The notes beneath the pieces were generated by a model. The model had not been told where the DNA came from and ran no database searches. It saw only the letters and a program-made list of their open reading frames with translations. DNA of 64,000 nucleotides, from the NCBI RefSeq assembly GCF_001375555.1, contig NZ_CTDZ01000009.1, forward strand, positions 1,667,758-1,731,757. The letters run 5' to 3'. The DNA is from Numidum massiliense (GTDB lineage: Bacteria > Bacillota > Bacilli > Thermoactinomycetales > Novibacillaceae). Below, piece by piece: positions 1-64,000 of this stretch (its first letter is position 1; the number at the start of each line of letters is the position of its first letter). Position numbers and translations under genes: made by a program.

Positions 1-2116
1 GGCAGTCGAGTTCTCGCGCCAAGTTAAGCGATGTTTGTCCCCCGAATTGGACGACGACGCCGAGTGGCTGCTCGTGGTTGACGACGGCGAGCACGTCTTC
101 GATGTCCAGCGGCTCAAAGTAGAGTCGGTCGGAAATGTCAAAGTCTGTAGATACTGTTTCCGGGTTGTTGTTAATGATGACCGCTTCGTATCCGGCCTCG
201 CGTATCGCTTGCACCGCGTGTACCGTCGCATAGTCAAATTCGATCCCTTGTCCGATGCGAATCGGCCCGCTACCGAGGACGATGACAGGCGGCTTTCCGT
301 CTCTCCGGCCCTCTGCTAGCACGCCTTCCGCAGCCGAGCCTCCGACGTTCGCTTCCACTGTCACACCGACCGCTTCTGCCATCGCGCTGTCTACTGCCTC
401 CGTCACGCGATCCGTTCCCGTCGCGCTGTCAACTTCCGCTTTTATACCGTCCGCCTTCGCCATCGCGCCATCCGCTGCCGACTCCCGCTCCGCAGCAAAC
501 GTGCGGTATAAGTACGGACTTTGTACCCCAAAGCGGTTTAAGCACGTGTCAACCTGCTTAAACGTCGGACGGATGCGCCATTTGCAAGACAACGCACGTA
601 CCTCATCAATTGTACACCCTTGGAAAGCAGCAATCGTCGCATCGCTGAATCCCATGCTTTTTGCTTCCATGAGTAATTCCCGCTGTAGCGGTCTCTCTGT
701 CAACCGCTGCTCGAGTGCGACGAGCCGCGCTAGCTCCCCCAGGAAAAAGTGGTCAATCGCCGTGAGGGCGTGAAGGTGCTCGACCGTGTAGCCGCGCCGC
801 AACGCTTCCGTCAAGGCAAACAGCCGCATGTCATGTGCCTCGCACACGCGCTCTTCGAGCGCCGCACCGTCTAACGCCGCATATGCTGGCAATTGCAAGC
901 CACTCACCTCCAGTTCGAGGGAGCGAACCGCTTTTTGCAACGATTCAGCAAATGTCGCCCCGAGTGCCATCACTTCTCCTGTCGCCTTCATTTGCGTCCC
1001 TAAACGACGCTCTGCAGCCGGAAACTTATCAAACGGCCAGCGCGGGATTTTCGTGACGACGTAGTCGAGCTCGGGTTCAAACAGTGCCGCCTTTTGCCCT
1101 GCGACTGGGCGTACGATTTCCGCGAGCGTGTAGCCGAGAGCGATTAAAGAGGAAACTTTCGCAATCGGATAACCAGTCGCTTTCGAAGCGAGCGCGCTCG
1201 AACGGCTGACGCGCGGATTCACTTCTATGACGTAATAGTTGCCGTCGTTCGGGTCAAACGCGTACTGCACATTGCAGCCACCTTCGATTTGCAATTTGCG
1301 AATGATGGCAAACGACGCTTCTTTAAGCCGCGCGAGGTCGTCCGCAGCTAGCGTGAGCGCCGGGGCGACGACGATGCTGTCGCCGGTGTGCACGCCGACC
1401 GGATCGACGTTTTCCATGTGACACACCGCGACACAGTTGTCGTCCCGGTCGCGGATGACTTCAAACTCGATTTCCTTATATCCGGCGACACTTTGTTCGA
1501 CGAGCGCCTGACCAATTGGACTGTACGTCAGCGCTCCTTCCATAATTTCTAGGAGCTCATCCTCTGAATCAGCGATACCACCGCCTGTGCCGCCGAGCGT
1601 AAACGCCGGTCGTACGATGACTGGATAGCCGCTCTTTGCGGCAAACTGCACCGCTTCTTCCGCCGTGTGCACAATGGCGCTCTCCGGGATCGGCTGGCCG
1701 ATGTCGAGCATGAGCGAGCGGAACCGTTCGCGGTCTTCTGCCCCTTGAATGGCGTCGAGGTCCGTCCCTAACAAGCGGACACCTTCCCGCTTAAGCACAC
1801 CGCTTTCCGCTAATTCGACCGCGAGGTTGAGCGCCGTCTGCCCCCCGAGAGTCGGCAAAATGCCGTCCGGGCGTTCTTTGCGAATGATGTGGGCGAGAAA
1901 TTGCGTCGTCAGCGGTTCGACGTAGACGCGGTCGGCCGTATCCGGATCGGTCATAATCGTTGCCGGGTTGCTATTCGCCAGCACCACTTCGACCCCCGCC
2001 TGCTTCAATGCCCGACACGCTTGTGTCCCGGCATAGTCAAATTCTGCGGCTTGTCCGATCACGATCGGTCCTGAGCCGATGACGAGCACTTTCTTAATAT
2101 GAGGAAATTTTGGCAC
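1..2116 (-). CDS. carB: carbamoyl-phosphate synthase large subunit, 3' end outside window
   Basis: Makes carbamoyl phosphate from bicarbonate, ammonia and two ATP, the first step of pyrimidine (and arginine) synthesis. About 705 N-terminal residues are visible. They include the opening nucleotide-binding motif ([20 protein letters not shown]), GGQTALNLA, the first ATP-grasp half, the oligomerisation region, and the start of the second half with its own [10 protein letters not shown] and [11 protein letters not shown]. The GTG start sits directly after the pyrC stop (TGAGTG) behind an AGGAGAGG ribosome site. A low-complexity Ala/Glu-rich linker of roughly 65 residues (about residues 540-608, genomic 292-498) lies between the two halves, where B. 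subtilis has about a dozen. carA, which normally precedes carB, is absent. Family assignment is certain from the motifs. Confidence 0.96.
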
Positions 2117-3433
2117 TCAAACCTCTCCTTTACGTTGTTCGTGTTGTCGTGACGTTTTTAGAAGCGCCGCGTCGTAGACGATCTCTCCGTCCACCATCGT
2201 CCATACCGGCCACCCTTGCAGTTCCCAATCGGCAAACGGGGTGTTTTCGCTTTTGCTGTAAAACGTGCTAGCATCGACGCGGGCACATCTTTTTAAGTCG
2301 ACGAGTGTCAAATCGGCAACGGCTCCTACGCGCACGTGCCCCCCTGGGAGGCCAAACCGTTCAGCCGGAATCGTACTCATGCGCTGCACGAGTTGTTCTA
2401 GCGCCAGTACACCCGTCTTGACGAGGCGGGTATACAGGAGCGGAAACGCCGTTTCCAGCCCGACGATCCCGAACGGCGCCTGCCGGAAGCCACGCGCTTT
2501 TTCCGCTGTTTCGTGCGGCGCGTGATCGGTCGCGATCATGTCGATCGTCCCGTCCAACAGTGCAGCGATCAAGGCGGCGCGATCTTCCGCGGCACGCAGT
2601 GGCGGATTCATTTTGTAACGCGCGTCGTCGCCAGGAATGTCCGCTTCCGTCAACACGAGATGGTGCGGTGTCACTTCGGCAGTAATGTGCACACCGTACT
2701 GCTTGGCGGCGCGAATTGCCGCTACTGAGGCCGCGCTACTGACGTGGCACACGTGATAATGTACCCCCGTCCGCGCAGCGAGGACAGCGTCGCGCGCGAC
2801 GTGAGCGGCTTCCGCTTCCCCGGGGATAGCCGGCAGATTCAGTCGCTTCGCTACCTCGCCGTCGTGTACGACGCCGTCTCCGGCGAGAGAATTGTCCTCG
2901 CAGTGTGCGACGAGCGGCAATCCTGTAGCCCGTGCCTGTTCCATTGCTTGCATCATTTTTTGCGCCGATTGCACCCCGACGCCGTCGTCCGTGAGCGCGA
3001 AGGCGCCCGCCCGTTTGAGCCCACCGCAGTCAGTTAGCGCCTCCCCCGCGAGACCGTGCGTAATCGCTGCGTAAAAGAGCACCTTCACGACGGCATCACG
3101 ATCCGCTTGCTCCACCTGTTCACGAATTTTTTGTGGCGTATCCGTCACTGGCGACGTGTTCGGCATCGCGGCAATCGTCGTAAAACCGCCGCGCGCCGCC
3201 GCCCGACTACCGCTGGCGATCGTTTCTTTCGCTGTAAATCCTGGCTCGCGCAAATGGACGTGTACGTCGATCAATCCCGGGAGTAACGTCAGTCCTTCCG
3301 CAGCGACGAATTCTGTCCCGCGTACGTCTAATCGGTTGCCGATCGCCGCAATGACGCCGTTTTGTACGTGCACATCGACACGCCGCCACTTGCCCTCTAA
3401 ATAACAGTTAGCTTGCTTGATGAGAACGTCCAC
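2117..3433 (-). CDS. pyrC: dihydroorotase
   Basis: Cyclises N-carbamoyl-aspartate to dihydroorotate in pyrimidine synthesis; a cytosolic zinc amidohydrolase. The protein is 438 residues, close to the B. subtilis enzyme. Visible hallmarks are the metal-binding HVHLREPG, FTAKET (the likely carboxylated lysine lies further on), the MPNT motif and the C-terminal ATDHAPH. I chose the GTG at 3433 because it follows an AAGGGG ribosome site and yields the family start VDVLIKQ; an in-frame ATG 14 codons upstream lies inside pyrB and lacks a site. It overlaps the 3' end of pyrB by 26 bases and abuts carB, so translation of the three is probably coupled. Confidence 0.96.
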   Translation of the reverse strand: MDVLIKQANCYLEGKWRRVDVHVQNGVIAAIGNRLDVRGTEFVAAEGLTLLPGLIDVHVHLREPGFTAKETIASGSRAAARGGFTTIAAMPNTSPVTDTPQKIREQVEQADRDAVVKVLFYAAITHGLAGEALTDCGGLKRAGAFALTDDGVGVQSAQKMMQAMEQARATGLPLVAHCEDNSLAGDGVVHDGEVAKRLNLPAIPGEAEAAHVARDAVLAARTGVHYHVCHVSSAASVAAIRAAKQYGVHITAEVTPHHLVLTEADIPGDDARYKMNPPLRAAEDRAALIAALLDGTIDMIATDHAPHETAEKARGFRQAPFGIVGLETAFPLLYTRLVKTGVLALEQLVQRMSTIPAERFGLPGGHVRVGAVADLTLVDLKRCARVDASTFYSKSENTPFADWELQGWPVWTMVDGEIVYDAALLKTSRQHEQRKGEV

Positions 3434-4490
3434 GAACAACTTCCCCTTTCTCCACGCCTGATTTATTCGTCTCACTCATCCCACTCGTCCCGCTCATCCT
3501 ACTCATATCACTTATCCCACCCATGACACTCATCCCACTCGTGTCACTTATCGATTCACTTGCGCCATTCCTTGTACCGTCATCTACTACAGTCCCATAC
3601 AGGACGTACTCGAGCACCGCCATCCGTACAAACACCCCATTTTGCACTTGTGACGCAATGCGCGAACGCGGGTGTTCGACTACCGCCCCATCGATCTCAA
3701 TGCCGCGATTAACTGGACCGGGGTGCATCACGATCGCCTGTGGCTGTAGTAACTCCATGCGCCGCTCCGTCAAACCGTACTGCCACATATAGTCGTCTAA
3801 CTCCCACTTTAGTTCACTCTCTAGCCGCTCGCGTTGAATGCGCAGCATCATGACGACATCCGCTTCGCGCAGTGCGCGCTCAAACGGCACGTAAGGGGCA
3901 AGCCGTTCTAACCGTTTATCGCGAAACACATCCGGCCCGCTGACGACCGGTCGTGCGCCGAGGCGCTTGAGCCCGTACACGTTGGAGCGGGCGACGCGGC
4001 TATGGCGAATGTCGCCGACGATGGCCACAGTGAGCCCCTCTAGACTGCCAAACGTTTGCCGCATCGTCAGCCAGTCGAGTAACGCTTGTGTCGGATGGGC
4101 ACACGTTCCATTCCCCGCATTCACTAACCGCATGTGCAACTTGCCGCGCAACGCGTCAAACACGTCATTGTGTTGGTGGCGGATGACCGCCGTATCGACT
4201 CCCATCGCCTCAAGTGTCCGCAAGGTGTCCCACAAACTTTCCCCTTTAGTTACACTGGAAACATCCGCGTCAAAGTAGAGCACATCCATGCCGAGACGCT
4301 TCGCCGCCAGTTCGAACGAACAGCGCGTACGCGTACTCGGTTCGTAAAAGAGCTGCACCATCACTTTTCCTTTTAGACGATCACTGTACGCCCCTAGCGG
4401 TGCCCGAGCCATTTGGTCGGCCCGCTCTAAAATGGCGTTAATCGCCTCAGTAGACAATTCGTCAACCGTCAGTAAAGATGTCGATTGCAC
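3408..4490 (-). CDS. pyrB: aspartate carbamoyltransferase with repetitive C-terminal tail
   Basis: Transfers the carbamoyl group to aspartate in pyrimidine synthesis. The core shows the carbamoyl-phosphate motif YEPSTRTRCSFE, HPTQALLD and a C-terminal HPGPVNRG. The start is taken as GTG at 4490 (VQSTSLLTVDEL) because GGGAGGG lies six bases upstream; the longer in-frame ATG form would begin inside the attenuator terminator. The normal protein ends near LEYVLYG, but here about 55 further residues follow, built from repeats such as SGMS, ISDMS and SGTSGMS, and the tail runs 26 bases into pyrC. The total is 360 residues against about 305 in B. subtilis. Expressed from the third PyrR attenuator. 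Confidence 0.95.
   Translation of the reverse strand: MQSTSLLTVDELSTEAINAILERADQMARAPLGAYSDRLKGKVMVQLFYEPSTRTRCSFELAAKRLGMDVLYFDADVSSVTKGESLWDTLRTLEAMGVDTAVIRHQHNDVFDALRGKLHMRLVNAGNGTCAHPTQALLDWLTMRQTFGSLEGLTVAIVGDIRHSRVARSNVYGLKRLGARPVVSGPDVFRDKRLERLAPYVPFERALREADVVMMLRIQRERLESELKWELDDYMWQYGLTERRMELLQPQAIVMHPGPVNRGIEIDGAVVEHPRSRIASQVQNGVFVRMAVLEYVLYGTVVDDGTRNGASESISDTSGMSVMGGISDMSRMSGTSGMSETNKSGVEKGEVVRGRSHQAS
3470..3548 (-). repeat. short tandem repeat encoding the PyrB tail
   Basis: On the plus strand the unit reads approximately ACTCATCCC and recurs many times with small changes. On the coding strand it gives alternating Met-Ser-Gly, Met-Ser-Arg and similar codons. The repeat lies wholly within the unusual C-terminal extension of PyrB and keeps the frame open. 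Confidence 0.8.
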
Positions 4491-4499
4491 AAGCGTTCC

Positions 4500-4625
4500 C
4501 TCCCGTAAAAAAAACTCCCTGCGCAAGGCCGCAAGGAGCTAGGCGGTCGGACAGACCGCATACAGACACGCCTTGCCGGCCTCACGGAACCAGTTTAAAG
4601 ACGACTTCATTTCGTTATTATTTGG
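4500..4625 (-). promoter_or_regulatory. PyrR-dependent attenuator before pyrB
   Basis: On the minus strand a PyrR-binding anti-antiterminator (CTGGTTCCGTGAGGCCGGCA, near 4580-4605) is followed by a terminator hairpin, CTCCTTGCGGCC..CAGGGAG with eight T residues, that overlaps the pyrB upstream region. This is the third of three such leaders in the operon, as in B. subtilis. With UMP-bound PyrR the terminator should form and pyrB-pyrC-carB expression should fall. Confidence 0.9.
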
Positions 4626-4671
4626 ATTGACCTTTAGCATCGTTAAGTTGACAATTTGTGTCCGTTTAGCC

Positions 4672-4757
4672 TACGTTTAGCAACGGTAAATGGACGATTA
4701 GTTTCAGCTTTGCCCACGTTTAGCAACGGTAACTAGACGATGCGTTTCGGCTTTGCC
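4672..4757. repeat. 43-bp imperfect tandem duplication
   Basis: Two adjacent 43-base units, 4672-4714 and 4715-4757, differ at only a few positions. Both contain CGTTTAGCAACGGTAA, GACGAT and GCTTTGCC. A partial further unit begins at 4758 and a related CGTTTAG lies just before. The array sits just downstream of the pyrP/uraA stop and before the pyrB attenuator. Confidence 0.85.
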
Positions 4758-4793
4758 CACGTCTCCTTCGCTATTGTGAGCGATAAGCTACGG

Positions 4794-6194
4794 TTACGAT
4801 GCTTGGCTCGACGCCGAACGCGGTTGTGCGTCCAACCCATCGGCCGCCTCCGCTTCCGTTCTACCAGGCAACAGCAAGTTGAGGGCTACCCCGATAAACG
4901 TCGCCAGCGACATGCCTTCGATTTCGAGGTGAATGCCGACAAACTTTAGAGCGGCACCGCCAATGCCGATGACGAGAATAACTGAGGCGATGATCAGGTT
5001 GCGCTTCTCCGTAAAATCGACCCCGTTTTCCACTAACATGCGCAAGCCGGACGAAGCGATAATTCCGAACAGCAAGATCGACACCCCGCCCATGACCGCT
5101 GTCGGTACCGTCGCGATGAGTGCTTCTAATTTGCCGACGAAGGCAAACGTCATTGCGAACACGGCTGCTCCGCCGATGACGTATACACTAAACACGCGGG
5201 AAATCGCCATGACGCCGATGTTTTCCCCGTACGTCGTATTTGGCGGTCCACCGAGGCACGAAGCGATCATCGTTGCGACGCCGTCGCCCATAAGCGAGCG
5301 GTGTAACCCAGGGTCTTTGGCCAAGTCGCGTCGCATAATGCCGCTTGTCACCATTAAATGGCCGACGTGTTCGGCGAGCGTAACGAGCGCGACGGGAACG
5401 ATGACGAGCGCGGCTGTCCATGATACTTGCGGCGTCGTGAGCTGCGGCAGGACAAACCAGTTCGCCTCTTTAACAGGGGTAAAGTCGACAATGCCAGCGA
5501 ACAGGGCGACGATGTAGCCGCCGACAATCCCGATTAAAATCGGAATAATACCGAGAAACCCGCGGAAAAACATATTAGCGATAATGGCGATCGCTAACGT
5601 CGCTAACGCCACGACGAAATGTTTTAACGAGTAGTGTTTGAGCGTCACCGTACCGGCTTTGTCGTCGATACTTTGAACGGTCGCACCGTCTGCCGTCAAC
5701 GCGTGGAATTGTTCAATCGTCTCTGGCTTATCGACAACTGTTTGTGTCGTGCTTGCCATATCTACGGCTGTGCCGGCGAGGGCCAATCCGATGACAGCGA
5801 CGATGGAACCGATGACGACTGGCGGGAATATTTTTTGCAGCCAGTTGACGCCGAAGCGGTATACGAATACAGCGACGGTCCCGTAGACGATTCCGGCGAG
5901 CAACCCGCCAAACAGCGCCGCCCCCATCCCTTGACTTTGTGAAACGGTAATGAACGGAACGATAAAGGCAAATGACGAGCCGAGGTACGCAGGAATTTTA
6001 CCGCGCGTAATGACGAGATAAGCGAGCGTTCCGATCCCGCTCGTCAGCAGTGCCACAGAGACACTCATACCGGTAAGTAGCGGCACGAGAATCGTCGCCC
6101 CGAACATCGCGAATAAGTGCTGAATACTTAAAGCTGCCCATTTGAACAGGGGCGGACGCTCATGGACGTCTAACACAACGTGTGTTTGTTTCAT
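4794..6194 (-). CDS. pyrP: uracil permease (NCS2 family)
   Basis: Membrane transporter that takes up uracil, probably with protons. The 466-residue protein has the NCS2 signature features: many hydrophobic segments, an early FAMFGATILVPLLTG stretch, the QSQGMG region, and a C-terminal half with PNTTYGENIGVM, which carries the substrate-binding residues. The start at 6194 gives MKQTHVVLDVHERPP and has GAGGAGGAG eight bases upstream; the frame stays open further upstream, through the attenuator, without a ribosome site. The position between pyrR and pyrB with an attenuator on each side matches the B. subtilis pyrP (uraA family) arrangement. The last 20 residues are Ala/Ser rich and probably unstructured. 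Confidence 0.95.
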   Translation of the reverse strand: MKQTHVVLDVHERPPLFKWAALSIQHLFAMFGATILVPLLTGMSVSVALLTSGIGTLAYLVITRGKIPAYLGSSFAFIVPFITVSQSQGMGAALFGGLLAGIVYGTVAVFVYRFGVNWLQKIFPPVVIGSIVAVIGLALAGTAVDMASTTQTVVDKPETIEQFHALTADGATVQSIDDKAGTVTLKHYSLKHFVVALATLAIAIIANMFFRGFLGIIPILIGIVGGYIVALFAGIVDFTPVKEANWFVLPQLTTPQVSWTAALVIVPVALVTLAEHVGHLMVTSGIMRRDLAKDPGLHRSLMGDGVATMIASCLGGPPNTTYGENIGVMAISRVFSVYVIGGAAVFAMTFAFVGKLEALIATVPTAVMGGVSILLFGIIASSGLRMLVENGVDFTEKRNLIIASVILVIGIGGAALKFVGIHLEIEGMSLATFIGVALNLLLPGRTEAEAADGLDAQPRSASSQAS

Positions 6195-6231
6195 GTCGTT
6201 CTCCTCCTCAAAAATTAAGTGAAAACAGTGT

Positions 6232-6430
6232 ACAAAAAAAACCTCTTCGGCCGAGGCCAAGAGGTTTTTTTGCTTGCTTTGCGCAAAGCGGTGCGTTTTT
6301 AGCGTACGCACGGTGTCCGTGCGGTGCGGCACTGCACTTACTAGTTATAAGTACAGCAGGGCGCACAGCCACAGCGCGTAACAGCTCTCGCAGAACCTCT
6401 TGCCAGCCTCACGGGACTGAGTTAAAGAGG
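6232..6430 (-). promoter_or_regulatory. PyrR-dependent attenuator before pyrP
   Basis: The minus strand shows the PyrR-binding sequence CAGTCCCGTGAGGCTGGCAA near 6393-6415, a long central section, then a strong terminator (AACCTCTTGGCC..GGCCGAAGAGGTT followed by eight T) at about 6236-6270. The repeated AAGAGGTT allows the alternative antiterminator pairing. Confidence 0.92.
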
Positions 6431-6495
6431 GATAAAGTTTTTTACATCGCTAAATGTATAATTAACGCTTTTGTTTAATTACCGTTTTTGTTTAC

Positions 6496-8369
<1,874 letters not shown>

Positions 8370-8450
8370 CCCTCTTCCCCCTCAACCGTCCAGTTTCTGT
8401 TTACTATCGTATGCATACGGCCTAAGGGATAGAAGCAAGCAACCGTTACC

Positions 8451-9389
8451 TCAACCGCGCGACGCTGCGCGAAGTTTAGCCAAAGTATCTTCCATATCTT
8501 GCGGCACCGGAGCGTGAAACTGTAGCTGTTCGCCGCTCCGGGGGTGAACGAAACCTAACGTCGCCGCGTGCAGTGCTTGTCCACTTATACGGTCGCCTAC
8601 AATCGTGCGCTTGCGCGACCCGTATTTCGGATCGCCGAGGAGCGGGTGACCGATGTACGCCATATGAACGCGAATTTGGTGCGTCCGCCCTGTCTCTAAG
8701 CGGCAAACGACAAATGTAAAGTCAGGAAAGTATTCGATAACGTTAAAATGGGTCACCGCCCTTTTACCATTATTATGCACAACAGCCATTTCTTTCCTAT
8801 TCTTCGGATGGCGTCCGATCGGCGCATCAATCGTCCCTTTCGCGTGACCGATTTTGCCGTGTACGATCGCCATATATTCGCGTTTCACCGTATGCGCCGC
8901 TAACTGCTGCGCCAGCGATTCGTGAGCCGCGTCCGTCTTTGCGACCATTAGTAATCCGGACGTATCTTTATCGATGCGGTGGACGATCCCCGGGCGCAGG
9001 TCGCCGTTTATCCCCGATAAGTGGTCACAGTGTGCGAGTAACGCGTTCACTAACGTACCGGCGACATTCCCGGGTGCCGGGTGCACGACCATCCCGCGCG
9101 GCTTGTTCACGATGAGCACATCGTCGTCTTCGTACACAATGTCGAGCGGAACCGCCTCCGGCTCAATCGTGTGTGTCACAGGTGCAGGCACGTGCAAACA
9201 GATCTTTTCCCCCGCTTGCAACCGATAGTTTGCTTTAACCGCGCGCCCACCGCTCGTCACCCGCTCCTCTTCGATCCACCTTTGCACGACGGCACGCGAC
9301 CACTCCCCTTGCCGCGCCACATATTTATCGACTCGTTCGCCAGCGGCAGCCTCATCGACGCACCAGCAAACCGTTCCTTCTTCGTTCAC
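8451..9389 (-). CDS. ylyB: RluD-family pseudouridine synthase (YlyB-like)
   Basis: Isomerises uridines to pseudouridine in RNA, probably large-subunit rRNA. The 312-residue protein has an N-terminal S4 RNA-binding region (ERVDKYVARQ) and a catalytic domain with HRIDKDTSGLL containing the catalytic Asp, then LETGRTHQIRVHM. The GTG start lies six bases after the lspA stop, so the pair is likely cotranslated. Gene order lspA-rluD before pyrR matches lspA-ylyB-pyrR of B. subtilis. The exact target position is not deducible. Confidence 0.93.
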   Translation of the reverse strand: MNEEGTVCWCVDEAAAGERVDKYVARQGEWSRAVVQRWIEEERVTSGGRAVKANYRLQAGEKICLHVPAPVTHTIEPEAVPLDIVYEDDDVLIVNKPRGMVVHPAPGNVAGTLVNALLAHCDHLSGINGDLRPGIVHRIDKDTSGLLMVAKTDAAHESLAQQLAAHTVKREYMAIVHGKIGHAKGTIDAPIGRHPKNRKEMAVVHNNGKRAVTHFNVIEYFPDFTFVVCRLETGRTHQIRVHMAYIGHPLLGDPKYGSRKRTIVGDRISGQALHAATLGFVHPRSGEQLQFHAPVPQDMEDTLAKLRAASRG

Positions 9390-9395
9390 GATTAG

Positions 9396-9872
9396 TTACT
9401 CATCCTCAAAACGGTATTTTTCCGTAACTTGCGTTTGCCTCGAAAAAAGCGTAAACCACAATAAAATTATTACCCCGACCACGATTGCAGAATCAGCAAC
9501 GTTAAAAATCGGGAAATTAATCATGCGAAAATCTAAAAAGTCGACGACTTCCCCCTGCAAGAGACGGTCGATGAAGTTTCCAATCGCCCCGCCCAACACG
9601 AGCGCTAAGGAAACAAGCATCCCTTTTTGTTCTCTTATTTGCGTCATATACCACAAAATCCCGATGATGACGACGACCGTTACGACGATAAAAAACCAAC
9701 GGGCATCTTGGAGAATGCCGAACGCTGCCCCCGCGTTACGGTGCGACGTAATGTGGAATACTCCGTCGATCACCGGAATCGTGTCGTACAAATTCATCGC
9801 TTTCACAATAACGAGCTTCGTCAACTGGTCACACCCGACAACAATGAGTGCCAACAATAAATAAACAAACAA
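9396..9872 (-). CDS. lspA: lipoprotein signal peptidase (signal peptidase II)
   Basis: Membrane aspartyl protease that removes signal peptides from lipoproteins after lipid attachment. The 158 residues contain four hydrophobic helices and the conserved blocks RNAGAAFGIL, GGAIGNFIDR (first catalytic Asp), VVDFLDF and FNVADSAIV (second catalytic Asp). Translation most likely begins at TTG 9872, with GGGAGGG seven bases upstream. It serves, among others, the TAXI and App binding lipoproteins encoded in this window. Confidence 0.95.
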   Translation of the reverse strand: MFVYLLLALIVVGCDQLTKLVIVKAMNLYDTIPVIDGVFHITSHRNAGAAFGILQDARWFFIVVTVVVIIGILWYMTQIREQKGMLVSLALVLGGAIGNFIDRLLQGEVVDFLDFRMINFPIFNVADSAIVVGVIILLWFTLFSRQTQVTEKYRFEDE

Positions 9873-10046
9873 ACCCGTCCCTCCCAGAATGCACCAACCT
9901 TAAATATTTTTTTTCCGTTAAGCTGTTTAAAATTGTAGCACAGCACCGTAGCGGGAACAACTTCCCATCTTCATCTTCACGTCTTTACCTTCCAAAGCAC
10001 TCTTTTCTACATCTTCGCTCGTCAGTAACGACATAGAGCAGCGCTA

Positions 10047-10087
10047 GGTGAGTAGCGCTGGTAAGTAGCGCGAGGTGAGTAGCGCGA
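10047..10087. repeat. three tandem 13-14-bp units downstream of ylyA
   Basis: GGTGAGTAGCGCT, GGTAAGTAGCGCGA and GGTGAGTAGCGCGA follow one another. Together with the adjacent AGCGCT they can form a small hairpin. The array lies about 40-80 bases beyond the ylyA stop and before lspA. Confidence 0.75.
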
Positions 10088-10124
10088 AGCGCTAATAGGA
10101 CGTGACACCTCACGCTTTTATGCC

Positions 10125-10847
10125 TTAATAACGTTCGCCTTCACCCTCGTCCCGCTCCGCCTCCTCCTCTGCCTGTAACCTTCTATACGCGTCGTTGCGC
10201 GTCAATTCAATCGAGCCGTCCTCGTTGTGTTCACCGATAAAATCGGCTACAGCAATGTTTTCAATATCTTCGACTGCGCCGCGCCGCTCGTCTGGCTCGT
10301 TCCCTAACTCGTTGTAACTCCTGCCTTCGCGGTAAAAGTCAGGCGGGTTCGACGTCCCGTACTGCTCGACCGCTTGCCACGCATCTTCTGCGTCAAACTC
10401 GGTTTCACGGTCATCGCCGTCATAATTGTACTTGCCAAAGGTTGGTGTTAACACTTCTTCCTCGATCGGCCGCCGGAACGACTGTTCATCGTCGAGTTGA
10501 TGATCCACGCAAAATTTGGCCGTCGGGTTGGCCTGTAGCCGCGCAGGCGAAATCTCCCGCCCACACGTTACACAGACGCCGTACGTTCCGTCCTCCATGC
10601 GCTTAAGCGCCGCCGTTACATCTTCGAGGCGGTGTTCGTCTAATTCGTTCAAGGCGATGTCTTTACCTCGTTCAAACATTTCCGAACCTAAGTCTGCGGG
10701 GTGGTTGTCGTATCCAGCTAATTCCCCGACCGAATCGTTCATCCCCGTCTTTAACCCGTAATGGACGGTCTGGTCGAGTCGCGTTTCAATGGCCGCACGC
10801 TCTTCCGTTAATTGTTGTCGCAACTGGGCAAGTTGTTCGCTATTCAC
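10125..10847 (-). CDS. ylyA: YlyA/YteA-type TraR/DksA zinc-finger protein
   Basis: A 240-residue protein with a predicted N-terminal coiled coil (SEQLAQLRQQLTEERAAIE), then GYDNHPADLGSEMFERGKD, typical of the YteA/YlyA branch, and a DksA/TraR-like finger CVTCGREI..FCVDH at about residues 92-116. The acidic C-terminal half is of unknown role. In B. subtilis the gene at this place, between ileS and lspA, is ylyA, which is linked to forespore sigma-G transcription. A role on RNA polymerase is therefore likely by position and family but not shown here. Confidence 0.85.
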   Translation of the reverse strand: MNSEQLAQLRQQLTEERAAIETRLDQTVHYGLKTGMNDSVGELAGYDNHPADLGSEMFERGKDIALNELDEHRLEDVTAALKRMEDGTYGVCVTCGREISPARLQANPTAKFCVDHQLDDEQSFRRPIEEEVLTPTFGKYNYDGDDRETEFDAEDAWQAVEQYGTSNPPDFYREGRSYNELGNEPDERRGAVEDIENIAVADFIGEHNEDGSIELTRNDAYRRLQAEEEAERDEGEGERY

Positions 10848-11031
10848 ACGCTAACGTCCTTTCACAAGTAGTTGCACAATGTCTTCTCGTACAGTTGAAC
10901 AATGTGCTTAGCTGTTCGTAACTTGCCCTTTTCTACGCCCTTTCACTCAAAAAAATATCGCCTCTTCCCTCATGCACGAGCGGGAGGGAGGAGGCGACAG
11001 TATACTGCTATGCGAACAACTATACGAATAG

Positions 11032-13824
11032 CTATGCGTCTTCTCCGGCAACGACGTCGGCATAATGGTTGCGCACTGTCGTCGCACAGCGGTGGCACAA
11101 GTCGAGGTACGCGTCGTCTTTGCCTACCTCAGGTGAGATGACCCAGCAACGTTCACACTTCTCGCCTTCAGCTTGCGCCACTTTGACGTGCAAACCGTCG
11201 TAAGCGAGTGCTTCTGCGGAAGGATTGGCGCCCGGTTCGTGCAGTGTCACTGCGGAAACGATCAGAAATTGGTCGAGGCGGTCGACCCCTTTAAGCAGTT
11301 CGTACGTCTCTACCTCGGGGAACAGCTCCACCGCAGCGCCGAGGGAGTTGCCGATCAGCTTTGCCTTGCGCGCTTCTTCTAACGCTTTTAACACGTCGTC
11401 GCGCACGGCTGTCAACCGATCCCACTTTTGTTCCAGTGCGGCATCGGTCAGTTGCTCGTCCGGCTGCGGCATGTCTGTTAACTGTACGCTTACGACGTCT
11501 GCACCCGGGACGTAGCGCCACACTTCGTCAGCCGTATGCGCGAGGATTGGCGCAATGAGGCGCACGAGGGCATTTAGCAGCTCGTACAACACCGTCTGCG
11601 TCGCGCGACGACTTTTCGCCTCGCTGTACTCCGTATACAGGCGGTCCTTGCGAATGTCGAAGTAAAACTGAGACAAGAACACGGCACAAAAGTTGTGCAC
11701 GTGATGGTAAACGGCGTGAAACTCGTAACCGTCGTACGCTGCGTTCACTCGTTTCACGAGCTGCTGCAACTTGGAGAGGACGTATCGTTCCAACTCTTCC
11801 ATCTCACCGTGCGCCACGCCATCCCGTTTCGGATCAAAGTCGGCCAAGTTACCGAGCAAGAAACGCATTGTATTGCGGATTTTGCGGTACACTTCGGCAA
11901 TTTGTTTCAAGATGCTGTCAGAAATGCGCACGTCGGCCGTATAGTCGACGGACGACACCCACAGGCGCAAAATGTCGGCGCCGAGCTGCTTCGTAATGTC
12001 TTGTGGTGCAACCGTATTGCCGAGCGACTTCGACATCTTGCGTCCTTCCCCGTCGAGCGTAAACCCATGACTGAGCACTTGTTCATACGGCGCTTGCCCG
12101 AACGCAGCGACCGCCGTCGACAGCGACGAATTAAACCAGCCCCGATACTGGTCCGAACCTTCCAAGTACATGTCTGCCGGCCACTTCAGCTCCTCGCGCT
12201 GCCGCAGCACAGCCACGTGACTCGATCCCGAATCGAACCAGACGTCCATCGTATCCGTCTCTTTGCGGAATTCATCGTGCCCGCAGGCGGTACACGTCGC
12301 CCCGTGTGGCAACAGTTCAGCTTCCGTTTTGTCATACCACGCGTCAGATCCTTCTGCCGCAAACAGGTTCGCAATTTGATCGATCGTCTCATCTGTAATT
12401 AACTCGTGCCCACACTTTTTACAGTAAAAAATTGGTAGCGGCACACCCCACACCCGTTGCCGCGAAATACACCAGTCGCCGCGGTCGGCAACCATGTTGT
12501 GCAGGCGCACTTCTCCCCATTTTGGGTGCCACTTGACCGCCTTAATTTGTTCCAACATCTCCTCGCGAAAACCGTCGATCGACGCAAACCACTGTTCCGT
12601 CGCCCGGTAAATGACGGGCTGCTTACTCCGCCAGTCATGCGGATATTGATGTGTAATGAATGACAGTTTGAATAGGTGACCGCCTTCGTCCAGCTTTTCC
12701 GTCACGACTTTGTTCGCTTTATCGTAAAACAAGCCTGTAAACCCGGGGGCTTCCTCTGTAAAGACGCCGCGTTCATCCACTGGGCACAACACGCCGAGGT
12801 CGTATTTAATGCCAAGTTCAAAGTCTTCTTCCCCGTGGCCTGGCGCTGTGTGCACGCAGCCAGTACCGGCATCTAACGTCACGTGGTCACCGAAGACGAG
12901 CGGGCTCATCCGGTCGTAAAACGGGTGGCGGCAGACGACTCCGTCGAGCTCGCTCCCTTTCCACGTCTTCACGATGTCATACGAAGCGATGTCCGCTTCC
13001 TTCATCACGTCGTCGACGAGCGCTTCCGCGAGTAGGAGATACTCCTCCCCGACCTTCACGAGGGCGTAAGTGAAGTCTTCTTTGAGCGCAACCGCTAAGT
13101 TAGCCGGAATCGTCCAGGGCGTCGTCGTCCAAATGAGGACGAACGCATTCGCTTCCGGAACAACCCCGTTGCCGTCCGCGACGGGAAACTTGACGTAAAG
13201 CGACGGCGACCGTTTATCGTAATATTCAATCTCCGCCTCTGCTAACGCCGTTTCCGACGACGGCGACCAGTAGACCGATTTTTTGCCGCGGTAAATGAAT
13301 CCTTTTTTGGCCATATCGCCAAAAACGCGAATTTGCGCCGCCTCAAACGCTGGCTTTAGCGTAATGTACGGATTTTTCCAGTCGCCGCGGACGCCGAGCC
13401 GTTTAAACTGTTCCCGCTGTTTATCGATATACTTTTGAGCATACTCGGCACACTTGGCACGAAACTCATTGACCGGTACGCGCTTGCGGTCGATCTTTCC
13501 TTTTTTGACGACGGCGTGTTCAATCGGTAACCCGTGCGTGTCCCAGCCTGGCACGTACGGTGCGTCATACCCTTGCATCGTCTTAAAGCGGACGATCATA
13601 TCTTTTATAATTTTGTTGAGCGCGTGCCCGATGTGAATGTCGCCGTTAGCATAAGGCGGGCCGTCGTGCAACACGAATTTCGGCTTCCCTTGTTGCCTCG
13701 CTTGCACTTGGGCATAAATGTCGATGTCGTCCCACCATTTTTGCATCTCCGGTTCTTTGTTCGGCAAATTGCCGCGCATCGGAAATTTTGTCTTCGGTAA
13801 GTTGACCGTCTTTCCGTAATCCAT
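11032..13824 (-). CDS. ileS: isoleucyl-tRNA synthetase
   Basis: Charges tRNA-Ile. The 930-residue class I synthetase has HIGH as DIHIGHALN at residues 62-70 and KMSKS as [10 protein letters not shown] near residue 600. It also has the editing domain with [11 protein letters not shown] and a C-terminal zinc site (CERCW..CHRC). The ATG at 13824 ([20 protein letters not shown]) matches the family start and has AGGAG upstream; a longer in-frame form would reach into the leader. Expression is controlled by the T-box immediately upstream. It is the last gene of the divIVA side of the cluster and the first of the ileS-ylyA-lspA-rluD run. Confidence 0.97.
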
Positions 13825-13861
13825 GAAACGTACCACTCCTGTCTTCACTGTCTTTTTAACG

Positions 13862-14250
13862 CAAATAACCCCTTCTGCCCTAGGGGCGAGAAGGGGTCCC
13901 GCGGTACCACCCTAATTGTTCGTCACCTGTCGCGATCCATTACACACGTTGCATACGTTGTACGTCGGAGCCGCTCTGTGTGCATTATCCGCAGCGCAAC
14001 TCGTACGTACACTGTGCGTCGTGCGTCCAATCCGCCGTGCAGCAGGCGAACGAACACTCAAACCTTTGTTAACGCGAAGTCGATCGCGGTTTACCCTACT
14101 AATGACAACGTCCGTTCAGGCAACAACTTGCAGGTGATGTTCACACAGCCGTTAACCGCCGGGCTCCCACCGTCCCCGACTCGCTTTAAGTTAACCTCTC
14201 TGGTTACTGTCCCGCGCATCGTTTTTTTCATATGAACACGTATGATTATC
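13862..14250 (-). promoter_or_regulatory. T-box riboswitch, isoleucine specifier
   Basis: The minus strand has the conserved T-box sequence AGGGTGGTACCGCG (13900-13913). It also has a terminator formed by ACCCCTTCTCGCCC and GGGCAGAAGGGGT (about 13866-13898) and a structured stem I. The specifier-loop triplet is ATC at 14136-14138 within GAACATCACCTG, an isoleucine codon that agrees with the downstream ileS. Uncharged tRNA-Ile should stabilise the antiterminator and switch ileS on. Confidence 0.93.
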
Positions 14251-14255
14251 TCTTA

Positions 14256-14284
14256 ACTATACTGAAAACGCGTTTCCGCGTCAA
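14256..14284 (-). promoter_or_regulatory. sigma-A promoter of the ileS T-box transcript
   Basis: On the minus strand TTGACG (14279-14284) and TATAGT (14256-14261) are separated by 17 bases and lie just upstream of the T-box leader. Confidence 0.75.
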
Positions 14285-14338
14285 CAGTTTATACGCCTAG
14301 GCACAGTTTTTCCTCTACACATGCATCGTAAACTTCCG

Positions 14339-14839
14339 CTAATAAACTTCTTCTTTTACCTGTTCGATTTCTTCTTCGATTTCCTTTAAGGCGTCCCAAT
14401 CGCTTTTTTCCAACATATCCAACTGTGCCTCGACTAAACTTCTCAATCGAGAACGATAAATTGCAGCACGGCGCTTTAAGTCGTCCATCTCCATATACAC
14501 TTTACGCACTTTTGTCAGCGCTTCGTTAATGATGCGATCCGCATTTTTTTCCGCTTCCTTGACGAGGAGCTGCGATTCTTTCCGCGCGTTACTTTTTACT
14601 TCTTCCGCCGTTTCTTGCGCAACCAAAATCGACTTACTCAAGCTCTCTTCGATATTCGAGAAACGGCTCAACTTTTCCTTTGCATCTTTATTTTCCCGCT
14701 CAAGTTTCTTATTTTCCTTGAGCAGAAGCTCGTATTCTTTTGAAATCTGACCTAAAAACTCGTTAACCTCTTCTTCGCTGTACCCGCGGAGCTTGCGGTT
14801 AAATTCCTTATTATTTATATCCATCGGTGTAAGTGACAC
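14339..14839 (-). CDS. divIVA: DivIVA cell-pole/septum protein
   Basis: Coiled-coil protein that marks curved membrane at poles and septa and directs division-site selection and polar chromosome attachment. The 166 residues start with the lipid-binding family motif LTPMDINNKEFNRKLRGYSE and continue as long heptad-rich helices (residues about 30-150). Start is GTG at 14839 behind GGAGGTG. It is the last gene of the ylm/sepF division cluster, before the ileS T-box, as in B. subtilis. Confidence 0.95.
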   Translation of the reverse strand: MSLTPMDINNKEFNRKLRGYSEEEVNEFLGQISKEYELLLKENKKLERENKDAKEKLSRFSNIEESLSKSILVAQETAEEVKSNARKESQLLVKEAEKNADRIINEALTKVRKVYMEMDDLKRRAAIYRSRLRSLVEAQLDMLEKSDWDALKEIEEEIEQVKEEVY

Positions 14840-14997
14840 GGGATGACACCTCCATTAATATGGCAAATGCTGTTAATAACTCTGCGATAGTCAAACATTC
14901 GACAGTAGAAAGCGGAAATCCTGCTCCAAAAGAAAAATAATGTCGAACGAACAGGAAAAGTTTTTTTGCCTACACATTTTTCACGTCGTAAAAGGAT

Positions 14998-15789
14998 TTA
15001 ATGCGGCTTGTGCAACGTTAAACGCAAGCGACCCCGTTTCGTCGTCCCATCTACGCTCGCGACGAGCACGCGACCGTAGCCGCGCAGCGAAAGCATGTCC
15101 CCCGGCTCTACAGGTGCCGCTGCGTTTTCTTCGACTTTCCAATTGAGCTTACACTTACCCGTACGGATCAGCGACACCGTTTTGCTGCGGGAAAGTGGAA
15201 ATGCGGCACTGAGCACGCTGTCCAACCGCGCCGACGCCACGGTTACCGACTGCTCCAGCCACTTGTGTTCGGGCACTCGGAGGGCCGAACGTCCGATAGC
15301 GGTAACGGCGACGTGCACGCGGTGCACGTGCTTTAAGTGGAGCTCGATAAATGACCCCATCTCGCGCGTCGTCACGAGATCACATCCGCCTTCCGTCACG
15401 AGCAAGTCGCCGATTGTGTCCCGCTTAATCCCCAAGTGGAGCAGTGCCCCTAGGTAATCTTTATGCGCAAGGCGCTGAAACTTCGACGCCCCCGTAACGC
15501 GCAAAAAACTGAGCGCCATCTCACTCTCATCCGGTTGCCAGTAGCTCGGCACTAAGAGGCATCGCGTGTATTCGGCCCCGTCGTACCCGCCGTCGAAGCC
15601 TAGCACGACCTCGCTCCCGGCTGGTACGAACGCCTGTAAAATGTAGCGTTCGCGCGGGTTTAAAAACTGTGTCAACACGGGTTGATGGTAGGTTGTCGCG
15701 CGTTCAATCCAGTCGAGTGCCCGTTCAATGAACGGCTGCTCATCGGCTCTAAAATGCTGCATGGCATTGTCTGTATGTGTGTGCGTCAT
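14998..15789 (-). CDS. ylmH: YlmH, S4-domain RNA-binding protein
   Basis: About 263 residues, with an N-terminal YlmH domain (LNPRERYILQAF, LGFDGGYDGAEYTRCLL) and a C-terminal S4 domain (LDSVLSAAFPLSRSKTVSLI). The family binds ribosomes or peptidyl-tRNA complexes and is linked to ribosome quality control and, by position, to division. The ATG at 15789 overlaps the ylmG stop (TAATG), so translational coupling is likely; an upstream in-frame start would lie inside ylmG. Confidence 0.92.
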   Translation of the reverse strand: MTHTHTDNAMQHFRADEQPFIERALDWIERATTYHQPVLTQFLNPRERYILQAFVPAGSEVVLGFDGGYDGAEYTRCLLVPSYWQPDESEMALSFLRVTGASKFQRLAHKDYLGALLHLGIKRDTIGDLLVTEGGCDLVTTREMGSFIELHLKHVHRVHVAVTAIGRSALRVPEHKWLEQSVTVASARLDSVLSAAFPLSRSKTVSLIRTGKCKLNWKVEENAAAPVEPGDMLSLRGYGRVLVASVDGTTKRGRLRLTLHKPH

Positions 15790-16067
15790 TAGAAAGCGCC
15801 CACGATCCAACCTAGAACAGTGAAAAAGCCACTCTCTACAAATCGAAGGGCAAACAGGGCGACGATCGGCGAAATGTCGATCATGCCTCCGATCGGGGGT
15901 ATGAAGCGAAAGAGCGCGAGATACGGTTCGACGAGTCGCCCAATCGCCAAGCCGACCGGTGTTTCGCGCACATTACCGAGCCACGACATGAGCACCCACG
16001 CGATTATTAAAAAGTAATAGACGCGAAACGCCATCGCGAAAAAACTAAACAGCCAAGTTAATTCCAC
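15789..16067 (-). CDS. ylmG: YggT-family membrane protein YlmG
   Basis: Small 92-residue integral membrane protein with two hydrophobic segments, about residues 5-30 and 62-90, and the YggT hallmark LVEPYLALFRFIPPIGGMID. The family influences division or membrane protein organisation, with no defined biochemical activity. The GTG start at 16067 follows GAGGTGATGG. It lies between sepF (gap of four bases) and ylmH (one-base overlap). Confidence 0.92.
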   Translation of the reverse strand: MELTWLFSFFAMAFRVYYFLIIAWVLMSWLGNVRETPVGLAIGRLVEPYLALFRFIPPIGGMIDISPIVALFALRFVESGFFTVLGWIVGAF

Positions 16068-16071
16068 TCCA

Positions 16072-16494
16072 TCACCTCAAGTTTTTGTCTGCATCGTCTT
16101 GCACTTCCGAAATGGAGCCTTGTACTTCCACATTATCTGGCGTACACAAAAAGATATGCGAGCCTATCTTTTGAATGTTACCGTTGACTGCGTAAATCGT
16201 GCCGCTCAAAAAGTCAAGCACCCGCGTCGCTTGCTCGGTGGGCATACGCTGCAAGTTAACGACAATCGCCCGACGATTGCGCAAGTGATCGGCAAACTCT
16301 TGTACTTCGTCGTATGAACGCGGTTCGACGAGCACGAGGCGGACGTTTTTTTTCGTGTGTAACGAAACGACGTTACTTCCGGATTGTCGCCCTTTTTCCG
16401 GCGTTTTTTCTTCCCCGTCCTGCTCGCGCACCTCGTACACTTCCTCCTCTTCTTGCAAACCAAATATACCCATCAGACGATTAAAAACTCCCAT
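16072..16494 (-). CDS. sepF: SepF cell-division protein
   Basis: Membrane-anchored protein that binds the FtsZ C-terminus and bundles filaments into rings. The 140 residues have the amphipathic N-terminal anchor MGVFNRLMGIFGL, an acidic linker, and the DUF552 core (VVNLQRMPTEQATRVLDFLSG, then GNIQKIGSHIFLCTP). ATG start behind GAGGTGGGG. Confidence 0.95.
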   Translation of the reverse strand: MGVFNRLMGIFGLQEEEEVYEVREQDGEEKTPEKGRQSGSNVVSLHTKKNVRLVLVEPRSYDEVQEFADHLRNRRAIVVNLQRMPTEQATRVLDFLSGTIYAVNGNIQKIGSHIFLCTPDNVEVQGSISEVQDDADKNLR

Positions 16495-16517
16495 CGCAGC
16501 CCCACCTCACACAAATG

Positions 16518-17213
16518 TTATCGTTCCCGGCCGACTAACGAAGAACCTACGCGCACCATCGTCGCGCCTTCTTCGACCGCGACCTCGTAATCGTTAGACA
16601 TGCCCATCGACAACTCCAACTGTTTTTCCGATGCACCTCTATATGTGTCCAATTTATCGCGCAACGCGCGTAACTCGCGAAAAATCGGGCGAACCTCCTC
16701 ACTATTGGGTACATGTGGCGCCATCGTCATTAACCCAGCGACGGTAAGGTGCGGCAACGCCGCCACTTCACGGGAAAATTCGACCACTTCATCCGGCGAC
16801 AGACCGAATTTGCTCTCTTCGCCCGCGACATTAACTTGAAGGAGTGCGCGCACAGTCACTTCCTTTTGCGCGGCTCGCTTACTTATTTCCTGCGCCAACG
16901 AAAAGCGATCCAACGAATGGATATATGTAAAGCGTCCGACGACGTCTTTTACTTTATTGCGCTGTAAGTGCCCGATAAAATGCCACGTGCCCCTATTCCC
17001 GAGCGCTTCCCACTTCGGAACTGCTTCTTGTGCGCGACTTTCGCCGATGTGGCCCACCCCGAGGTCGAGAACAGCTTCTGTCGTTTCGATGCCGACATAT
17101 TTGGTGACGGCGATCACGCCTACTTCATCGGGACTCCGCCCGCTCCGCTTACACGCCTGCTGAATGTTAGCTGTCACGGCGCGGTAGTTTTGTTCCAGTG
17201 TTTCTTTGTTCAC
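16518..17213 (-). CDS. ylmE: YggS/YlmE pyridoxal-phosphate homeostasis protein
   Basis: PLP-binding alanine-racemase-like barrel protein that buffers free PLP and affects amino acid and keto acid balance. The 231 residues carry the PLP lysine in VIAVTKYV (near residue 38), GESRAQEA, TWHFIGHLQRNKVKDV and the phosphate site at LSMGMSNDYEVAVEEG. The GTG start follows the pgeF stop by a few bases; a GGATGAG site lies in the pgeF end. Confidence 0.94.
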   Translation of the reverse strand: MNKETLEQNYRAVTANIQQACKRSGRSPDEVGVIAVTKYVGIETTEAVLDLGVGHIGESRAQEAVPKWEALGNRGTWHFIGHLQRNKVKDVVGRFTYIHSLDRFSLAQEISKRAAQKEVTVRALLQVNVAGEESKFGLSPDEVVEFSREVAALPHLTVAGLMTMAPHVPNSEEVRPIFRELRALRDKLDTYRGASEKQLELSMGMSNDYEVAVEEGATMVRVGSSLVGRER

Positions 17214-17216
17214 GTC

Positions 17217-18110
17217 TTAATGCTCATCCTTTCGTCTCCCGATCCAAGCGGCCATGCGGCCAGCCCGTTCACCGTCGCGGCGATGGGAAAAAAACAACTG
17301 CTCGTCGCAACACGTACAGTAACGCGAGACGTGAATGTGTGCCGCGGCAACCCCGGCCCGTCTTAAAATCGCCGCGTTGGCCTGCTTTAAATCTACCATA
17401 TAACGTCTTTCATCATGCGCCTCCGCCTGCTGGATCACTGCCTGGCACACATCTGGCTCTGGCACGTTCGCCAACTGTTTGCGAAGCGCTGTGGCGACGC
17501 GGTCGTCAACCTCGTAGCAACACGCACCGATCGACGGTCCGATCGCAACGTGTACATTGGCCGGATCCGAGTGAAAGGCGACCTGCATGTGGGCAACCAT
17601 TTCCCCGGCAATACCGGCGACCGTTCCCCGCCACCCAGCGTGGGCGATGCCGATCGCGCCGCTTGCGGCGTCCCAATAAAACAGGGGCACACAGTCGGCA
17701 AAAAAAGCGGTCAGCAACACATCTGTTTCCTCCGTGATGAGCCCGTCTGTTGCGGCAATCGCTGTATCGTGTGCGCGAAATCCCGCGCCGCGTTCCGCAA
17801 GACTCACACGCGCGATGCGTTTTCCGTGCACTTGGTCGGCACACGTCCACGCCTCCGGCGTAAACTTAAGGGCGTGCACAAGTTGCTCCCGATTGGGGAC
17901 GACGTCCTCTGGGTCGTCGGTTTTTAAGTGTAAACTGTAATGATAGCAAGATGCGTCCGCAAGTACCTGCTCACAAGATGTACCCGCTGTCTGTCGCTCG
18001 CCGCTACCGCGCACGCTGATCCCAGCAATCGTGCCGGGAGCCTGCCTGTCCAACAAAGGAATCGTCAGCATCGGTACACAAGCGCGTTTTTCATAAACGA
18101 ACGGTTCCAC
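17217..18110 (-). CDS. ylmD: PgeF/YlmD multicopper-oxidase-like (laccase domain) protein
   Basis: Cytosolic protein of the DUF152 family; E. coli and related members act in peptidoglycan or purine-nucleoside metabolism. The 297 residues show the metal-binding set ADQVHGKRI, FFADCVPLFYWD, IAHAGWRGTVAGIAG and GACCYEV, then a C-terminal YCTCCDEQLFFSHRRDG. The GTG at 18110 has GGAGGAGG upstream. It ends directly before ylmE, so the pair is probably one transcription unit. Confidence 0.93.
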   Translation of the reverse strand: MEPFVYEKRACVPMLTIPLLDRQAPGTIAGISVRGSGERQTAGTSCEQVLADASCYHYSLHLKTDDPEDVVPNREQLVHALKFTPEAWTCADQVHGKRIARVSLAERGAGFRAHDTAIAATDGLITEETDVLLTAFFADCVPLFYWDAASGAIGIAHAGWRGTVAGIAGEMVAHMQVAFHSDPANVHVAIGPSIGACCYEVDDRVATALRKQLANVPEPDVCQAVIQQAEAHDERRYMVDLKQANAAILRRAGVAAAHIHVSRYCTCCDEQLFFSHRRDGERAGRMAAWIGRRKDEH

Positions 18111-18193
18111 GCGATTTCCTCCTCCACCTCATATTACCATAAACATCCCCGTGAACAAACGCCTTTTTAGACTTTTAAGAAACACATAAAGCG

Positions 18194-18216
18194 ACCCCTC
18201 ATTTTTTTTGAGGGGT
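18194..18216 (-). terminator. hairpin at the end of ylmC
   Basis: ACCCCTCA and TGAGGGGT form an eight-base stem with a loop made of A residues (minus strand). It overlaps the last codons and stop of ylmC. No T-run follows on the minus strand, so it may attenuate rather than end transcription. Confidence 0.45.
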
Positions 18217-18516
18217 AAGCGGTGGTCGATAAATGCTTTTCTCCACGTCGCGGTCGTAATAATCGTCGGCTGTCTCGGAGACAGTATCTAAGCGAACGAG
18301 GATCACATCGGAACCGATTTTGACGATATTTCGCCACGGGATCACGTATTCCTCGTCGGAGCCAAAAAAGCTGAGCACTTTCGCTGTCACGGGAACGACG
18401 ATCGCTTCTACGCGCCCGAGGGCAAGATTTAGCTCCAAGTCGTTCACTTGCCCCAACCGTTTACCGTCCGTAATGTTAACGACGTCCTTCGTCTGTAAAT
18501 CGGAGATTTTAACCAC
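18199..18516 (-). CDS. ylmC: YlmC/YmxH-family PRC-barrel protein
   Basis: Sporulation-associated small protein of about 105 residues with a PRC-barrel core (ISDLQTKDVVNITDGKRLGQV, then GRVEAIVVP and EYVIPWRNIVKIGSDVILV). The GTG at 18516 follows GGGG by seven bases; the frame remains open far upstream but without a ribosome site. It lies between sigG and pgeF, as in B. subtilis, although ylmA is missing here. Its molecular function is not established. Confidence 0.9.
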   Translation of the reverse strand: MVKISDLQTKDVVNITDGKRLGQVNDLELNLALGRVEAIVVPVTAKVLSFFGSDEEYVIPWRNIVKIGSDVILVRLDTVSETADDYYDRDVEKSIYRPPLTPQKK

Positions 18517-18627
18517 TTTAATCCCCCATTCCGCCTGTCTCTTACAGTACATTATATGAGACATCCACCCATAATGTGTACGAAAGCGAAAAATGCTCAG
18601 GAGCACTTCCACGAACACTTCCAGTAA

Positions 18628-18652
18628 AAAAACCGCCCTACGGACGGTTTAA
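18628..18652 (-). terminator. terminator after sigG
   Basis: On the minus strand AACCGTCC, a short loop and GGGCGGTT are followed by seven T residues. It lies about 75 bases beyond the sigG stop. Confidence 0.75.
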
Positions 18653-18723
18653 ACAGTTTAATTGGTATGTATACGTGTTTCCAGCCAAGTCGGGCCGGAC
18701 TACTAGAGCAACATCGGAGCCAC

Positions 18724-19506
18724 CTACACAATACTAATGTTTTTCTGCATCTGCTGAATGGCTGCCTTTTCTAAGCGAGACACTTGCGCCTGCGAAATGC
18801 CGATCTCGTCTGCCACCTCCATTTGCGTTTTGCCATCAAAAAAGCGCATAGATAAGATCAGTTTTTCTCGGTCGTTTAACTTTTGCATCGCCTCCCTGAG
18901 GGCAATCTCTTCGACCCACTGAATGTCTTTAATCCGTTCGTCACTAATTTGGTCCATGACGTAGATCGGATCTCCGCCATCGTGGTAAATCGGCTCGAAC
19001 AAGGACACCGGATCTTGAATCGCATCCAGCGCGAAGACGATATCTTCCTTCGGCACGTTCAATTGTTCGGCGATTTCACTGACAGACGGTTCCCTGGAAT
19101 TAGCATTCGTTAATGCATCGCGCATTTGTAGCGCCTTGTAGGCAATGTCGCGGAGCGAACGCGAGACGCGGATCGGATTGTTATCTCGCAAGTAACGGCG
19201 AATCTCCCCGATGATCATCGGTACCGCATATGTCGAAAACTTGACATTTTGTCCGAGGTCGAAGTTGTCGATTGCCTTCATCAACCCGATACAACCGACT
19301 TGAAACAAGTCGTCGACAAACTCGCCGCGGTTGTTAAACCGCTGAATGACACTTAATACGAGGCGTAAGTTGCCGTTGACTAATTTTTCTCGCGCCCACA
19401 ACTCCCCTGCTTGTAATTTACGGAACAACTCCCTCATCTCTTCGTTTTTTAGCACTGGGAGCTTCGACGTATCGACTCCGCATATTTGAACTTTGTTTCG
19501 TGCCAC
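18724..19506 (-). CDS. sigG: RNA polymerase sigma-G factor (late forespore)
   Basis: Directs late forespore gene expression. The 260 residues have sigma-70 region 2 (LVLSVIQRFNNRGEFVDDLF, then KFSTYAVPMIIGEIRRYLRD), region 3, and region 4 with a helix-turn-helix (MEVADEIGISQAQVSRLEK). The N-terminal residues 1-15 (MARNKVQICGVDTSKLP) are characteristic of sigma-G. The start is GTG behind AGGAGGGAG. It follows sigE with a 104-base gap that probably holds a forespore promoter, which I could not fix with confidence. Confidence 0.96.
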   Translation of the reverse strand: MARNKVQICGVDTSKLPVLKNEEMRELFRKLQAGELWAREKLVNGNLRLVLSVIQRFNNRGEFVDDLFQVGCIGLMKAIDNFDLGQNVKFSTYAVPMIIGEIRRYLRDNNPIRVSRSLRDIAYKALQMRDALTNANSREPSVSEIAEQLNVPKEDIVFALDAIQDPVSLFEPIYHDGGDPIYVMDQISDERIKDIQWVEEIALREAMQKLNDREKLILSMRFFDGKTQMEVADEIGISQAQVSRLEKAAIQQMQKNISIV

Positions 19507-19610
19507 GAATTCTCCCTCCTAAAAGGAGCTTTACTTGCTGTAGTTAAGTATCTCCGAGGGAGAAAAAAATATAAGTCGCATCATTTGCGCGGCAGCTAAA
19601 TATAAATGTA

Positions 19611-20333
19611 TCAAACCATTTTGTTAAACTCTTTGCGCAACCGCTTTAGGATGCGCTTTTCTAAGCGCGAAATGTACGATTGTGAGATACCTAAGAGGTC
19701 GGCGACGTCTTTTTGCGTCATCTCTTCTCCCCCTCCGAGGCCGAATCGCAACTGCATAATCGTCCGTTCGCGCTCATTTAACGTCTCCAGCGCCTGCCGC
19801 AACACTTTTTTGTCCACTTCGTCCTCGATATTGCGATAAATCGTATCCCCGTCGGTGCCAAGGACGTCAGATAGCAGCAGTTCATTGCCGTCCCAATCGA
19901 TGTTTAACGGCTCGTCAAACGACACTTCGGAACGAATTTTGTTATTGCGGCGCAAAAACATGAGGATTTCGTTTTCAATGCAGCGGGACGCGTACGTCGC
20001 CAGTTTAATCTTTTTCTCCGGATCGAACGTGTTCACTGCCTTAATGAGGCCAATCGTCCCGATCGACACTAAATCTTCAATATTGATCCCCGTATTTTCA
20101 AACTTGCGCGCAATGTAGACGACGAGGCGCAAGTTGCGCTCAATGAGCACCGCGCGCACTGCTCGGTCACCTTGCGGCAACTTTTGCAACAAATGTTCTT
20201 CTTCTTGACGCGTCAGCGGCGGCGGCAGTGCCTCACTGCCCCCGATATAATAAATTTCCTCCGCTTTAAGCTTCGTCGCCATTAAAAACCGGTACCACCA
20301 CAAGTAAAAAAACCATTTCCACTTAACGAACAC
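19611..20333 (-). CDS. sigE: RNA polymerase sigma-E factor (early mother cell), pro-form
   Basis: Master sigma factor of the early mother cell. The pro-sequence with its hydrophobic amphipathic helix ([14 protein letters not shown]) precedes the cleavage region [16 protein letters not shown], nearly identical to the B. subtilis site cut by SpoIIGA. Regions 2 and 4 are complete ([20 protein letters not shown], then [20 protein letters not shown]). The GTG at 20333 has GGAGGG six bases upstream, giving 240 residues. Confidence 0.96.
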
Positions 20334-20458
20334 TTTTTTCCCTCCAAAAAACATGATTGCCGTTCATAAGATTACGCCCACATCACGAGCGGGGATCCTT
20401 CTCTGGAACATCTACTGCTAAGCTCGCTACAACTCCATTTCCTCCGCCCGCCGCAAAG

Positions 20459-21367
20459 CTAACCGACCGCTTCGAGGAACGTCGGATGCAAAATCATCTG
20501 GTACGAACCGTCTGACGACAACACACCGTCGTCGATGCCGACCAAAATACGCGTGACAGTCACCGTTCGTTCACCCGCCGCAATCGTGACTTGATCCGGT
20601 TTAATCGCCAGCAAAAAGTCGGTGCCGCGCGTCACGCCGCGGTACGGAATGAGCTTCACCCGCGTCAGCCATTCTGGCGGCAAATTCGTCAACCCTGTCA
20701 TAACATCTTGTTGCTGGACAGCGCGCCTAACGCTATCCGGCAATAGCGGCTGCAGCAGGTTCTGTTCCGCGATGACGACCGGCGCCTTCGTAAGCGGGTC
20801 GTACAATTGGTTACCCGTGTCGATCAACCCAGTCGCCTGTACCGATTGATCCCTAATCGACACTTCAACTTGTACCAAATAGTGGTGCATCGTCTGCCTT
20901 CTCGCCAGTGAGCGAAACGTCGCCCGCGAATACAACCAGACGAGGGGAAAAGCGATGGCGACGAACAGCCACGAAATCGGCGTCCCCATCCCGGTGCCCT
21001 GCGTCACCAAGACTCCGTTCACGACTTCTTGGTGATCGAGCAGGGCGAAGTGCGCTGCAAACATCCCTCCCCCCACGACGAAGGACACGAAATAAAACAC
21101 CCCCCAATTGCGTAAAAATGCGTGTCGACTGCGAAAGCCGAACGCCGTCAACACCATGAGGGTGGACAGGATGAGCTTTGCCAACCACGTAAACACCCAC
21201 GACTGCACAGGCGCTAGCATCGCCGCCGCATACAACGCTCCGAGAAGCGCTGCCACCGCGAGTCGCCAACCGGCCACCTGCTGTTTACGGATCGCACCGG
21301 TCAGCTTTAACAATAAAAAATCCACGAGAAAATTGAGGAGAAAGACCATGTCCGCATATACCGTCAT
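20459..21367 (-). CDS. spoIIGA: SpoIIGA, sporulation sigma-E factor processing protease
   Basis: Membrane-bound aspartic protease that cleaves pro-sigma-E after a signal from the forespore. The N-terminal half has five hydrophobic segments. The C-terminal domain carries the catalytic motif GLIDTGNQLYDP (near residues 182-193) and later IPYRGVTRGTDFLLAIKPD. The ATG at 21367 follows GGAGGAG. It forms the spoIIG operon with sigE and has a Spo0A-type promoter upstream. In B. subtilis ftsZ precedes this gene; here typA is divergent instead. Confidence 0.95.
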   Translation of the reverse strand: MTVYADMVFLLNFLVDFLLLKLTGAIRKQQVAGWRLAVAALLGALYAAAMLAPVQSWVFTWLAKLILSTLMVLTAFGFRSRHAFLRNWGVFYFVSFVVGGGMFAAHFALLDHQEVVNGVLVTQGTGMGTPISWLFVAIAFPLVWLYSRATFRSLARRQTMHHYLVQVEVSIRDQSVQATGLIDTGNQLYDPLTKAPVVIAEQNLLQPLLPDSVRRAVQQQDVMTGLTNLPPEWLTRVKLIPYRGVTRGTDFLLAIKPDQVTIAAGERTVTVTRILVGIDDGVLSSDGSYQMILHPTFLEAVG

Positions 21368-21399
21368 GTCCCACTCCTCCCCACGCGAAAGTTAGGAAT

Positions 21400-21467
21400 A
21401 GTATACATTACATCGTATTCCGAAAGGTGTAGAAACTTGCCACCTTCCTCCCGATATTTTTGTCGAA
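21400..21467 (-). promoter_or_regulatory. predicted Spo0A-dependent spoIIG promoter
   Basis: The minus strand has a -10 TATACT (21400-21405) and a -35-like TCTACA (21428-21433) separated by 22 bases, the unusual spacing known for the B. subtilis spoIIG promoter. A perfect 0A-box core TGTCGAA (21461-21467) and a one-mismatch copy TGTAGAA overlapping the -35 (21428-21434) are present. The spacing and boxes are directly visible; the regulation is inferred. Confidence 0.6.
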
Positions 21468-21655
21468 AAAAGATCGCGTCGCTGTCGCATTTTTGCATCG
21501 TTGTTGTAGGAATTTGTCTCTAGTCAGCACTTGCGGTACAGCAGGAAGTATAGCGAGACATATAGTGAGAAGTGCAAAATAATGCTGGAAAACGTACGGA
21601 GGGGCTTTTTTGCACCACATCATCTAGTGTATAATGAAGTATTGTTAGTTCATCT

Positions 21656-21723
21656 TAAGAACGAAGTACCTAAGAACGAAATACCTAGTATTAAAGAAGT
21701 ACCTAGTATTAAAAGAGATGACC
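21656..21723 (+). repeat. tandem repeats in the typA leader
   Basis: TAAGAACGAAGTACC and TAAGAACGAAATACC (15 bases each, 21656-21685) are followed by two 18-20-base units beginning TAGTATTAAA (21686 and 21704). They lie between a TATAAT box (21630-21635) and the typA start, so they are probably in the typA 5' leader. Confidence 0.75.
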
Positions 21724-21777
21724 CGACGTTCGTGTTATCTATCATGACGTATGATTTAAATATGGGGAGTTTTTTCA

Positions 21778-23619
21778 ATGTCGAACAAAGATTTTTTACG
21801 CAACATCGCCATTATCGCTCACGTCGATCACGGTAAAACGACACTCGTCGATCAACTGCTCATTCAATCGGGTCTGTTTCGCGAAAATGAACACGTCGCC
21901 GAACGGGCGATGGACTCGCACGACTTAGAGCGGGAACGCGGCATTACGATCTTAGCCAAAAATACAGCCGTACCGTACAAGAACTATACGATTAACATTT
22001 TGGATACACCCGGGCACGCCGACTTCGGTGGCGAAGTCGAACGCATCTTAAAAATGGTCGATGGCGTACTGCTCGTCGTCGACGCGTTCGAAGGCTGTAT
22101 GCCCCAAACGCGCTTCGTGCTGCGCAAAGCGTTGGAACGGCAATTGACACCTGTCGTCGTCGTGAACAAAATGGATCGTCCGAACGCCCGCCCCGCGGAA
22201 GTACTCGATGAAATTTACGACTTGTTCATCGACCTCGAGGCGAGTGAAGAACAACTCGATTTCCCGGTACTGTACGCTTCCGGGGTGAACGGCTGGGCGA
22301 CGACCGATCCTGAACTACCGGCGAACGACTTGCACGCCTTATTCGAAACGATTTTAACACACATCCCCGCGCCAGACGTCGATCCCGACGGCCCGCTGCA
22401 AATGCAGTTGACGATGCTCGATTACAACGATTACCTCGGGCGCATCGGTATCGGCCGCATCGAACGCGGGACACTGCAGCGCAACGACGACGTCGTGCAC
22501 ATCCACCGCGATGGCACGTCGGTGCGCACGCGCATCAGTAAATTATTCGGCTTCGTCGGGTTAAAACGCGTTGACGTCTCGAAAGCTACAGCAGGCGATA
22601 TCGTCGCCGTCGCCGGTTTAGAAGAGCTAAACGTCGGCGAGACGATCGCCGATCCGGACCAGTCGGACGCACTACCGTTACTCGCGATCGACGAACCGAC
22701 GTTAAAAATGACGTTCCTCGTCAACAACGGGCCGTTCGCCGGCCGCGAAGGCACACACGTCACGTCGCGCAAACTACGTGAGCGCCTCTTCGCCGAACAA
22801 CAAAAAGACGTCAGTTTGCGCGTCGAGGAAACAGACAGTTCGGAGGCATTCGTCGTCTCCGGCCGCGGCGAACTGCACTTGTCCATCTTGATCGAAACGA
22901 TGCGGCGCGAAGGGTATGAATTCCAAGTGTCCAAACCGCAAGTCATTATGCGCGAGATTGACGGTGTGCGTATGGAGCCGTTCGAACACGTGACGATCGA
23001 CGTCCCCGAAGACTACATGGGGACCGTCATGGAGTCGCTTGGCGCGCGCAAAGCAGAAATGACGCAAATGGAACACTTGTCGAGCGGCAGCGTCCGCCTT
23101 GAGTTTACCGTTCCGGCGCGCGGTCTCATCGGGTACCAAGGACAGTTTTTGACGGAAACGCGCGGTTACGGGATGATGAACCACTCCTTCGACAGTTACC
23201 GCCCGCAGCTCAAAGGGACGTTCACGACGCGTAAATCGGGCGCACTCATCGCCTACGAAAACGGTAAAGCGACGACGTACGGCCTGATGGCTGCCGAAGA
23301 ACGCGGCATACTGTTCGTCGACCCCGGCACCGACGTGTACGAAGGGATGATCGTCGGCGAACACGCCCGCGACAACGACTTGGCCGTCAACGTGTGTAAA
23401 GAAAAACACGTCACAAACATGCGCTCGGCAACGAAAGACGAGACGGTGAAACTTAAAGGAGTCAAGCATTTGAGCCTCGAGGAAGCGATCCAGTTTTTAG
23501 CGGACGACGAGTACTGTGAAGTGACTCCACAGTCGTTTCGCCTGCGCAAAAAGTACTTGACGAAATCGGAACGCACCCGTTACGCGAAGCAGCTGAAATA
23601 CACGGCTAAAGAAGGATAA
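21778..23619 (+). CDS. typA: TypA/BipA ribosome-associated translational GTPase
   Basis: Elongation-factor-like GTPase that binds ribosomes under stress and in cold and helps subunit assembly. The 613 residues carry G1 AHVDHGKTT (15-23), the switch region RERGITI, G3 DTPGHADF and G4 NKMD, then EF-G-like domains and the TypA-specific C-terminus. ATG start behind ATGGGGAG. It is divergent from spoIIGA. A 43-base sequence containing its last codons and stop is duplicated just downstream. Confidence 0.96.
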
Positions 23620-23679
23620 TTGGAGTAGTGTGTGGCTAAAATATGCGGCTCAAGAAAGAATAATTGGAGTAGTGTGTGC
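23593..23679 (+). repeat. imperfect 43-bp tandem duplication over the typA stop
   Basis: 23593-23635 (end of typA with stop) and 23636-23679 share most bases. Both start CTRAAATA and end ATAATTGGAGTAGTGTGTG. The second copy, if read in frame, still encodes LKYAAQER, close to LKYTAKEG at the TypA terminus, and has a one-base insertion. Confidence 0.85.
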
Positions 23680-23799
23680 AGGAATTTGTTGATATATTGT
23701 GTGTGTGCTAGAGAGGTTAACCGATGGATGGCTTTCAAAATGGCAAACGAGCGGTTGAAAATGTATCAAGCCAATCTTTGTAAAGCGAGGTTAAATAAC

Positions 23800-24171
23800 A
23801 TGGAAGTTTTTGCGGAATTCTTAGCACGTATTGATCACCCGCAACATCGGACCCGAACGGAAGAAGTTTTGGGTTGGGTATGTAATAAATTCCCAAATCT
23901 GATACCAGCAATTAAGTGGAATCAGCCCATGTTTACCGATCACGGCACATTTATAATCGGCTTTAGCACAGCCAAACACCATTTGGCTGTTGCCCCTGAA
24001 AGGGCAGGAATTATTCATTTTTCTGATGAAATTGTGCAGGCCGGCTATAGTCATAGCAAAATGCTGTTACGTCTCCCGTGGGATCGCCCGGTTGATTTCT
24101 CATTACTCGAGAAAATGATTGAGTTTAATATCTTGGATAAGGCGGACTGCGCAACTTTTTGGCGAAAATAA
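23800..24171 (+). CDS. ydhG: YdhG/Fra-like DUF1801 protein (frataxin-like)
   Basis: A 123-residue DUF1801 protein very close to B. subtilis YdhG, described as a frataxin-like intracellular iron chaperone. Visible family segments are IKWNQPMFTDHGTFIIGFS, HLAVAPERAGIIHF and the C-terminal FSLLEKMIEFNILDKADC. I chose the ATG at 23800 (MEVFAEFLARI, GCGAGG upstream). An upstream in-frame extension exists but overlaps the duplicated typA tail and does not look like the family. Codon use is more AT-rich than in neighbours, which hints at acquisition. Confidence 0.88.
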   Translation: MEVFAEFLARIDHPQHRTRTEEVLGWVCNKFPNLIPAIKWNQPMFTDHGTFIIGFSTAKHHLAVAPERAGIIHFSDEIVQAGYSHSKMLLRLPWDRPVDFSLLEKMIEFNILDKADCATFWRK

Positions 24172-24176
24172 AACAC

Positions 24177-24299
24177 ATGCAAAGTAGAACCATAAAGCGG
24201 GACGACCGGGAAATTCGATATTTGTACGAAACGCGAAAAAAGGCACTTTTAGATGAGCGATCAGTGATCGTCGCAGCCGAGCAGCAAGGCATGCAATAA
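24177..24299 (+). pseudogene. C-terminal remnant of an Rpn-type PD-(D/E)XK nuclease/transposase-like protein
   Basis: The frame continuing after ydhG encodes REIRYLYETRKKALLDERSV and ends VAAEQQGMQ then stop. This resembles the C-terminal tail of Rpn family recombination-promoting nucleases (RRLYEAR..ALxDE). No start or nuclease core remains. Confidence 0.4.
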
Positions 24300-24412
24300 G
24301 AAAGAACCTTTAATGAAGATAATGAGACACGCTTAGCGTTGTCCGTTGTATAGAATAAGACAACGTGCGCCGTTCGTAAGAACAACGTGCGCACGTTGTG
24401 TTAACAAACTAA

Positions 24413-25090
24413 CTACACGAGCAGCGCTTCCGACGGCCACTTTTCTTTTGTATAGGCCATCTCCCAAAACGCTAACTCCCACTCAGTGGCAATGACAAAC
24501 TGCTCTTGCATTCGCGCTTTTTCCGCAACGCTGGCCCCTTCTGCCAACCGATCGAACAAGTCGACAAACTCCTGCACCCCCTGTTGAAACCAGTCGCTCG
24601 CATATGTACGAATCCAGTTTGCGTACAACGGCTCTTGCGGCTGCGCCTCCTTATTGATCTCGCCAATCTCCCCGTACAACCAATAACACGGGAGCAAGGC
24701 CGCAATCGTTTCACTGAGCCTACCCGAAAGTGCCGCCCGGTACATGTGGGACGTGTACGCGTAAGCCGTAGGGGCTGGTTTAAACTGCGCCATTTCTTCA
24801 TCTGTAATGCCTAACGCTTCCGCATGCTGCTTATGCACCGTCAGTTCTGCTTCGGCCGTCGTTTTTGCCTTCTCGGCTAGAAAAGCAGTGATGCGAAAAT
24901 CGTCCGCTTGCACCGCTGCCATCGCATGGACTTTTCCGAAATGCTTTAAGTAGTAAATGTCCTGCAAAATGTAAAACTTAAACGTGTCAAGGGGCAAATT
25001 CCCATTGACAATCCCCATCACAAACGGATGACGCAAACCTTTCTCCCAACTCGGCTTCGCTGCTTCACGCACAACCTCTGAAAAACGCAT
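24413..25090 (-). CDS. tenA: TenA aminopyrimidine aminohydrolase / thiaminase II
   Basis: Salvages degraded thiamine pyrimidine to hydroxymethylpyrimidine. The roughly 225-residue helical protein shows the TenA pattern: FKFYILQDIYYLKHFGK, the catalytic Cys in LLPCYWLYGEIG, and C-terminal EWELAFWEMAY. The ATG at 25090 follows AGAGGAGG; an in-frame upstream methionine gives a poorer start. It stands alone behind a TPP riboswitch and a terminator. Confidence 0.95.
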   Translation of the reverse strand: MRFSEVVREAAKPSWEKGLRHPFVMGIVNGNLPLDTFKFYILQDIYYLKHFGKVHAMAAVQADDFRITAFLAEKAKTTAEAELTVHKQHAEALGITDEEMAQFKPAPTAYAYTSHMYRAALSGRLSETIAALLPCYWLYGEIGEINKEAQPQEPLYANWIRTYASDWFQQGVQEFVDLFDRLAEGASVAEKARMQEQFVIATEWELAFWEMAYTKEKWPSEALLV

Positions 25091-25162
25091 AAAAAAATCC
25101 TCCTCTTTAATGAATGGGTTTCCCAAGAGAAGGAAAGGGCACGTCCGCTCTTAAAATAAAAA

Positions 25163-25185
25163 CACTTTCTATCAAATAGAAAGTG
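25163..25185 (-). terminator. expression-platform terminator of the TPP riboswitch
   Basis: On the minus strand CACTTTCTAT, a three-base loop and ATAGAAAGTG form a ten-base stem followed by a T-rich run (TTTTTATTTT). It lies between the TPP aptamer and tenA and is the likely off-switch. Confidence 0.85.
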
Positions 25186-25240
25186 GGTGTGTTTCGTCGA
25201 ACCGCATATTTATTCGTCGAAACAGTCGAACGAACGATGG

Positions 25241-25333
25241 CTCCACTTCCCTCCGCTGGTATTGTCCAGATCAGGTTCCAAGGGTCTTAAAGTCGCACTT
25301 TAATCTCAGCCTTTTCAAGGCCCCCCTAGCGGA
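25241..25333 (-). promoter_or_regulatory. TPP riboswitch (thi box)
   Basis: The minus strand reads CTAGGGGGGCC, GGCTGAGATTAAAGT, then AGACCCTTGGAACCTGATC and ACCAGCGGAGGGAAG. These are the thi-box core elements including the CUGAGA pyrimidine-binding motif and ACCTGATC. It should terminate tenA transcription when thiamine pyrophosphate is bound. Confidence 0.95.
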
Positions 25334-25406
25334 AAAATATGCAATTGTCGCATACACATCCATATTAACACAACGAAAAATTAATAGCAAATAGTTCTTT
25401 ATCCAT

Positions 25407-27022
25407 GTATGTGTCAAGCTTTACTCGACGACCTTACAGGATCAAGGATTTAAAGACCTAAATATGTCATTCCCTAACGTTCACTTGTTGTCCGCCCTTG
25501 AGGAGTTAACTCTTCAAGGACGGCGATTAACCACCTTATCCAAATACCCAATAGCACTTGAAGCTGATGCGGCACCTACTTGGATCCTGCCAACTTGAAC
25601 CCCAATGTGATCCGACTTACCTATTCGCCTCGCATGGCGTTTTAGTTTTTGTGTCACTTGGCGGTTGGGCCAGACAGTTAATAATGCCTGTCTCAACGTC
25701 CCATTGGTAACGCCTTGTTGTACTTTGGCGATGGCTTGAGCCCCTTCTTCACTCCAGTACATGCCACGACGTTTCATGCGGTATGCCAGACGTCTCTGGT
25801 TCGATTCCATGCATCCCATCCTACGAGCATTTTTTGGCACGTCTGGACTAACCTCACGCCAGTCGCAGAGGATCTCCCAGTGCCCTTCAAGATACTTCTG
25901 CATGTTCTCGATACGCTTTTCCTCTCGCTCCGTCTCTGCATTTCCCTGTGCCGTATCAATCACCGCTTTAAACCTATCCTTATTTTTTTCGGATATTGCC
26001 TTTTCAATTTGAGGAATGAGCCTTGGCTGGCGGCTCAACCCGCGACGAATACTCCTCTTTACGTGAAAAGGATCCAATTGGCGGACAACCGATGTCGCTT
26101 CAGAAAAGGTATTTTGAACGCGTTCCTCAGAGATCCATGAAGCCGCATCCGCATTAGTCGCCACATGTGTATGTGAGAGATCCCAACGATGTCGAATCGC
26201 TGCATAACCTATTTCCCAAAAGTCATCCACCGATTCAACGGTAGAAAAGACGTGACGATCTGTTAACGAGACACGCTGTCCGTTTTGCTCCCACCCGGTA
26301 TAGGCAAGCATATTTTTGATCTCTATTCCTTTGCCTCTCCCTTTGACGTATAAGCCATCTGCTTCGCAATATAAGTGCTTAACGGACGGAGAGTTAGGAA
26401 TTACCGTATCCTCAAAAATTCGATCCCTTTTTTCAGCATCCATGACAGCTTGAGCTTCACCTGCTTCTTTTACTAAGCGCTGAAACGTCGTATGGCTGAT
26501 CGTTATACCGGCAAGTTTTTGCGTGACCTCTGAGGCGAGGCGGTAGGTCATTCCCGGCGCTGCAGCTAACTCTGCTCCGAGCATCATAAGGTCTGGGCTG
26601 TATCTTTTACGGCGTTTTAAACCGATTGCCTCATCGACAGGGTAATGTGCGTTTCCGTTTCGGTCGTACATCAAGTGGCGTTTATAGGACACTGTCCCAA
26701 AAAAACTGGTGAACTCCCGGCTGTCCAATCGCTCACTTTTCCAACCGTATTTTTCCTTGTAATGCGTCGTCATCATCTGATCGAGCTGCTCCAAAAATTC
26801 TCCGAACAGATCAGCCATCACTTCCATCAGGCGAATACGTAAGCTTTCCCAAAACGACAACATATCTGTAGACTGTTCCAAGATAGTAGCGATTTCTGGT
26901 ATAATGGTTTTCAAGGAAGACCTCTCCTTTCGTGGTGGTTAGGAGTACTATTTAGGTCTTCCTTTTCTATATTCTCCCTCCAAATTCCTGCTAAAACCCT
27001 TCGAGAGAAATGTTACACATAC
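25407..27022 (-). mobile_element. ISLre2-family insertion sequence, copy 1 (1616 bp)
   Basis: The ends are inverted repeats starting GTATGTGT (left GTATGTGTCAAGCTTTACTCG-like, right complement GTATGTGTAACATTT). A nine-base target duplication TTTATCCAT flanks it at 25398-25406 and 27023-27031. The single transposase occupies most of the element. Its length and transposase protein match copy 2 at 30136-31751. Confidence 0.93.
25514..26914 (-). CDS. ISLre2-family transposase, copy 1
   Basis: A 466-residue transposase of the ISLre2/UPF0236 group. It begins MKTIIPEIATILEQ, includes the cysteine-containing core (HLYCEADGLYVKGRGKGIEI) and DAASWISEERVQ, DPFHVKRSIRRGLSRQP and WREVSPDVPKNARRMGCMES. 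It catalyses movement of its own element. Intact, with no frameshift; its protein sequence is the same as copy 2. Confidence 0.93.
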   Translation of the reverse strand: MKTIIPEIATILEQSTDMLSFWESLRIRLMEVMADLFGEFLEQLDQMMTTHYKEKYGWKSERLDSREFTSFFGTVSYKRHLMYDRNGNAHYPVDEAIGLKRRKRYSPDLMMLGAELAAAPGMTYRLASEVTQKLAGITISHTTFQRLVKEAGEAQAVMDAEKRDRIFEDTVIPNSPSVKHLYCEADGLYVKGRGKGIEIKNMLAYTGWEQNGQRVSLTDRHVFSTVESVDDFWEIGYAAIRHRWDLSHTHVATNADAASWISEERVQNTFSEATSVVRQLDPFHVKRSIRRGLSRQPRLIPQIEKAISEKNKDRFKAVIDTAQGNAETEREEKRIENMQKYLEGHWEILCDWREVSPDVPKNARRMGCMESNQRRLAYRMKRRGMYWSEEGAQAIAKVQQGVTNGTLRQALLTVWPNRQVTQKLKRHARRIGKSDHIGVQVGRIQVGAASASSAIGYLDKVVNRRP

Positions 27023-27063
27023 TTTATCCATCCTTCTTGCATCAACCAACGCCGTTCCATTTG

Positions 27064-27648
27064 CTACGAATCACAAGTAGAAAACGTTCCAACTAATCCT
27101 TCCCTTTTGCGTTGTTCGTACTCACTGCGCAAAATACCCATTAAAATCGTATCGCGATAGCGCCCCTTATGGTAATACCGCTGCCGCTTTCTCCCCTCTT
27201 CCTTAAAACCGCACTTCACGTAACACTTGTACGCGCTCGTATTATAGTCGTACACGTCGAGCTCGAGTTTATTTAAATTCATCCGTTCAAACACAAACTG
27301 TTGCAATAGTAGAATCGCTTCACTCCCGTAGCCCTTGCCGTGCTCTTCAGGATTTCCGATGACGATGCCAAGCATAGCCACGCGGTTTTTCCAATCGATG
27401 GAATATAAATCAATTTGCCCGATATACGTGCCGCTTTCTTTGTGTGCAATCACAAAACCTTTTTGTTGCGTCTTCCCTTCCAAGATCGCATTTAAATAAG
27501 CTTCGGTATCGTTCACCGTGTGCGGATACAAGAAATTGTCCGACAGGTTGTCTGTAATCACCGGATCGTTTACCCACTTGCGCATCTTGGTGAGGTCTTC
27601 TTTCTGGTACTCTCGCAGCATAATTCGTTCGCCGTACACTCTTGGCAT
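27064..27648 (-). CDS. GNAT-family N-acetyltransferase (SpeG/RimJ-like)
   Basis: Transfers an acetyl group from acetyl-CoA to an amine. The 194-residue protein has the GNAT fold segments: an N-terminal IMLREYQKEDLTKMRKWVND, GKGYGSEAILLL (the acetyl-CoA pyrophosphate loop, Q/RxxGxG/A type), the NTSAYKCYVKCGF block and a C-terminal RYRDTILMGIL. The ATG follows GAAGGAGAG. Related proteins acetylate polyamines or protein N-termini, but the substrate cannot be told from sequence. Lies immediately beside IS copy 1. Confidence 0.85.
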   Translation of the reverse strand: MPRVYGERIMLREYQKEDLTKMRKWVNDPVITDNLSDNFLYPHTVNDTEAYLNAILEGKTQQKGFVIAHKESGTYIGQIDLYSIDWKNRVAMLGIVIGNPEEHGKGYGSEAILLLQQFVFERMNLNKLELDVYDYNTSAYKCYVKCGFKEEGRKRQRYYHKGRYRDTILMGILRSEYEQRKREGLVGTFSTCDS

Positions 27649-27759
27649 TGTCTCTCTCTCCTTCTTCGTCAGATAACATTTTTACTACTATAGCTGCTAT
27701 CTGTACTTTCTGCAAGAGTTTTCCACCGCAGTCCCTCTAACATGAAGACGACGATTAGG

Positions 27760-28112
27760 TGGGCGCGCAACGCGCATGTGAACGGATCTATGACTTCAAA
27801 GTGCTCATTTTAGCACACAACATGGAGGGACTGATCACTGCGGAACAGCATTTATACGAGCAAGCGATCGACGTGTTTGAAAAGCAATCGGTCTATCGCG
27901 TAAGTACTATCCCGATCCTTGGGTCGGAAGTGTGCTTTATCTTAATATAGGAGAGTCGTGTTACCGCGATAAGCAATACGACCGGGCGCTACGTTGTTAC
28001 AATATAAAGGGTCTGATGAAACGCAGTTGATTTGCAAAAAGGGAAAGAGGTTAGCCGAAAAGAGTAGGTTGTTCGATAAAAAGAAGGACTTCTTGCAAAC
28101 TATTACGCGCAG
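27760..28112 (+). pseudogene. decayed TPR-domain protein (Rap- or XRE-regulator-like C-terminus)
   Basis: Several frames carry TPR-like text: YDFKVLILAHNMEGLI and EQHLYEQAIDVFEKQS, then (frame changed) NIGESCYRDKQYDRALRCYN, then ETQLICKKGKRLAEKSRLFD and KKDFLQTI. No single reading frame joins them, so at least two frameshifts occurred. The motif order suggests the C-terminal helical part of a TPR-containing transcriptional regulator, but the DNA-binding domain is missing. Confidence 0.5.
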
Positions 28113-28328
28113 ATTGGGGATCGCGAGGCATTTCAGCTATGATCCCTACAGTGTTCGTAGGAGGTACAAGCTTCGTCGTAAAGCCCCACTCTTACGAAAC
28201 GGAGCAAAACCGTTAACCACTTTGCATCTTTCAGGCGCATCCAACGAGTCGCATCATGTCACTGTTCCCACCGTAAGGGGACGGCTCTCTCGCTGTCCCC
28301 TTCCTGTTCCATTCGCGTTCCATTGTAC

Positions 28329-29072
28329 CTATTGCGCCGTGTAGCCGCCGTCTACGAGCAAACTCGCACCGACGACGAACGAGGCGTCGTCGCTCGCTAA
28401 GAAAACGACCGGCTTCGCAATTTCCTCCTCGCGTCCAAAACGGCCAATCGGATGGAGCGCCACGAGTTGTTGCTTCTTCTCGTCATCGAGAATGTCGAGG
28501 AGCGGTGTATCGACATAGCCGGGGCACACCGCGTTGACGCGAATGCCTTGTTTCGCATAAGTAATCCCGAGTGTGCGCGTCAAGTTGACGACACCAGCTT
28601 TTGACGCAGAATACGACGTGACACCGTCTTGTCCTACGTGACCGAGAATGGAGGCGCAGTTAATGATCGAACCGCCTTTTCCCGCCGCGAGCATTTGTTC
28701 AATCGCATACTTGTCCGTCAAAAAGACACCGGAAAGGTTGACGTCGATCGCACGTTGCCACTGTGAAAGCGTCAGCTCGTGCGCGGGTATGCCGTCGGTA
28801 ATACCGGCATTGGCAAACACGACATCGACCGGGCCGAACCACTCCTTCGTTCGTGTAAAGAGCGCTTTTATATTCTCTTCTTTAGAAACATCGCAATGGA
28901 AAAAGCGCACGCGATCTTCGCCGCCTAACTTGCGCGCTACTTCCTCTCCAGCCTCGCTGTAATCGCCGATCACGACGTTTGCGCCTTCTTCGAGAAACGC
29001 CTTCACCGTCGCTAAACCTAAGCCACTTGCCCCACCTGTCACGACCGCAACTTTACCAGAAAGTTTCAACAT
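28329..29072 (-). CDS. short-chain dehydrogenase/reductase (SDR)
   Basis: A classical 247-residue SDR: cofactor motif VVTGGASGLGLAT, NAG within VFANAGI, catalytic Ser/Tyr/Lys in NCASILG and SYSASKAG, and the C-terminal GASLLVDGGYTAQ. An aspartate after beta-2 (VIGDYSE) suggests NAD(H) preference. The ATG follows AGGAGTGA. Substrate is not deducible. The truncated LysR upstream, on the same strand, may once have regulated it. Confidence 0.9.
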   Translation of the reverse strand: MLKLSGKVAVVTGGASGLGLATVKAFLEEGANVVIGDYSEAGEEVARKLGGEDRVRFFHCDVSKEENIKALFTRTKEWFGPVDVVFANAGITDGIPAHELTLSQWQRAIDVNLSGVFLTDKYAIEQMLAAGKGGSIINCASILGHVGQDGVTSYSASKAGVVNLTRTLGITYAKQGIRVNAVCPGYVDTPLLDILDDEKKQQLVALHPIGRFGREEEIAKPVVFLASDDASFVVGASLLVDGGYTAQ

Positions 29073-29236
29073 TGCTCACTCCTGTTGATTTTGTCGTTGT
29101 ACATGGATGTCTTTACGGGAGAGTGTCCTAATGTTCCATCACCTGATGTCTTAGCCCGCTTTTCAACTATTGGCTCGTTTTCGTCGAACCACACCTTCAT
29201 TATACTGCACATACAAGCGCACTCACGAGCCAATTG

Positions 29237-30135
29237 TTACAAGCACCCAACTTTGTCAGACACATCCATAAACTTACGTGCGGCTAAACTTAAGCAACTC
29301 CCCTCTGAGTAGGCAAACACTAATGTACGAGTCGGGTGCGTGTCCAACGATACGTACAGCGGACTATGCGTCGAATCGTGCCGCACAACCATCCGGGGAA
29401 CTAACGTTACCCCTAGTCCCGCAGCAACAAGTGACTGCGCCGTCTGAATATTGCTCGTCACAAAAGCGACATGTGGCTGATAACCGCTTTCCGCACATAA
29501 GTCGAGCACCACGCGCCGAAAGCCAAACCCTTGCTTGAGCAAAATGAACGGCGCGCCGGCAACCGACGCCATCGGCAGCACCCGCCCGTGACCTGTTGTT
29601 ACTGCACTTACCCCAGTACCCACCCGATTCCCGCGGTTGTTGCTCGCATCCTCCACGCCGCTCACGCCAATGTCGTTAATCGCCTGACCGACGTCAGCAC
29701 CCTTAACGATGCGCCGCACGTCTTCCGACATCCAATGTCTCTCCATCCGCGGAAGCGCCAGTAACAACGGTTCCGTCAACATCGGACGCGTATCTAATCG
29801 GCTACTTTCTAGCGGCAAGGGTAAAATAGAAAAATCGACGAGCCCCCTTTCCGTAATTTTTTCTATCGCTGCTGGTGACTCCTCGATAAGCTGCACACTT
29901 ACTTGCGGGTATTTTTCGGAAAAAGCTTGGATAGTCGGAGGGAGGACGTGGCCACCTGTCACAGGTGGGACACCGATCGCCAATTCCGCGCCCATCTCTT
30001 CGCTCCCGTCACGCATTTCGCGTAACAAGTCGTCGTGAGCCTTGACGATCGGCACTGCCTTTTCAATAAACATTTTCCCTTCATGCGTCGATACAACCGG
30101 ACCACGCCGACGATAAAATAAGCGAACCCCGAGTT
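29237..30135 (-). pseudogene. LysR-type regulator, DNA-binding domain lost at the IS2-side boundary
   Basis: The coding frame runs from the IS edge: LGVRLFYRRRGPVVSTHEGK, the end of the LysR helix-turn-helix and linker region, then the effector-binding domain (GVPPVTGGHVLPPTIQAF, LVAAGLGVTLVPRMVV). About 40 N-terminal residues with the recognition helix are missing. The sequence on the far side of IS copy 2 does not restore them. The 278-residue downstream part starting at an internal ATG lacks DNA binding and is probably nonfunctional. Confidence 0.85.
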
Positions 30136-31751
30136 GTATGTGTCAAGCTTTACTCGACGACCTTACAGGATCAAGGATTTAAAGACCTAAATATGTCATT
30201 CCCTAACGTTCACTTGTTGTCCGCCCTTGAGGAGTTAACTCTTCAAGGACGGCGATTAACCACCTTATCCAAATACCCAATAGCACTTGAAGCTGATGCG
30301 GCACCTACTTGGATCCTGCCAACTTGAACCCCAATGTGATCCGACTTACCTATTCGCCTCGCATGGCGTTTTAGTTTTTGTGTCACTTGGCGGTTGGGCC
30401 AGACAGTTAATAATGCCTGTCTCAACGTCCCATTGGTAACGCCTTGTTGTACTTTGGCGATGGCTTGAGCCCCTTCTTCACTCCAGTACATGCCACGACG
30501 TTTCATGCGGTATGCCAGACGTCTCTGGTTCGATTCCATGCATCCCATCCTACGAGCATTTTTTGGCACGTCTGGACTAACCTCACGCCAGTCGCAGAGG
30601 ATCTCCCAGTGCCCTTCAAGATACTTCTGCATGTTCTCGATACGCTTTTCCTCTCGCTCCGTCTCTGCATTTCCCTGTGCCGTATCAATCACCGCTTTAA
30701 ACCTATCCTTATTTTTTTCGGATATTGCCTTTTCAATTTGAGGAATGAGCCTTGGCTGGCGGCTCAACCCGCGACGAATACTCCTCTTTACGTGAAAAGG
30801 ATCCAATTGGCGGACAACCGATGTCGCTTCAGAAAAGGTATTTTGAACGCGTTCCTCAGAGATCCATGAAGCCGCATCCGCATTAGTCGCCACATGTGTA
30901 TGTGAGAGATCCCAACGATGTCGAATCGCTGCATAACCTATTTCCCAAAAGTCATCCACCGATTCAACGGTAGAAAAGACGTGACGATCTGTTAACGAGA
31001 CACGCTGTCCGTTTTGCTCCCACCCGGTATAGGCAAGCATATTTTTGATCTCTATTCCTTTGCCTCTCCCTTTGACGTATAAGCCATCTGCTTCGCAATA
31101 TAAGTGCTTAACGGACGGAGAGTTAGGAATTACCGTATCCTCAAAAATTCGATCCCTTTTTTCAGCATCCATGACAGCTTGAGCTTCACCTGCTTCTTTT
31201 ACTAAGCGCTGAAACGTCGTATGGCTGATCGTTATACCGGCAAGTTTTTGCGTGACCTCTGAGGCGAGGCGGTAGGTCATTCCCGGCGCTGCAGCTAACT
31301 CTGCTCCGAGCATCATAAGGTCTGGGCTGTATCTTTTACGGCGTTTTAAACCGATTGCCTCATCGACAGGGTAATGTGCGTTTCCGTTTCGGTCGTACAT
31401 CAAGTGGCGTTTATAGGACACTGTCCCAAAAAAACTGGTGAACTCCCGGCTGTCCAATCGCTCACTTTTCCAACCGTATTTTTCCTTGTAATGCGTCGTC
31501 ATCATCTGATCGAGCTGCTCCAAAAATTCTCCGAACAGATCAGCCATCACTTCCATCAGGCGAATACGTAAGCTTTCCCAAAACGACAACATATCTGTAG
31601 ACTGTTCCAAGATAGTAGCGATTTCTGGTATAATGGTTTTCAAGGAAGACCTCTCCTTTCGTGGTGGTTAGGAGTACTATTTAGGTCTTCCTTTTCTATA
31701 TTCTCCCTCCAAATTCCTGCTAAAACCCTTCGAGAGAAATGTTACACATAC
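30136..31751 (-). mobile_element. ISLre2-family insertion sequence, copy 2 (1616 bp)
   Basis: Same length, ends and transposase as copy 1 and the same orientation. Its flanks differ: ACCCCGAGTT on the left and TGTGAAGTC on the right, with no target duplication. Together with the missing LysR start this suggests a deletion between this copy and a lost neighbouring copy, or an adjacent deletion after insertion. Confidence 0.92.
30243..31643 (-). CDS. ISLre2-family transposase, copy 2
   Basis: Same 466-residue protein as copy 1, with an intact frame. Sequence identity between copies points to recent transposition or gene conversion. Confidence 0.93.
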   Translation of the reverse strand: MKTIIPEIATILEQSTDMLSFWESLRIRLMEVMADLFGEFLEQLDQMMTTHYKEKYGWKSERLDSREFTSFFGTVSYKRHLMYDRNGNAHYPVDEAIGLKRRKRYSPDLMMLGAELAAAPGMTYRLASEVTQKLAGITISHTTFQRLVKEAGEAQAVMDAEKRDRIFEDTVIPNSPSVKHLYCEADGLYVKGRGKGIEIKNMLAYTGWEQNGQRVSLTDRHVFSTVESVDDFWEIGYAAIRHRWDLSHTHVATNADAASWISEERVQNTFSEATSVVRQLDPFHVKRSIRRGLSRQPRLIPQIEKAISEKNKDRFKAVIDTAQGNAETEREEKRIENMQKYLEGHWEILCDWREVSPDVPKNARRMGCMESNQRRLAYRMKRRGMYWSEEGAQAIAKVQQGVTNGTLRQALLTVWPNRQVTQKLKRHARRIGKSDHIGVQVGRIQVGAASASSAIGYLDKVVNRRP

Positions 31752-31767
31752 TGTGAAGTCTGGCAAA

Positions 31768-31992
31768 TCACCGTCTCACACATTCTTCTCCAGTTAAGCT
31801 TGTCCAACCGCCGTCAAACGCGGCATGACGTATCATTTGAGCGCTTGCCTTTTTTACGGCATTGAGTAAACGACAGCCTTTTTTACGGCATTGAGTGAAC
31901 GACATTAAGGATTTCGTTTGTCCGATGCCTTTCGTTTTTCCCGATGCCTGACGGCATGGCGTTCGCGCGACTTTACGATGCGCAACCACCAT
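31768..31992 (-). CDS. short open frame of unknown function with internal repeat
   Basis: A 74-codon frame beside IS copy 2 encodes a basic peptide (SFTQCRKKGCRLLNAVKKAS). Its middle consists of two tandem 29-base copies. I recognise no family. It may be an artefact of a repeated remnant rather than a gene. Confidence 0.2.
   Translation of the reverse strand: MVVAHRKVARTPCRQASGKTKGIGQTKSLMSFTQCRKKGCRLLNAVKKASAQMIRHAAFDGGWTSLTGEECVRR
31847..31904. repeat. 29-bp tandem duplication
   Basis: Two units starting GCCTTTTTTACGGCATTGAG (31847 and 31876) differ at one base (GTAAACGACA versus GTGAACGACA). Confidence 0.9.
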
Positions 31993-32111
31993 TATAGCAG
32001 TCCGGAAGTCGATCGTTCAATCGTCATCGTTTTCCATACGCTGTATGTCCCCTATTGTCTGTGATATAATTAATATAAAGAAAGTTTCGCCTGCGAAAGA
32101 TGGTGGTTGCT

Positions 32112-32300
32112 GTGAGCGATTTGCTCGATCCCAAAATCGATTTTGTCTTTAGTCAAATGGCTCCTTTTTTAAAAAGGAATCGACCCATCAAACTGGGGGG
32201 AATTGGAAATGGGCGAATTCAAAAAGATAAATTGACTTCAAAAAAAGGTGATCTACCAATATACTTGTATAGAGAAGATGGCACAAGAGGAGAAGATCAC
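32112..32300 (+). pseudogene. N-terminal remnant resembling Rpn-family nucleases, before dat
   Basis: From a GTG at 32112 the frame encodes VSDLLDPKIDFVF, close to the start of Rpn family proteins (LLDPKNDFVFK..). It then runs through unrelated text (PFLKRNRPIKLGGIGNGRIQ) into the dat start without a stop. A TATAAT box lies at about 32062. The family core is absent, so this is a fragment; an expressed fusion to Dat is unlikely because dat has its own ribosome site. Confidence 0.35.
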
Positions 32301-33164
32301 ATGCTCGTATTAGAAAACGATCAGTTCAAACAGCGGGAAGACGTCCAGATCGATCCCGAAGACCGCGGCTACCAATTTGGCGATGGCATTTACGAAGTGA
32401 TACGCGTGTACGACGGTCAGCCGTTTTTGCTCGGCGAACATATCGAACGCCTCGTCCGGAGCGCCCGCGAAATTAAACTACCGTTACCGCTATCAGCTGA
32501 GAAGCTGGAAGGAAAAGTAACAGAGTTAATTGCACAGGCGGGATCGTCATCAACAGGAGTAACTAACGCCACCGGAAACGTGTACGTACAAATTACGCGC
32601 GGAGTCGCGCCGCGTACCCACCAATTCCCGAAAAATCCGCAACCGAAGCTCATCGGCTACTTCATCCCCGCCGAGCGGCCACACACCGCGATGGCAAACG
32701 GGATTAAGGCGATCACCGCGCCTGACATCCGCTGGTTGCGCTGTGACATTAAGAGTTTAAATTTATTGGGGAGTGCGTTAGCGAAACAAGAAGCGGTTGA
32801 GCGCGGTTGCCAAGAAGCGATCTTACATCGGGATGAAGTCGTCACTGAGGGCAGTTCGACGAACGTCTTTATCGTAACGGACGGCATGCTCCGTACGCAC
32901 CCGGCAAACCACCTCATTTTACACGGCATTACACGCGCGACTGTGCGTCAATGTGCGGAACAGCTCAATTTGCACGTGAGCGAAGCGCCGTTTACACTAC
33001 GTGAACTACTGGCGGCAGACGAAGTGTTCATTACGGGGACGACAGTAGAAATATCTCCCGTCATCGAGATCGATGCACGACCGATCGGTAACGGTAGCCC
33101 GGGGCCAGTGACGCGGCGGTTGCAACAAGCGTTTGCAGAACTGATTGACCAAGGCGTAAAATAA
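32301..33164 (+). CDS. dat: D-amino-acid aminotransferase
   Basis: PLP enzyme that makes D-glutamate and D-alanine from keto acids for the cell wall. The 287-residue fold type IV protein shows EDRGYQFGDGIYEVIRVYDG, ITRGVAPRTHQFP, the PLP lysine in RWLRCDIKSLNLLGSALAKQ, and TEGSSTNVFIV. It is close in length and motifs to B. subtilis Dat. The ATG at 32301 follows AGAGGAGAAG, which excludes the longer in-frame extension. Confidence 0.95.
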   Translation: MLVLENDQFKQREDVQIDPEDRGYQFGDGIYEVIRVYDGQPFLLGEHIERLVRSAREIKLPLPLSAEKLEGKVTELIAQAGSSSTGVTNATGNVYVQITRGVAPRTHQFPKNPQPKLIGYFIPAERPHTAMANGIKAITAPDIRWLRCDIKSLNLLGSALAKQEAVERGCQEAILHRDEVVTEGSSTNVFIVTDGMLRTHPANHLILHGITRATVRQCAEQLNLHVSEAPFTLRELLAADEVFITGTTVEISPVIEIDARPIGNGSPGPVTRRLQQAFAELIDQGVK

Positions 33165-33218
33165 GCCTCGCAACGCGTCAACACGTCATTAATACGGTCG
33201 ACAGCCACGATTTTCGCC

Positions 33219-33259
33219 AGTCAGCGACGTCCGTGCGATAGTCAGCAACGTAGTGCGAC
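33219..33259 (+). repeat. about 20-bp tandem repeat downstream of dat
   Basis: AGTCAGCGACGTCCGTGCGA and AGTCAGCAACGTAGTGCGA follow each other about 55 bases beyond the dat stop. Confidence 0.6.
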
Positions 33260-33355
33260 AGTTTCTAATGTTAATGGATCAAGCGCAGGATCAAACACAG
33301 ATAGCTCAAATTGAACCGCAAGCGATTCTTATTTATCTGTTCGGAGGGGTGATCG

Positions 33356-33562
33356 ATGAGGCGAAGGCTTTGTAAATCTTCTTACGACCGCTGGATGTTT
33401 GGGGTGTGTGGCGGTATCGCCGAATACTTCGGACTCGACGCGGCACTCGTACGCATTGTTTGGTTAATTGCGGCGTTATTTTTCGGAACGGGTGTGCTAA
33501 TGTATTTTGTTTTATTCATTTTAATGCCTTCGGACGACCGGTATGACGATGATCGATACTAA
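33356..33562 (+). CDS. PspC-domain membrane protein
   Basis: A 68-residue small envelope protein with the PspC core: KSSYDRWMFGVCGGIAEYFG then LDAALVRIVWLIAALF, one main hydrophobic helix, and an acidic C-terminal tail. PspC domains take part in envelope-stress signalling; in Bacilli stand-alone copies are of unclear role. The ATG follows GGAGGGG. No operon partner is visible. Confidence 0.88.
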   Translation: MRRRLCKSSYDRWMFGVCGGIAEYFGLDAALVRIVWLIAALFFGTGVLMYFVLFILMPSDDRYDDDRY

Positions 33563-33637
33563 GCTGAAAGAAGGTCAATCTACCTTAATGAGGTACGGTG
33601 CCATACGTCGAAGGCTACGTGACGCACCGTAAAGTAG

Positions 33638-33657
33638 GCGGGGCAATAGCCCCGCCT
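33638..33657. terminator. GC-rich hairpin between pspC and the app binding protein
   Basis: GGCGGGGC, loop AATA, GCCCCGCC. It lies between convergent genes and could end transcription from either side, though a T-run is poor. Confidence 0.5.
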
Positions 33658-33717
33658 TCGCCGTGTGACGCTACCGTATGTTAACTAATGGAACAAAGAC
33701 CATACGACATTTGTTTC

Positions 33718-35460
33718 TTATTCACTGACGAACCATTCGTGCAGTTTCGTGTCGGTACCGAGTCCGATGTGCGGCCCGTGAACCCGTTTGTTCATAGCCA
33801 GAAGGTCAACTGGCTCCCACAGTGGCAATACGGGGAGTTCTTCGTTCATCAGTTTTTGCCACTTCACGTACGTATCTTTACGGTAGTTCTCGTCTTCCAT
33901 CGCTTTCTTACCTAAAGCTTCTTTCAGCAATGTGTCCGACTCTTCGTTCACCCAGCGCGGATGGTTCCAAAACGCATTGCTCGCCCACAAACCGGTCGGA
34001 TCGGGATCTGCGCCGGTTTGCCAGCCGGCAAGGTAAAGTTCGATCGACGGGTCGTCCTTATCTTTCATTTCGCCCATAAGGTCGAAATCGAGCAGTTTTC
34101 CACTGTTCAACTCGACATTCAAGCCGACGTCTTTCCAGTTCTGTAGCAGTTGTTGGGCACGTCCTTCATACGTCGAATCTTTGGCGTGCGCACTGAACGA
34201 AATTTTGAACTCTTTGCCGTCCGGATCTTCGACGAACCCGTCGCCGTTCACGTCTTTATAGCCCGCTTTCGCCAGCAGTTCTTTCGCCTTTTCCGGATCG
34301 TATTTGTAATCTTCCAGTTCAGACGGATCTGCAGCGATCCAGTGGTTTGACGGAATGACCGTGTTCAACACTTTCGCTTTATCAAACAAGTACGCTTTGA
34401 TCAACGCTTCGCGATCGATCGCGTACAACATCGCTTTGCGCAAGTCTTTGTTTTGGAACTTTTTGTTGTCCATCACAGCCTTGCCTTCTTTTTTGTCCCA
34501 ATGACCGAATTTGAAGCCGACAAACCAGTAGCTCACATCAGGCACGTCATGTACTTCGATATTGTCCAGTTTTGACAACTCTTCCAGCTGGAAGGGAGCA
34601 ACATCCATATAGTCGATTTCGCCATTTTTTAATGCACCAGCCACCAATGAAGGATCGACGACTTTAACGATCAGCTTATCCAACTTCGGTTTCCCTTGCC
34701 AGTAGTCGTCGAACCGTTCCATTTCGACGTATTCGTTCCCTTGTACTTTTTTCACTTTGAACGGGCCAAGTCCGATTGGCTCTTTACGGACTTTCGGAGA
34801 TTTGCTCAAATCTTTCACCGCGATGCCTTCGTAATGTTTGCGCGGCATCGGGTAAGACCAAATATTTTCGATATGGTTGACGCGCGGTTCGATAAACGTA
34901 ATTTCGATCTCGTAGTCGTTGATCACTTTAATCCCGGAAATCTCTTTCGCTTTCCCTTTTTTGTACTCTTCAGCGCCTTTAATCGTCTCTACGTTCGTAT
35001 AGCGCGGGCCTTCGTAATCTTTATGGGCGATCACTTCGAGGGCATACTTCCAGTCTTCAACCGTCAGCTCCTCGCCGTTGTGCCACTTCACGCCTTCTTT
35101 AAACTTGAAGGTGTACGTTTGATTGTCTTTCGTGTCCCACTCTGCGATATGCGGTTGGACCTTCAATTCATCGTCGTACTTAAACAAATTGTCCATCATA
35201 AAATTTAAGATGTAATCGTCGGGACTCCCACTGTAAAAACCGCGTTCCAGCAGCCCTTCAAATCCAGAATCGCTCTGCAGTCCCGCAACGAGCGTACCGC
35301 CTTCTTTCGGCTCTGCTGCTTTCTTATCGCCGTCTTTGCTGTCGGTATTCCCGCTCTTGTTGTCCGCCTTCCCAGCGTCATTCTGACCACAAGCAGCGAG
35401 AACCATGGAGAACGCTAAAATGATCGTCAGTAAAATCATGAATGATTTTTTCAGCTTCAT
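33718..35460 (-). CDS. oligopeptide ABC transporter substrate-binding lipoprotein, second copy
   Basis: Extracytoplasmic peptide-binding protein (SBP family 5). The signal peptide is followed by a lipobox LAAC at Cys24. The mature protein has YTFKFKEGVKWHNGEELTVEDW, GLGPFKVKKV and the C-terminal LPVLPLWEPVDLLAMNKRV. It is clearly a paralogue of the AppA-like protein at 38921-40654. The ATG at 35460 follows GGGAGGT. It is separated from the app operon by a pseudogene copy and may supply an alternative peptide specificity to the same permease. Confidence 0.93.
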   Translation of the reverse strand: MKLKKSFMILLTIILAFSMVLAACGQNDAGKADNKSGNTDSKDGDKKAAEPKEGGTLVAGLQSDSGFEGLLERGFYSGSPDDYILNFMMDNLFKYDDELKVQPHIAEWDTKDNQTYTFKFKEGVKWHNGEELTVEDWKYALEVIAHKDYEGPRYTNVETIKGAEEYKKGKAKEISGIKVINDYEIEITFIEPRVNHIENIWSYPMPRKHYEGIAVKDLSKSPKVRKEPIGLGPFKVKKVQGNEYVEMERFDDYWQGKPKLDKLIVKVVDPSLVAGALKNGEIDYMDVAPFQLEELSKLDNIEVHDVPDVSYWFVGFKFGHWDKKEGKAVMDNKKFQNKDLRKAMLYAIDREALIKAYLFDKAKVLNTVIPSNHWIAADPSELEDYKYDPEKAKELLAKAGYKDVNGDGFVEDPDGKEFKISFSAHAKDSTYEGRAQQLLQNWKDVGLNVELNSGKLLDFDLMGEMKDKDDPSIELYLAGWQTGADPDPTGLWASNAFWNHPRWVNEESDTLLKEALGKKAMEDENYRKDTYVKWQKLMNEELPVLPLWEPVDLLAMNKRVHGPHIGLGTDTKLHEWFVSE

Positions 35461-35542
35461 TACAATCGGTACCTCCCTTATTGTCTGTAACAAAAGTTGA
35501 TAAAGCCGTAGAAGTGCATACTTCCGGCCATAAAACGTTGCG

Positions 35543-36434
35543 TTACTTGCCGTCGGTAAGGTGCCATTTGTGCTTCTCGACGTCAGAGCCGAGCCCGATG
35601 TGCAACCCGCCGACGCGCTTATTCTTGGCCATTATACCGATGTTTTCCCATACGGGCAATGCTGGCAGCTCCTCGTTAAACAGCTTTTGCCATTCGACAT
35701 ACGTTTTGATGCGGTAGTCTTGGTCAAACGCTTTTTCACTTAACGCATCTTCCAACAATTGTTCCGATTTTTCGTTCACCCAGCGTCCGCGATTCCAGAA
35801 AGCAGTGCTCTTCCGGATCGTACGTGTACTGCGTCAGTTCCTTTTCATCCGCGGAGACCCAGTGGTTCGACGGAATCGGCGTGTTGATCACTTTCGCTTT
35901 CCCTTTGTGATAAGAGGGCACGCCTTCGATCTTTTCCACGTTTTTGAACCGCGAGCCATCGTAATCTTTGTGCGCGATCACTTCAAGGGCGTACTTCCAG
36001 TCTTCGACGGTTAACTCCTCTCCGTTGTGCCATTTGACGCCTTTTTTGAACTTGAACGTGTACACTTTGTTGTCTTTCGTCTCCCACTCGGCAATGTGCG
36101 GCTGATATTTTAGTTCGTCGTCAACTCTCAACAAATTTTCGTTAATAATGTCGATGACCTCAGCGTCGGTCGCCGAGCCGGAAAAAGCTTACTCGAACAA
36201 TCTTTCGAACTTGTTGTCGACAGCGGTGACTAACGTCCCACCTTCGGCCGCGTCGTCTGTCGTCCCCTTGTCGTCTTTGCCGCTGTCTTTCGTGCCACCT
36301 TTTGCTTCGCTGCCCTTCGTCTCACCTTGTTTTCCTTGATCGCCGCGAGCGTCTTTCTCACCGCAAGCTGCAAGGAACAAGGAGAACGTCAAGACAAAGG
36401 CGAGCAACAGTATGAATGACCTTTTCGCTTTCAC
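35543..36434 (-). pseudogene. third oligopeptide-binding protein, destroyed by a stop and two deletions
   Basis: N-terminal signal and lipobox (FSLFLAACGEKD) are intact to FERLFE, where a TAA replaces a codon that is Arg in the paralogue. Reading resumes as AFSGSATDAEVI. At KGKAKVINTPIP an in-frame block of about 190 codons is missing. The end points fall at two GKAK-coding sequences, which suggests recombination at short homology. A second deletion at YDPEE joins out of frame to AFWNRGRWVNEKSEQ, and the normal C-terminus (WHLTDGK) follows. It cannot make a working binding protein. Confidence 0.92.
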
Positions 36435-36760
36435 CTAAAATCCCCGCCTGATTACACTCCGCAAAAGCACATGCCGCCAAACTGTAGCAAACGTTCGCCT
36501 TCCGGTAAACCTCACCTCCTCAATAGGCAATTAACATTCCATTGCAAAAATTCCCGAGAAACGATACTGCGGTAACGACTGCGTTTATCCCTCGCAACAT
36601 TTTTACAATGATAGCTGTAATCATTTTGCGATTTGGGTATGTACCGCTGCTTCGCATTGTCGCGTGCATTCTTCCTCGGTTATGCCGCTTATGCCTATTT
36701 ATAGTTTTCTGTATTTTTAAGTGCTACGTCCTTCTCTTTCGCGACGGTAGCACGGTAGGC

Positions 36761-36796
36761 GTTACAAATCGTTGCATGCCGCGAACGATTTGTAAC
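36761..36796. repeat. 13-bp perfect inverted repeat in gene-free stretch 36,435-36,972
   Basis: GTTACAAATCGTT (36761-36773) and AACGATTTGTAAC (36784-36796) are exact complements around a ten-base loop. No gene is convincing in the 540 bases between the pseudogene and appC. The hairpin lacks a clear T-run. Confidence 0.7.
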
Positions 36797-36972
36797 TGTT
36801 ATATAGCATCATAACCTATTTTAGAAGCTTTGACTATCCCATATTAAATTTTCCTAATCAAAGGCGTCTGTCTTACTAAATTAACTTATTGGCTACGTGG
36901 TAGAATATGACACCAATCGCAGACAATAAAACGCCAAACACCAATAATGTTAGCGCATTCATTGGAGACACA

Positions 36973-37005
36973 GTAGAAAATGCCGTTTAAATAGGCATTT
37001 TCTAC
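36973..37005 (-). terminator. hairpin after appC
   Basis: A perfect 12-base stem, GTAGAAAATGCC and GGCATTTTCTAC, lies directly downstream of the appC stop (37009). There is no long T-run on the minus strand, but stem strength and position suit a transcript end or 3' stabiliser. Confidence 0.6.
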
Positions 37006-37008
37006 CCC

Positions 37009-37917
37009 TTAACGCGTCGATTTCGGATTGAGGGCGTCTTTTAACCCTTCACCGACGAAGCGGATCGACAAAATCGTTAACGTAATCGCCACTGCCGGTG
37101 GCACCCACATCCAAAGCTTGTTTTGTAGCACGTCTGATTCACGCGCTTCGTGGAGCATGTTCCCCCAGCTCGGTATTTCCGGCGGCACGCCGAACCCGAG
37201 GAAACTTAAGCCCGTTTCGGCGACTATCATCGTGGCAAACTGCAATGTCGCGTGCACGATGATGACCGATAACACGTTGGGCAGCAAGTGCTTCACGATC
37301 ACTTGTCCCGGCGTACAGCCGATCGACGTGGCACTCATAATATACTCATTCTCTTTTTCCGACAGTATTTTACTGCGCACGATCCGCGCCAGACCCCCCC
37401 ACGACATAAAGCCAAACACGAGTATGAGTACCCACACGCCAGACACTTTCCCCATTAAAATCGTATTTAACACGATCACAAAGATCAAAAACGGCAACAC
37501 GAGTACAAAATCGGTGACACGCATTAAGAAGCGGTCGACGATGCCGCCAAAATAACCGGCGAGTGAACCGATTAGCGTGCCGATTAACGTGGCGAGCAGT
37601 GTACCGCCGAGACCGACAATCAGTGAAACTCTTCCCCCGTAAAATAAACGCGTAAACACGTCGCGCCCGTTCTTATCTGTGCCTAGCCAATGTTCCTCCG
37701 ACGGGCTCAGACTTATCTTGCTCACGTCGACGCGACTCAAATCGGTCGGCAAGACGAACGGTGCGATAAACGCACACAGCATGACGAACAACAAGAAACA
37801 CGCGGCCACGACAGCCAGACGGTCTTGCAAAAACTTGCGCCGCGCGATCGCCCAAGGGGAAAGACTTTTTTGCTTTGCGTTCACTAATTCACTCGATGGT
37901 TCAACCGCTGTTTTCAT
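37009..37917 (-). CDS. appC: oligopeptide ABC transporter permease, AppC/DppC type
   Basis: Integral membrane subunit of the peptide importer. The 302 residues have an N-terminal membrane helix (VVAACFLLFVMLCAFIAPFV), the LGTDKNGRDVFTRLFYGGRVSL motif typical of DppC/OppC, and the EAA loop ATSIGCTPGQVIVKHLLPN that contacts the ATPases. ATG start behind GAGGGGAAAGG. It follows appB by about 15 bases. Confidence 0.93.
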   Translation of the reverse strand: MKTAVEPSSELVNAKQKSLSPWAIARRKFLQDRLAVVAACFLLFVMLCAFIAPFVLPTDLSRVDVSKISLSPSEEHWLGTDKNGRDVFTRLFYGGRVSLIVGLGGTLLATLIGTLIGSLAGYFGGIVDRFLMRVTDFVLVLPFLIFVIVLNTILMGKVSGVWVLILVFGFMSWGGLARIVRSKILSEKENEYIMSATSIGCTPGQVIVKHLLPNVLSVIIVHATLQFATMIVAETGLSFLGFGVPPEIPSWGNMLHEARESDVLQNKLWMWVPPAVAITLTILSIRFVGEGLKDALNPKSTR

Positions 37918-37932
37918 TTCCTTTCCCCTCCT

Positions 37933-38898
37933 TTAGTCATAGCGAATCCGCGGATCGACCAAGCCGTACAAAATGTCCGCAATTAAGTTCCCGAGTAACG
38001 TAAAGAACGACAAAAATAAGGTCACAGCCATAACGACAGCGTAGTCGCGCCGCGTAATGGAATCTAAGAAGAGTTGGCCAATTCCCGGGTAGGTAAAGAT
38101 CGTTTCCGTAATGACTGCGCCACCTACTAATGCTGCAATGTCAAAACCGATAAACGTAATGAGCGGGATGACCGAGTTGCGCAAAATGTGCTTATTGTAG
38201 ATCGTCGACTCTTTCGTCCCTTTCGCCCGAGCCGTACGGACGTAGTCTTTCCCGCTGTTCTCGACAATGTCGTTACGCAAGTATTGCGTGTACGAAGCCG
38301 TCGACAACATCCCTAACACGAAAGAGGGCAATAAGACGTGATAGAAGCGGCTCAACCAGTAGTCGAGTGTCCCCTCGTCCAGACCGATCGCCACCGAACC
38401 ACTCGACGGGAACCAGCCGAGCTTAAAGGAGAAAAAGTAAATCGCGACGATCGCAGCGACGAAGGATGGGATCGCCAAGCCGACGTAGTTGTACACCGAA
38501 ACGAGATTGTCTCCTAACGTGTACGGCTTGCGACCGGAGTACATCCCCATCGCAAAAGCTAAAATATAACTAATGATTAGCGATATAACCGCCAAAAACA
38601 GCGTATTCGGCAACCGTTCAGCGATTAATTCAGTCACCGGTACTTTATACACAAAAGAATTTCCGAAGTCCCCGTTCAACACACCTTTCGCCCAACGTAA
38701 ATACTGGATGTGAATCGGATCGTTGTAGCCGAGTTTTTCCCGCATTTCTGCGATGTATTCCGGATTCGTATTTGTCGGGTCAATCTCGCCACCGAGGGCG
38801 TCCCCTGGCATTAATTTTGCCAGGGAAAACACCACGATGGAGAGAATGATAAGGATGGGGATCATTCCGAGTAATCTGCGGAGCGAATAGGTCAGCAC
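37933..38898 (-). CDS. appB: oligopeptide ABC transporter permease, AppB/DppB type
   Basis: Integral membrane partner of AppC. The 321 residues open with LRRLLGMIPILIILSIVVFS, typical of the OppB/DppB class, and carry the EAA-type loop TARAKGTKESTIYNKHILRN and the terminal LIADILYGLVDPRIRYD. Start is GTG at 38898 behind AAGGGGG. Lies between the binding protein and AppC. Confidence 0.93.
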   Translation of the reverse strand: MLTYSLRRLLGMIPILIILSIVVFSLAKLMPGDALGGEIDPTNTNPEYIAEMREKLGYNDPIHIQYLRWAKGVLNGDFGNSFVYKVPVTELIAERLPNTLFLAVISLIISYILAFAMGMYSGRKPYTLGDNLVSVYNYVGLAIPSFVAAIVAIYFFSFKLGWFPSSGSVAIGLDEGTLDYWLSRFYHVLLPSFVLGMLSTASYTQYLRNDIVENSGKDYVRTARAKGTKESTIYNKHILRNSVIPLITFIGFDIAALVGGAVITETIFTYPGIGQLFLDSITRRDYAVVMAVTLFLSFFTLLGNLIADILYGLVDPRIRYD

Positions 38899-38920
38899 GC
38901 GCAGTCCCCCTTAGCATTCG

Positions 38921-40654
38921 TTATTTTCCGTCTGTCACAGCCCATTTGTACACGTCGACACGCACACCGCCCGGATCCATCTTAACGTTTTGCAGCCGTT
39001 TGTTCGCGGCAGCGAGCTCGATGTTTTCCCATAGAGGCAGGGCCGGCAGTTCTTCGTTCATTAATTGTTGCCACTTGACGTACACGTCTTTGCGGTACTC
39101 TTTATCGAAGGACTTCTCGCTCAAGCCTTCTTGCAGCAAGTTGTCCGATTCTTCGTTTACCCAACGAGGTTTGTTCCAGAAAGCGTCGCTTGCCCACAAG
39201 CCACTCGGGTCGGGATCGCTACCGGTCGCCCAAGAGCCGAAGAACACTTCGATTGACGGATCGTCCTTGTCGTTCAGCTCGTTGTACAAGTTAAATTCTT
39301 TCAAGCCGCCGTTTAGTTTCACGTCAAGGCCGACGTCGCGCCAGTTTTGGATCATCGCGTTCGCGCGACCTTCGAACGTATTCGGACCGGCGTAGTGATC
39401 GAAGTTAATTTTGAACTTCTTCCCTTCCGGATCTTCGACGAAACCGTCGCCGTCGATATCTTTATAACCGGCTTCTGCGAGAAGTTTCTTCGCCTTTTCT
39501 GGATCGTAATTGTACTGTGTCAGTTCCTTTTCATCAGCTGCAATCCAGTGCACGGCTGGAATCGGCTTGTTGATGACTTTCGCCTTGCCAGCTAAGTAGG
39601 CGTCGATGATCGACTGGCGATCCAAGGCGTAAAACATCGCTTGGCGCAGGTTTTTGTTTTGGAATTTCGGATTGTCCATGACCGCGTGGCCGGCGTCTTT
39701 GTCCCAGTGACCAAGTTTAAAGGCGACGTACGAGTAACTGAGTGACGGTCCTTCTTTAATCTCGATTTGGTCGACGCCTTTCAACTCTTCAATGTTGTCG
39801 GGACGGATTTTCATAATATCCACTTCGCCGTTTTTCAAGGAACCGACAGCGAGCGACGGGTCGATGACTTTCACGATCACTTTGTCCAGCTTCGGCTTCC
39901 CTTGCCAGTAATCGTCAAACCGCTCCAGCTCGACGTACTCACCTTGGACGATTTTTTTCACTTTAAACGGCCCGAGGCCAATCGGTTCTTTGCGCACTTG
40001 CTTCGATTTGGACAAATCTTTCACGGCGATGCCTTCGTAATGTTTGCGCGGCATCGGGTAAGTCCACAAGTTTTCCAAGTTGTTGACGCGCGCTTTGTCG
40101 AACGTAATTTCGATCTCGTAATCGTTAATCACTTTAATCCCGGAGATCTTCTTCGCTTTTCCTTTGTGGTAATCTTTCGCGCCGGCAATAGTTTCCACGT
40201 TGACGTAACGCGGACCATCGTAATCTTTGTGGGCGATCACTTCTAGCGCGTACTTCCAGTCTTCGACGGTCAACTCCTCGCCGTTATGCCATTTAACACC
40301 TTTCTTAAACTTGAAGGTGTACACTTTGTTGTCTTTCGTGTCCCACTCGGCGATGTGCGGGATATAGTTCAAGTTTTCGTCAGTATTGACGAGACCGTCC
40401 ATCGTAAAGTCGAGAATTTCTGAGTCCGTACCACTCCCGTACAGACCGCGCTCGAACAGCCCTTCGAACTTGTTGTCGACAGCGTACGTGACGGTGCCGC
40501 CATCCTTAGCTGCTTTTTTGTCACCGGCCTTACCACCCTTGTCACCGGCGTCGTTACCGCCGCAAGCGGCGAGCACCATCGAAAGGGACAAGACGAGTGT
40601 CAGCAAGAGCATGAATGATTTGTGCGTTCTCTTAGGTGTTTTTCGTGATGTCAC
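38921..40654 (-). CDS. appA: oligopeptide ABC transporter substrate-binding lipoprotein (AppA-like)
   Basis: Peptide-binding lipoprotein of SBP family 5, 577 residues. Hydrophobic signal then LAACGGND (Cys31). The mature part carries YTFKFKKGVKWHNGEELTVE, GLGPFKVKKIV and RQAMFYALDRQSI. The position between the ATPase pair and the permease pair matches the B. subtilis app order (appD-appF-appA-appB-appC). GTG start with GGAAGAG somewhat far upstream, so the exact start is less certain. Specificity is not deducible. Confidence 0.92.
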   Translation of the reverse strand: MTSRKTPKRTHKSFMLLLTLVLSLSMVLAACGGNDAGDKGGKAGDKKAAKDGGTVTYAVDNKFEGLFERGLYGSGTDSEILDFTMDGLVNTDENLNYIPHIAEWDTKDNKVYTFKFKKGVKWHNGEELTVEDWKYALEVIAHKDYDGPRYVNVETIAGAKDYHKGKAKKISGIKVINDYEIEITFDKARVNNLENLWTYPMPRKHYEGIAVKDLSKSKQVRKEPIGLGPFKVKKIVQGEYVELERFDDYWQGKPKLDKVIVKVIDPSLAVGSLKNGEVDIMKIRPDNIEELKGVDQIEIKEGPSLSYSYVAFKLGHWDKDAGHAVMDNPKFQNKNLRQAMFYALDRQSIIDAYLAGKAKVINKPIPAVHWIAADEKELTQYNYDPEKAKKLLAEAGYKDIDGDGFVEDPEGKKFKINFDHYAGPNTFEGRANAMIQNWRDVGLDVKLNGGLKEFNLYNELNDKDDPSIEVFFGSWATGSDPDPSGLWASDAFWNKPRWVNEESDNLLQEGLSEKSFDKEYRKDVYVKWQQLMNEELPALPLWENIELAAANKRLQNVKMDPGGVRVDVYKWAVTDGK

Positions 40655-40711
40655 TGGTGGTTTCTCTTCCTTTCCAATCCTATCTCTCTTTTGTTTTTTT
40701 TATGGTTCCCT

Positions 40712-41689
40712 CTAATACAGATGACAGGCCACGTTATGACCCGCTCTCACCTCCTTCAAGGTCGGAATTTTCACCTTGCATTCCGGCATCGCGTGCGAAC
40801 AACGCGTATGGAAGACGCAGCCGCTCGGCGGGTTGATCGGACTCGGCACGTCACCTTCGAGCACGATCCGTTCACGCTTGAAGCGCGGATCGGGAATCGG
40901 GATCGCCGACGTCAGCGCCTGCGTGTACGGATGGAGTGGCTTTTCGTACAACGATGCCTTATCGGCGATTTCGACGAGTTTCCCGAGGTACATGACGCCG
41001 ATGCGGTCGCTCATGTGCTTCACGACGCTCAAGTCGTGCGCGATGAACAAATACGTCAACCCGAATTCTTTTTGTAGTCCTTTCAGCAAGTTTAACACTT
41101 GCGATTGAATCGACACGTCGAGCGCTGACACGGGCTCGTCCGCAATAATGAGTTTCGGCTTCAATGCGAGTGCGCGGGCGATGCCGATGCGCTGCCGCTG
41201 TCCCCCAGAAAATTCGTGCGGGTATTTGTAGTACGATTCCGCGGGCAATCCGACCTTCTCTAACAGGTCGAGCACGACTTCTTTGTGCGTTTTATGCGAC
41301 TTGTCACCGTAATTGCGCAGCGGTTCGTCGATGAGATGGCCGACCATCATTTTGGGATTGAGTGACGCATAAGGGTCTTGGAAGACAAGTTGAAAATCGG
41401 CGCGCAGTTTTTGTAGCTGAGAGCCTTTCACATTCGTAATGTCAGTGCCGTCAAAAATTATTTTCCCGCTCGTCGCGTCGTTGAGGCGGACGACGGTGCG
41501 TCCGGTCGTCGATTTGCCGCACCCGGATTCCCCGACGAGTCCGAACGTTTCTCCCTTTTTCAGCGAGAAAGACACGTTGTCGACAGCTTTCACGTCACCT
41601 ATTTTGCGGCGAAAAAAACCGCCGCGGATCGGATAGTACACCTTCAATTCCTTGACTTCGAGTAAATTTTCGTTAGCAGCCACGGTCAC
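40712..41689 (-). CDS. appF: oligopeptide ABC transporter ATPase, AppF/DppF type
   Basis: Cytosolic ATP-hydrolysing subunit. The 325 residues have Walker A GESGCGKSTTGRTVV, the signature LSGGQ-type FSGGQRQRIGIARAL, Walker B LIIADEPVSALD and the H-loop FIAHDLSVV. The C-terminal peptide-transporter extension has a Cys-rich end (GCVFHTRCSHAMPEC), which in this family may bind an iron-sulfur cluster. The GTG start overlaps the appD stop (GTGA), so translation is coupled. Confidence 0.95.
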   Translation of the reverse strand: MTVAANENLLEVKELKVYYPIRGGFFRRKIGDVKAVDNVSFSLKKGETFGLVGESGCGKSTTGRTVVRLNDATSGKIIFDGTDITNVKGSQLQKLRADFQLVFQDPYASLNPKMMVGHLIDEPLRNYGDKSHKTHKEVVLDLLEKVGLPAESYYKYPHEFSGGQRQRIGIARALALKPKLIIADEPVSALDVSIQSQVLNLLKGLQKEFGLTYLFIAHDLSVVKHMSDRIGVMYLGKLVEIADKASLYEKPLHPYTQALTSAIPIPDPRFKRERIVLEGDVPSPINPPSGCVFHTRCSHAMPECKVKIPTLKEVRAGHNVACHLY

Positions 41690-42681
41690 ACCTCAACTTT
41701 ACCGGCAGGATAATTTAATAGGCACCGCGAACGGTGACCCGGACTTATTTCGACGAGTTCCGGCTGTTCCGTCATACATTTGTCCATCCGTACCGGACAA
41801 CGATCGGCAAAACGGCAACTCGTATGGGACAGTTTCGTCAGCGGCGGAACGATCCCTTTAATCGTGTTCAACTCTTCTTTCTCTTCGTCGAGCCGCGGAA
41901 TGGACGAAAGTAACGCCTTCGTGTACGGGTGCTGGGCGTCGTAAAAAATTTTGTCGACGCTGCCCTCTTCCACGATTTGCCCCGCGTACATGACGACGAC
42001 GCGGTCAGCAATTTCAGCGACGACGCCTAGGTCGTGCGTGATGAACAGGATCGCCATCTTCTCCTGTTCCTGAATTTCTTTTAGCAATTCTAAAATTTGC
42101 GCTTGCACCGTCACGTCTACCGCCGTCGTCGGCTCGTCGGCGATGAGTAGTTTCGGGTGCAGTGCAATCGCCATCGCGATCATGACCCGTTGCCGCATCC
42201 CGCCGGACAATTGGTGTGGATACTCGTCCATTATGCGTTCCGGACGAGAAATACCGACGTTTTTGAGCAGTTCGACGCACCGTTCGCGCGCGCTCTCTTT
42301 CGACATGTCCGTATGGTTAAAGAGCGCTTCTTGCAATTGTGAACCGATCGTAAACACTGGGTTTAACGCAGTCATCGGCTCTTGGAAGATCATCGCGAGA
42401 TCTTTGCCGCGCAGTTTGTTCATTTCCGCCTCGGACAACTTGGACAGTTCGTGTCCGTCAAAGACGATATCGCCCCCGGAAATCTCGCCGTTATGTTTCG
42501 GCAACAAATGCATGATCGACAACGAGAGCACACTTTTACCACAACCGGATTCGCCGACGATACAAACAACTTCTTTTTCTTTCACGGAAAGATTAATACC
42601 TTCAATGGCGTTGTAAAATTTTCCGTCGATATGAAACCCGGTCGATAGATTTGTAATTTCGAGAAGGTTGTTTTCCGCCAT
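41686..42681 (-). CDS. appD: oligopeptide ABC transporter ATPase, AppD/DppD type
   Basis: Second ATPase of the importer, 331 residues. Walker A GESGCGKSVLSLSIM, signature LSGGMRQRVMIAMAI, Walker B LLIADEPTTAVD, H-loop FITHDLGVV, and a C-terminal Cys motif (SCRFADRCPVRMDKC). It is the first gene of the operon; the ATG follows AAAGAGG, with a candidate promoter about 45 bases upstream. Confidence 0.95.
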   Translation of the reverse strand: MAENNLLEITNLSTGFHIDGKFYNAIEGINLSVKEKEVVCIVGESGCGKSVLSLSIMHLLPKHNGEISGGDIVFDGHELSKLSEAEMNKLRGKDLAMIFQEPMTALNPVFTIGSQLQEALFNHTDMSKESARERCVELLKNVGISRPERIMDEYPHQLSGGMRQRVMIAMAIALHPKLLIADEPTTAVDVTVQAQILELLKEIQEQEKMAILFITHDLGVVAEIADRVVVMYAGQIVEEGSVDKIFYDAQHPYTKALLSSIPRLDEEKEELNTIKGIVPPLTKLSHTSCRFADRCPVRMDKCMTEQPELVEISPGHRSRCLLNYPAGKVEV

Positions 42682-42724
42682 ATCATTGCCTCTTTTTGTT
42701 ATGAATTTCTTGAAACTTTGTCTT

Positions 42725-42754
42725 AGTATAGCATGCTGCCAACAACTTAAACAA
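42725..42754 (-). promoter_or_regulatory. candidate promoter of the app operon
   Basis: On the minus strand TTGTTT (42749-42754) and TATACT (42725-42730) are spaced by 18 bases, upstream of appD. The -10 is good, the -35 only partial. Confidence 0.4.
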
Positions 42755-42759
42755 GCGGC

Positions 42760-43265
42760 GAATTTTTTAATAATAGCGTTTAACGATCCGATTAATAGCC
42801 TCTCAATAAAAGATTTTAGCTTCTTATCTCGTCAATTGTGCCCCCGATTTCTCACTCGCAAGCAGCCGTAAAACGCAAACTGTATATGTAATGATACCGC
42901 TTTCTCCACATTATAGACAAAAAAAGTGCCGCTGGCTACTTTTAAAAATTTTCTATCAGATGATTGCCCGCGTGCATATTTATTATTTTTAATGTCGTAT
43001 TTATAACTTTTAAATCGTGCTTGGACACGGTTTGTAGCGGTCTGTCAGCGGTACCGGATGAGCAGGGAGTGTCCATAGGGAACGGACACAGAAGGCGCAA
43101 GTAGCAAAAATGCACCGTGCGCCCACGGATCGCACTTCCTGCTGTAGCTTCGGTTGCGCGTCCTAACTGAGCGGTGATGACGGGCTCGCGGTTGCGCAGG
43201 AAACGATAGCCATTTACGCAGTCATAAAGATATGATGTCCCTTGGAAAAATTACCAAGCTAACAA
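42760..43265. other. gene-free interval between appD and padR
   Basis: About 500 bases with no recognisable gene. A hairpin GTGTCC..GGACAC lies at 43068-43089. A stretch open on the minus strand (about 43000-43255, read as YLYDCVNGYRFLRNREP onward) has no start and matches no family I know. Nothing else is seen. Confidence 0.4.
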
Positions 43266-43270
43266 AAATA

Positions 43271-43792
43271 TCACCTGTTCTCGTTTGCGAGTCGCGCAAT
43301 CGTCTCATCCAACCAGTCGCGGTCCGCTTTAAAGAGCGTGATGCGATGACTTACCGTTAACGCGACCCCCATACCGAAGCTGTGCCGCGGTGCCCGCTCA
43401 TATTTTTCGATTAGCTCTGTCAAGTAATCGCGCCGCTGCGTCAAATAGTGAATCACTTCTTCGCGCGGCAAGTGGTCGCAAAAAAGTAGCCCGATGTCGC
43501 CTGAAGGCGTCGTCGCTTCGACGTGAGCCAAACCGTCGCGCAACAGCTCAAAAAACGCCTTTTTCCCCTTTTCCGTAATTGAATAAACGTGTCGCTGTAG
43601 CCGGTTGTCGCCTTTTTCGACGGTCACGTCGACGTGCCCCGACTTGTGTAGTCGTTTCAACAACGCATATGCCGTCGCCTTCTTCATGCCGGACACGCGG
43701 CCGAGGTTTTTTTCAATAAAATCGTTGATTTGATAGCCGTGCTGGCTTTGATTCATTAATAAACCTAATATTAGCAATACGCGTTCGTCCAT
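43271..43792 (-). CDS. PadR-family transcriptional regulator
   Basis: A 173-residue PadR regulator. The N-terminal winged helix shows LLILGLLMNQSQHGYQINDFIEK, KKATAYALLKRLHKSGHVDV and RHVYSITEKGKKAFFELL; the C-terminal half is helical (dimerisation and ligand pocket). PadR proteins typically repress a neighbouring transporter gene and respond to small toxic compounds. It is divergent from the MFS exporter, and two similar palindromes lie between them, so it very likely controls that gene and itself. Confidence 0.9.
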   Translation of the reverse strand: MDERVLLILGLLMNQSQHGYQINDFIEKNLGRVSGMKKATAYALLKRLHKSGHVDVTVEKGDNRLQRHVYSITEKGKKAFFELLRDGLAHVEATTPSGDIGLLFCDHLPREEVIHYLTQRRDYLTELIEKYERAPRHSFGMGVALTVSHRITLFKADRDWLDETIARLANENR

Positions 43793-43887
43793 TTACTTAC
43801 CCCTTCAGTCGTCAATAATGTTGGCAATCGCGATGAATCGCCTAGCTCTGTTGGAAATAATAAAAAGAGGTTTCCTAATAGTCGACA

Positions 43888-43905
43888 ATAGTCATCCTTG
43901 ACTAT
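43888..43905. promoter_or_regulatory. operator candidate 1 between padR and the MFS gene
   Basis: ATAGTCA-TCCT-TGACTAT: seven-base perfect arms with a four-base spacer. Confidence 0.55.
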
Positions 43906-43940
43906 CGGAAAAAGCTGTTGCTAAAATAATGACAGTGCAG

Positions 43941-43956
43941 TAGTCACATATGACTA
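43941..43956. promoter_or_regulatory. operator candidate 2 between padR and the MFS gene
   Basis: TAGTCA-CATA-TGACTA: same arms and spacer length as the site at 43888-43905. The centres are 52 bases apart, about five DNA turns. Confidence 0.55.
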
Positions 43957-44041
43957 TGCACGACACTATTTATTATATATGACATTTCGCACTGACAGAC
44001 AAGCGTATAGGAAAATCCGCTGGGAAAGGTTCTGGGAAACG

Positions 44042-45625
44042 ATGAATAAAGATGTCAAATGGCCGTTACTTATTTTCGCGATTGGCGTGTTTATGGCCGC
44101 GTTGGACAATGGAATTATGACGTCTGCATTGACGACGTTGACCCACGCTTTCGGCGTAACGCCGACGTGGGGGACGTGGACGATGACACTATATACGCTC
44201 GGAATGGCGATCAGCGTGCCCATTGTCGGCAAGTTCTCTGACCGCTACGGCCGCAAACGGTTGTTTCTCATTGAAATTGGTCTGTTCGGATTTGGCTCGC
44301 TCCTCGTGGCACTCAGTCCGAACTTCGTCTCCTTTCTCGCTGCTCGCTTTATTCAATCGCTCGGCGGGGGCGGTATTTTTATTATCGCTAGTTCTTACGT
44401 GTTAAGTACGTTTCCGAAGGAGCGGCAAGGGCGTGCACTCGGGATGATTGGCGGGATGCACGGGATCGCCTCGGTGCTCGGGCCGAATATCGGTGCGCTT
44501 ATATTGAGTCTTACCGGCAGCTGGCATTGGCTATTCCTCATTAATTTGCCGATTGCCGCCATTTTGTTCGCTTTGGGGACGAAGCATTTGCAAGAAGGGC
44601 GGGAACAAGTGGCGACGCGAACCGACTGGATTGGCATCGTCATCTTGACGGGGGCGATTTTTTCCTTTATGTACGGTGTGACGACGTTAGACGGCGGCCA
44701 CGTCAGCAACAGTTTACTCGCCCCTTCGTCCCTCGCGTGGCTCGGCTCCGGGGTACTGCTGTTCGTCGCCCTGTGGCGCTACGACAAGCGGGCAGCGCGG
44801 CGCGCGATCGACCCGATTTTACCGACGGATATGCTGCGCGGTACCGCTTTTCGCTTGACGCTTCTACTGGGACTGTTCTCCGGCGCCATTCTCGGGGCGG
44901 TCATCTTTATTCCGGGGTACGTCGAACAGTTTTTGCACGTCGATGCAGCGATGTCTGGATTTTGGTTTACGCCACTTGCCCTGGCCGCCGGTGTCGGTGC
45001 AGCCGGTGGCGGTCACATCATCGACTGGAAAGGCCCGATCGCCTCACTGACAGCAGCCGCTTCTTCTGCCGTGATCGGCTTTGCCCTGTTCCCGCTCTGG
45101 GTGGAAGCACCGTGGCAAATGGTCGTCGCCAGCTGTTTTGTCGGGCTCGGCTTCGGGGCGATGCTCGGGGCGCCGCTTAACGTGCTCGCCACGGAGCGAA
45201 CGGAACGGGATAAAGGGATTGCGCTGGCGACGCTATCGTTGGCGCGACAAATCGGGATGGCCATCGCCCCGACGTTTTACGCCGGCTTCCTCGCCCGCTC
45301 CTTTGTCGGCATTGGTACGACTGTGCGCGAACAACTGTCAGCTAATGGTCGCCGGCCAGTTCCCCCGCAACTGCTGGAACAGTTAAGCGGCGCGAACGAT
45401 TTTCAATCGCTGACGCAGTTGTTAGAAAAAATCCCCGACCCGCACGTTAAAGCAGTGCTCGAAGGCGCGATTGACACCGCGGTACGACAAGGGTTTAACG
45501 GCTTGTTTTACGCCGCGCTCACAATTAGCATCCTCGCCTTTGTAACGATCGGTATTCTCGCCCGCGTGCGAAAAAAGCAGGGTGGACAGTTGGCGGAACG
45601 GACAACGACGCCGCGTGTCACATGA
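44042..45625 (+). CDS. MFS drug/metabolite exporter, DHA2 (14-helix) type
   Basis: Proton-driven exporter with many hydrophobic segments. The start MNKDVKWPLLIFAIGVFMAALDNG places the D1-like motif in helix 1. GKFSDRYGRKRLFL is motif A, and GGMHGIASVLGPNIGALIL is the antiporter motif C region. The ATG at 44042 is preferred over an upstream in-frame ATG because the family start is there. Length of about 527 residues fits the DHA2 group. It is probably repressed by the divergent PadR. Confidence 0.9.
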   Translation: MNKDVKWPLLIFAIGVFMAALDNGIMTSALTTLTHAFGVTPTWGTWTMTLYTLGMAISVPIVGKFSDRYGRKRLFLIEIGLFGFGSLLVALSPNFVSFLAARFIQSLGGGGIFIIASSYVLSTFPKERQGRALGMIGGMHGIASVLGPNIGALILSLTGSWHWLFLINLPIAAILFALGTKHLQEGREQVATRTDWIGIVILTGAIFSFMYGVTTLDGGHVSNSLLAPSSLAWLGSGVLLFVALWRYDKRAARRAIDPILPTDMLRGTAFRLTLLLGLFSGAILGAVIFIPGYVEQFLHVDAAMSGFWFTPLALAAGVGAAGGGHIIDWKGPIASLTAAASSAVIGFALFPLWVEAPWQMVVASCFVGLGFGAMLGAPLNVLATERTERDKGIALATLSLARQIGMAIAPTFYAGFLARSFVGIGTTVREQLSANGRRPVPPQLLEQLSGANDFQSLTQLLEKIPDPHVKAVLEGAIDTAVRQGFNGLFYAALTISILAFVTIGILARVRKKQGGQLAERTTTPRVT

Positions 45626-45741
45626 ACACCTCGTCACACGATCATGCGGATCACGTGTGACGAGGTGCCGTATGTCTCTATGTCGCGCGTCGTCATGAAG
45701 CTGGGAAATGAGCCTTTCATTAGCTGCTCGACGGCACACAA

Positions 45742-47736
45742 TTATTCCTCTGCAAACAGCTTTTCCCCGCGGCTCAGTCGCCAGGCGATGCTCGCCGTAT
45801 GGGGCAAATCGCGCGCTGTCGGCGCGTGGGCAGCAATGTAACGCGTCGCGGCGACGATGAGCGTGCACTGGGCATGTTCGGCGAGGGCGGACTGTTCGGA
45901 CGCCCACCGATCGTGTTCGACGACAGCCGCTTCGAACATTTGAAAGGTGTGAAACGCAGCGTCTTCGCGCAGTAGCGCATGCCCGAGGACATTGAATAGC
46001 GCTGCTTTGTCTCCGCCCTCGACTAAGTAGTGCGCGACCCATTCAGCCGCCTCGCTCACCTGTTGCTGCTTGTCTAACAACTCGAGCAACCGTTCCGGCG
46101 CCGGAACGGTCGCGCGGGTGGATGTCGTCGACGCAGTTGAGGTGGACGCCGAAATAGGTGATGCTGGCGCTTTAGACGTAGCGAGCGAGGTAGACGAGGG
46201 AGCGGGAGAAGCAGGTGTAGCTGATGCGGCGGACTCAGTTGACGCAGCGGACGTTTCGACATACTTGCTCGTAAACGCTTGCGGCAGGCGCGCTGGAGGC
46301 ACGTTCAAGAATCGGTCTAAGTAAACGGTCATCGCCGCGTGAAAGACGCCGCGCACTGTCTCTAGTGATACCGAGCGGAGCAAACTTTCGTGGACGGCGT
46401 GCGCGTGCGTAAACGTGTGCAACACCGTATCCCAATCGTTAAAATCGTTCTGTACATTGAAGCGGGCAATCCGCTCCGCTGCAGCTAGCGCCACCAATTG
46501 CGCGAGGCGAACCGGCGACATCCCTCCCTCAAGCGCCGTTAATAGCTCTTCGATCGTCTTTTCCGGATCGTCGCTAAGGATCTGGTCCACGAGCGCTTCC
46601 TCTGCCTCCATATCCATTGCGTGAGCAGATGTAAGCCTCATCGGAGTGTCGATAGCAGCCGCATCCGTAACAGTCGTACCTGTAGCGGTCGCCCCCGTAC
46701 CTGTGGTAGTCGCACCCGTAACAGCCGTCAAGTCGGCGACGTCCGGCAAACGGGCAAAAGCTCGCTCCAGCGGTTGTACTAAGTCGACTGGCGCCTGCCA
46801 ATTGTGCATCTCCTCGCTGCGCGACGCACTGCTGAGCTCGGGCACGAGCGACGTCAATACGCGCGCGCGGCGGTCGCTGTCGACGTGCGCAAGTATTTCA
46901 AACGCTTTATTGTGAAAATCTAACGCGTGCCCGCCATCCATGTAAAAATGGTCTGTCACGGCAGCCATCATCATATCCGCTAACTGTTCCGTCGTCGCAC
47001 CGCAGCGAATCGCTGTTAGCAATACTCGTTCGGCACCATCCGTGTCACGCACTTCGATCAAACGGCGATACCACCTAGCGAGCCGTTCGAGTGAGATGTC
47101 GTCGTTCGGCAGCGGTTCTAGCAAAAAGCGCGTCCCCCCGACACTTTCGCGCGCCACGTGCACGAGCCCGTGAAACAACGCGAGAATGCGCCCCATTTTA
47201 TCTAATTTCGGCAGAACATTCACCATTGCCGTTAAGATCGTCAACCCCGAGCGCCAGCCATGTTTGCGGTACGTCGTCCCGTAGTCGATGCCGATCTGTG
47301 CGATCGCCTCTGGCGGCTCGCCCGCTTCGATCAACCCGACGACCGCTTTCGCGATGACGAGACTAAGGTTTTGTTCCAGCCCTTCGCGCAAACGCTGCCG
47401 ATAGCGGGAGACGGCGGCCCCTTGCCGCGGTGTCGGATCGACCCATACGTCGCCGCCCTGCACCGTCACGGCATACGTGGCGACATCGTCCGCCCACGGG
47501 TCGAGCGTCCCGCCGCTGGCGATGTCAAAGCGCGCGTGGTGCCAATGACACGTCAACAACCCGTCGCACAAGCTACCCATATGTAGTGGAAAGCCCATGT
47601 GCGGGCAGCGGTTGTTTACAGCGTAAACCGTACCGTCTGCGTAGAAGACGGCAATCGTCTGTTTCTCCCCTGTGACCACTTTCGGCCCATCTTGCTTAAG
47701 CTCCTCCACTGTCCCTGCATAAAGTCGTTTTGTCAC
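45742..47736 (-). CDS. Rieske [2Fe-2S] domain fused to a large histidine-rich helical region
   Basis: 664 residues. Residues 1-100 form a Rieske ferredoxin-like domain with cluster ligands Cys44, His46, Cys63 and His66 (NNRCPHMG, TCHWHH). Residues about 110-330 and 370-490 are helical and contain two His-rich blocks (TDHFYMDGGHALDFHNKAFE at about 261-280; DWDTVLHTFTHAHAVHESL at about 434-452). These look like diverged copies of one module and recall questin-oxidase-like proteins. Two low-complexity linkers (335-366 Thr/Gly/Ala; 493-546 Ser/Ala/Thr/Pro) separate the parts. The GTG at 47736 follows AAAGGAGG. I infer an oxidoreductase; no substrate or partner is visible. Confidence 0.75.
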   Translation of the reverse strand: MTKRLYAGTVEELKQDGPKVVTGEKQTIAVFYADGTVYAVNNRCPHMGFPLHMGSLCDGLLTCHWHHARFDIASGGTLDPWADDVATYAVTVQGGDVWVDPTPRQGAAVSRYRQRLREGLEQNLSLVIAKAVVGLIEAGEPPEAIAQIGIDYGTTYRKHGWRSGLTILTAMVNVLPKLDKMGRILALFHGLVHVARESVGGTRFLLEPLPNDDISLERLARWYRRLIEVRDTDGAERVLLTAIRCGATTEQLADMMMAAVTDHFYMDGGHALDFHNKAFEILAHVDSDRRARVLTSLVPELSSASRSEEMHNWQAPVDLVQPLERAFARLPDVADLTAVTGATTTGTGATATGTTVTDAAAIDTPMRLTSAHAMDMEAEEALVDQILSDDPEKTIEELLTALEGGMSPVRLAQLVALAAAERIARFNVQNDFNDWDTVLHTFTHAHAVHESLLRSVSLETVRGVFHAAMTVYLDRFLNVPPARLPQAFTSKYVETSAASTESAASATPASPAPSSTSLATSKAPASPISASTSTASTTSTRATVPAPERLLELLDKQQQVSEAAEWVAHYLVEGGDKAALFNVLGHALLREDAAFHTFQMFEAAVVEHDRWASEQSALAEHAQCTLIVAATRYIAAHAPTARDLPHTASIAWRLSRGEKLFAEE

Positions 47737-47927
47737 ACACAACGCCTCCTTTATCTGAAAAGAATCTCCCTTCACGCTACATTATACAGCAGGTTCCGCA
47801 CACTTACAATACTTTTTATAGTATTAAATATAAAAAGTGATGACATAAACTTGTTCGACGGCACGGATGTACAGAAAACATTACAGCGACATGGACATTC
47901 AGAAAACGCCCCAACAGCATAGACGTA

Positions 47928-47961
47928 AATAACCGTACAGTACGAATACTGTACGGTTATT
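47928..47961. terminator. bidirectional hairpin between the Rieske and formamidase genes
   Basis: AATAACCGTACAG (47928-47940) and CTGTACGGTTATT (47949-47961) are exact complements around an eight-base loop, just after the formamidase stop. No long T-run on either strand. Confidence 0.65.
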
Positions 47962-47986
47962 GCGTGATGACAACTCTTTCACCCGA

Positions 47987-49294
47987 TTAATAAACGCCGT
48001 ATTGCTCGCGAACGAGATCGAGTATTCCGCGCTCGGCGAGGCGGTCGACCGGAGCAAGAAATGTCACCGTGACGACACCCGGATAGCGGCCAATCTCAAC
48101 CGCTCCCGTAACGGTCGCGCGATTCATCACTTCCGGAACCGTCGTTCCCAAAAAGTCAGCTGCCCGCTGTAAACCGTTATCGGTCGCCTCATTTAGGGTG
48201 GCGCCGGAACCGATAAAAGAAACGGGTAACGATTCCTCGATGTTATCCATTCCCCACTGCTTCGCAAGTGTCAGTGCTTGCGCTTTTTCCTTTTCTGTCA
48301 GCGGCTTCGCCAAGTAAGGCAAATCTTCCTCAGTCGGCAACAACAGCGGACCGCTCAAGTCCATATCTTTAATGACATGAACCTGCAAGGTGACAATGCC
48401 CGAAATATCAGTCGTGTGTCCGGCAATTTCTCCGTCGCCCTGCATAGCATGCATATCGCCCAAATAGACGCCACCGCCGGGCACTTTAACGGGACAGATT
48501 AATACGGCGCCTTCTCTTACGCGGTTAATGTCCATATGACCGTCTGTCCGATCTTCCAATTGTTCCTCCGTTACTGCATACTCGTGGGGCGCATCGAGTA
48601 AAAACGACCCGAAGTCGCCCGCGTTGTGCGAATCGGGAAATGGACGAGCCGGAGTCGTACCTAGTTGACCTAAAAAGGGGCGCACCCTAGCAACAGCGCC
48701 GACAATGTCGTGTGGAGCAAAAGTAACGACGGGGTTTTGTATGGAGTGTTCTGGTGTGGCCATATACGCCCGCCCGTCTTCCGCAACTTTTTCTGCCGCT
48801 TCTTTCGGAAGCGTAACCCCCACCTCACGTTTATCGTCAAAAGCCATCGTGTAACCGTTTGTAAAAGTGAACGGTGTCGCTTCCGCACCACACTCGGCAC
48901 AACGGATCGCTGCCGGTCCGATCCCTTCGATACGCGTCTCGGGGTGTGGCGTACCACACGAAGGGCACTTGGCGGCGACAAACGCATCTCCGAGAAATCG
49001 TCCTTCTATCGTCTGATCGTTTCCTGAAGCTGTGACGCGCGACGTCGGGCGGATCGATTGAATGCGGATCGCGACAGCATCGCCCACTTCTGCCCCTTCG
49101 ACGTATACCGGTTGCGTCACCTCGTGCCCACCACGTAAACTCGGTGTAATCATTGGCCCCCAGCAACCCGGTGTCGTATTAGCGACGATATGGCCGCCGT
49201 CGCGAACAGGACCGAGCATCGGCTGTGACGGATCGAGTATACCGTTTGTGAACGTACTAACGTATACTGTCTCACAAGCTCGCTTTTCGCTCAT
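47987..49294 (-). CDS. formamidase/acetamidase (FmdA/AmdA family)
   Basis: Hydrolyses short amides such as formamide or acetamide to ammonia and the carboxylic acid. The 435-residue protein shows the family blocks: PGCWGPMITPSLRGGHEV, GYLDAP-like PHEYAV and DGHMDINRV, PGGGVYLGDMHAMQGDGEI and QVHVIKD. It also has an inserted zinc-ribbon-like element (CPSCGTPHPE..CAECGAEA) near residues 109-138. The ATG follows GGAGGTC. The product formate could feed the formate dehydrogenase module downstream. Confidence 0.9.
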   Translation of the reverse strand: MSEKRACETVYVSTFTNGILDPSQPMLGPVRDGGHIVANTTPGCWGPMITPSLRGGHEVTQPVYVEGAEVGDAVAIRIQSIRPTSRVTASGNDQTIEGRFLGDAFVAAKCPSCGTPHPETRIEGIGPAAIRCAECGAEATPFTFTNGYTMAFDDKREVGVTLPKEAAEKVAEDGRAYMATPEHSIQNPVVTFAPHDIVGAVARVRPFLGQLGTTPARPFPDSHNAGDFGSFLLDAPHEYAVTEEQLEDRTDGHMDINRVREGAVLICPVKVPGGGVYLGDMHAMQGDGEIAGHTTDISGIVTLQVHVIKDMDLSGPLLLPTEEDLPYLAKPLTEKEKAQALTLAKQWGMDNIEESLPVSFIGSGATLNEATDNGLQRAADFLGTTVPEVMNRATVTGAVEIGRYPGVVTVTFLAPVDRLAERGILDLVREQYGVY

Positions 49295-49469
49295 AAAACG
49301 ACCTCCTACTGTAACTGTAAATGACCTTCTTTGGAGTACTCACTCATACTATTATTGTGTACTCACCTCTATTTTATAACTCCTATAATAGCAACTCAAT
49401 CTCTTTGTCTTACAAAATTAGCAATTATACGCGCCGTTTCAAAGAGAAATCTAATAGTACATACAAAAA

Positions 49470-49493
49470 GGAGTACCAATAAAGGTACTCCTA
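49470..49493 (-). terminator. terminator after the TPR gene
   Basis: On the minus strand AGGAGTACC, a six-base loop and GGTACTCCT are followed by TTTTTG. Confidence 0.8.
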
Positions 49494-49548
49494 CGAAAAT
49501 ATACCGTCACAAACGAAAAAAAGACTGCACAACGTATGCTGCTCACTG

Positions 49549-50076
49549 TTACCAAGTCGTATCTAACTTATCCGCATAAAACGCAATCGCCCGTTTATAA
49601 TGATTAACCGTATCGTCGTTCGACGTCTCGGCCAATTGCCGTAGCAGTATTTCCATCGCTTGCGAATGTTCTTTTAAGTTGTACAGTGTCATCGCATAAA
49701 AAACTTGCAGCGCCCGGTGGTTGGGGAATTTCTGCACCCCTTTTGCGAGAACGTCCCGCGCCCGTTTATACTGACCTAATGTGCGGTATGTACTCCCGAG
49801 GCCGAGCATCGCCCCTTGTCGCTCGTCTTCCGCTAAGCGAGGTGCGTCTGCTATTAGCGCGCGTTCATAGTACGAAACAGCTTCCGCCTCCCGCCCGAGT
49901 GCGTCGAAGCTCCACGCACAGTGATAGTTTACGCGCGCATCGTCCGGGTACTGTGTCGCTAAAGCTACTAGGCGCCTATTAGCGGCCTCCAATTGCCCAT
50001 CTTCCCTTAATCGAATCGCTTCCTCCAGTTCGCGCGGCACCTCTAAAGTGGTCGCTTCTTTCATCGTTTCTTCCAC
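49549..50076 (-). CDS. tetratricopeptide-repeat protein
   Basis: A soluble 175-residue protein made of about four TPR units (ARVNYHCAWSFDALGREAEA, LGLGSTYRTLGQYKRARDV, FYAMTLYNLKEHSQAMEILL). TPRs serve as protein-protein interfaces; no enzymatic domain is present. Start at GTG 50076 with GGGGAGG upstream, or at the ATG four codons later. A partner is not evident. Confidence 0.85.
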   Translation of the reverse strand: MEETMKEATTLEVPRELEEAIRLREDGQLEAANRRLVALATQYPDDARVNYHCAWSFDALGREAEAVSYYERALIADAPRLAEDERQGAMLGLGSTYRTLGQYKRARDVLAKGVQKFPNHRALQVFYAMTLYNLKEHSQAMEILLRQLAETSNDDTVNHYKRAIAFYADKLDTTW

Positions 50077-50120
50077 GTCTTTGTCCTCCCCTTTTAAAAA
50101 CCGGCACGAGTGCTGTCGAC

Positions 50121-50243
50121 CTACAGATAGTGCGCCCGTAAATAAGCGACACCTTGTGCCATCGACTGTGCATTGACAGGGCGATCGCGCAGCTGCTCAT
50201 CGAAGTAAAAATCCATGTTATACGGAATACCTTGCGCATTCAT
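50121..50243 (-). CDS. small hypothetical protein
   Basis: A 40-codon frame starting at ATG 50243 (MNAQGIPYNMDFYFDEQLRD) and ending LRAHYL. A GAGGAGAGGAG site lies upstream but about 12 bases from the ATG. It precedes the TPR gene by some 45 bases and could be cotranscribed. I recognise no family. Confidence 0.45.
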   Translation of the reverse strand: MNAQGIPYNMDFYFDEQLRDRPVNAQSMAQGVAYLRAHYL

Positions 50244-50355
50244 CGGCGACCGCTCCTCTCCTCGTGAGACATATATTTCCTTTGATCCTCTACTCCCGCT
50301 GCACCGCATTATAACAAAAAAAAAGAATAAACATCAAACTCATCGCTTTCCGCTA

Positions 50356-50420
50356 TTGACACATTGCCCTCACATTGCACATAATATAGTTAAACAGGTG
50401 AATTATTGACTTGTTTAACT
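50356..50420 (+). promoter_or_regulatory. promoter and operator candidate of the marR-MMPL operon
   Basis: TTGACA (50356-50361), 18 bases, CATAAT (50380-50385) make a promoter. Directly downstream, AGTTAAACAGGT (50388-50399) and ACTTGTTTAACT (50409-50420) form a 12-base inverted repeat with one mismatch and a nine-base spacer. A repressor at this site would cover the transcription start. Confidence 0.6.
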
Positions 50421-50568
50421 GTAAAACCATTTAACTATTTGTCTCCTTAACAGTACACCTTTTTTGTCAAACATCTCTTTAACAATCAAGTATTCGTAAA
50501 TCTTCATGAGCCTAACTGTAGCCTACTGCCCCTAACGTGTACACACTTACGAAAGGACGAATGCCCCG

Positions 50569-51150
50569 ATGGATCCACTCACACAACAACGTTTAAACGA
50601 GCTGCTCGATTGGTTTGACGACGTCGCGTTCACCGTCACGCAAAAAGTCGTCGCTCTGTTTAAGGCACAACTCGACCAAGACTTGACGTCTGACCAACAC
50701 TTGACGTTGCGCTACATTAAGAAAAACAGTCCGTGTACGTCTTCCAAGTTAGCGGAAGCGTTTTACGTCAACCGCAGCGCCATCACCGCCATCGTCAACC
50801 GCCTCAGTAATAAAGGGTATATCGTGCGCATACCAGATGAAAGCGATCGGCGCGTCATCTTACTCGAACTAACGCCCGATGGCGAACGCGTACTGGCGAA
50901 CGGTGAGGAAAAAATTCTGCAGGCGCTCGATCATTATTTATGTCAACTGGAAGAGGAGGAATTGGCGACAATGATGCGCACCTTCGCCAAATTAGCGACG
51001 ATCATCCGCGATGAAGAAGTTGCGGACCGTGCGGTCGAACCGAAAGCGACCAAAAACAGTGTATCGGAAAATGATGGTTCCGAAAATGTTGTCCCCGCTC
51101 AATCAGCGGACAATGCACAAGAGGGGGATCCCGATGAGACGCTTACTTAA
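50569..51150 (+). CDS. MarR-family transcriptional regulator
   Basis: A 193-residue winged-helix regulator: the DNA-binding part is SKLAEAFYVNRSAITAIVNR then RIPDESDRRVILLELTPDGE (the MarR wing), flanked by dimerisation helices. The C-terminus has a hydrophilic tail of about 40 residues beyond the usual MarR length. It overlaps the next gene by 17 bases. By context it represses its own operon and the exporter below, with a ligand releasing it. Confidence 0.92.
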   Translation: MDPLTQQRLNELLDWFDDVAFTVTQKVVALFKAQLDQDLTSDQHLTLRYIKKNSPCTSSKLAEAFYVNRSAITAIVNRLSNKGYIVRIPDESDRRVILLELTPDGERVLANGEEKILQALDHYLCQLEEEELATMMRTFAKLATIIRDEEVADRAVEPKATKNSVSENDGSENVVPAQSADNAQEGDPDETLT

Positions 51151-54100
51151 CATTCGCTGGGCAGTCGCTGCCGTCTGGCTCGTCGCCGTCGTCCTGTTGG
51201 TGACGACCGCGCCCAATATGGAAACGCTCGTCCACGACAAAGGCCAAATTAGCGTTCCGCCCGGTTACTCGTCTACGTTGGCCGAGGAGTTGATCAACGA
51301 AGCGAATCACGGTGATCAAGCAGGGTCCAAGACTGAAACGTCGGACGTCGCGCTCGTCTTTCACGACAAAAAAACGCTCAATAAAGAGCAGTTGGCGCAA
51401 ATAGAGGGCGCGCTCGCCAAACTGGAAGCGGAAAAAAAAGCGCTTGGTATTACCGATATAACTAACCCGTTCCGCGACGAAGAGCTACAAGACGAGCTTA
51501 TCTCCAAAAATAAGCAGACTGTATTAATTCCGTTGAACGTCAAGATGGGCAGCCGCGAGCCGCAGGAAGTATCGGACGCACTGTACACCGCGCTTAAGGA
51601 CACGCCCGTAGAACACTACTTCACGAGTAGCTGGATGGTCGAACAAGACGCGATCGAAAGTTCACAAGAGGGCTTAAAGAAAACAGAGTTCATTACCGTT
51701 GCCTTTATTTTAATCGTCTTGTTCATCGTTTTTCGCTCCTTCGTCGCACCGTTTATCCCGCTCCTCACGATTGGCCTCAGTTACATAACGGCGGAATCGG
51801 TCGTCGCTTTCCTCGTCGACCAGTTTAACTTCCCGCTCTCGACGTATACACAAGTGTTTCTCATTGCCGTTTTGTTTGGCACTGGGACTGACTACTGTAT
51901 TTTGCTGTTCAGTCGCTTTAAAGAGGAGTTGGCGGTGCGCGAAGACACGAAAGAAGGTTTGTTCGACGCGATCGCCGCGACGTACGCGGGCTCCTGGCAA
52001 GCGGTGTTTTTCAGCGGTTTAACCGGTTTTATCGGCTTTGCCGCGATTGGGTTTTCCACCTTTAACTTGTATCAGTCGGCAGCCGCTGTAGCGGTCGGTT
52101 TCGTGTTTTTGCTGGCCGCGTTATTTACTGTTTTGCCCTTTTTTATGGCCATACTCGGAAAAAAACTGTTTTGGCCAGCGAAAGGTACCCAGCAACATAA
52201 AGACAACCGCTTGTGGGCGTGGGCGGGAAAATTTTCCCTGTCGCGTCCATTCGCAACGCTCTTAAGCATCGCCCTCCTCATCGCGCCGTTCCTGTTTTTT
52301 TACGACGGGAACCGTTCTTTTAACTCATTAGACGACGTTGGCCCCGGGTACAAATCGGTACAAGGCATCGACATTATTTCGGACAGCTTTGGGCCAGGTG
52401 AAGCGCTGCCGACAAAAGTCGTGCTCAAACATAGCGAGCCGCTAGACACGTCCGCATACGTCGCCCTAATCGAAAAAATAAGTCGGCAATTAGAGGCGAC
52501 CGACGGCGTCGATTACGTCCGCAGTGCGACGCGACCCGGGGGCAAGGCGCTGCAAGATCTACTAGTCGCCGAGCAAGCGAAGTCACTTGACGAAGGATTA
52601 GGTGACGGAAAAAAAGGGATTAACGAGATTAGTAAGGGCTTGTCCGAAGCGAGCGCTGAACTTGCTGCCTCTGCACCAGGTGTGAAAGAGGCGACGACGA
52701 ATATCGATGGGCTCATCGCGGGCACCAACGCCCTCGGAACGGGAATCGAGCAGCTCGGTCAGGCGCTGTCGCAACTGGAGCAAGGCTTGCAAAACGGTTC
52801 AGCGGGCGCGAGCGAATTGCAAAATGGGCTCAATGAAGCACAGGCGAACGCGAAAAAACTGGCCAAAAGTAGCAAAAAACTATCCGGTGGTTATGCAGAA
52901 ATAAAACAAGGGGTATCGTCGCTCGCCGAACAGTACAACAACATCGCTGAACAGCTGGCGCCCATGTCAGAGGCATTGGACGGCGTGACGGCGAATTTGC
53001 AAAACATCCAAGGGTTAGCAGAAAAGTACCCTGAGCTGCAGCAAGATCAAGTATTTCAAGAAAATGTCGCCGCGGCACAGCAGACGGTCGCCGGTGTCAA
53101 GCAAGGAGTCGCGCAGCTCTCCGGTGGGCTAAAAAAACTGAACGGCGCCCTCGCAAAAATTGTTGCGAAGTTTGCCGAAGCGAATGATGGAATGGCGCAA
53201 ACGGCTGCGGGGCAAGCTGCACTGGCGGACGGTTTCGACCAGCTCGCTGAGGGCATTTCCGCGTTGAAGCAAGGCGTCGATGCAGCGGCTGCCGGACAAA
53301 AAGAAATTAACGACAACTTGCCGGCGCTGAGCGATGGCGTCGGACAAATTAGCGGTGGGCAACAACAGTTGAAAGACGGTTTTACCGACTTACACAAACA
53401 ACTCGCTACGTTGCAAAAAGGGCTATCCGACAGCTCCGACGGGTTAGGGGAAGTGTCGGAAGGGTTGGTCGCAGCACAAAAACATTTAAACGAACTGTCA
53501 GGCGTTGGCGATCAAGACATGTCTGGCTGGTTCATCCCGGAAGAGGCGCTCCAGTCCGAACAATTCCAGCAAGTTTTTGACACGTACGCATCGCCTGACC
53601 GCAAAACGACAACATTTGACGTCATTTTAAAGGCCAACCCGTATGCGCCAGAAGCGCTAGACAACATAAAGACACTTGAGGAAGCCGTTGCGACAGCGAC
53701 GAAACAGACGCCTCTCGCCAAAGCAAAAGTAGCGATTGGCGGCGTTTCGAGCGCCCATCACGACCTGGACACGATCTCGATGCACGACTATAACCGCACC
53801 GTCGTCATCGTGCTCCTCTGTATCGGCATCGTCTTAGTGTTGCTGCTCCGTTCATTCGTGATGCCGCTCTACTTAATGGTCGCCCTCTTGCTCACGTACT
53901 TCACGTCGCTGGCAGTTGGCGAGGTTATCTTCGCCAATGTGTTGGGATACCCTGGCCTTAGTTGGCCCGTACCGTTCTTTACGTTCGTCATCCTCGTCGC
54001 CCTCGGGGTCGACTACAGTATCTTCCTCATGGACCGCTTCAACGAATACGGCAGTGTCCCCGTGCAGGAGGCGATCCAAACCGCTATGCGCAAAATGGGC

Positions 54101-54304
54101 ACCGTCATCATCTCGGCGGTCATCATTTTAGGCGGTACGTTTGCGGCGATGATTCCGTCCGGCGTCATCTCTTTAGTCCAAATTGCGACGGTGACGATTA
54201 CTGGGCTGCTGCTCTATACGCTGCTGTTCTTACCGTTTTTCGTTCCGGTCATGGTAAAAGCGTTCGGGAAAGCAAATTGGTGGCCGTTTAAGCGGGACAA
54301 TTGA
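51134..54304 (+). CDS. MMPL/RND-family exporter with YhgE-like coiled-coil insert
   Basis: 1056 residues. N-terminal helix (NIRWAVAAVWLVAVVLLVTT), an extracytoplasmic domain, then a membrane block with the SSD-like GTGTDYCILLFSRFKEEL. A long outer region (about residues 500-830) is made of repeated Gly/Ala/Gln heptads (GLxxASxxL, LSGGxxxLxxG), as in YhgE/Pip proteins. A second membrane block follows with GVDYSIFLMDRFNEY. Both GxDY(S/C)IxL motifs fit proton-driven MMPL transporters. The ATG at 51134 follows GAGGGGG inside marR. Likely exports a lipid or drug; substrate unknown. Confidence 0.9.
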   Translation: MRRLLNIRWAVAAVWLVAVVLLVTTAPNMETLVHDKGQISVPPGYSSTLAEELINEANHGDQAGSKTETSDVALVFHDKKTLNKEQLAQIEGALAKLEAEKKALGITDITNPFRDEELQDELISKNKQTVLIPLNVKMGSREPQEVSDALYTALKDTPVEHYFTSSWMVEQDAIESSQEGLKKTEFITVAFILIVLFIVFRSFVAPFIPLLTIGLSYITAESVVAFLVDQFNFPLSTYTQVFLIAVLFGTGTDYCILLFSRFKEELAVREDTKEGLFDAIAATYAGSWQAVFFSGLTGFIGFAAIGFSTFNLYQSAAAVAVGFVFLLAALFTVLPFFMAILGKKLFWPAKGTQQHKDNRLWAWAGKFSLSRPFATLLSIALLIAPFLFFYDGNRSFNSLDDVGPGYKSVQGIDIISDSFGPGEALPTKVVLKHSEPLDTSAYVALIEKISRQLEATDGVDYVRSATRPGGKALQDLLVAEQAKSLDEGLGDGKKGINEISKGLSEASAELAASAPGVKEATTNIDGLIAGTNALGTGIEQLGQALSQLEQGLQNGSAGASELQNGLNEAQANAKKLAKSSKKLSGGYAEIKQGVSSLAEQYNNIAEQLAPMSEALDGVTANLQNIQGLAEKYPELQQDQVFQENVAAAQQTVAGVKQGVAQLSGGLKKLNGALAKIVAKFAEANDGMAQTAAGQAALADGFDQLAEGISALKQGVDAAAAGQKEINDNLPALSDGVGQISGGQQQLKDGFTDLHKQLATLQKGLSDSSDGLGEVSEGLVAAQKHLNELSGVGDQDMSGWFIPEEALQSEQFQQVFDTYASPDRKTTTFDVILKANPYAPEALDNIKTLEEAVATATKQTPLAKAKVAIGGVSSAHHDLDTISMHDYNRTVVIVLLCIGIVLVLLLRSFVMPLYLMVALLLTYFTSLAVGEVIFANVLGYPGLSWPVPFFTFVILVALGVDYSIFLMDRFNEYGSVPVQEAIQTAMRKMGTVIISAVIILGGTFAAMIPSGVISLVQIATVTITGLLLYTLLFLPFFVPVMVKAFGKANWWPFKRDN

Positions 54305-54326
54305 CAGAGGTCGCCTAAGAAAAAGA

Positions 54327-54360
54327 ACCCCTCCAAGGCCGTTTACGGTCTCGGAGGGGT
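54327..54360 (-). terminator. terminator between the MMPL gene and the formate module
   Basis: ACCCCTCC and GGAGGGGT form the stem. On the minus strand the stem is followed by TCTTTTTC, so it most likely ends the fdhF-DUF1641 transcript; it can also stop the MMPL transcript. Confidence 0.75.
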
Positions 54361-54372
54361 AGCCGATACTAC

Positions 54373-54470
54373 CTCGTTACGCAAGCATACCCTAGTTCTC
54401 GTACGTGAGCCTAGTCCTGCTTTGTTCACAAGCTACTCTTGTCCTCGTACGCAAGCTACTCTTGTCCCGA
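54373..54470. repeat. diverged about 22-bp tandem repeats over the DUF1641 stop
   Basis: Units of the form TCGTACGCAAGCTACTCTTG recur (clearest at about 54427-54447 and 54448-54470), with two more diverged copies upstream. The last unit includes the DUF1641 stop codon. Confidence 0.65.
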
Positions 54471-54947
54471 CGGGTCATTGCCGAAGGCGCTGCCCATCCC
54501 TTTGAGCAGCCCGAACGTCATCGTAATCGCGCGGTTAATTTCCGGATCGTTTAGTGCCTTGAACAAGTCCATCAGTTTCGTTTTCTCATCGACTTTTGAC
54601 GCAGCCACCTCTAGTCCGGTATTTAGTCCGTGCACCATCGGTTCGAGCCGCTTCACGTCGAGCGAGCCGACCATTAACGCTAATTGCAGTAAGTTCGCGA
54701 GTGCTTTCGCATGTTGCGGTTGACTCACGAGGCGGACGACGACCGCTAACACTTCGTCCGCTTGCCCGAGCAAACTGTTCGCCATCGGCAACACCCCGCG
54801 GTCGTGCAACCCCTGCAACAGCTCGATCCCTTCTAAAATGGCTTCTTTGTGCTCGCTTACCGCCTGCTCGATTTCGGCGAAGTCCTGCCGCCGCCGTTCT
54901 TCCTCACTGACGACGAGACGCTCGATTTTTTTGATCGGTTCAGCCAT
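54456..54947 (-). CDS. DUF1641 protein linked to formate dehydrogenase (YrhD-like)
   Basis: A 163-residue soluble helical protein of the DUF1641 family ([20 protein letters not shown], then [20 protein letters not shown]). In B. subtilis yrhD, of this family, accompanies the yrhE formate dehydrogenase. The start overlaps the fdhF stop by eight bases, so it is cotranslated. Its role is unknown; assisting formate dehydrogenase is inferred from the conserved pairing. Confidence 0.9.
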
Positions 54948-57918
54948 TGTGCTTCACGCCTTTTTTTGAAGATAACGGAAAATGGTAGTCGGTACGCGCC
55001 CATTTTTTCTCCACTTGTACGCCCATTTGTGGCTGCGGATTGCCGAAACGGTGATTAATGAGCGGTAGCGGAGACTTGCCGCCCTGCTCGAGCACCTCGA
55101 GTTTTACCGCAGCGTCTTTGTACGCTGGCGTATTCGTGACGTTATCGTGCATACTGCTCGTCAATTGGTTGACCGCAGCTTCGCCGGCGTCGTTCATCGG
55201 CATGTACAATTCCTTGCCTTTGACGCGTTCCGTCACTAACACGCGCACTTTCGCCGATCCGTACGGCGACGATAAGCGCACGAGCGTGCCGTCCTTGAGT
55301 CCGCGCTCCTCTGCCAGCTCCCGCGATACCTCGACGAACGCCTTCGGCGTCTTTTCTTTAATACCCGCCACGCGGTACGTCATGTTCCCTTCGTGGAAGT
55401 GCTCCAGCAACCGACCGTTGTTGAGATGCAAGTCATACGCCTCACTCGTGCCACGCGGTACGAGCCACTCCAGCGGGTAAAAACGCGCCTTGCCGTCTGG
55501 GAAGTTAAACCGCTCCGTATAGAGTAGCGGGGAATCGGTCCCGTCTGCCGCGACCGGCCACTGCAAGCTATTGTACCCTTCGAGCCTTTCGTACGTGACG
55601 CCGGCAAACAGCGGGGCGAGCGACGCCGCTTCCGCCATAATCTCGCTCGGATGGGTGTACTGCCAATTTGCCCCGAGTGCGTTCGCGACGCGGATGAGAA
55701 TTTGCCAGTCGGGCAGTGAATCGCCGAGGGGATCTAACGCTTGGTACAGCCGCTGGATACGCCGTTCCGTATTCGTAAACGTCCCTTCTTTTTCGAGATG
55801 GGGACTAGCGGGCAGCACGACGTCGGCGAACTCCGCCGTACGCGTTAAAAACATATCTTGCACGACGAAGAAATCTAATTTTTTGAAGGCGTCTTGAACG
55901 TAGTTAATGTTGGCGTCGATGACGCTCATATCTTCACCCATAATGTACATCGCCTTCATCTTACCTTCGTGAATTGCATCGACCATCGTGTTGTTGTACA
56001 TGCCCGGCGCCGTCGGTAACTTGACGCCCCAAGCGCGTTCATACTTCTTGCGGACATCCTCGTCGGCGACGGCTTCGTACCCGGGGAACTTGTCGGGCAT
56101 ACTGCCAAAATCGCTCGCCCCTTGTACGTTGTTGTGGCCGCGCAGCGGGTACGCCCCCGCACCGGGAATGCCGTAGTTCCCGCTCGCGAGCAGTAAGTTG
56201 GAAATTGCCGTACTCGTGTTGCTGCCACCCTGTTGCTGCGTGACACCCATCGCCCAACAGATGCACGTCGTCTTCGCCTCGCGAATCGCTGCGGCGATCC
56301 GCACGAGGTCGGCTTGCGGGATGCCGGTCACTTCTTCCGCATAGGCCAATGTATACGGCTTAAGCGATTCGACGTACGCGTCAAAGTTGTTGACGCGCTC
56401 CGCGATGAACGCCTCATCGTGCCAGCCTTGGTCGATCAAATACTTCGTTACCGCCGACAGCCAGACGAGATCTGTCCCCGGGCGCGGGTGAATGAACAGA
56501 TCGGCGCGCTCGGCCATTTCGTGCTTACGCAAATCGGCGACGATTAACTTCTGCCCGTGCAGTTTTTGTGCCCGTTTGATGCGCGTGGCGAGAACCGGGT
56601 GCGATTCCGCCGTGTTTGCCCCGACAATGATGACGAGCTCTGCTTGACCAATATCGGTAATCGAGCCGGCGTCACCGCCGTAACCGACGGTGCGGAACAG
56701 CCCGACCGTCGCTGGCGACTGACAATAGCGCGAACAGTTATCGACGTTGTTCGTGCCGATGACGGCGCGCGCCATTTTTTGCATTAAATACGACTCTTCG
56801 TTCGTACACTTCGAGGAGGAAATAAAGCCGGTCGCATCGGGCCCGTATGTCGATACGATCTCTTTCATGCGCTTGGCGATGAGCACGATCGCTTCGTCCC
56901 ATTCTGCTTCGCGAAAATGGTCGCCCTCGCGAATGAGCGGTTTCGTGAGCCTCTCGTCACTGTTGACGTACGACCAGCCGAACTTCCCTTTCACACATGT
57001 AGAAATGCCGTTCGCCGGCGACTCGGGCTGTGGATCGATTTTTAACACGTTGCGCCCTTTCGTCCACACGTCAAAACTACAGCCGACGCCGCAGTACGTA
57101 CAGACTGTTTTCGTCTTTTTGATCGTATGCTCGCGCATCGCCGCCTCGACGTCGGACACGGCCATCAACTGTGAATATCCTGTTTCCACTTGTTTCGTCA
57201 AATCGATCATCGACCGCAGCGTGCCTTCCTCGATATCCGTCATGTACCCCGCCTCGCCTAACATCGATTTCTCCATAAGCGCGTTACACGGACAGACAGT
57301 CACACAGTGGCCGCACGAGACGCACGACGATTCGTTAATCGGCACGTTGTCGTCCCAAATGACGCGCGGCTGCTCCAGCGACCAATCGATCGACAGCGTT
57401 TCGTTCACTTGTAAGTCTTGGCATGCCTCGACGCAACGCCCACACAAAATACATTGGTCCGGATCGTAGCGGTAAAACGGGTTCGACATGTCGACGTCGT
57501 ACGGCTTGCTTTGAAACGGCTCACTCTGATGATCGATGCCCATCATTTTTACCGTATTGTGAATCGTACAATTGCCGTTATTGTTGTCACAAACGGTACA
57601 GTACAACTCGTGGTTGACTAAAATGCGGTCCATCGCATCGATCCGCGCGGCTTTTACGTCCGGAAGCTCAGTGCGCACTCGCATCCCTTCGGCAACTGTC
57701 GTCCCGCACGCGCGTACGAGCTCCCCGTCCACTTCGACGATGCACGTATCGCACGTTTGGATGGGGCCTAAACTTTCATGGTAGCAGACGTGCGGCGTGT
57801 CGATCTGTTCCTCGAGCAAAACTTGCAACAAGTTGTCCCCGGCGTTTGCTTCGAGCGAACGGCCGTCAATGGCAATGTTAACCGTTGCCGCTGCACAATC
57901 TAATTTCGTATGTGTCAT
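54940..57918 (-). CDS. fdhF: formate dehydrogenase alpha subunit, NAD-type
   Basis: Oxidises formate to CO2. 992 residues. N-terminal [2Fe-2S] domain ([15 protein letters not shown]), a His-Cys NuoG-like segment ([16 protein letters not shown]), two [4Fe-4S] motifs ([24 protein letters not shown]), the molybdopterin oxidoreductase [4Fe-4S] site ([10 protein letters not shown]) and the bis-MGD domain. The active-site residue is cysteine rather than selenocysteine ([15 protein letters not shown]). The ATG at 57918 (MTHTKLDC) follows GGGGAGGAG. Needs FdhD and MobA, both encoded nearby. An NAD-binding beta subunit is not adjacent. Confidence 0.95.
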
Positions 57919-58102
57919 TGTACTCCTCCCCATTCAAAACGTCTATCGAACATCTGACATACTGAATATACTTATCCAACGTGTTTCATGTCATCCTCTT
58001 AGTGTGTAACTTGTATGTTCGCACACACACCTTACGATCTACTCTATCAGACATAGGCGCACCCATCACATCTACTCCGGAAAAACGGGACGAAGTAAAC
58101 GC

Positions 58103-58933
58103 TCAGTAGTCGTTACCGCGACGCGAGGCACCGTCGGTCACGCGTTCTGGATGAGTGTATACATTAAAACTCCCGTTGCGAATGAAGCCGACGACGGTAA
58201 TATTCAACTCGTCGGCCAGCTTGAGAGCCAGGTCAGTGGGCGCAGATTTCGAGAGGATGATGCCGACGCCTATTTTAGCAACTTTCAATACGACTTCGGA
58301 AGACAGTCGCCCGCTAAACGCGATCAGTTTATCGTTTAGACGGATGCTTTGCTGTAAAATGGCGCCGTACAATTTATCGAGGGCGTTATGCCGACCGATG
58401 TCGGTGCGTAAGGCGATAATGCCGTCCGCGCCGCACAGTGCGGCATTGTGCACGCCGCCTGTCTGTTTAAACGCGCGCGAGCGCGCCTCCAGCTCACGCA
58501 TATAAGAAAAGCAATCGGCCGCCGCAATCCCATGTGCACTCGTGACCGTCTTCGCCGTCACCGCATCGTTTTGAAAGTAAAAGTGCCGACTTTTTCCACA
58601 ACACGAACCGATTAACCGCTTCGTGTAAAAATCGTAGGCAATGTCCCTTTTTTCCTTCGTCTCGACATGCGCGTATCCTTGCGCGTCATCGAGTGTTAGC
58701 GCCCGGATTTGCGAAGCTGTCCGGATCACACCTTCCGCTGCGAGAAAGCCAGTCACTAAATCGTCCAAATCGGTCGGAGTGCACACAAGCGTGGCGAATT
58801 CCCGACCGTCAAGCACGACGGTCAAAGGATACTCCAACGCAATTTCGTCGTCCATCTCGACAAACTGGCCGTCCCTAAATTTAACAACCGGTCCCGTCGT
58901 CGTAAATTTTCTGGCCACTTCGGAACACTCCAA
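58103..58933 (-). CDS. fdhD: FdhD sulfurtransferase for formate dehydrogenase
   Basis: Transfers sulfur to the molybdenum cofactor before insertion into formate dehydrogenase. The roughly 276-residue protein has the conserved IGSCCGKSR loop with the catalytic cysteines and the C-terminal FSGRLSSEVVLKVAKIG region. The first TTG (58933) lacks a ribosome site. A GTG at 58918 preceded by GGAG is equally likely as the start, shortening the product by five residues. It lies between the OFA antiporter and fdhF on the same strand. Confidence 0.92.
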   Translation of the reverse strand: MECSEVARKFTTTGPVVKFRDGQFVEMDDEIALEYPLTVVLDGREFATLVCTPTDLDDLVTGFLAAEGVIRTASQIRALTLDDAQGYAHVETKEKRDIAYDFYTKRLIGSCCGKSRHFYFQNDAVTAKTVTSAHGIAAADCFSYMRELEARSRAFKQTGGVHNAALCGADGIIALRTDIGRHNALDKLYGAILQQSIRLNDKLIAFSGRLSSEVVLKVAKIGVGIILSKSAPTDLALKLADELNITVVGFIRNGSFNVYTHPERVTDGASRRGNDY

Positions 58934-58997
58934 ACGTTAGTCGCTAACGAAAAGTCGCTTAAAACAGCAGTACTTTATGCCGTGATAACGCTCAAAC

Positions 58998-60299
58998 TTA
59001 TGTCGTAATAGGTTGTTTCACACGCCCTTGTCCCTTCACTTCTCGCTGCATCTCTTGTTTTAACTTTTTAATGTTTAGTTGCATGAGCAGCGAGACGATT
59101 AGCGCCACCACTAATAGAGCGGTGAAAATATAAAACGTAACGGTATAGCTTTTCGTCTTATCGTAAATGGCTGAAACGATCATCGGACCGACGACTCCCG
59201 CCATCGACCACGACGTCAGCAAGTAACCGTGAATCGCCCCCAGTTGTTTCGTCCCAAACAGATCGCCGATGAAAGCGGGTAAGCAGGCGAATCCGCCACC
59301 GTAGCAAGTAATAATAATGTACAACAAAATCGGAAAGAACGTCTGGTTAGAAATGTTCGGTAGCATCAAAAAGGCGATGACTTGAATGACGAAAAAGACG
59401 ACATACGTGTTGGCGCGTCCGATATAGTCGGAAAAAGAGGCCCAGCCGATGCGTCCGCCGCCGTTGAACAAGCCGAGTAAACCGACGACACTCGCTGCCG
59501 TCAAAGCCGACATACCGGTAATTTCCTGTGCCATGGGCGAAGCGACGGCGAGAAGCATAATCCCGGCCGAAATATTAATAAACATCATGAGCCACAACAT
59601 CCAAAAGCGCGCCGTGCGCACCGCTTCGCTCGCGGTCAATTGCGCTAAGTCTTGGTTAACCTTTACCGAGCCTTGAGAAATCTTTTCTTTCATGCCAGCA
59701 GGCATCCAGCCTTCTTCCGGCTTCTGTAAGTACGAGGCACCGGCGATCATCAGCACGAAATACGCCGTGCCTAAAATAAAAAACGTATTGGAAATACTCG
59801 TTACTTCCATTAATTTACCCGCTACCGGACCGGTCACTAACGCCCCGGCACCGAAGCCGAGCACTGCCATACCTGTCGCTAAACCTCGCCGGTCGGGAAA
59901 CCATTTCACGAGTGTGGAAACGGGAGAAATATAGCCGATCCCTAAACCGATGCCAGCTACAAAACCGAAGAAAAATAAAAAAAGAACGTATGAACCGCTA
60001 AGGACGGCAAATCCCGAGCCGATCGTCCCGACGCCGAAAAAAGTAGCCGCGATGAGTGCCGACTTGCGTGGCCCGTGCTTTTCGACAAACCGACCTAAGA
60101 AAGCAGCCGATGTCCCCAACATAAAAATAGCGATCGTAAAGGCAAGTGAGACGTCCGTCGTCTTCCAGCCAAACTTCTCAGATAGTGGTAATTGATACAC
60201 ACTGTAGGCGTATACAGATCCGATCGATAAATGGATCGCCACGGCTGACAAGGCGATGAGCCAGCGGTTTTTTTGTTTTCCCTTTTGCAACGTTTTCAT
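58998..60299 (-). CDS. OFA-family (oxalate/formate antiporter-like) MFS transporter
   Basis: Major-facilitator protein of the OFA group, 433 residues, 12 hydrophobic helices. The N-terminal LSIGSVYAYSVYQLPLSEKF and FLGRFVEKHGPRK, and the later VKWFPDRRGLATGMAVLGFG, are typical of OxlT/YhjX relatives. The family exchanges formate, oxalate or related anions. Its place upstream of fdhD-fdhF suggests it moves formate or another substrate for this pathway, but specificity is not proven. Confidence 0.88.
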   Translation of the reverse strand: MKTLQKGKQKNRWLIALSAVAIHLSIGSVYAYSVYQLPLSEKFGWKTTDVSLAFTIAIFMLGTSAAFLGRFVEKHGPRKSALIAATFFGVGTIGSGFAVLSGSYVLFLFFFGFVAGIGLGIGYISPVSTLVKWFPDRRGLATGMAVLGFGAGALVTGPVAGKLMEVTSISNTFFILGTAYFVLMIAGASYLQKPEEGWMPAGMKEKISQGSVKVNQDLAQLTASEAVRTARFWMLWLMMFINISAGIMLLAVASPMAQEITGMSALTAASVVGLLGLFNGGGRIGWASFSDYIGRANTYVVFFVIQVIAFLMLPNISNQTFFPILLYIIITCYGGGFACLPAFIGDLFGTKQLGAIHGYLLTSWSMAGVVGPMIVSAIYDKTKSYTVTFYIFTALLVVALIVSLLMQLNIKKLKQEMQREVKGQGRVKQPITT

Positions 60300-60394
60300 C
60301 CCTTCTGTTAACAGATCTTACCGTTATACATCCATAAAAATACCTTGTCTCACTTGTATGCTCATATGCTCATACGATTAAGTGGACTTACATT

Positions 60395-60423
60395 ATGATA
60401 ATAACCGTACAATTTTGTGTCAA
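60395..60423 (-). promoter_or_regulatory. sigma-A promoter of the OFA/fdhD/fdhF unit
   Basis: On the minus strand TTGACA (60418-60423) and TATCAT (60395-60400) have a 17-base spacer, upstream of the OFA gene. The rest of the 410-base interval to focA is AT-rich, with a TATAAT at 60663-60668 that probably serves the plus-strand gene; nothing else is seen. Confidence 0.7.
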
Positions 60424-60711
60424 GTTTTTTAACTACGTCCGATTATTCCTATTAGTCTTTCCGCTGTGTTTCCCTATTGGTTTTAATTAAATTATACTAA
60501 ATTATTTACATATACACAGGTTTGATATGACGCTTCATACACACTTAAGGCGGTTAATTTAAGGGATATGTTTGCCCTCCCATCAAATCTTACAAAGGAG
60601 TTAACATGTGAAATTTATGTTAATGTAAGCGATATTTTTATATATAGATCGACTTCCAGCGTTATAATGTGCTCTGTAACAACACTTAAATCGTTGAAGG
60701 GGTTTGGTTGA

Positions 60712-61533
60712 ATGTTGTGTTTAAAACCGCAGCAAATTGCCCGTACGACAGCGGAAACAGGGGTGAAAAAAGCGCAAAATCCGCTGTCGACCGCTTTTAT
60801 CCTCGGTTTTTTGGCAGGCGCTTTTATCGCCTTCGGATACTTACTATACATACGGGTGACTGCTTCAATACCCGAACAGTGGGGAAGTTTTTCTTCTTTT
60901 CTCGGTGCCTCTCTGTTTCCGATCGGACTAATTCTCGTTCTGCTGGCAGGTGGCGAACTGCTCACGGGTAACATGATGGCAGTGCCACTCGCTCAGATGA
61001 CGGGAAAAGTTTCTTTGAAAGACGTTCTAAAAAATATCGTGTTGATTACGGTGAGCAATTTTTGTGGGGCGATATTTGTCGCCTATTGTTTTGGGCACAT
61101 CGTCGGTTTAACCGAGACGGGGCCGTTCTTAACGAAAACAATCGCGATTGCCGAACAGAAGCTTAGCGACAGCTTTTTGCAAGCTTTTATATCTGGGATT
61201 GGTTGTAACTGGTTAGTGGCGCTGGCGGTTTGGCTCTCGTACGGCGCAAAAGATTTCGGCGGGAAAATCTTAGCCATCTGGTTCCCGACGATGGCTTTCG
61301 TCGCCATCGGATTTCAGCACGTCGTAGCGAACATGTTTGTCATTCCTGCAGCTATTTTTGCCGATCATTTTACGTGGATTGACTATTTGTCCAACTTTGT
61401 GCCCGTCTGGCTCGGCAATCTCGTTGGAGGGTCTCTCTTCGTCGCCGCTGCGTACCGCTTCGCCTATTTGCCGCGCGTAACGCAAACGAGCGAACAGTAC
61501 ACACGCCCGATCAGTGATCATAAAGCATCTTAA
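60712..61533 (+). CDS. formate/nitrite transporter family channel (FocA/NirC/YrhG-like)
   Basis: Pentameric membrane channel family. The 273-residue protein has six hydrophobic segments, the characteristic GGELLTGNMMAVPLA motif (about residues 81-95), and the later GIGCNWLVALAVW and GFQHVVANMFVIP motifs with the conserved His. The start may be ATG 60712 after AAGGGG. Divergent from the OFA antiporter and beside the formate dehydrogenase genes, it most likely transports formate; nitrite is possible. Confidence 0.93.
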   Translation: MLCLKPQQIARTTAETGVKKAQNPLSTAFILGFLAGAFIAFGYLLYIRVTASIPEQWGSFSSFLGASLFPIGLILVLLAGGELLTGNMMAVPLAQMTGKVSLKDVLKNIVLITVSNFCGAIFVAYCFGHIVGLTETGPFLTKTIAIAEQKLSDSFLQAFISGIGCNWLVALAVWLSYGAKDFGGKILAIWFPTMAFVAIGFQHVVANMFVIPAAIFADHFTWIDYLSNFVPVWLGNLVGGSLFVAAAYRFAYLPRVTQTSEQYTRPISDHKAS

Positions 61534-61544
61534 TTTTGTCTGTT

Positions 61545-62282
61545 TCACCTATAACGCGTGCCATGCGACAACTGTTCTGCGAGGAGCTTAGCGGCGTCGT
61601 ACTGCTCAGGCGTGTTAATGTTCGTCACGAAACGCGGGCCGACGTCGTACTCGTAGAAGAACGTTTCGTCTGCGGCTTTCCAGTTCAGCTGGGACAACAA
61701 GTCTTTGACGCGGCGTTTCCCACCATGGAGCAACTGAGCGACGATTTCCGCGGCGCTTCGCCCGTAAACGCCGTGCAGTGGATGCCTTTTTCCATCGATC
61801 AACGGTATGACTGCGTCGTAGTTCTCACGCACTTTCACTTCCTGCATCGCTTGTGCGGCTACCGCGGAAATAAAGGGCATATCACAGGCGACGACCCACA
61901 CATCCCTGTGGCGTGCAAACGAAAAAGCGGCGTGTATTCCACTGAGTGGCCCTTTGCTAGGGATGATGTCGCTAACCGTCCGCACGCCGTCGTCTTCCGC
62001 GATTAGCGGGGCAAAAACGTGTGGGTAGACGGTGACGATTAGCACCTCGCGGCATATGGTGCGCATTTCGCGAAGTTGGCGTTCGAGCAAAGTATCTTTG
62101 CCGAACGGCAACAACGCTTTCACTTGGCCATTCATGCGCCGATTTTGTCCCCCCGCTAAAATGACGCCTGTCATCCCTGCCTGTTTGACAGCCTGCACCG
62201 CATCATTAGTATGTGACGAAGTTTCCGCACCTTCCGTATCTAAATCCCGATCATCTACATCCCGATCGATCAAACCGCCCAT
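61545..62282 (-). CDS. mobA: molybdenum cofactor guanylyltransferase
   Basis: Attaches GMP to molybdopterin to make the MGD cofactor needed by formate dehydrogenase. The core starts near MTGVILAGGQNRRMN, the nucleotidyltransferase signature, with ACDMPF as the metal/GTP site and HPLHGVYG further on. A 38-residue acidic N-terminal extension (DRDVDDRDLDTEGAE) precedes the domain. The start is ATG 62282 or GTG 62288 (GAGGAG upstream); an internal ATG directly before TGVILAGG would give the usual length. Confidence 0.92.
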   Translation of the reverse strand: MGGLIDRDVDDRDLDTEGAETSSHTNDAVQAVKQAGMTGVILAGGQNRRMNGQVKALLPFGKDTLLERQLREMRTICREVLIVTVYPHVFAPLIAEDDGVRTVSDIIPSKGPLSGIHAAFSFARHRDVWVVACDMPFISAVAAQAMQEVKVRENYDAVIPLIDGKRHPLHGVYGRSAAEIVAQLLHGGKRRVKDLLSQLNWKAADETFFYEYDVGPRFVTNINTPEQYDAAKLLAEQLSHGTRYR

Positions 62283-62304
62283 CGCCACACCACTCCTCTT
62301 TTAT

Positions 62305-62348
62305 GAAAAAAAGACCCCTTAGGGTCTTTTTTCGACCCATCAGGGTCG
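62305..62348 (-). terminator. tandem terminators after rnpB
   Basis: On the minus strand CGACCCTGATGGGTCG is followed by AAAAAAGACCCTAAGGGGTC and seven T. The second hairpin is symmetrical with A- and T-runs and could work both ways. Confidence 0.85.
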
Positions 62349-62363
62349 TTTCTGCCGCAAAAC

Positions 62364-62772
62364 GGGAAGTAAACAATAAGCCGAGTTCTGTACTCCTAGC
62401 GGTACGCGCGCACGCGGCACGTGCTCCCGCCGTCGGAGCAGTAATCATCTGTCTAGGCCGTACATTGCTGCACGGCTCGAGCGACCAAACCCGGAATCAC
62501 TGCGGGCAACAGCTACGACTTAACGTCGTCGATTCCCTATCAGGTCTTGCTCCAAGTGGGGTTTACCTAGCCAGCATGTCTCCATGCTGCTGGTGCGCTC
62601 TTACCGCACCGTTGCACCCTTACTCACTAAAAGAGTGAGCGGTTTGTTTCTGTGGCACTATCCTTAGAGTCGCCTCCACCGGCCGTTAACCGGCACCCTG
62701 CCCTATGGAGCTCGGACTTTCCTCCCGTGGCGCCTTGCGGTCTGCCACCGGCGATTACTTAGTTTACTTCCC
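62364..62772 (-). ncRNA. rnpB: RNase P RNA, type A architecture
   Basis: Catalytic RNA that trims tRNA 5' ends. The ends pair as P1 (GGGAAGTAAAC at the 5' end, GTTTACTTCCC at the 3' end). Conserved core sequences include GAGGAAAGTCCGAGCTCC, ATAGGGCAGGGTGCC, GTGCCACAGAAA, GGTAAACCCCAC, AGACAGATGATTAC and ACAGAACTCGGCTTA. Stems P13 (GGTGCGGTAAGAGCGCACC) and P14 (CAGCATGGAGACATGCTG) are present, as in the Escherichia coli type A RNA. B. subtilis type B lacks them. Confidence 0.95.
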
Positions 62773-62959
62773 ACCCATTCACTTTCCGATCCGTTCCGTT
62801 TGTTCGTTCAGATCCGTTCGCAACCGTCACCCGTGGTTTGCTTCACACACATGTCATCTGTTTACGTGCGACTGACGCGCAATCAAACAGCATTAATGAG
62901 TATACCACGGGCACGCGGTTCACACAAGGGGATTATAGCTGGAAAACGCGGCATGTTCT

Positions 62960-64000
62960 TCACACGTAGCGAAATGGGTTCGTGTCGATCTTTGACAGCG
63001 ATACGACGGTATCTGTCTTTGCTAGCGCCTCTGCTAACCGATCCCGCATCGGGGCGAGGACGAGGTGCTCGACATGGTGCCCGGGGTCAATGAGAGCGAT
63101 CCCTTCCGCCAACGCGTCGTGGGCAGTATGGTAATCGATATCCCCCGTAATGTATACGTCTGCCCGTTCGCGAACCGCATCGGCTAAATACTTCGTCCCC
63201 ATGCCACCCAACAGCGCCACGCGCCGCACCGTACGCGTAGGGTTGCCGACGACGCGCAACGCCTCTAAGCCGTACGCTTCTTTAACACGCGCAGAAAAAT
63301 CTTTTAGTGTTTCCGCTTTTTCTAGCCGACCGATGCGTCCAAGCCCGAACGTTTTCCCCTTTAGCTCTAACGGGTATAAATCGTAAGCGACTTCTTCATA
63401 CGGATGGGCTGCGAGCATCGCAGCGACGACTGCCCGTTCATTTTCCGCTGTCACGACCGTTTCAAGCCGTATTTCTGCCACGCGCTCGAGGCGGCTAGTA
63501 GAACCGATAAACGGCTCAGCGCCTTCTTCCGGTTGAAACGTCCCTGTTCCGGGTACGTTAAACGTACAGTGACTATATTTGCCGATCCATCCAGCGCCCG
63601 CTGCTCCGAGCGCTTGTAGCACTTCTTCGTGGTGCGTTTCCGGTACGAAGACGACGAGTTTTTTTAACGGCTGTAAGTAGACAGGTGACAGCACGCGTGT
63701 TTGCTGCAGGGATAACCGCGCTGCGAGCACATCGTTCACTCCGTCCGGGGCGACGTCCCAGTTCGTGTGGGCGACATAGACTGCAATATCGTGCTTGATC
63801 AGTTTTTCGTACACCCGCCCGTTGCGCGAATCGATACTAAGCGTCTTTAGCGGGCGAAAGATGACGGCATGGTGGGCGATAATGAGATCGATGTGGTTGC
63901 GGATCGCCTCCTCGACGACTTCCATCGTCACATCGAGCGCTAACATCACCTTTTTTACTTCTTTTTTTAACGTGCCGACTTGTAAGCCGATGCGGTCGCC
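62960..64000 (-). CDS. Nif3-like dinuclear metal protein (YqfO type), 5' end outside window
   Basis: About 347 C-terminal residues are visible; the gene continues past the window edge. It has the metal-site segments AHHAVIFRPL and HTNWDVAPDGVND, an inserted PII-like middle domain as in YqfO (VVFVPETHHEEVLQALGAAG), and the C-terminal VYITGDIDYHTAHDAL and DPGHHVEH with metal ligands. The family (also called GTP cyclohydrolase type 1-like) has a debated function. It lies upstream of rnpB on the same strand. Confidence 0.92.
   Translation of the reverse strand, partial: GDRIGLQVGTLKKEVKKVMLALDVTMEVVEEAIRNHIDLIIAHHAVIFRPLKTLSIDSRNGRVYEKLIKHDIAVYVAHTNWDVAPDGVNDVLAARLSLQQTRVLSPVYLQPLKKLVVFVPETHHEEVLQALGAAGAGWIGKYSHCTFNVPGTGTFQPEEGAEPFIGSTSRLERVAEIRLETVVTAENERAVVAAMLAAHPYEEVAYDLYPLELKGKTFGLGRIGRLEKAETLKDFSARVKEAYGLEALRVVGNPTRTVRRVALLGGMGTKYLADAVRERADVYITGDIDYHTAHDALAEGIALIDPGHHVEHLVLAPMRDRLAEALAKTDTVVSLSKIDTNPFRYV

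Follow-up and report, generated by a model that had tools for sequence, protein, structure and literature searches.

Twin TAGTCA-N4-TGACTA palindromes as putative operators of a PadR-s1 regulator and its divergent MFS exporter gene

Which protein reads two matching palindromes lying between a padR gene and a divergent exporter gene, and why there are two of them, is the question raised by this locus. The window, i.e., the whole 64,000-nucleotide stretch of Numidum massiliense DNA that was analysed, carries padR on the minus strand (43271..43792) and an MFS exporter gene on the plus strand (listed ORF 43979..45625); the 186-bp intergenic gap of this divergent pair (43793-43978) has a GC content of 37%, compared to 52% in the window. 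Two exact copies of TAGTCA-N4-TGACTA are located in the gap, namely TAGTCATCCTTGACTA at 43889..43904 (putative operator A, designated by exact match, retention at orthologs, and promoter geometry) and TAGTCACATATGACTA at 43941..43956 (putative operator B, designated by exact match and its position relative to the exporter -10). Their centres are 52.0 bp apart, corresponding to 4.95 turns at 10.5 bp. The first-pass annotation had reported both the twin sites and their distance of five helical turns correctly, apart from a range starting one base early (43888), and had additionally proposed a different PadR recognition sequence with cooperative or looped binding. Based on the comparisons described below, the palindromes are very probably operators of the adjacent PadR, which would act as an autorepressor of its own gene and as a repressor of the exporter gene. 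Immediately left of operator A, TAGTCGAC (43879-43886) could be an additional half-site, arranged as a direct repeat with the operator (TAGTCG-ACAA-TAGTCA).

The product of padR (173 aa) is a PadR-s1 member by its domains, two signature tyrosines, and predicted fold. A PadR winged-helix domain (PF03551, 52.8 bits, cut-off 27, residues 8-80) is followed by a Vir_act_alpha_C domain (PF10400, 31.5 bits, cut-off 22.4, residues 102-168), and the length together with PF10400 agrees with the s1 class of about 180 aa with a larger helical C-terminal domain, as the size classes are given in the available part of PMC3506622. Tyr20 and Tyr42 were invariant across 24 aligned PadR orthologs and were equated, by like numbering, with Y20 and Y42 of Bacillus subtilis PadR, which are named as signature DNA-contact tyrosines in the accessible text of PMC6457526. 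The AlphaFold2 model (mean pLDDT 84.7) contains two long C-terminal helices, and its first Foldseek match by E-value was B. subtilis PadR on operator DNA (5x11, E 3.3e-6) with a whole-chain TM of just 0.42, which may reflect differently oriented domains in the model. Query-based TM values were 0.67 and 0.70 for Rv0047c (8jxk chains C and D) and 0.68 for Rv1176c (8ioi_A). When the ortholog profile was searched against PDB sequences, 5x11 was the second-best match (E 1.8e-14), and the AphA structure 1yg2 was also matched (E 1e-9).

The divergent gene encodes a DHA2/EmrB-like MFS protein (PF07690, 162.2 bits), for which the best NCBIfam match was TIGR00711 with 155.3 bits, below its cut-off of 230.2. 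Judged from homologous N-termini, the ATG at 44042 is a likelier start than 43979. The pairing of a PadR with an exporter is not restricted to the window, as an MFS gene or an FtsX/MacB-type permease gene accompanies padR at many orthologs. Beyond the exporter gene, a 677-aa ORF on the minus strand (45742-47775) has a Rieske [2Fe-2S] domain at its N-terminus (PF00355, residues 19-100), followed by more than 500 residues without a Pfam match at E <= 0.001.

Within the entire genome (3,755,739 bases), the two sites were the only exact matches to TAGTCA-N4-TGACTA. Allowing up to one mismatch, six sites were retrieved genome-wide compared to four for the pattern read backwards, and at up to three mismatches the window held 16 matches compared to 13.6 expected from shuffles; therefore, just the two exact copies stand out. 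The twin palindromes exceed chance because such sites recur at orthologous padR loci. A scan of the collection yielded 22 PadR relatives at 43-61% identity (best segment), spanning Paenibacillus, Aneurinibacillus, Neobacillus, Alicyclobacillaceae, and other Bacillota as well as Chloroflexia, Thermomicrobiales, and Thermoflexales, the latter three of which we take to belong to Chloroflexota. Three duplicates (L064, L069, L070) were removed from 39 loci, which also included those from the class-genome search described below and L073. The remaining 36 were scored for sites with no more than one mismatch in the 12 arm positions (11/12 or better), located up to 200 bp upstream of padR, whose start was set at the homologous rather than the annotated start. 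Such a site was present at 29 of the 36 loci, in Paenibacillus, Aneurinibacillus, and Chloroflexota among others, with 0.02 loci expected from dinucleotide shuffles; when the window itself and L073, which had entered the set via the site search, were excluded, 27 of 34 loci remained with a site. The 29 loci carry 42 sites in all, with nearly invariant arms, four nearly free central bases, and two A/T-rich flanking bases on each side. Hence, a chance origin of the palindromes was rejected on both the genome-wide exact counts and the ortholog loci, and conservation of the motif upstream of orthologous padR genes, suggested earlier as a check on this locus, was confirmed. Among remote PadR proteins, only 2 of 28 loci had a near-match anywhere in about 3.3 kb. 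The exact twin-site pattern was found in 0 of 11 genomes of the family of G090; the twins seen in such genomes are 11/12 matches, which an exact search misses.

At seven of the 36 loci (L050, L053, L055, L059, L060, L061, L068), no site was detected upstream of padR. In four of these seven genomes, the exact sequence precedes either an exporter-type gene or a different padR (L075, L073, L094, L098), and in the remaining three a genome-wide search found the exact site nowhere. In G263, padR has no upstream site, and twin sites 43 bp apart precede the following gene, which encodes an FtsX/MacB-type permease (L098). A separate observation concerns L052, L053, L055, L060, and L061, where a conserved padR is kept and the padR-proximal box is missing or altered; L052 retains just the exporter-proximal box at 11/12.

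The distribution of the exact site across genomes bears on whether PadR or some other protein is the binder. In 21 genomes with relatives (the genome of L037 being outside this search), 24 exact sites were found compared to one for the reversed pattern, and 21 of the 24 were by coordinates upstream of a padR ortholog. Two of the other three are located before MFS genes (L074, identified by Pfam, and L075, identified by eye). The third (L085, Thermoflexales) precedes a 125-aa membrane-like protein (gene 1541-1915), possibly a new target type, which was counted apart from the MFS targets because its reading frame had no Pfam match. The search was extended to 398 class genomes, an even draw from the class rather than the entire class, of which 16, counting that of the window, had a PadR match at E <= 1e-30. 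Nine of these 16 ortholog-bearing genomes contained an exact site, compared to 26 of the 382 others (one-sided Fisher p = 8e-7); by genus, the comparison was 5/10 vs 20/136 (p = 0.014), and a hand count of the reversed pattern gave 1/16 vs about 80/382. Of the 13 exact sites present in ortholog-bearing genomes, 11 precede padR, MFS, or FtsX/MacB genes; the remaining two, almost identical to each other in mirror orientation, are located at contig ends of G160 (three exact sites in total) and have no recognised gene after them. None of the 30 exact sites in the other genomes was within 200 bp before padR or a recognisable transporter gene (translations inspected by eye); these were located within coding regions, in hairpins resembling terminators, or in front of genes of other kinds. 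Gene kinds were mostly judged by eye from the first residues, with a Pfam scan for some. As G104 and G413 agree in site coordinates, they probably represent the same genome, whose site before an MFS gene then enters both counts.

These data also speak to the alternative that the palindromes are bound by a TetR, MarR, or similar regulator whose gene is located elsewhere, with padR being just one of its targets. The same core does occur before a TetR-like gene in a same-order relative (L122, genome G036), hence regulators of other folds may use it, and the core alone does not prove PadR. Against this, the site co-occurs with padR in both Bacilli and Chloroflexota, no second regulator gene was seen by eye to recur at padR loci, and the site is present upstream of padR genes without a divergent exporter (L039-L041, L044, L045, L047, L057), as expected for autoregulation. 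Control by another regulator is thus considered very unlikely, and the assignment of the palindromes to the adjacent PadR is strongly supported by comparison. In L122, the core TAGTCATATATGACTA (position ~830) is embedded in a longer palindrome directly before the TetR-like gene, which is followed by a flavin-oxidoreductase-like gene, with a divergent antiporter-like gene about 300 bp away (gene kinds by eye).

The position of the sites relative to predicted promoter elements indicates how binding might act. For the exporter, a putative -35 hexamer, TTGACT (43898..43903, plus strand), is located inside the right arm of operator A, and a putative -10 hexamer, TAAAAT (43922..43927, plus strand), follows 18 bp after it. 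For comparison, 23 exporter-side sites were hand-picked. Sixteen were the sites nearest to padR at as many loci (among them L038 with a 9/12 site, as well as L049 and L062, which have no divergent gene); the other seven stood alone or away from padR and were oriented by the gene downstream of them. On the strand of the exporter, TTGACTA forms the end of the padR-proximal site A in 22 of the 23. The palindrome itself dictates five bases of the -35 hexamer, and the one left free, the initial T, was present in 22/23 exporter-side sites vs 4/15 B sites (at least 11/12); it was also present in 6/10 sites from padR loci lacking a divergent exporter. Of the 23 exporter-side sites, 21 were followed at a distance of 17 or 18 bp by a -10 matching in four or more of its six positions. 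The mean match was 4.87, vs 2.70 (sd 0.20) in mononucleotide shuffles. Operator B starts 13 nt after the exporter -10 in the window (5 to 17 bases across loci) and, being just downstream of it, should cover the first transcribed bases, taking the transcription start as predicted from the -10.

In the direction of padR, site A occupies the spacer between -35 and -10 at 18 of 27 loci, a count made without a shuffle control, where the last two bases of the site were required to open the -10 (at least 5/6) and a -35 (at least 4/6) to be situated 16-18 bp upstream; an example from several Paenibacillus is TTGACC...TAGTCA-N4-TGAC-TATACT. This geometry was absent from the other 9 of the 27 loci. For the window, the padR hexamers at site A give a weak promoter (-10 TATTGT, 4/6 matches; -35, 3/6 matches), and 97 bp separate the site from the padR start codon downstream; transcription of padR may thus start from a different promoter. 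Site A alone could consequently cover both promoters at many loci, with its cover of padR being less sure in the window.

The same geometry argues against the possibility that PadR activates the exporter from these sites rather than repressing it. A precedent for activation exists in AphA, described as both activator and repressor in the accessible part of PMC6855506; here, however, site A overlies the exporter -35 and site B would overlie the first transcribed bases, and the exporter hexamers are near consensus with a 17-18 bp spacing, so that this promoter should need no activator. Activation is accordingly regarded as most improbable. Under the favoured reading of repression, one PadR dimer would bind each 16-bp site with one winged helix per TAGTCA half. 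As site A spans the exporter -35 and, at most relatives, the padR -35/-10 spacer, a single dimer bound there could block both genes, and a dimer on site B, past the exporter -10 and over the first transcribed bases, would add a second block on the exporter. Binding of a compound, probably a substrate of the pump, would release PadR from the DNA, upon which both exporter and PadR would be made. What the comparison itself shows is that the site is conserved with the PadR subfamily, that in the genomes concerned it is nearly confined to promoters of padR and exporter-type genes, and how the exporter promoter is arranged around it. PadR would be the binder; repression on binding and induction by a pump substrate are what we infer because the sites overlap promoter elements and PadR-exporter pairs such as LadR/mdrL are known. 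Most likely, the locus represents a real but ordinary efflux-pump switch.

The presence of two sites could alternatively be explained by cooperative or looped binding, i.e., dimers placed on the same helix face five turns apart with the spacing being selected. The spacing in the window (52 bp, 4.95 turns) fits this, as does that of 10 of 15 twins at 51-55 bp, and AphA, itself a PadR-s1 protein, binds adjacent sites cooperatively according to the accessible part of PMC6855506. Spacings were determined for 15 twins, including L038 (one 9/12 site), L049 and L062 (no divergent gene), and L098 (upstream of an ABC permease gene), and amounted to 43, 44, 47, 48, 48, 51, 52 (five), 53 (two), 54, and 55 bp, with a mean resultant length of 0.43. 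Five of the 15 are outside the range of 51-55 bp, at 43, 44, 47, 48, and 48 bp, the last three being about half a turn off; as spacings cross helical phases, phasing as the cause of the twin sites was unsupported. Two sites of at least 11/12 were present at 11/16 loci with a divergent transporter or membrane gene vs 2/13 without (one-sided Fisher p 0.005; table hand-entered from gene orders, with loci being related and not independent), and a single site was found at 11/13 loci without a divergent exporter vs 5/16 with one. L065, whose P-type-ATPase-like gene is over 300 bp distant, and L066, with a monooxygenase-like gene, were classed as having no divergent exporter. Each of seven Paenibacillus relatives without a divergent exporter has a single site. 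The spread of spacings and the split between twin and single sites favour operators placed on promoters over a phased cooperative pair, and the promoter positions account for the spacing. Cooperative or looped binding, as put forward in the first-pass annotation, is therefore judged unlikely, and the PadR operators it had also proposed were retained, given their conservation at orthologs and the exporter-type genes mostly found downstream of the site elsewhere. Twins 52 bp apart without a divergent gene were observed in Aneurinibacillus and another relative (L049, L062); L049 has the exporter-type hexamer TATAAT and L062 a weaker one, perhaps the relic of a lost exporter, and in both genomes an exact site precedes an MFS gene elsewhere (L074, L092).

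Taken more widely, we consider it somewhat probable that this PadR subfamily constitutes a portable exporter-control cassette common to Bacilli and Chloroflexota. Its half-site TGACTA would be built into the -35 of a sigma-70-type promoter (TTGACT), so that a dimer on one box could close a pair of divergent promoters, and the box would have been adapted to three or more transporter types through the positioning of TAGTCANNNTTGACTA at 17-18 bp from a downstream -10. The transporter types found with the box are DHA2-like MFS proteins, shorter MFS proteins of the 12-helix type, and FtsX/MacB-type ABC permeases (helix numbers deduced from family and length). A testable predicted operator is thereby gained for a PadR-s1 subfamily, and the exporter genes of the regulon become searchable by sequence alone in, among others, Paenibacillus, Aneurinibacillus, and Chloroflexota. 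The locus also illustrates an operator doubling as the -35 of the promoter under its control.

How far the box departs from known PadR operators can be judged from its frame. The conserved box reads TAGT-N8-ACTA with inner CA/TG, and the exact ATGT-N8..10-ACAT pattern was found upstream of padR in 0 of 36 orthologs (10 of 36 at a match of at least 7/8, a raw count with no chance control). Accordingly, the earlier proposal of a different recognition sequence holds for the bases and fails for the architecture: the 16-bp two-fold frame is common to ATGT-N8-ACAT and the AphA site, and the box is therefore viewed as a variant PadR box. Narrow full-text searches of freely accessible literature, covering a part of the TGACTA matches, retrieved no PadR operator with TAGTCA or TGACTA; the letters TAGTCA in the accessible portion of the AphA paper (PMC6855506) fall inside other listed sites.

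Among characterised systems, AphA of Vibrio cholerae is likewise a PadR-s1 protein with a 16-bp 6-N4-6 palindrome (ATGCAA-N4-TTGCAT) occurring as single and paired sites, as far as described in the accessible sections of PMC6855506. It differs in the half-site bases, which are TAGTCA in the window, and in being wide-acting, whereas the regulator in the window would be a local exporter switch. The small PadR-s2 proteins cdPadR1 (Clostridioides difficile) and LmrR (Lactococcus) resemble the present case in having a box in the regulator's own promoter and differ in protein class and in their boxes, TACT-N11/12-AGTA and ATGT/ACAT. For cdPadR1, the available text of PMC5050560 gives two boxes upstream of its own gene, one of them over the predicted -35/-10, and LmrR controls an ABC pump according to the available part of PMC3506622. 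B. subtilis PadR (5x11) shares the Tyr20/Tyr42 signature and the 4-N8-4 frame, which is TAGT-N8-ACTA in the window, but differs in its box bases (ATGT-N8-ACAT) and in its targets, those of the window subfamily being exporters. The target of B. subtilis PadR is phenolic acid decarboxylase. The pair LadR/mdrL of Listeria monocytogenes also consists of a PadR-type repressor beside an MFS multidrug pump, with promoters close together; in the accessible text of PMC6624303, mdrL is up about 150-fold without LadR, and one LadR operator controlling both genes is called possible. LadR is likewise assigned to PadR-s1 in the available part of PMC3506622.
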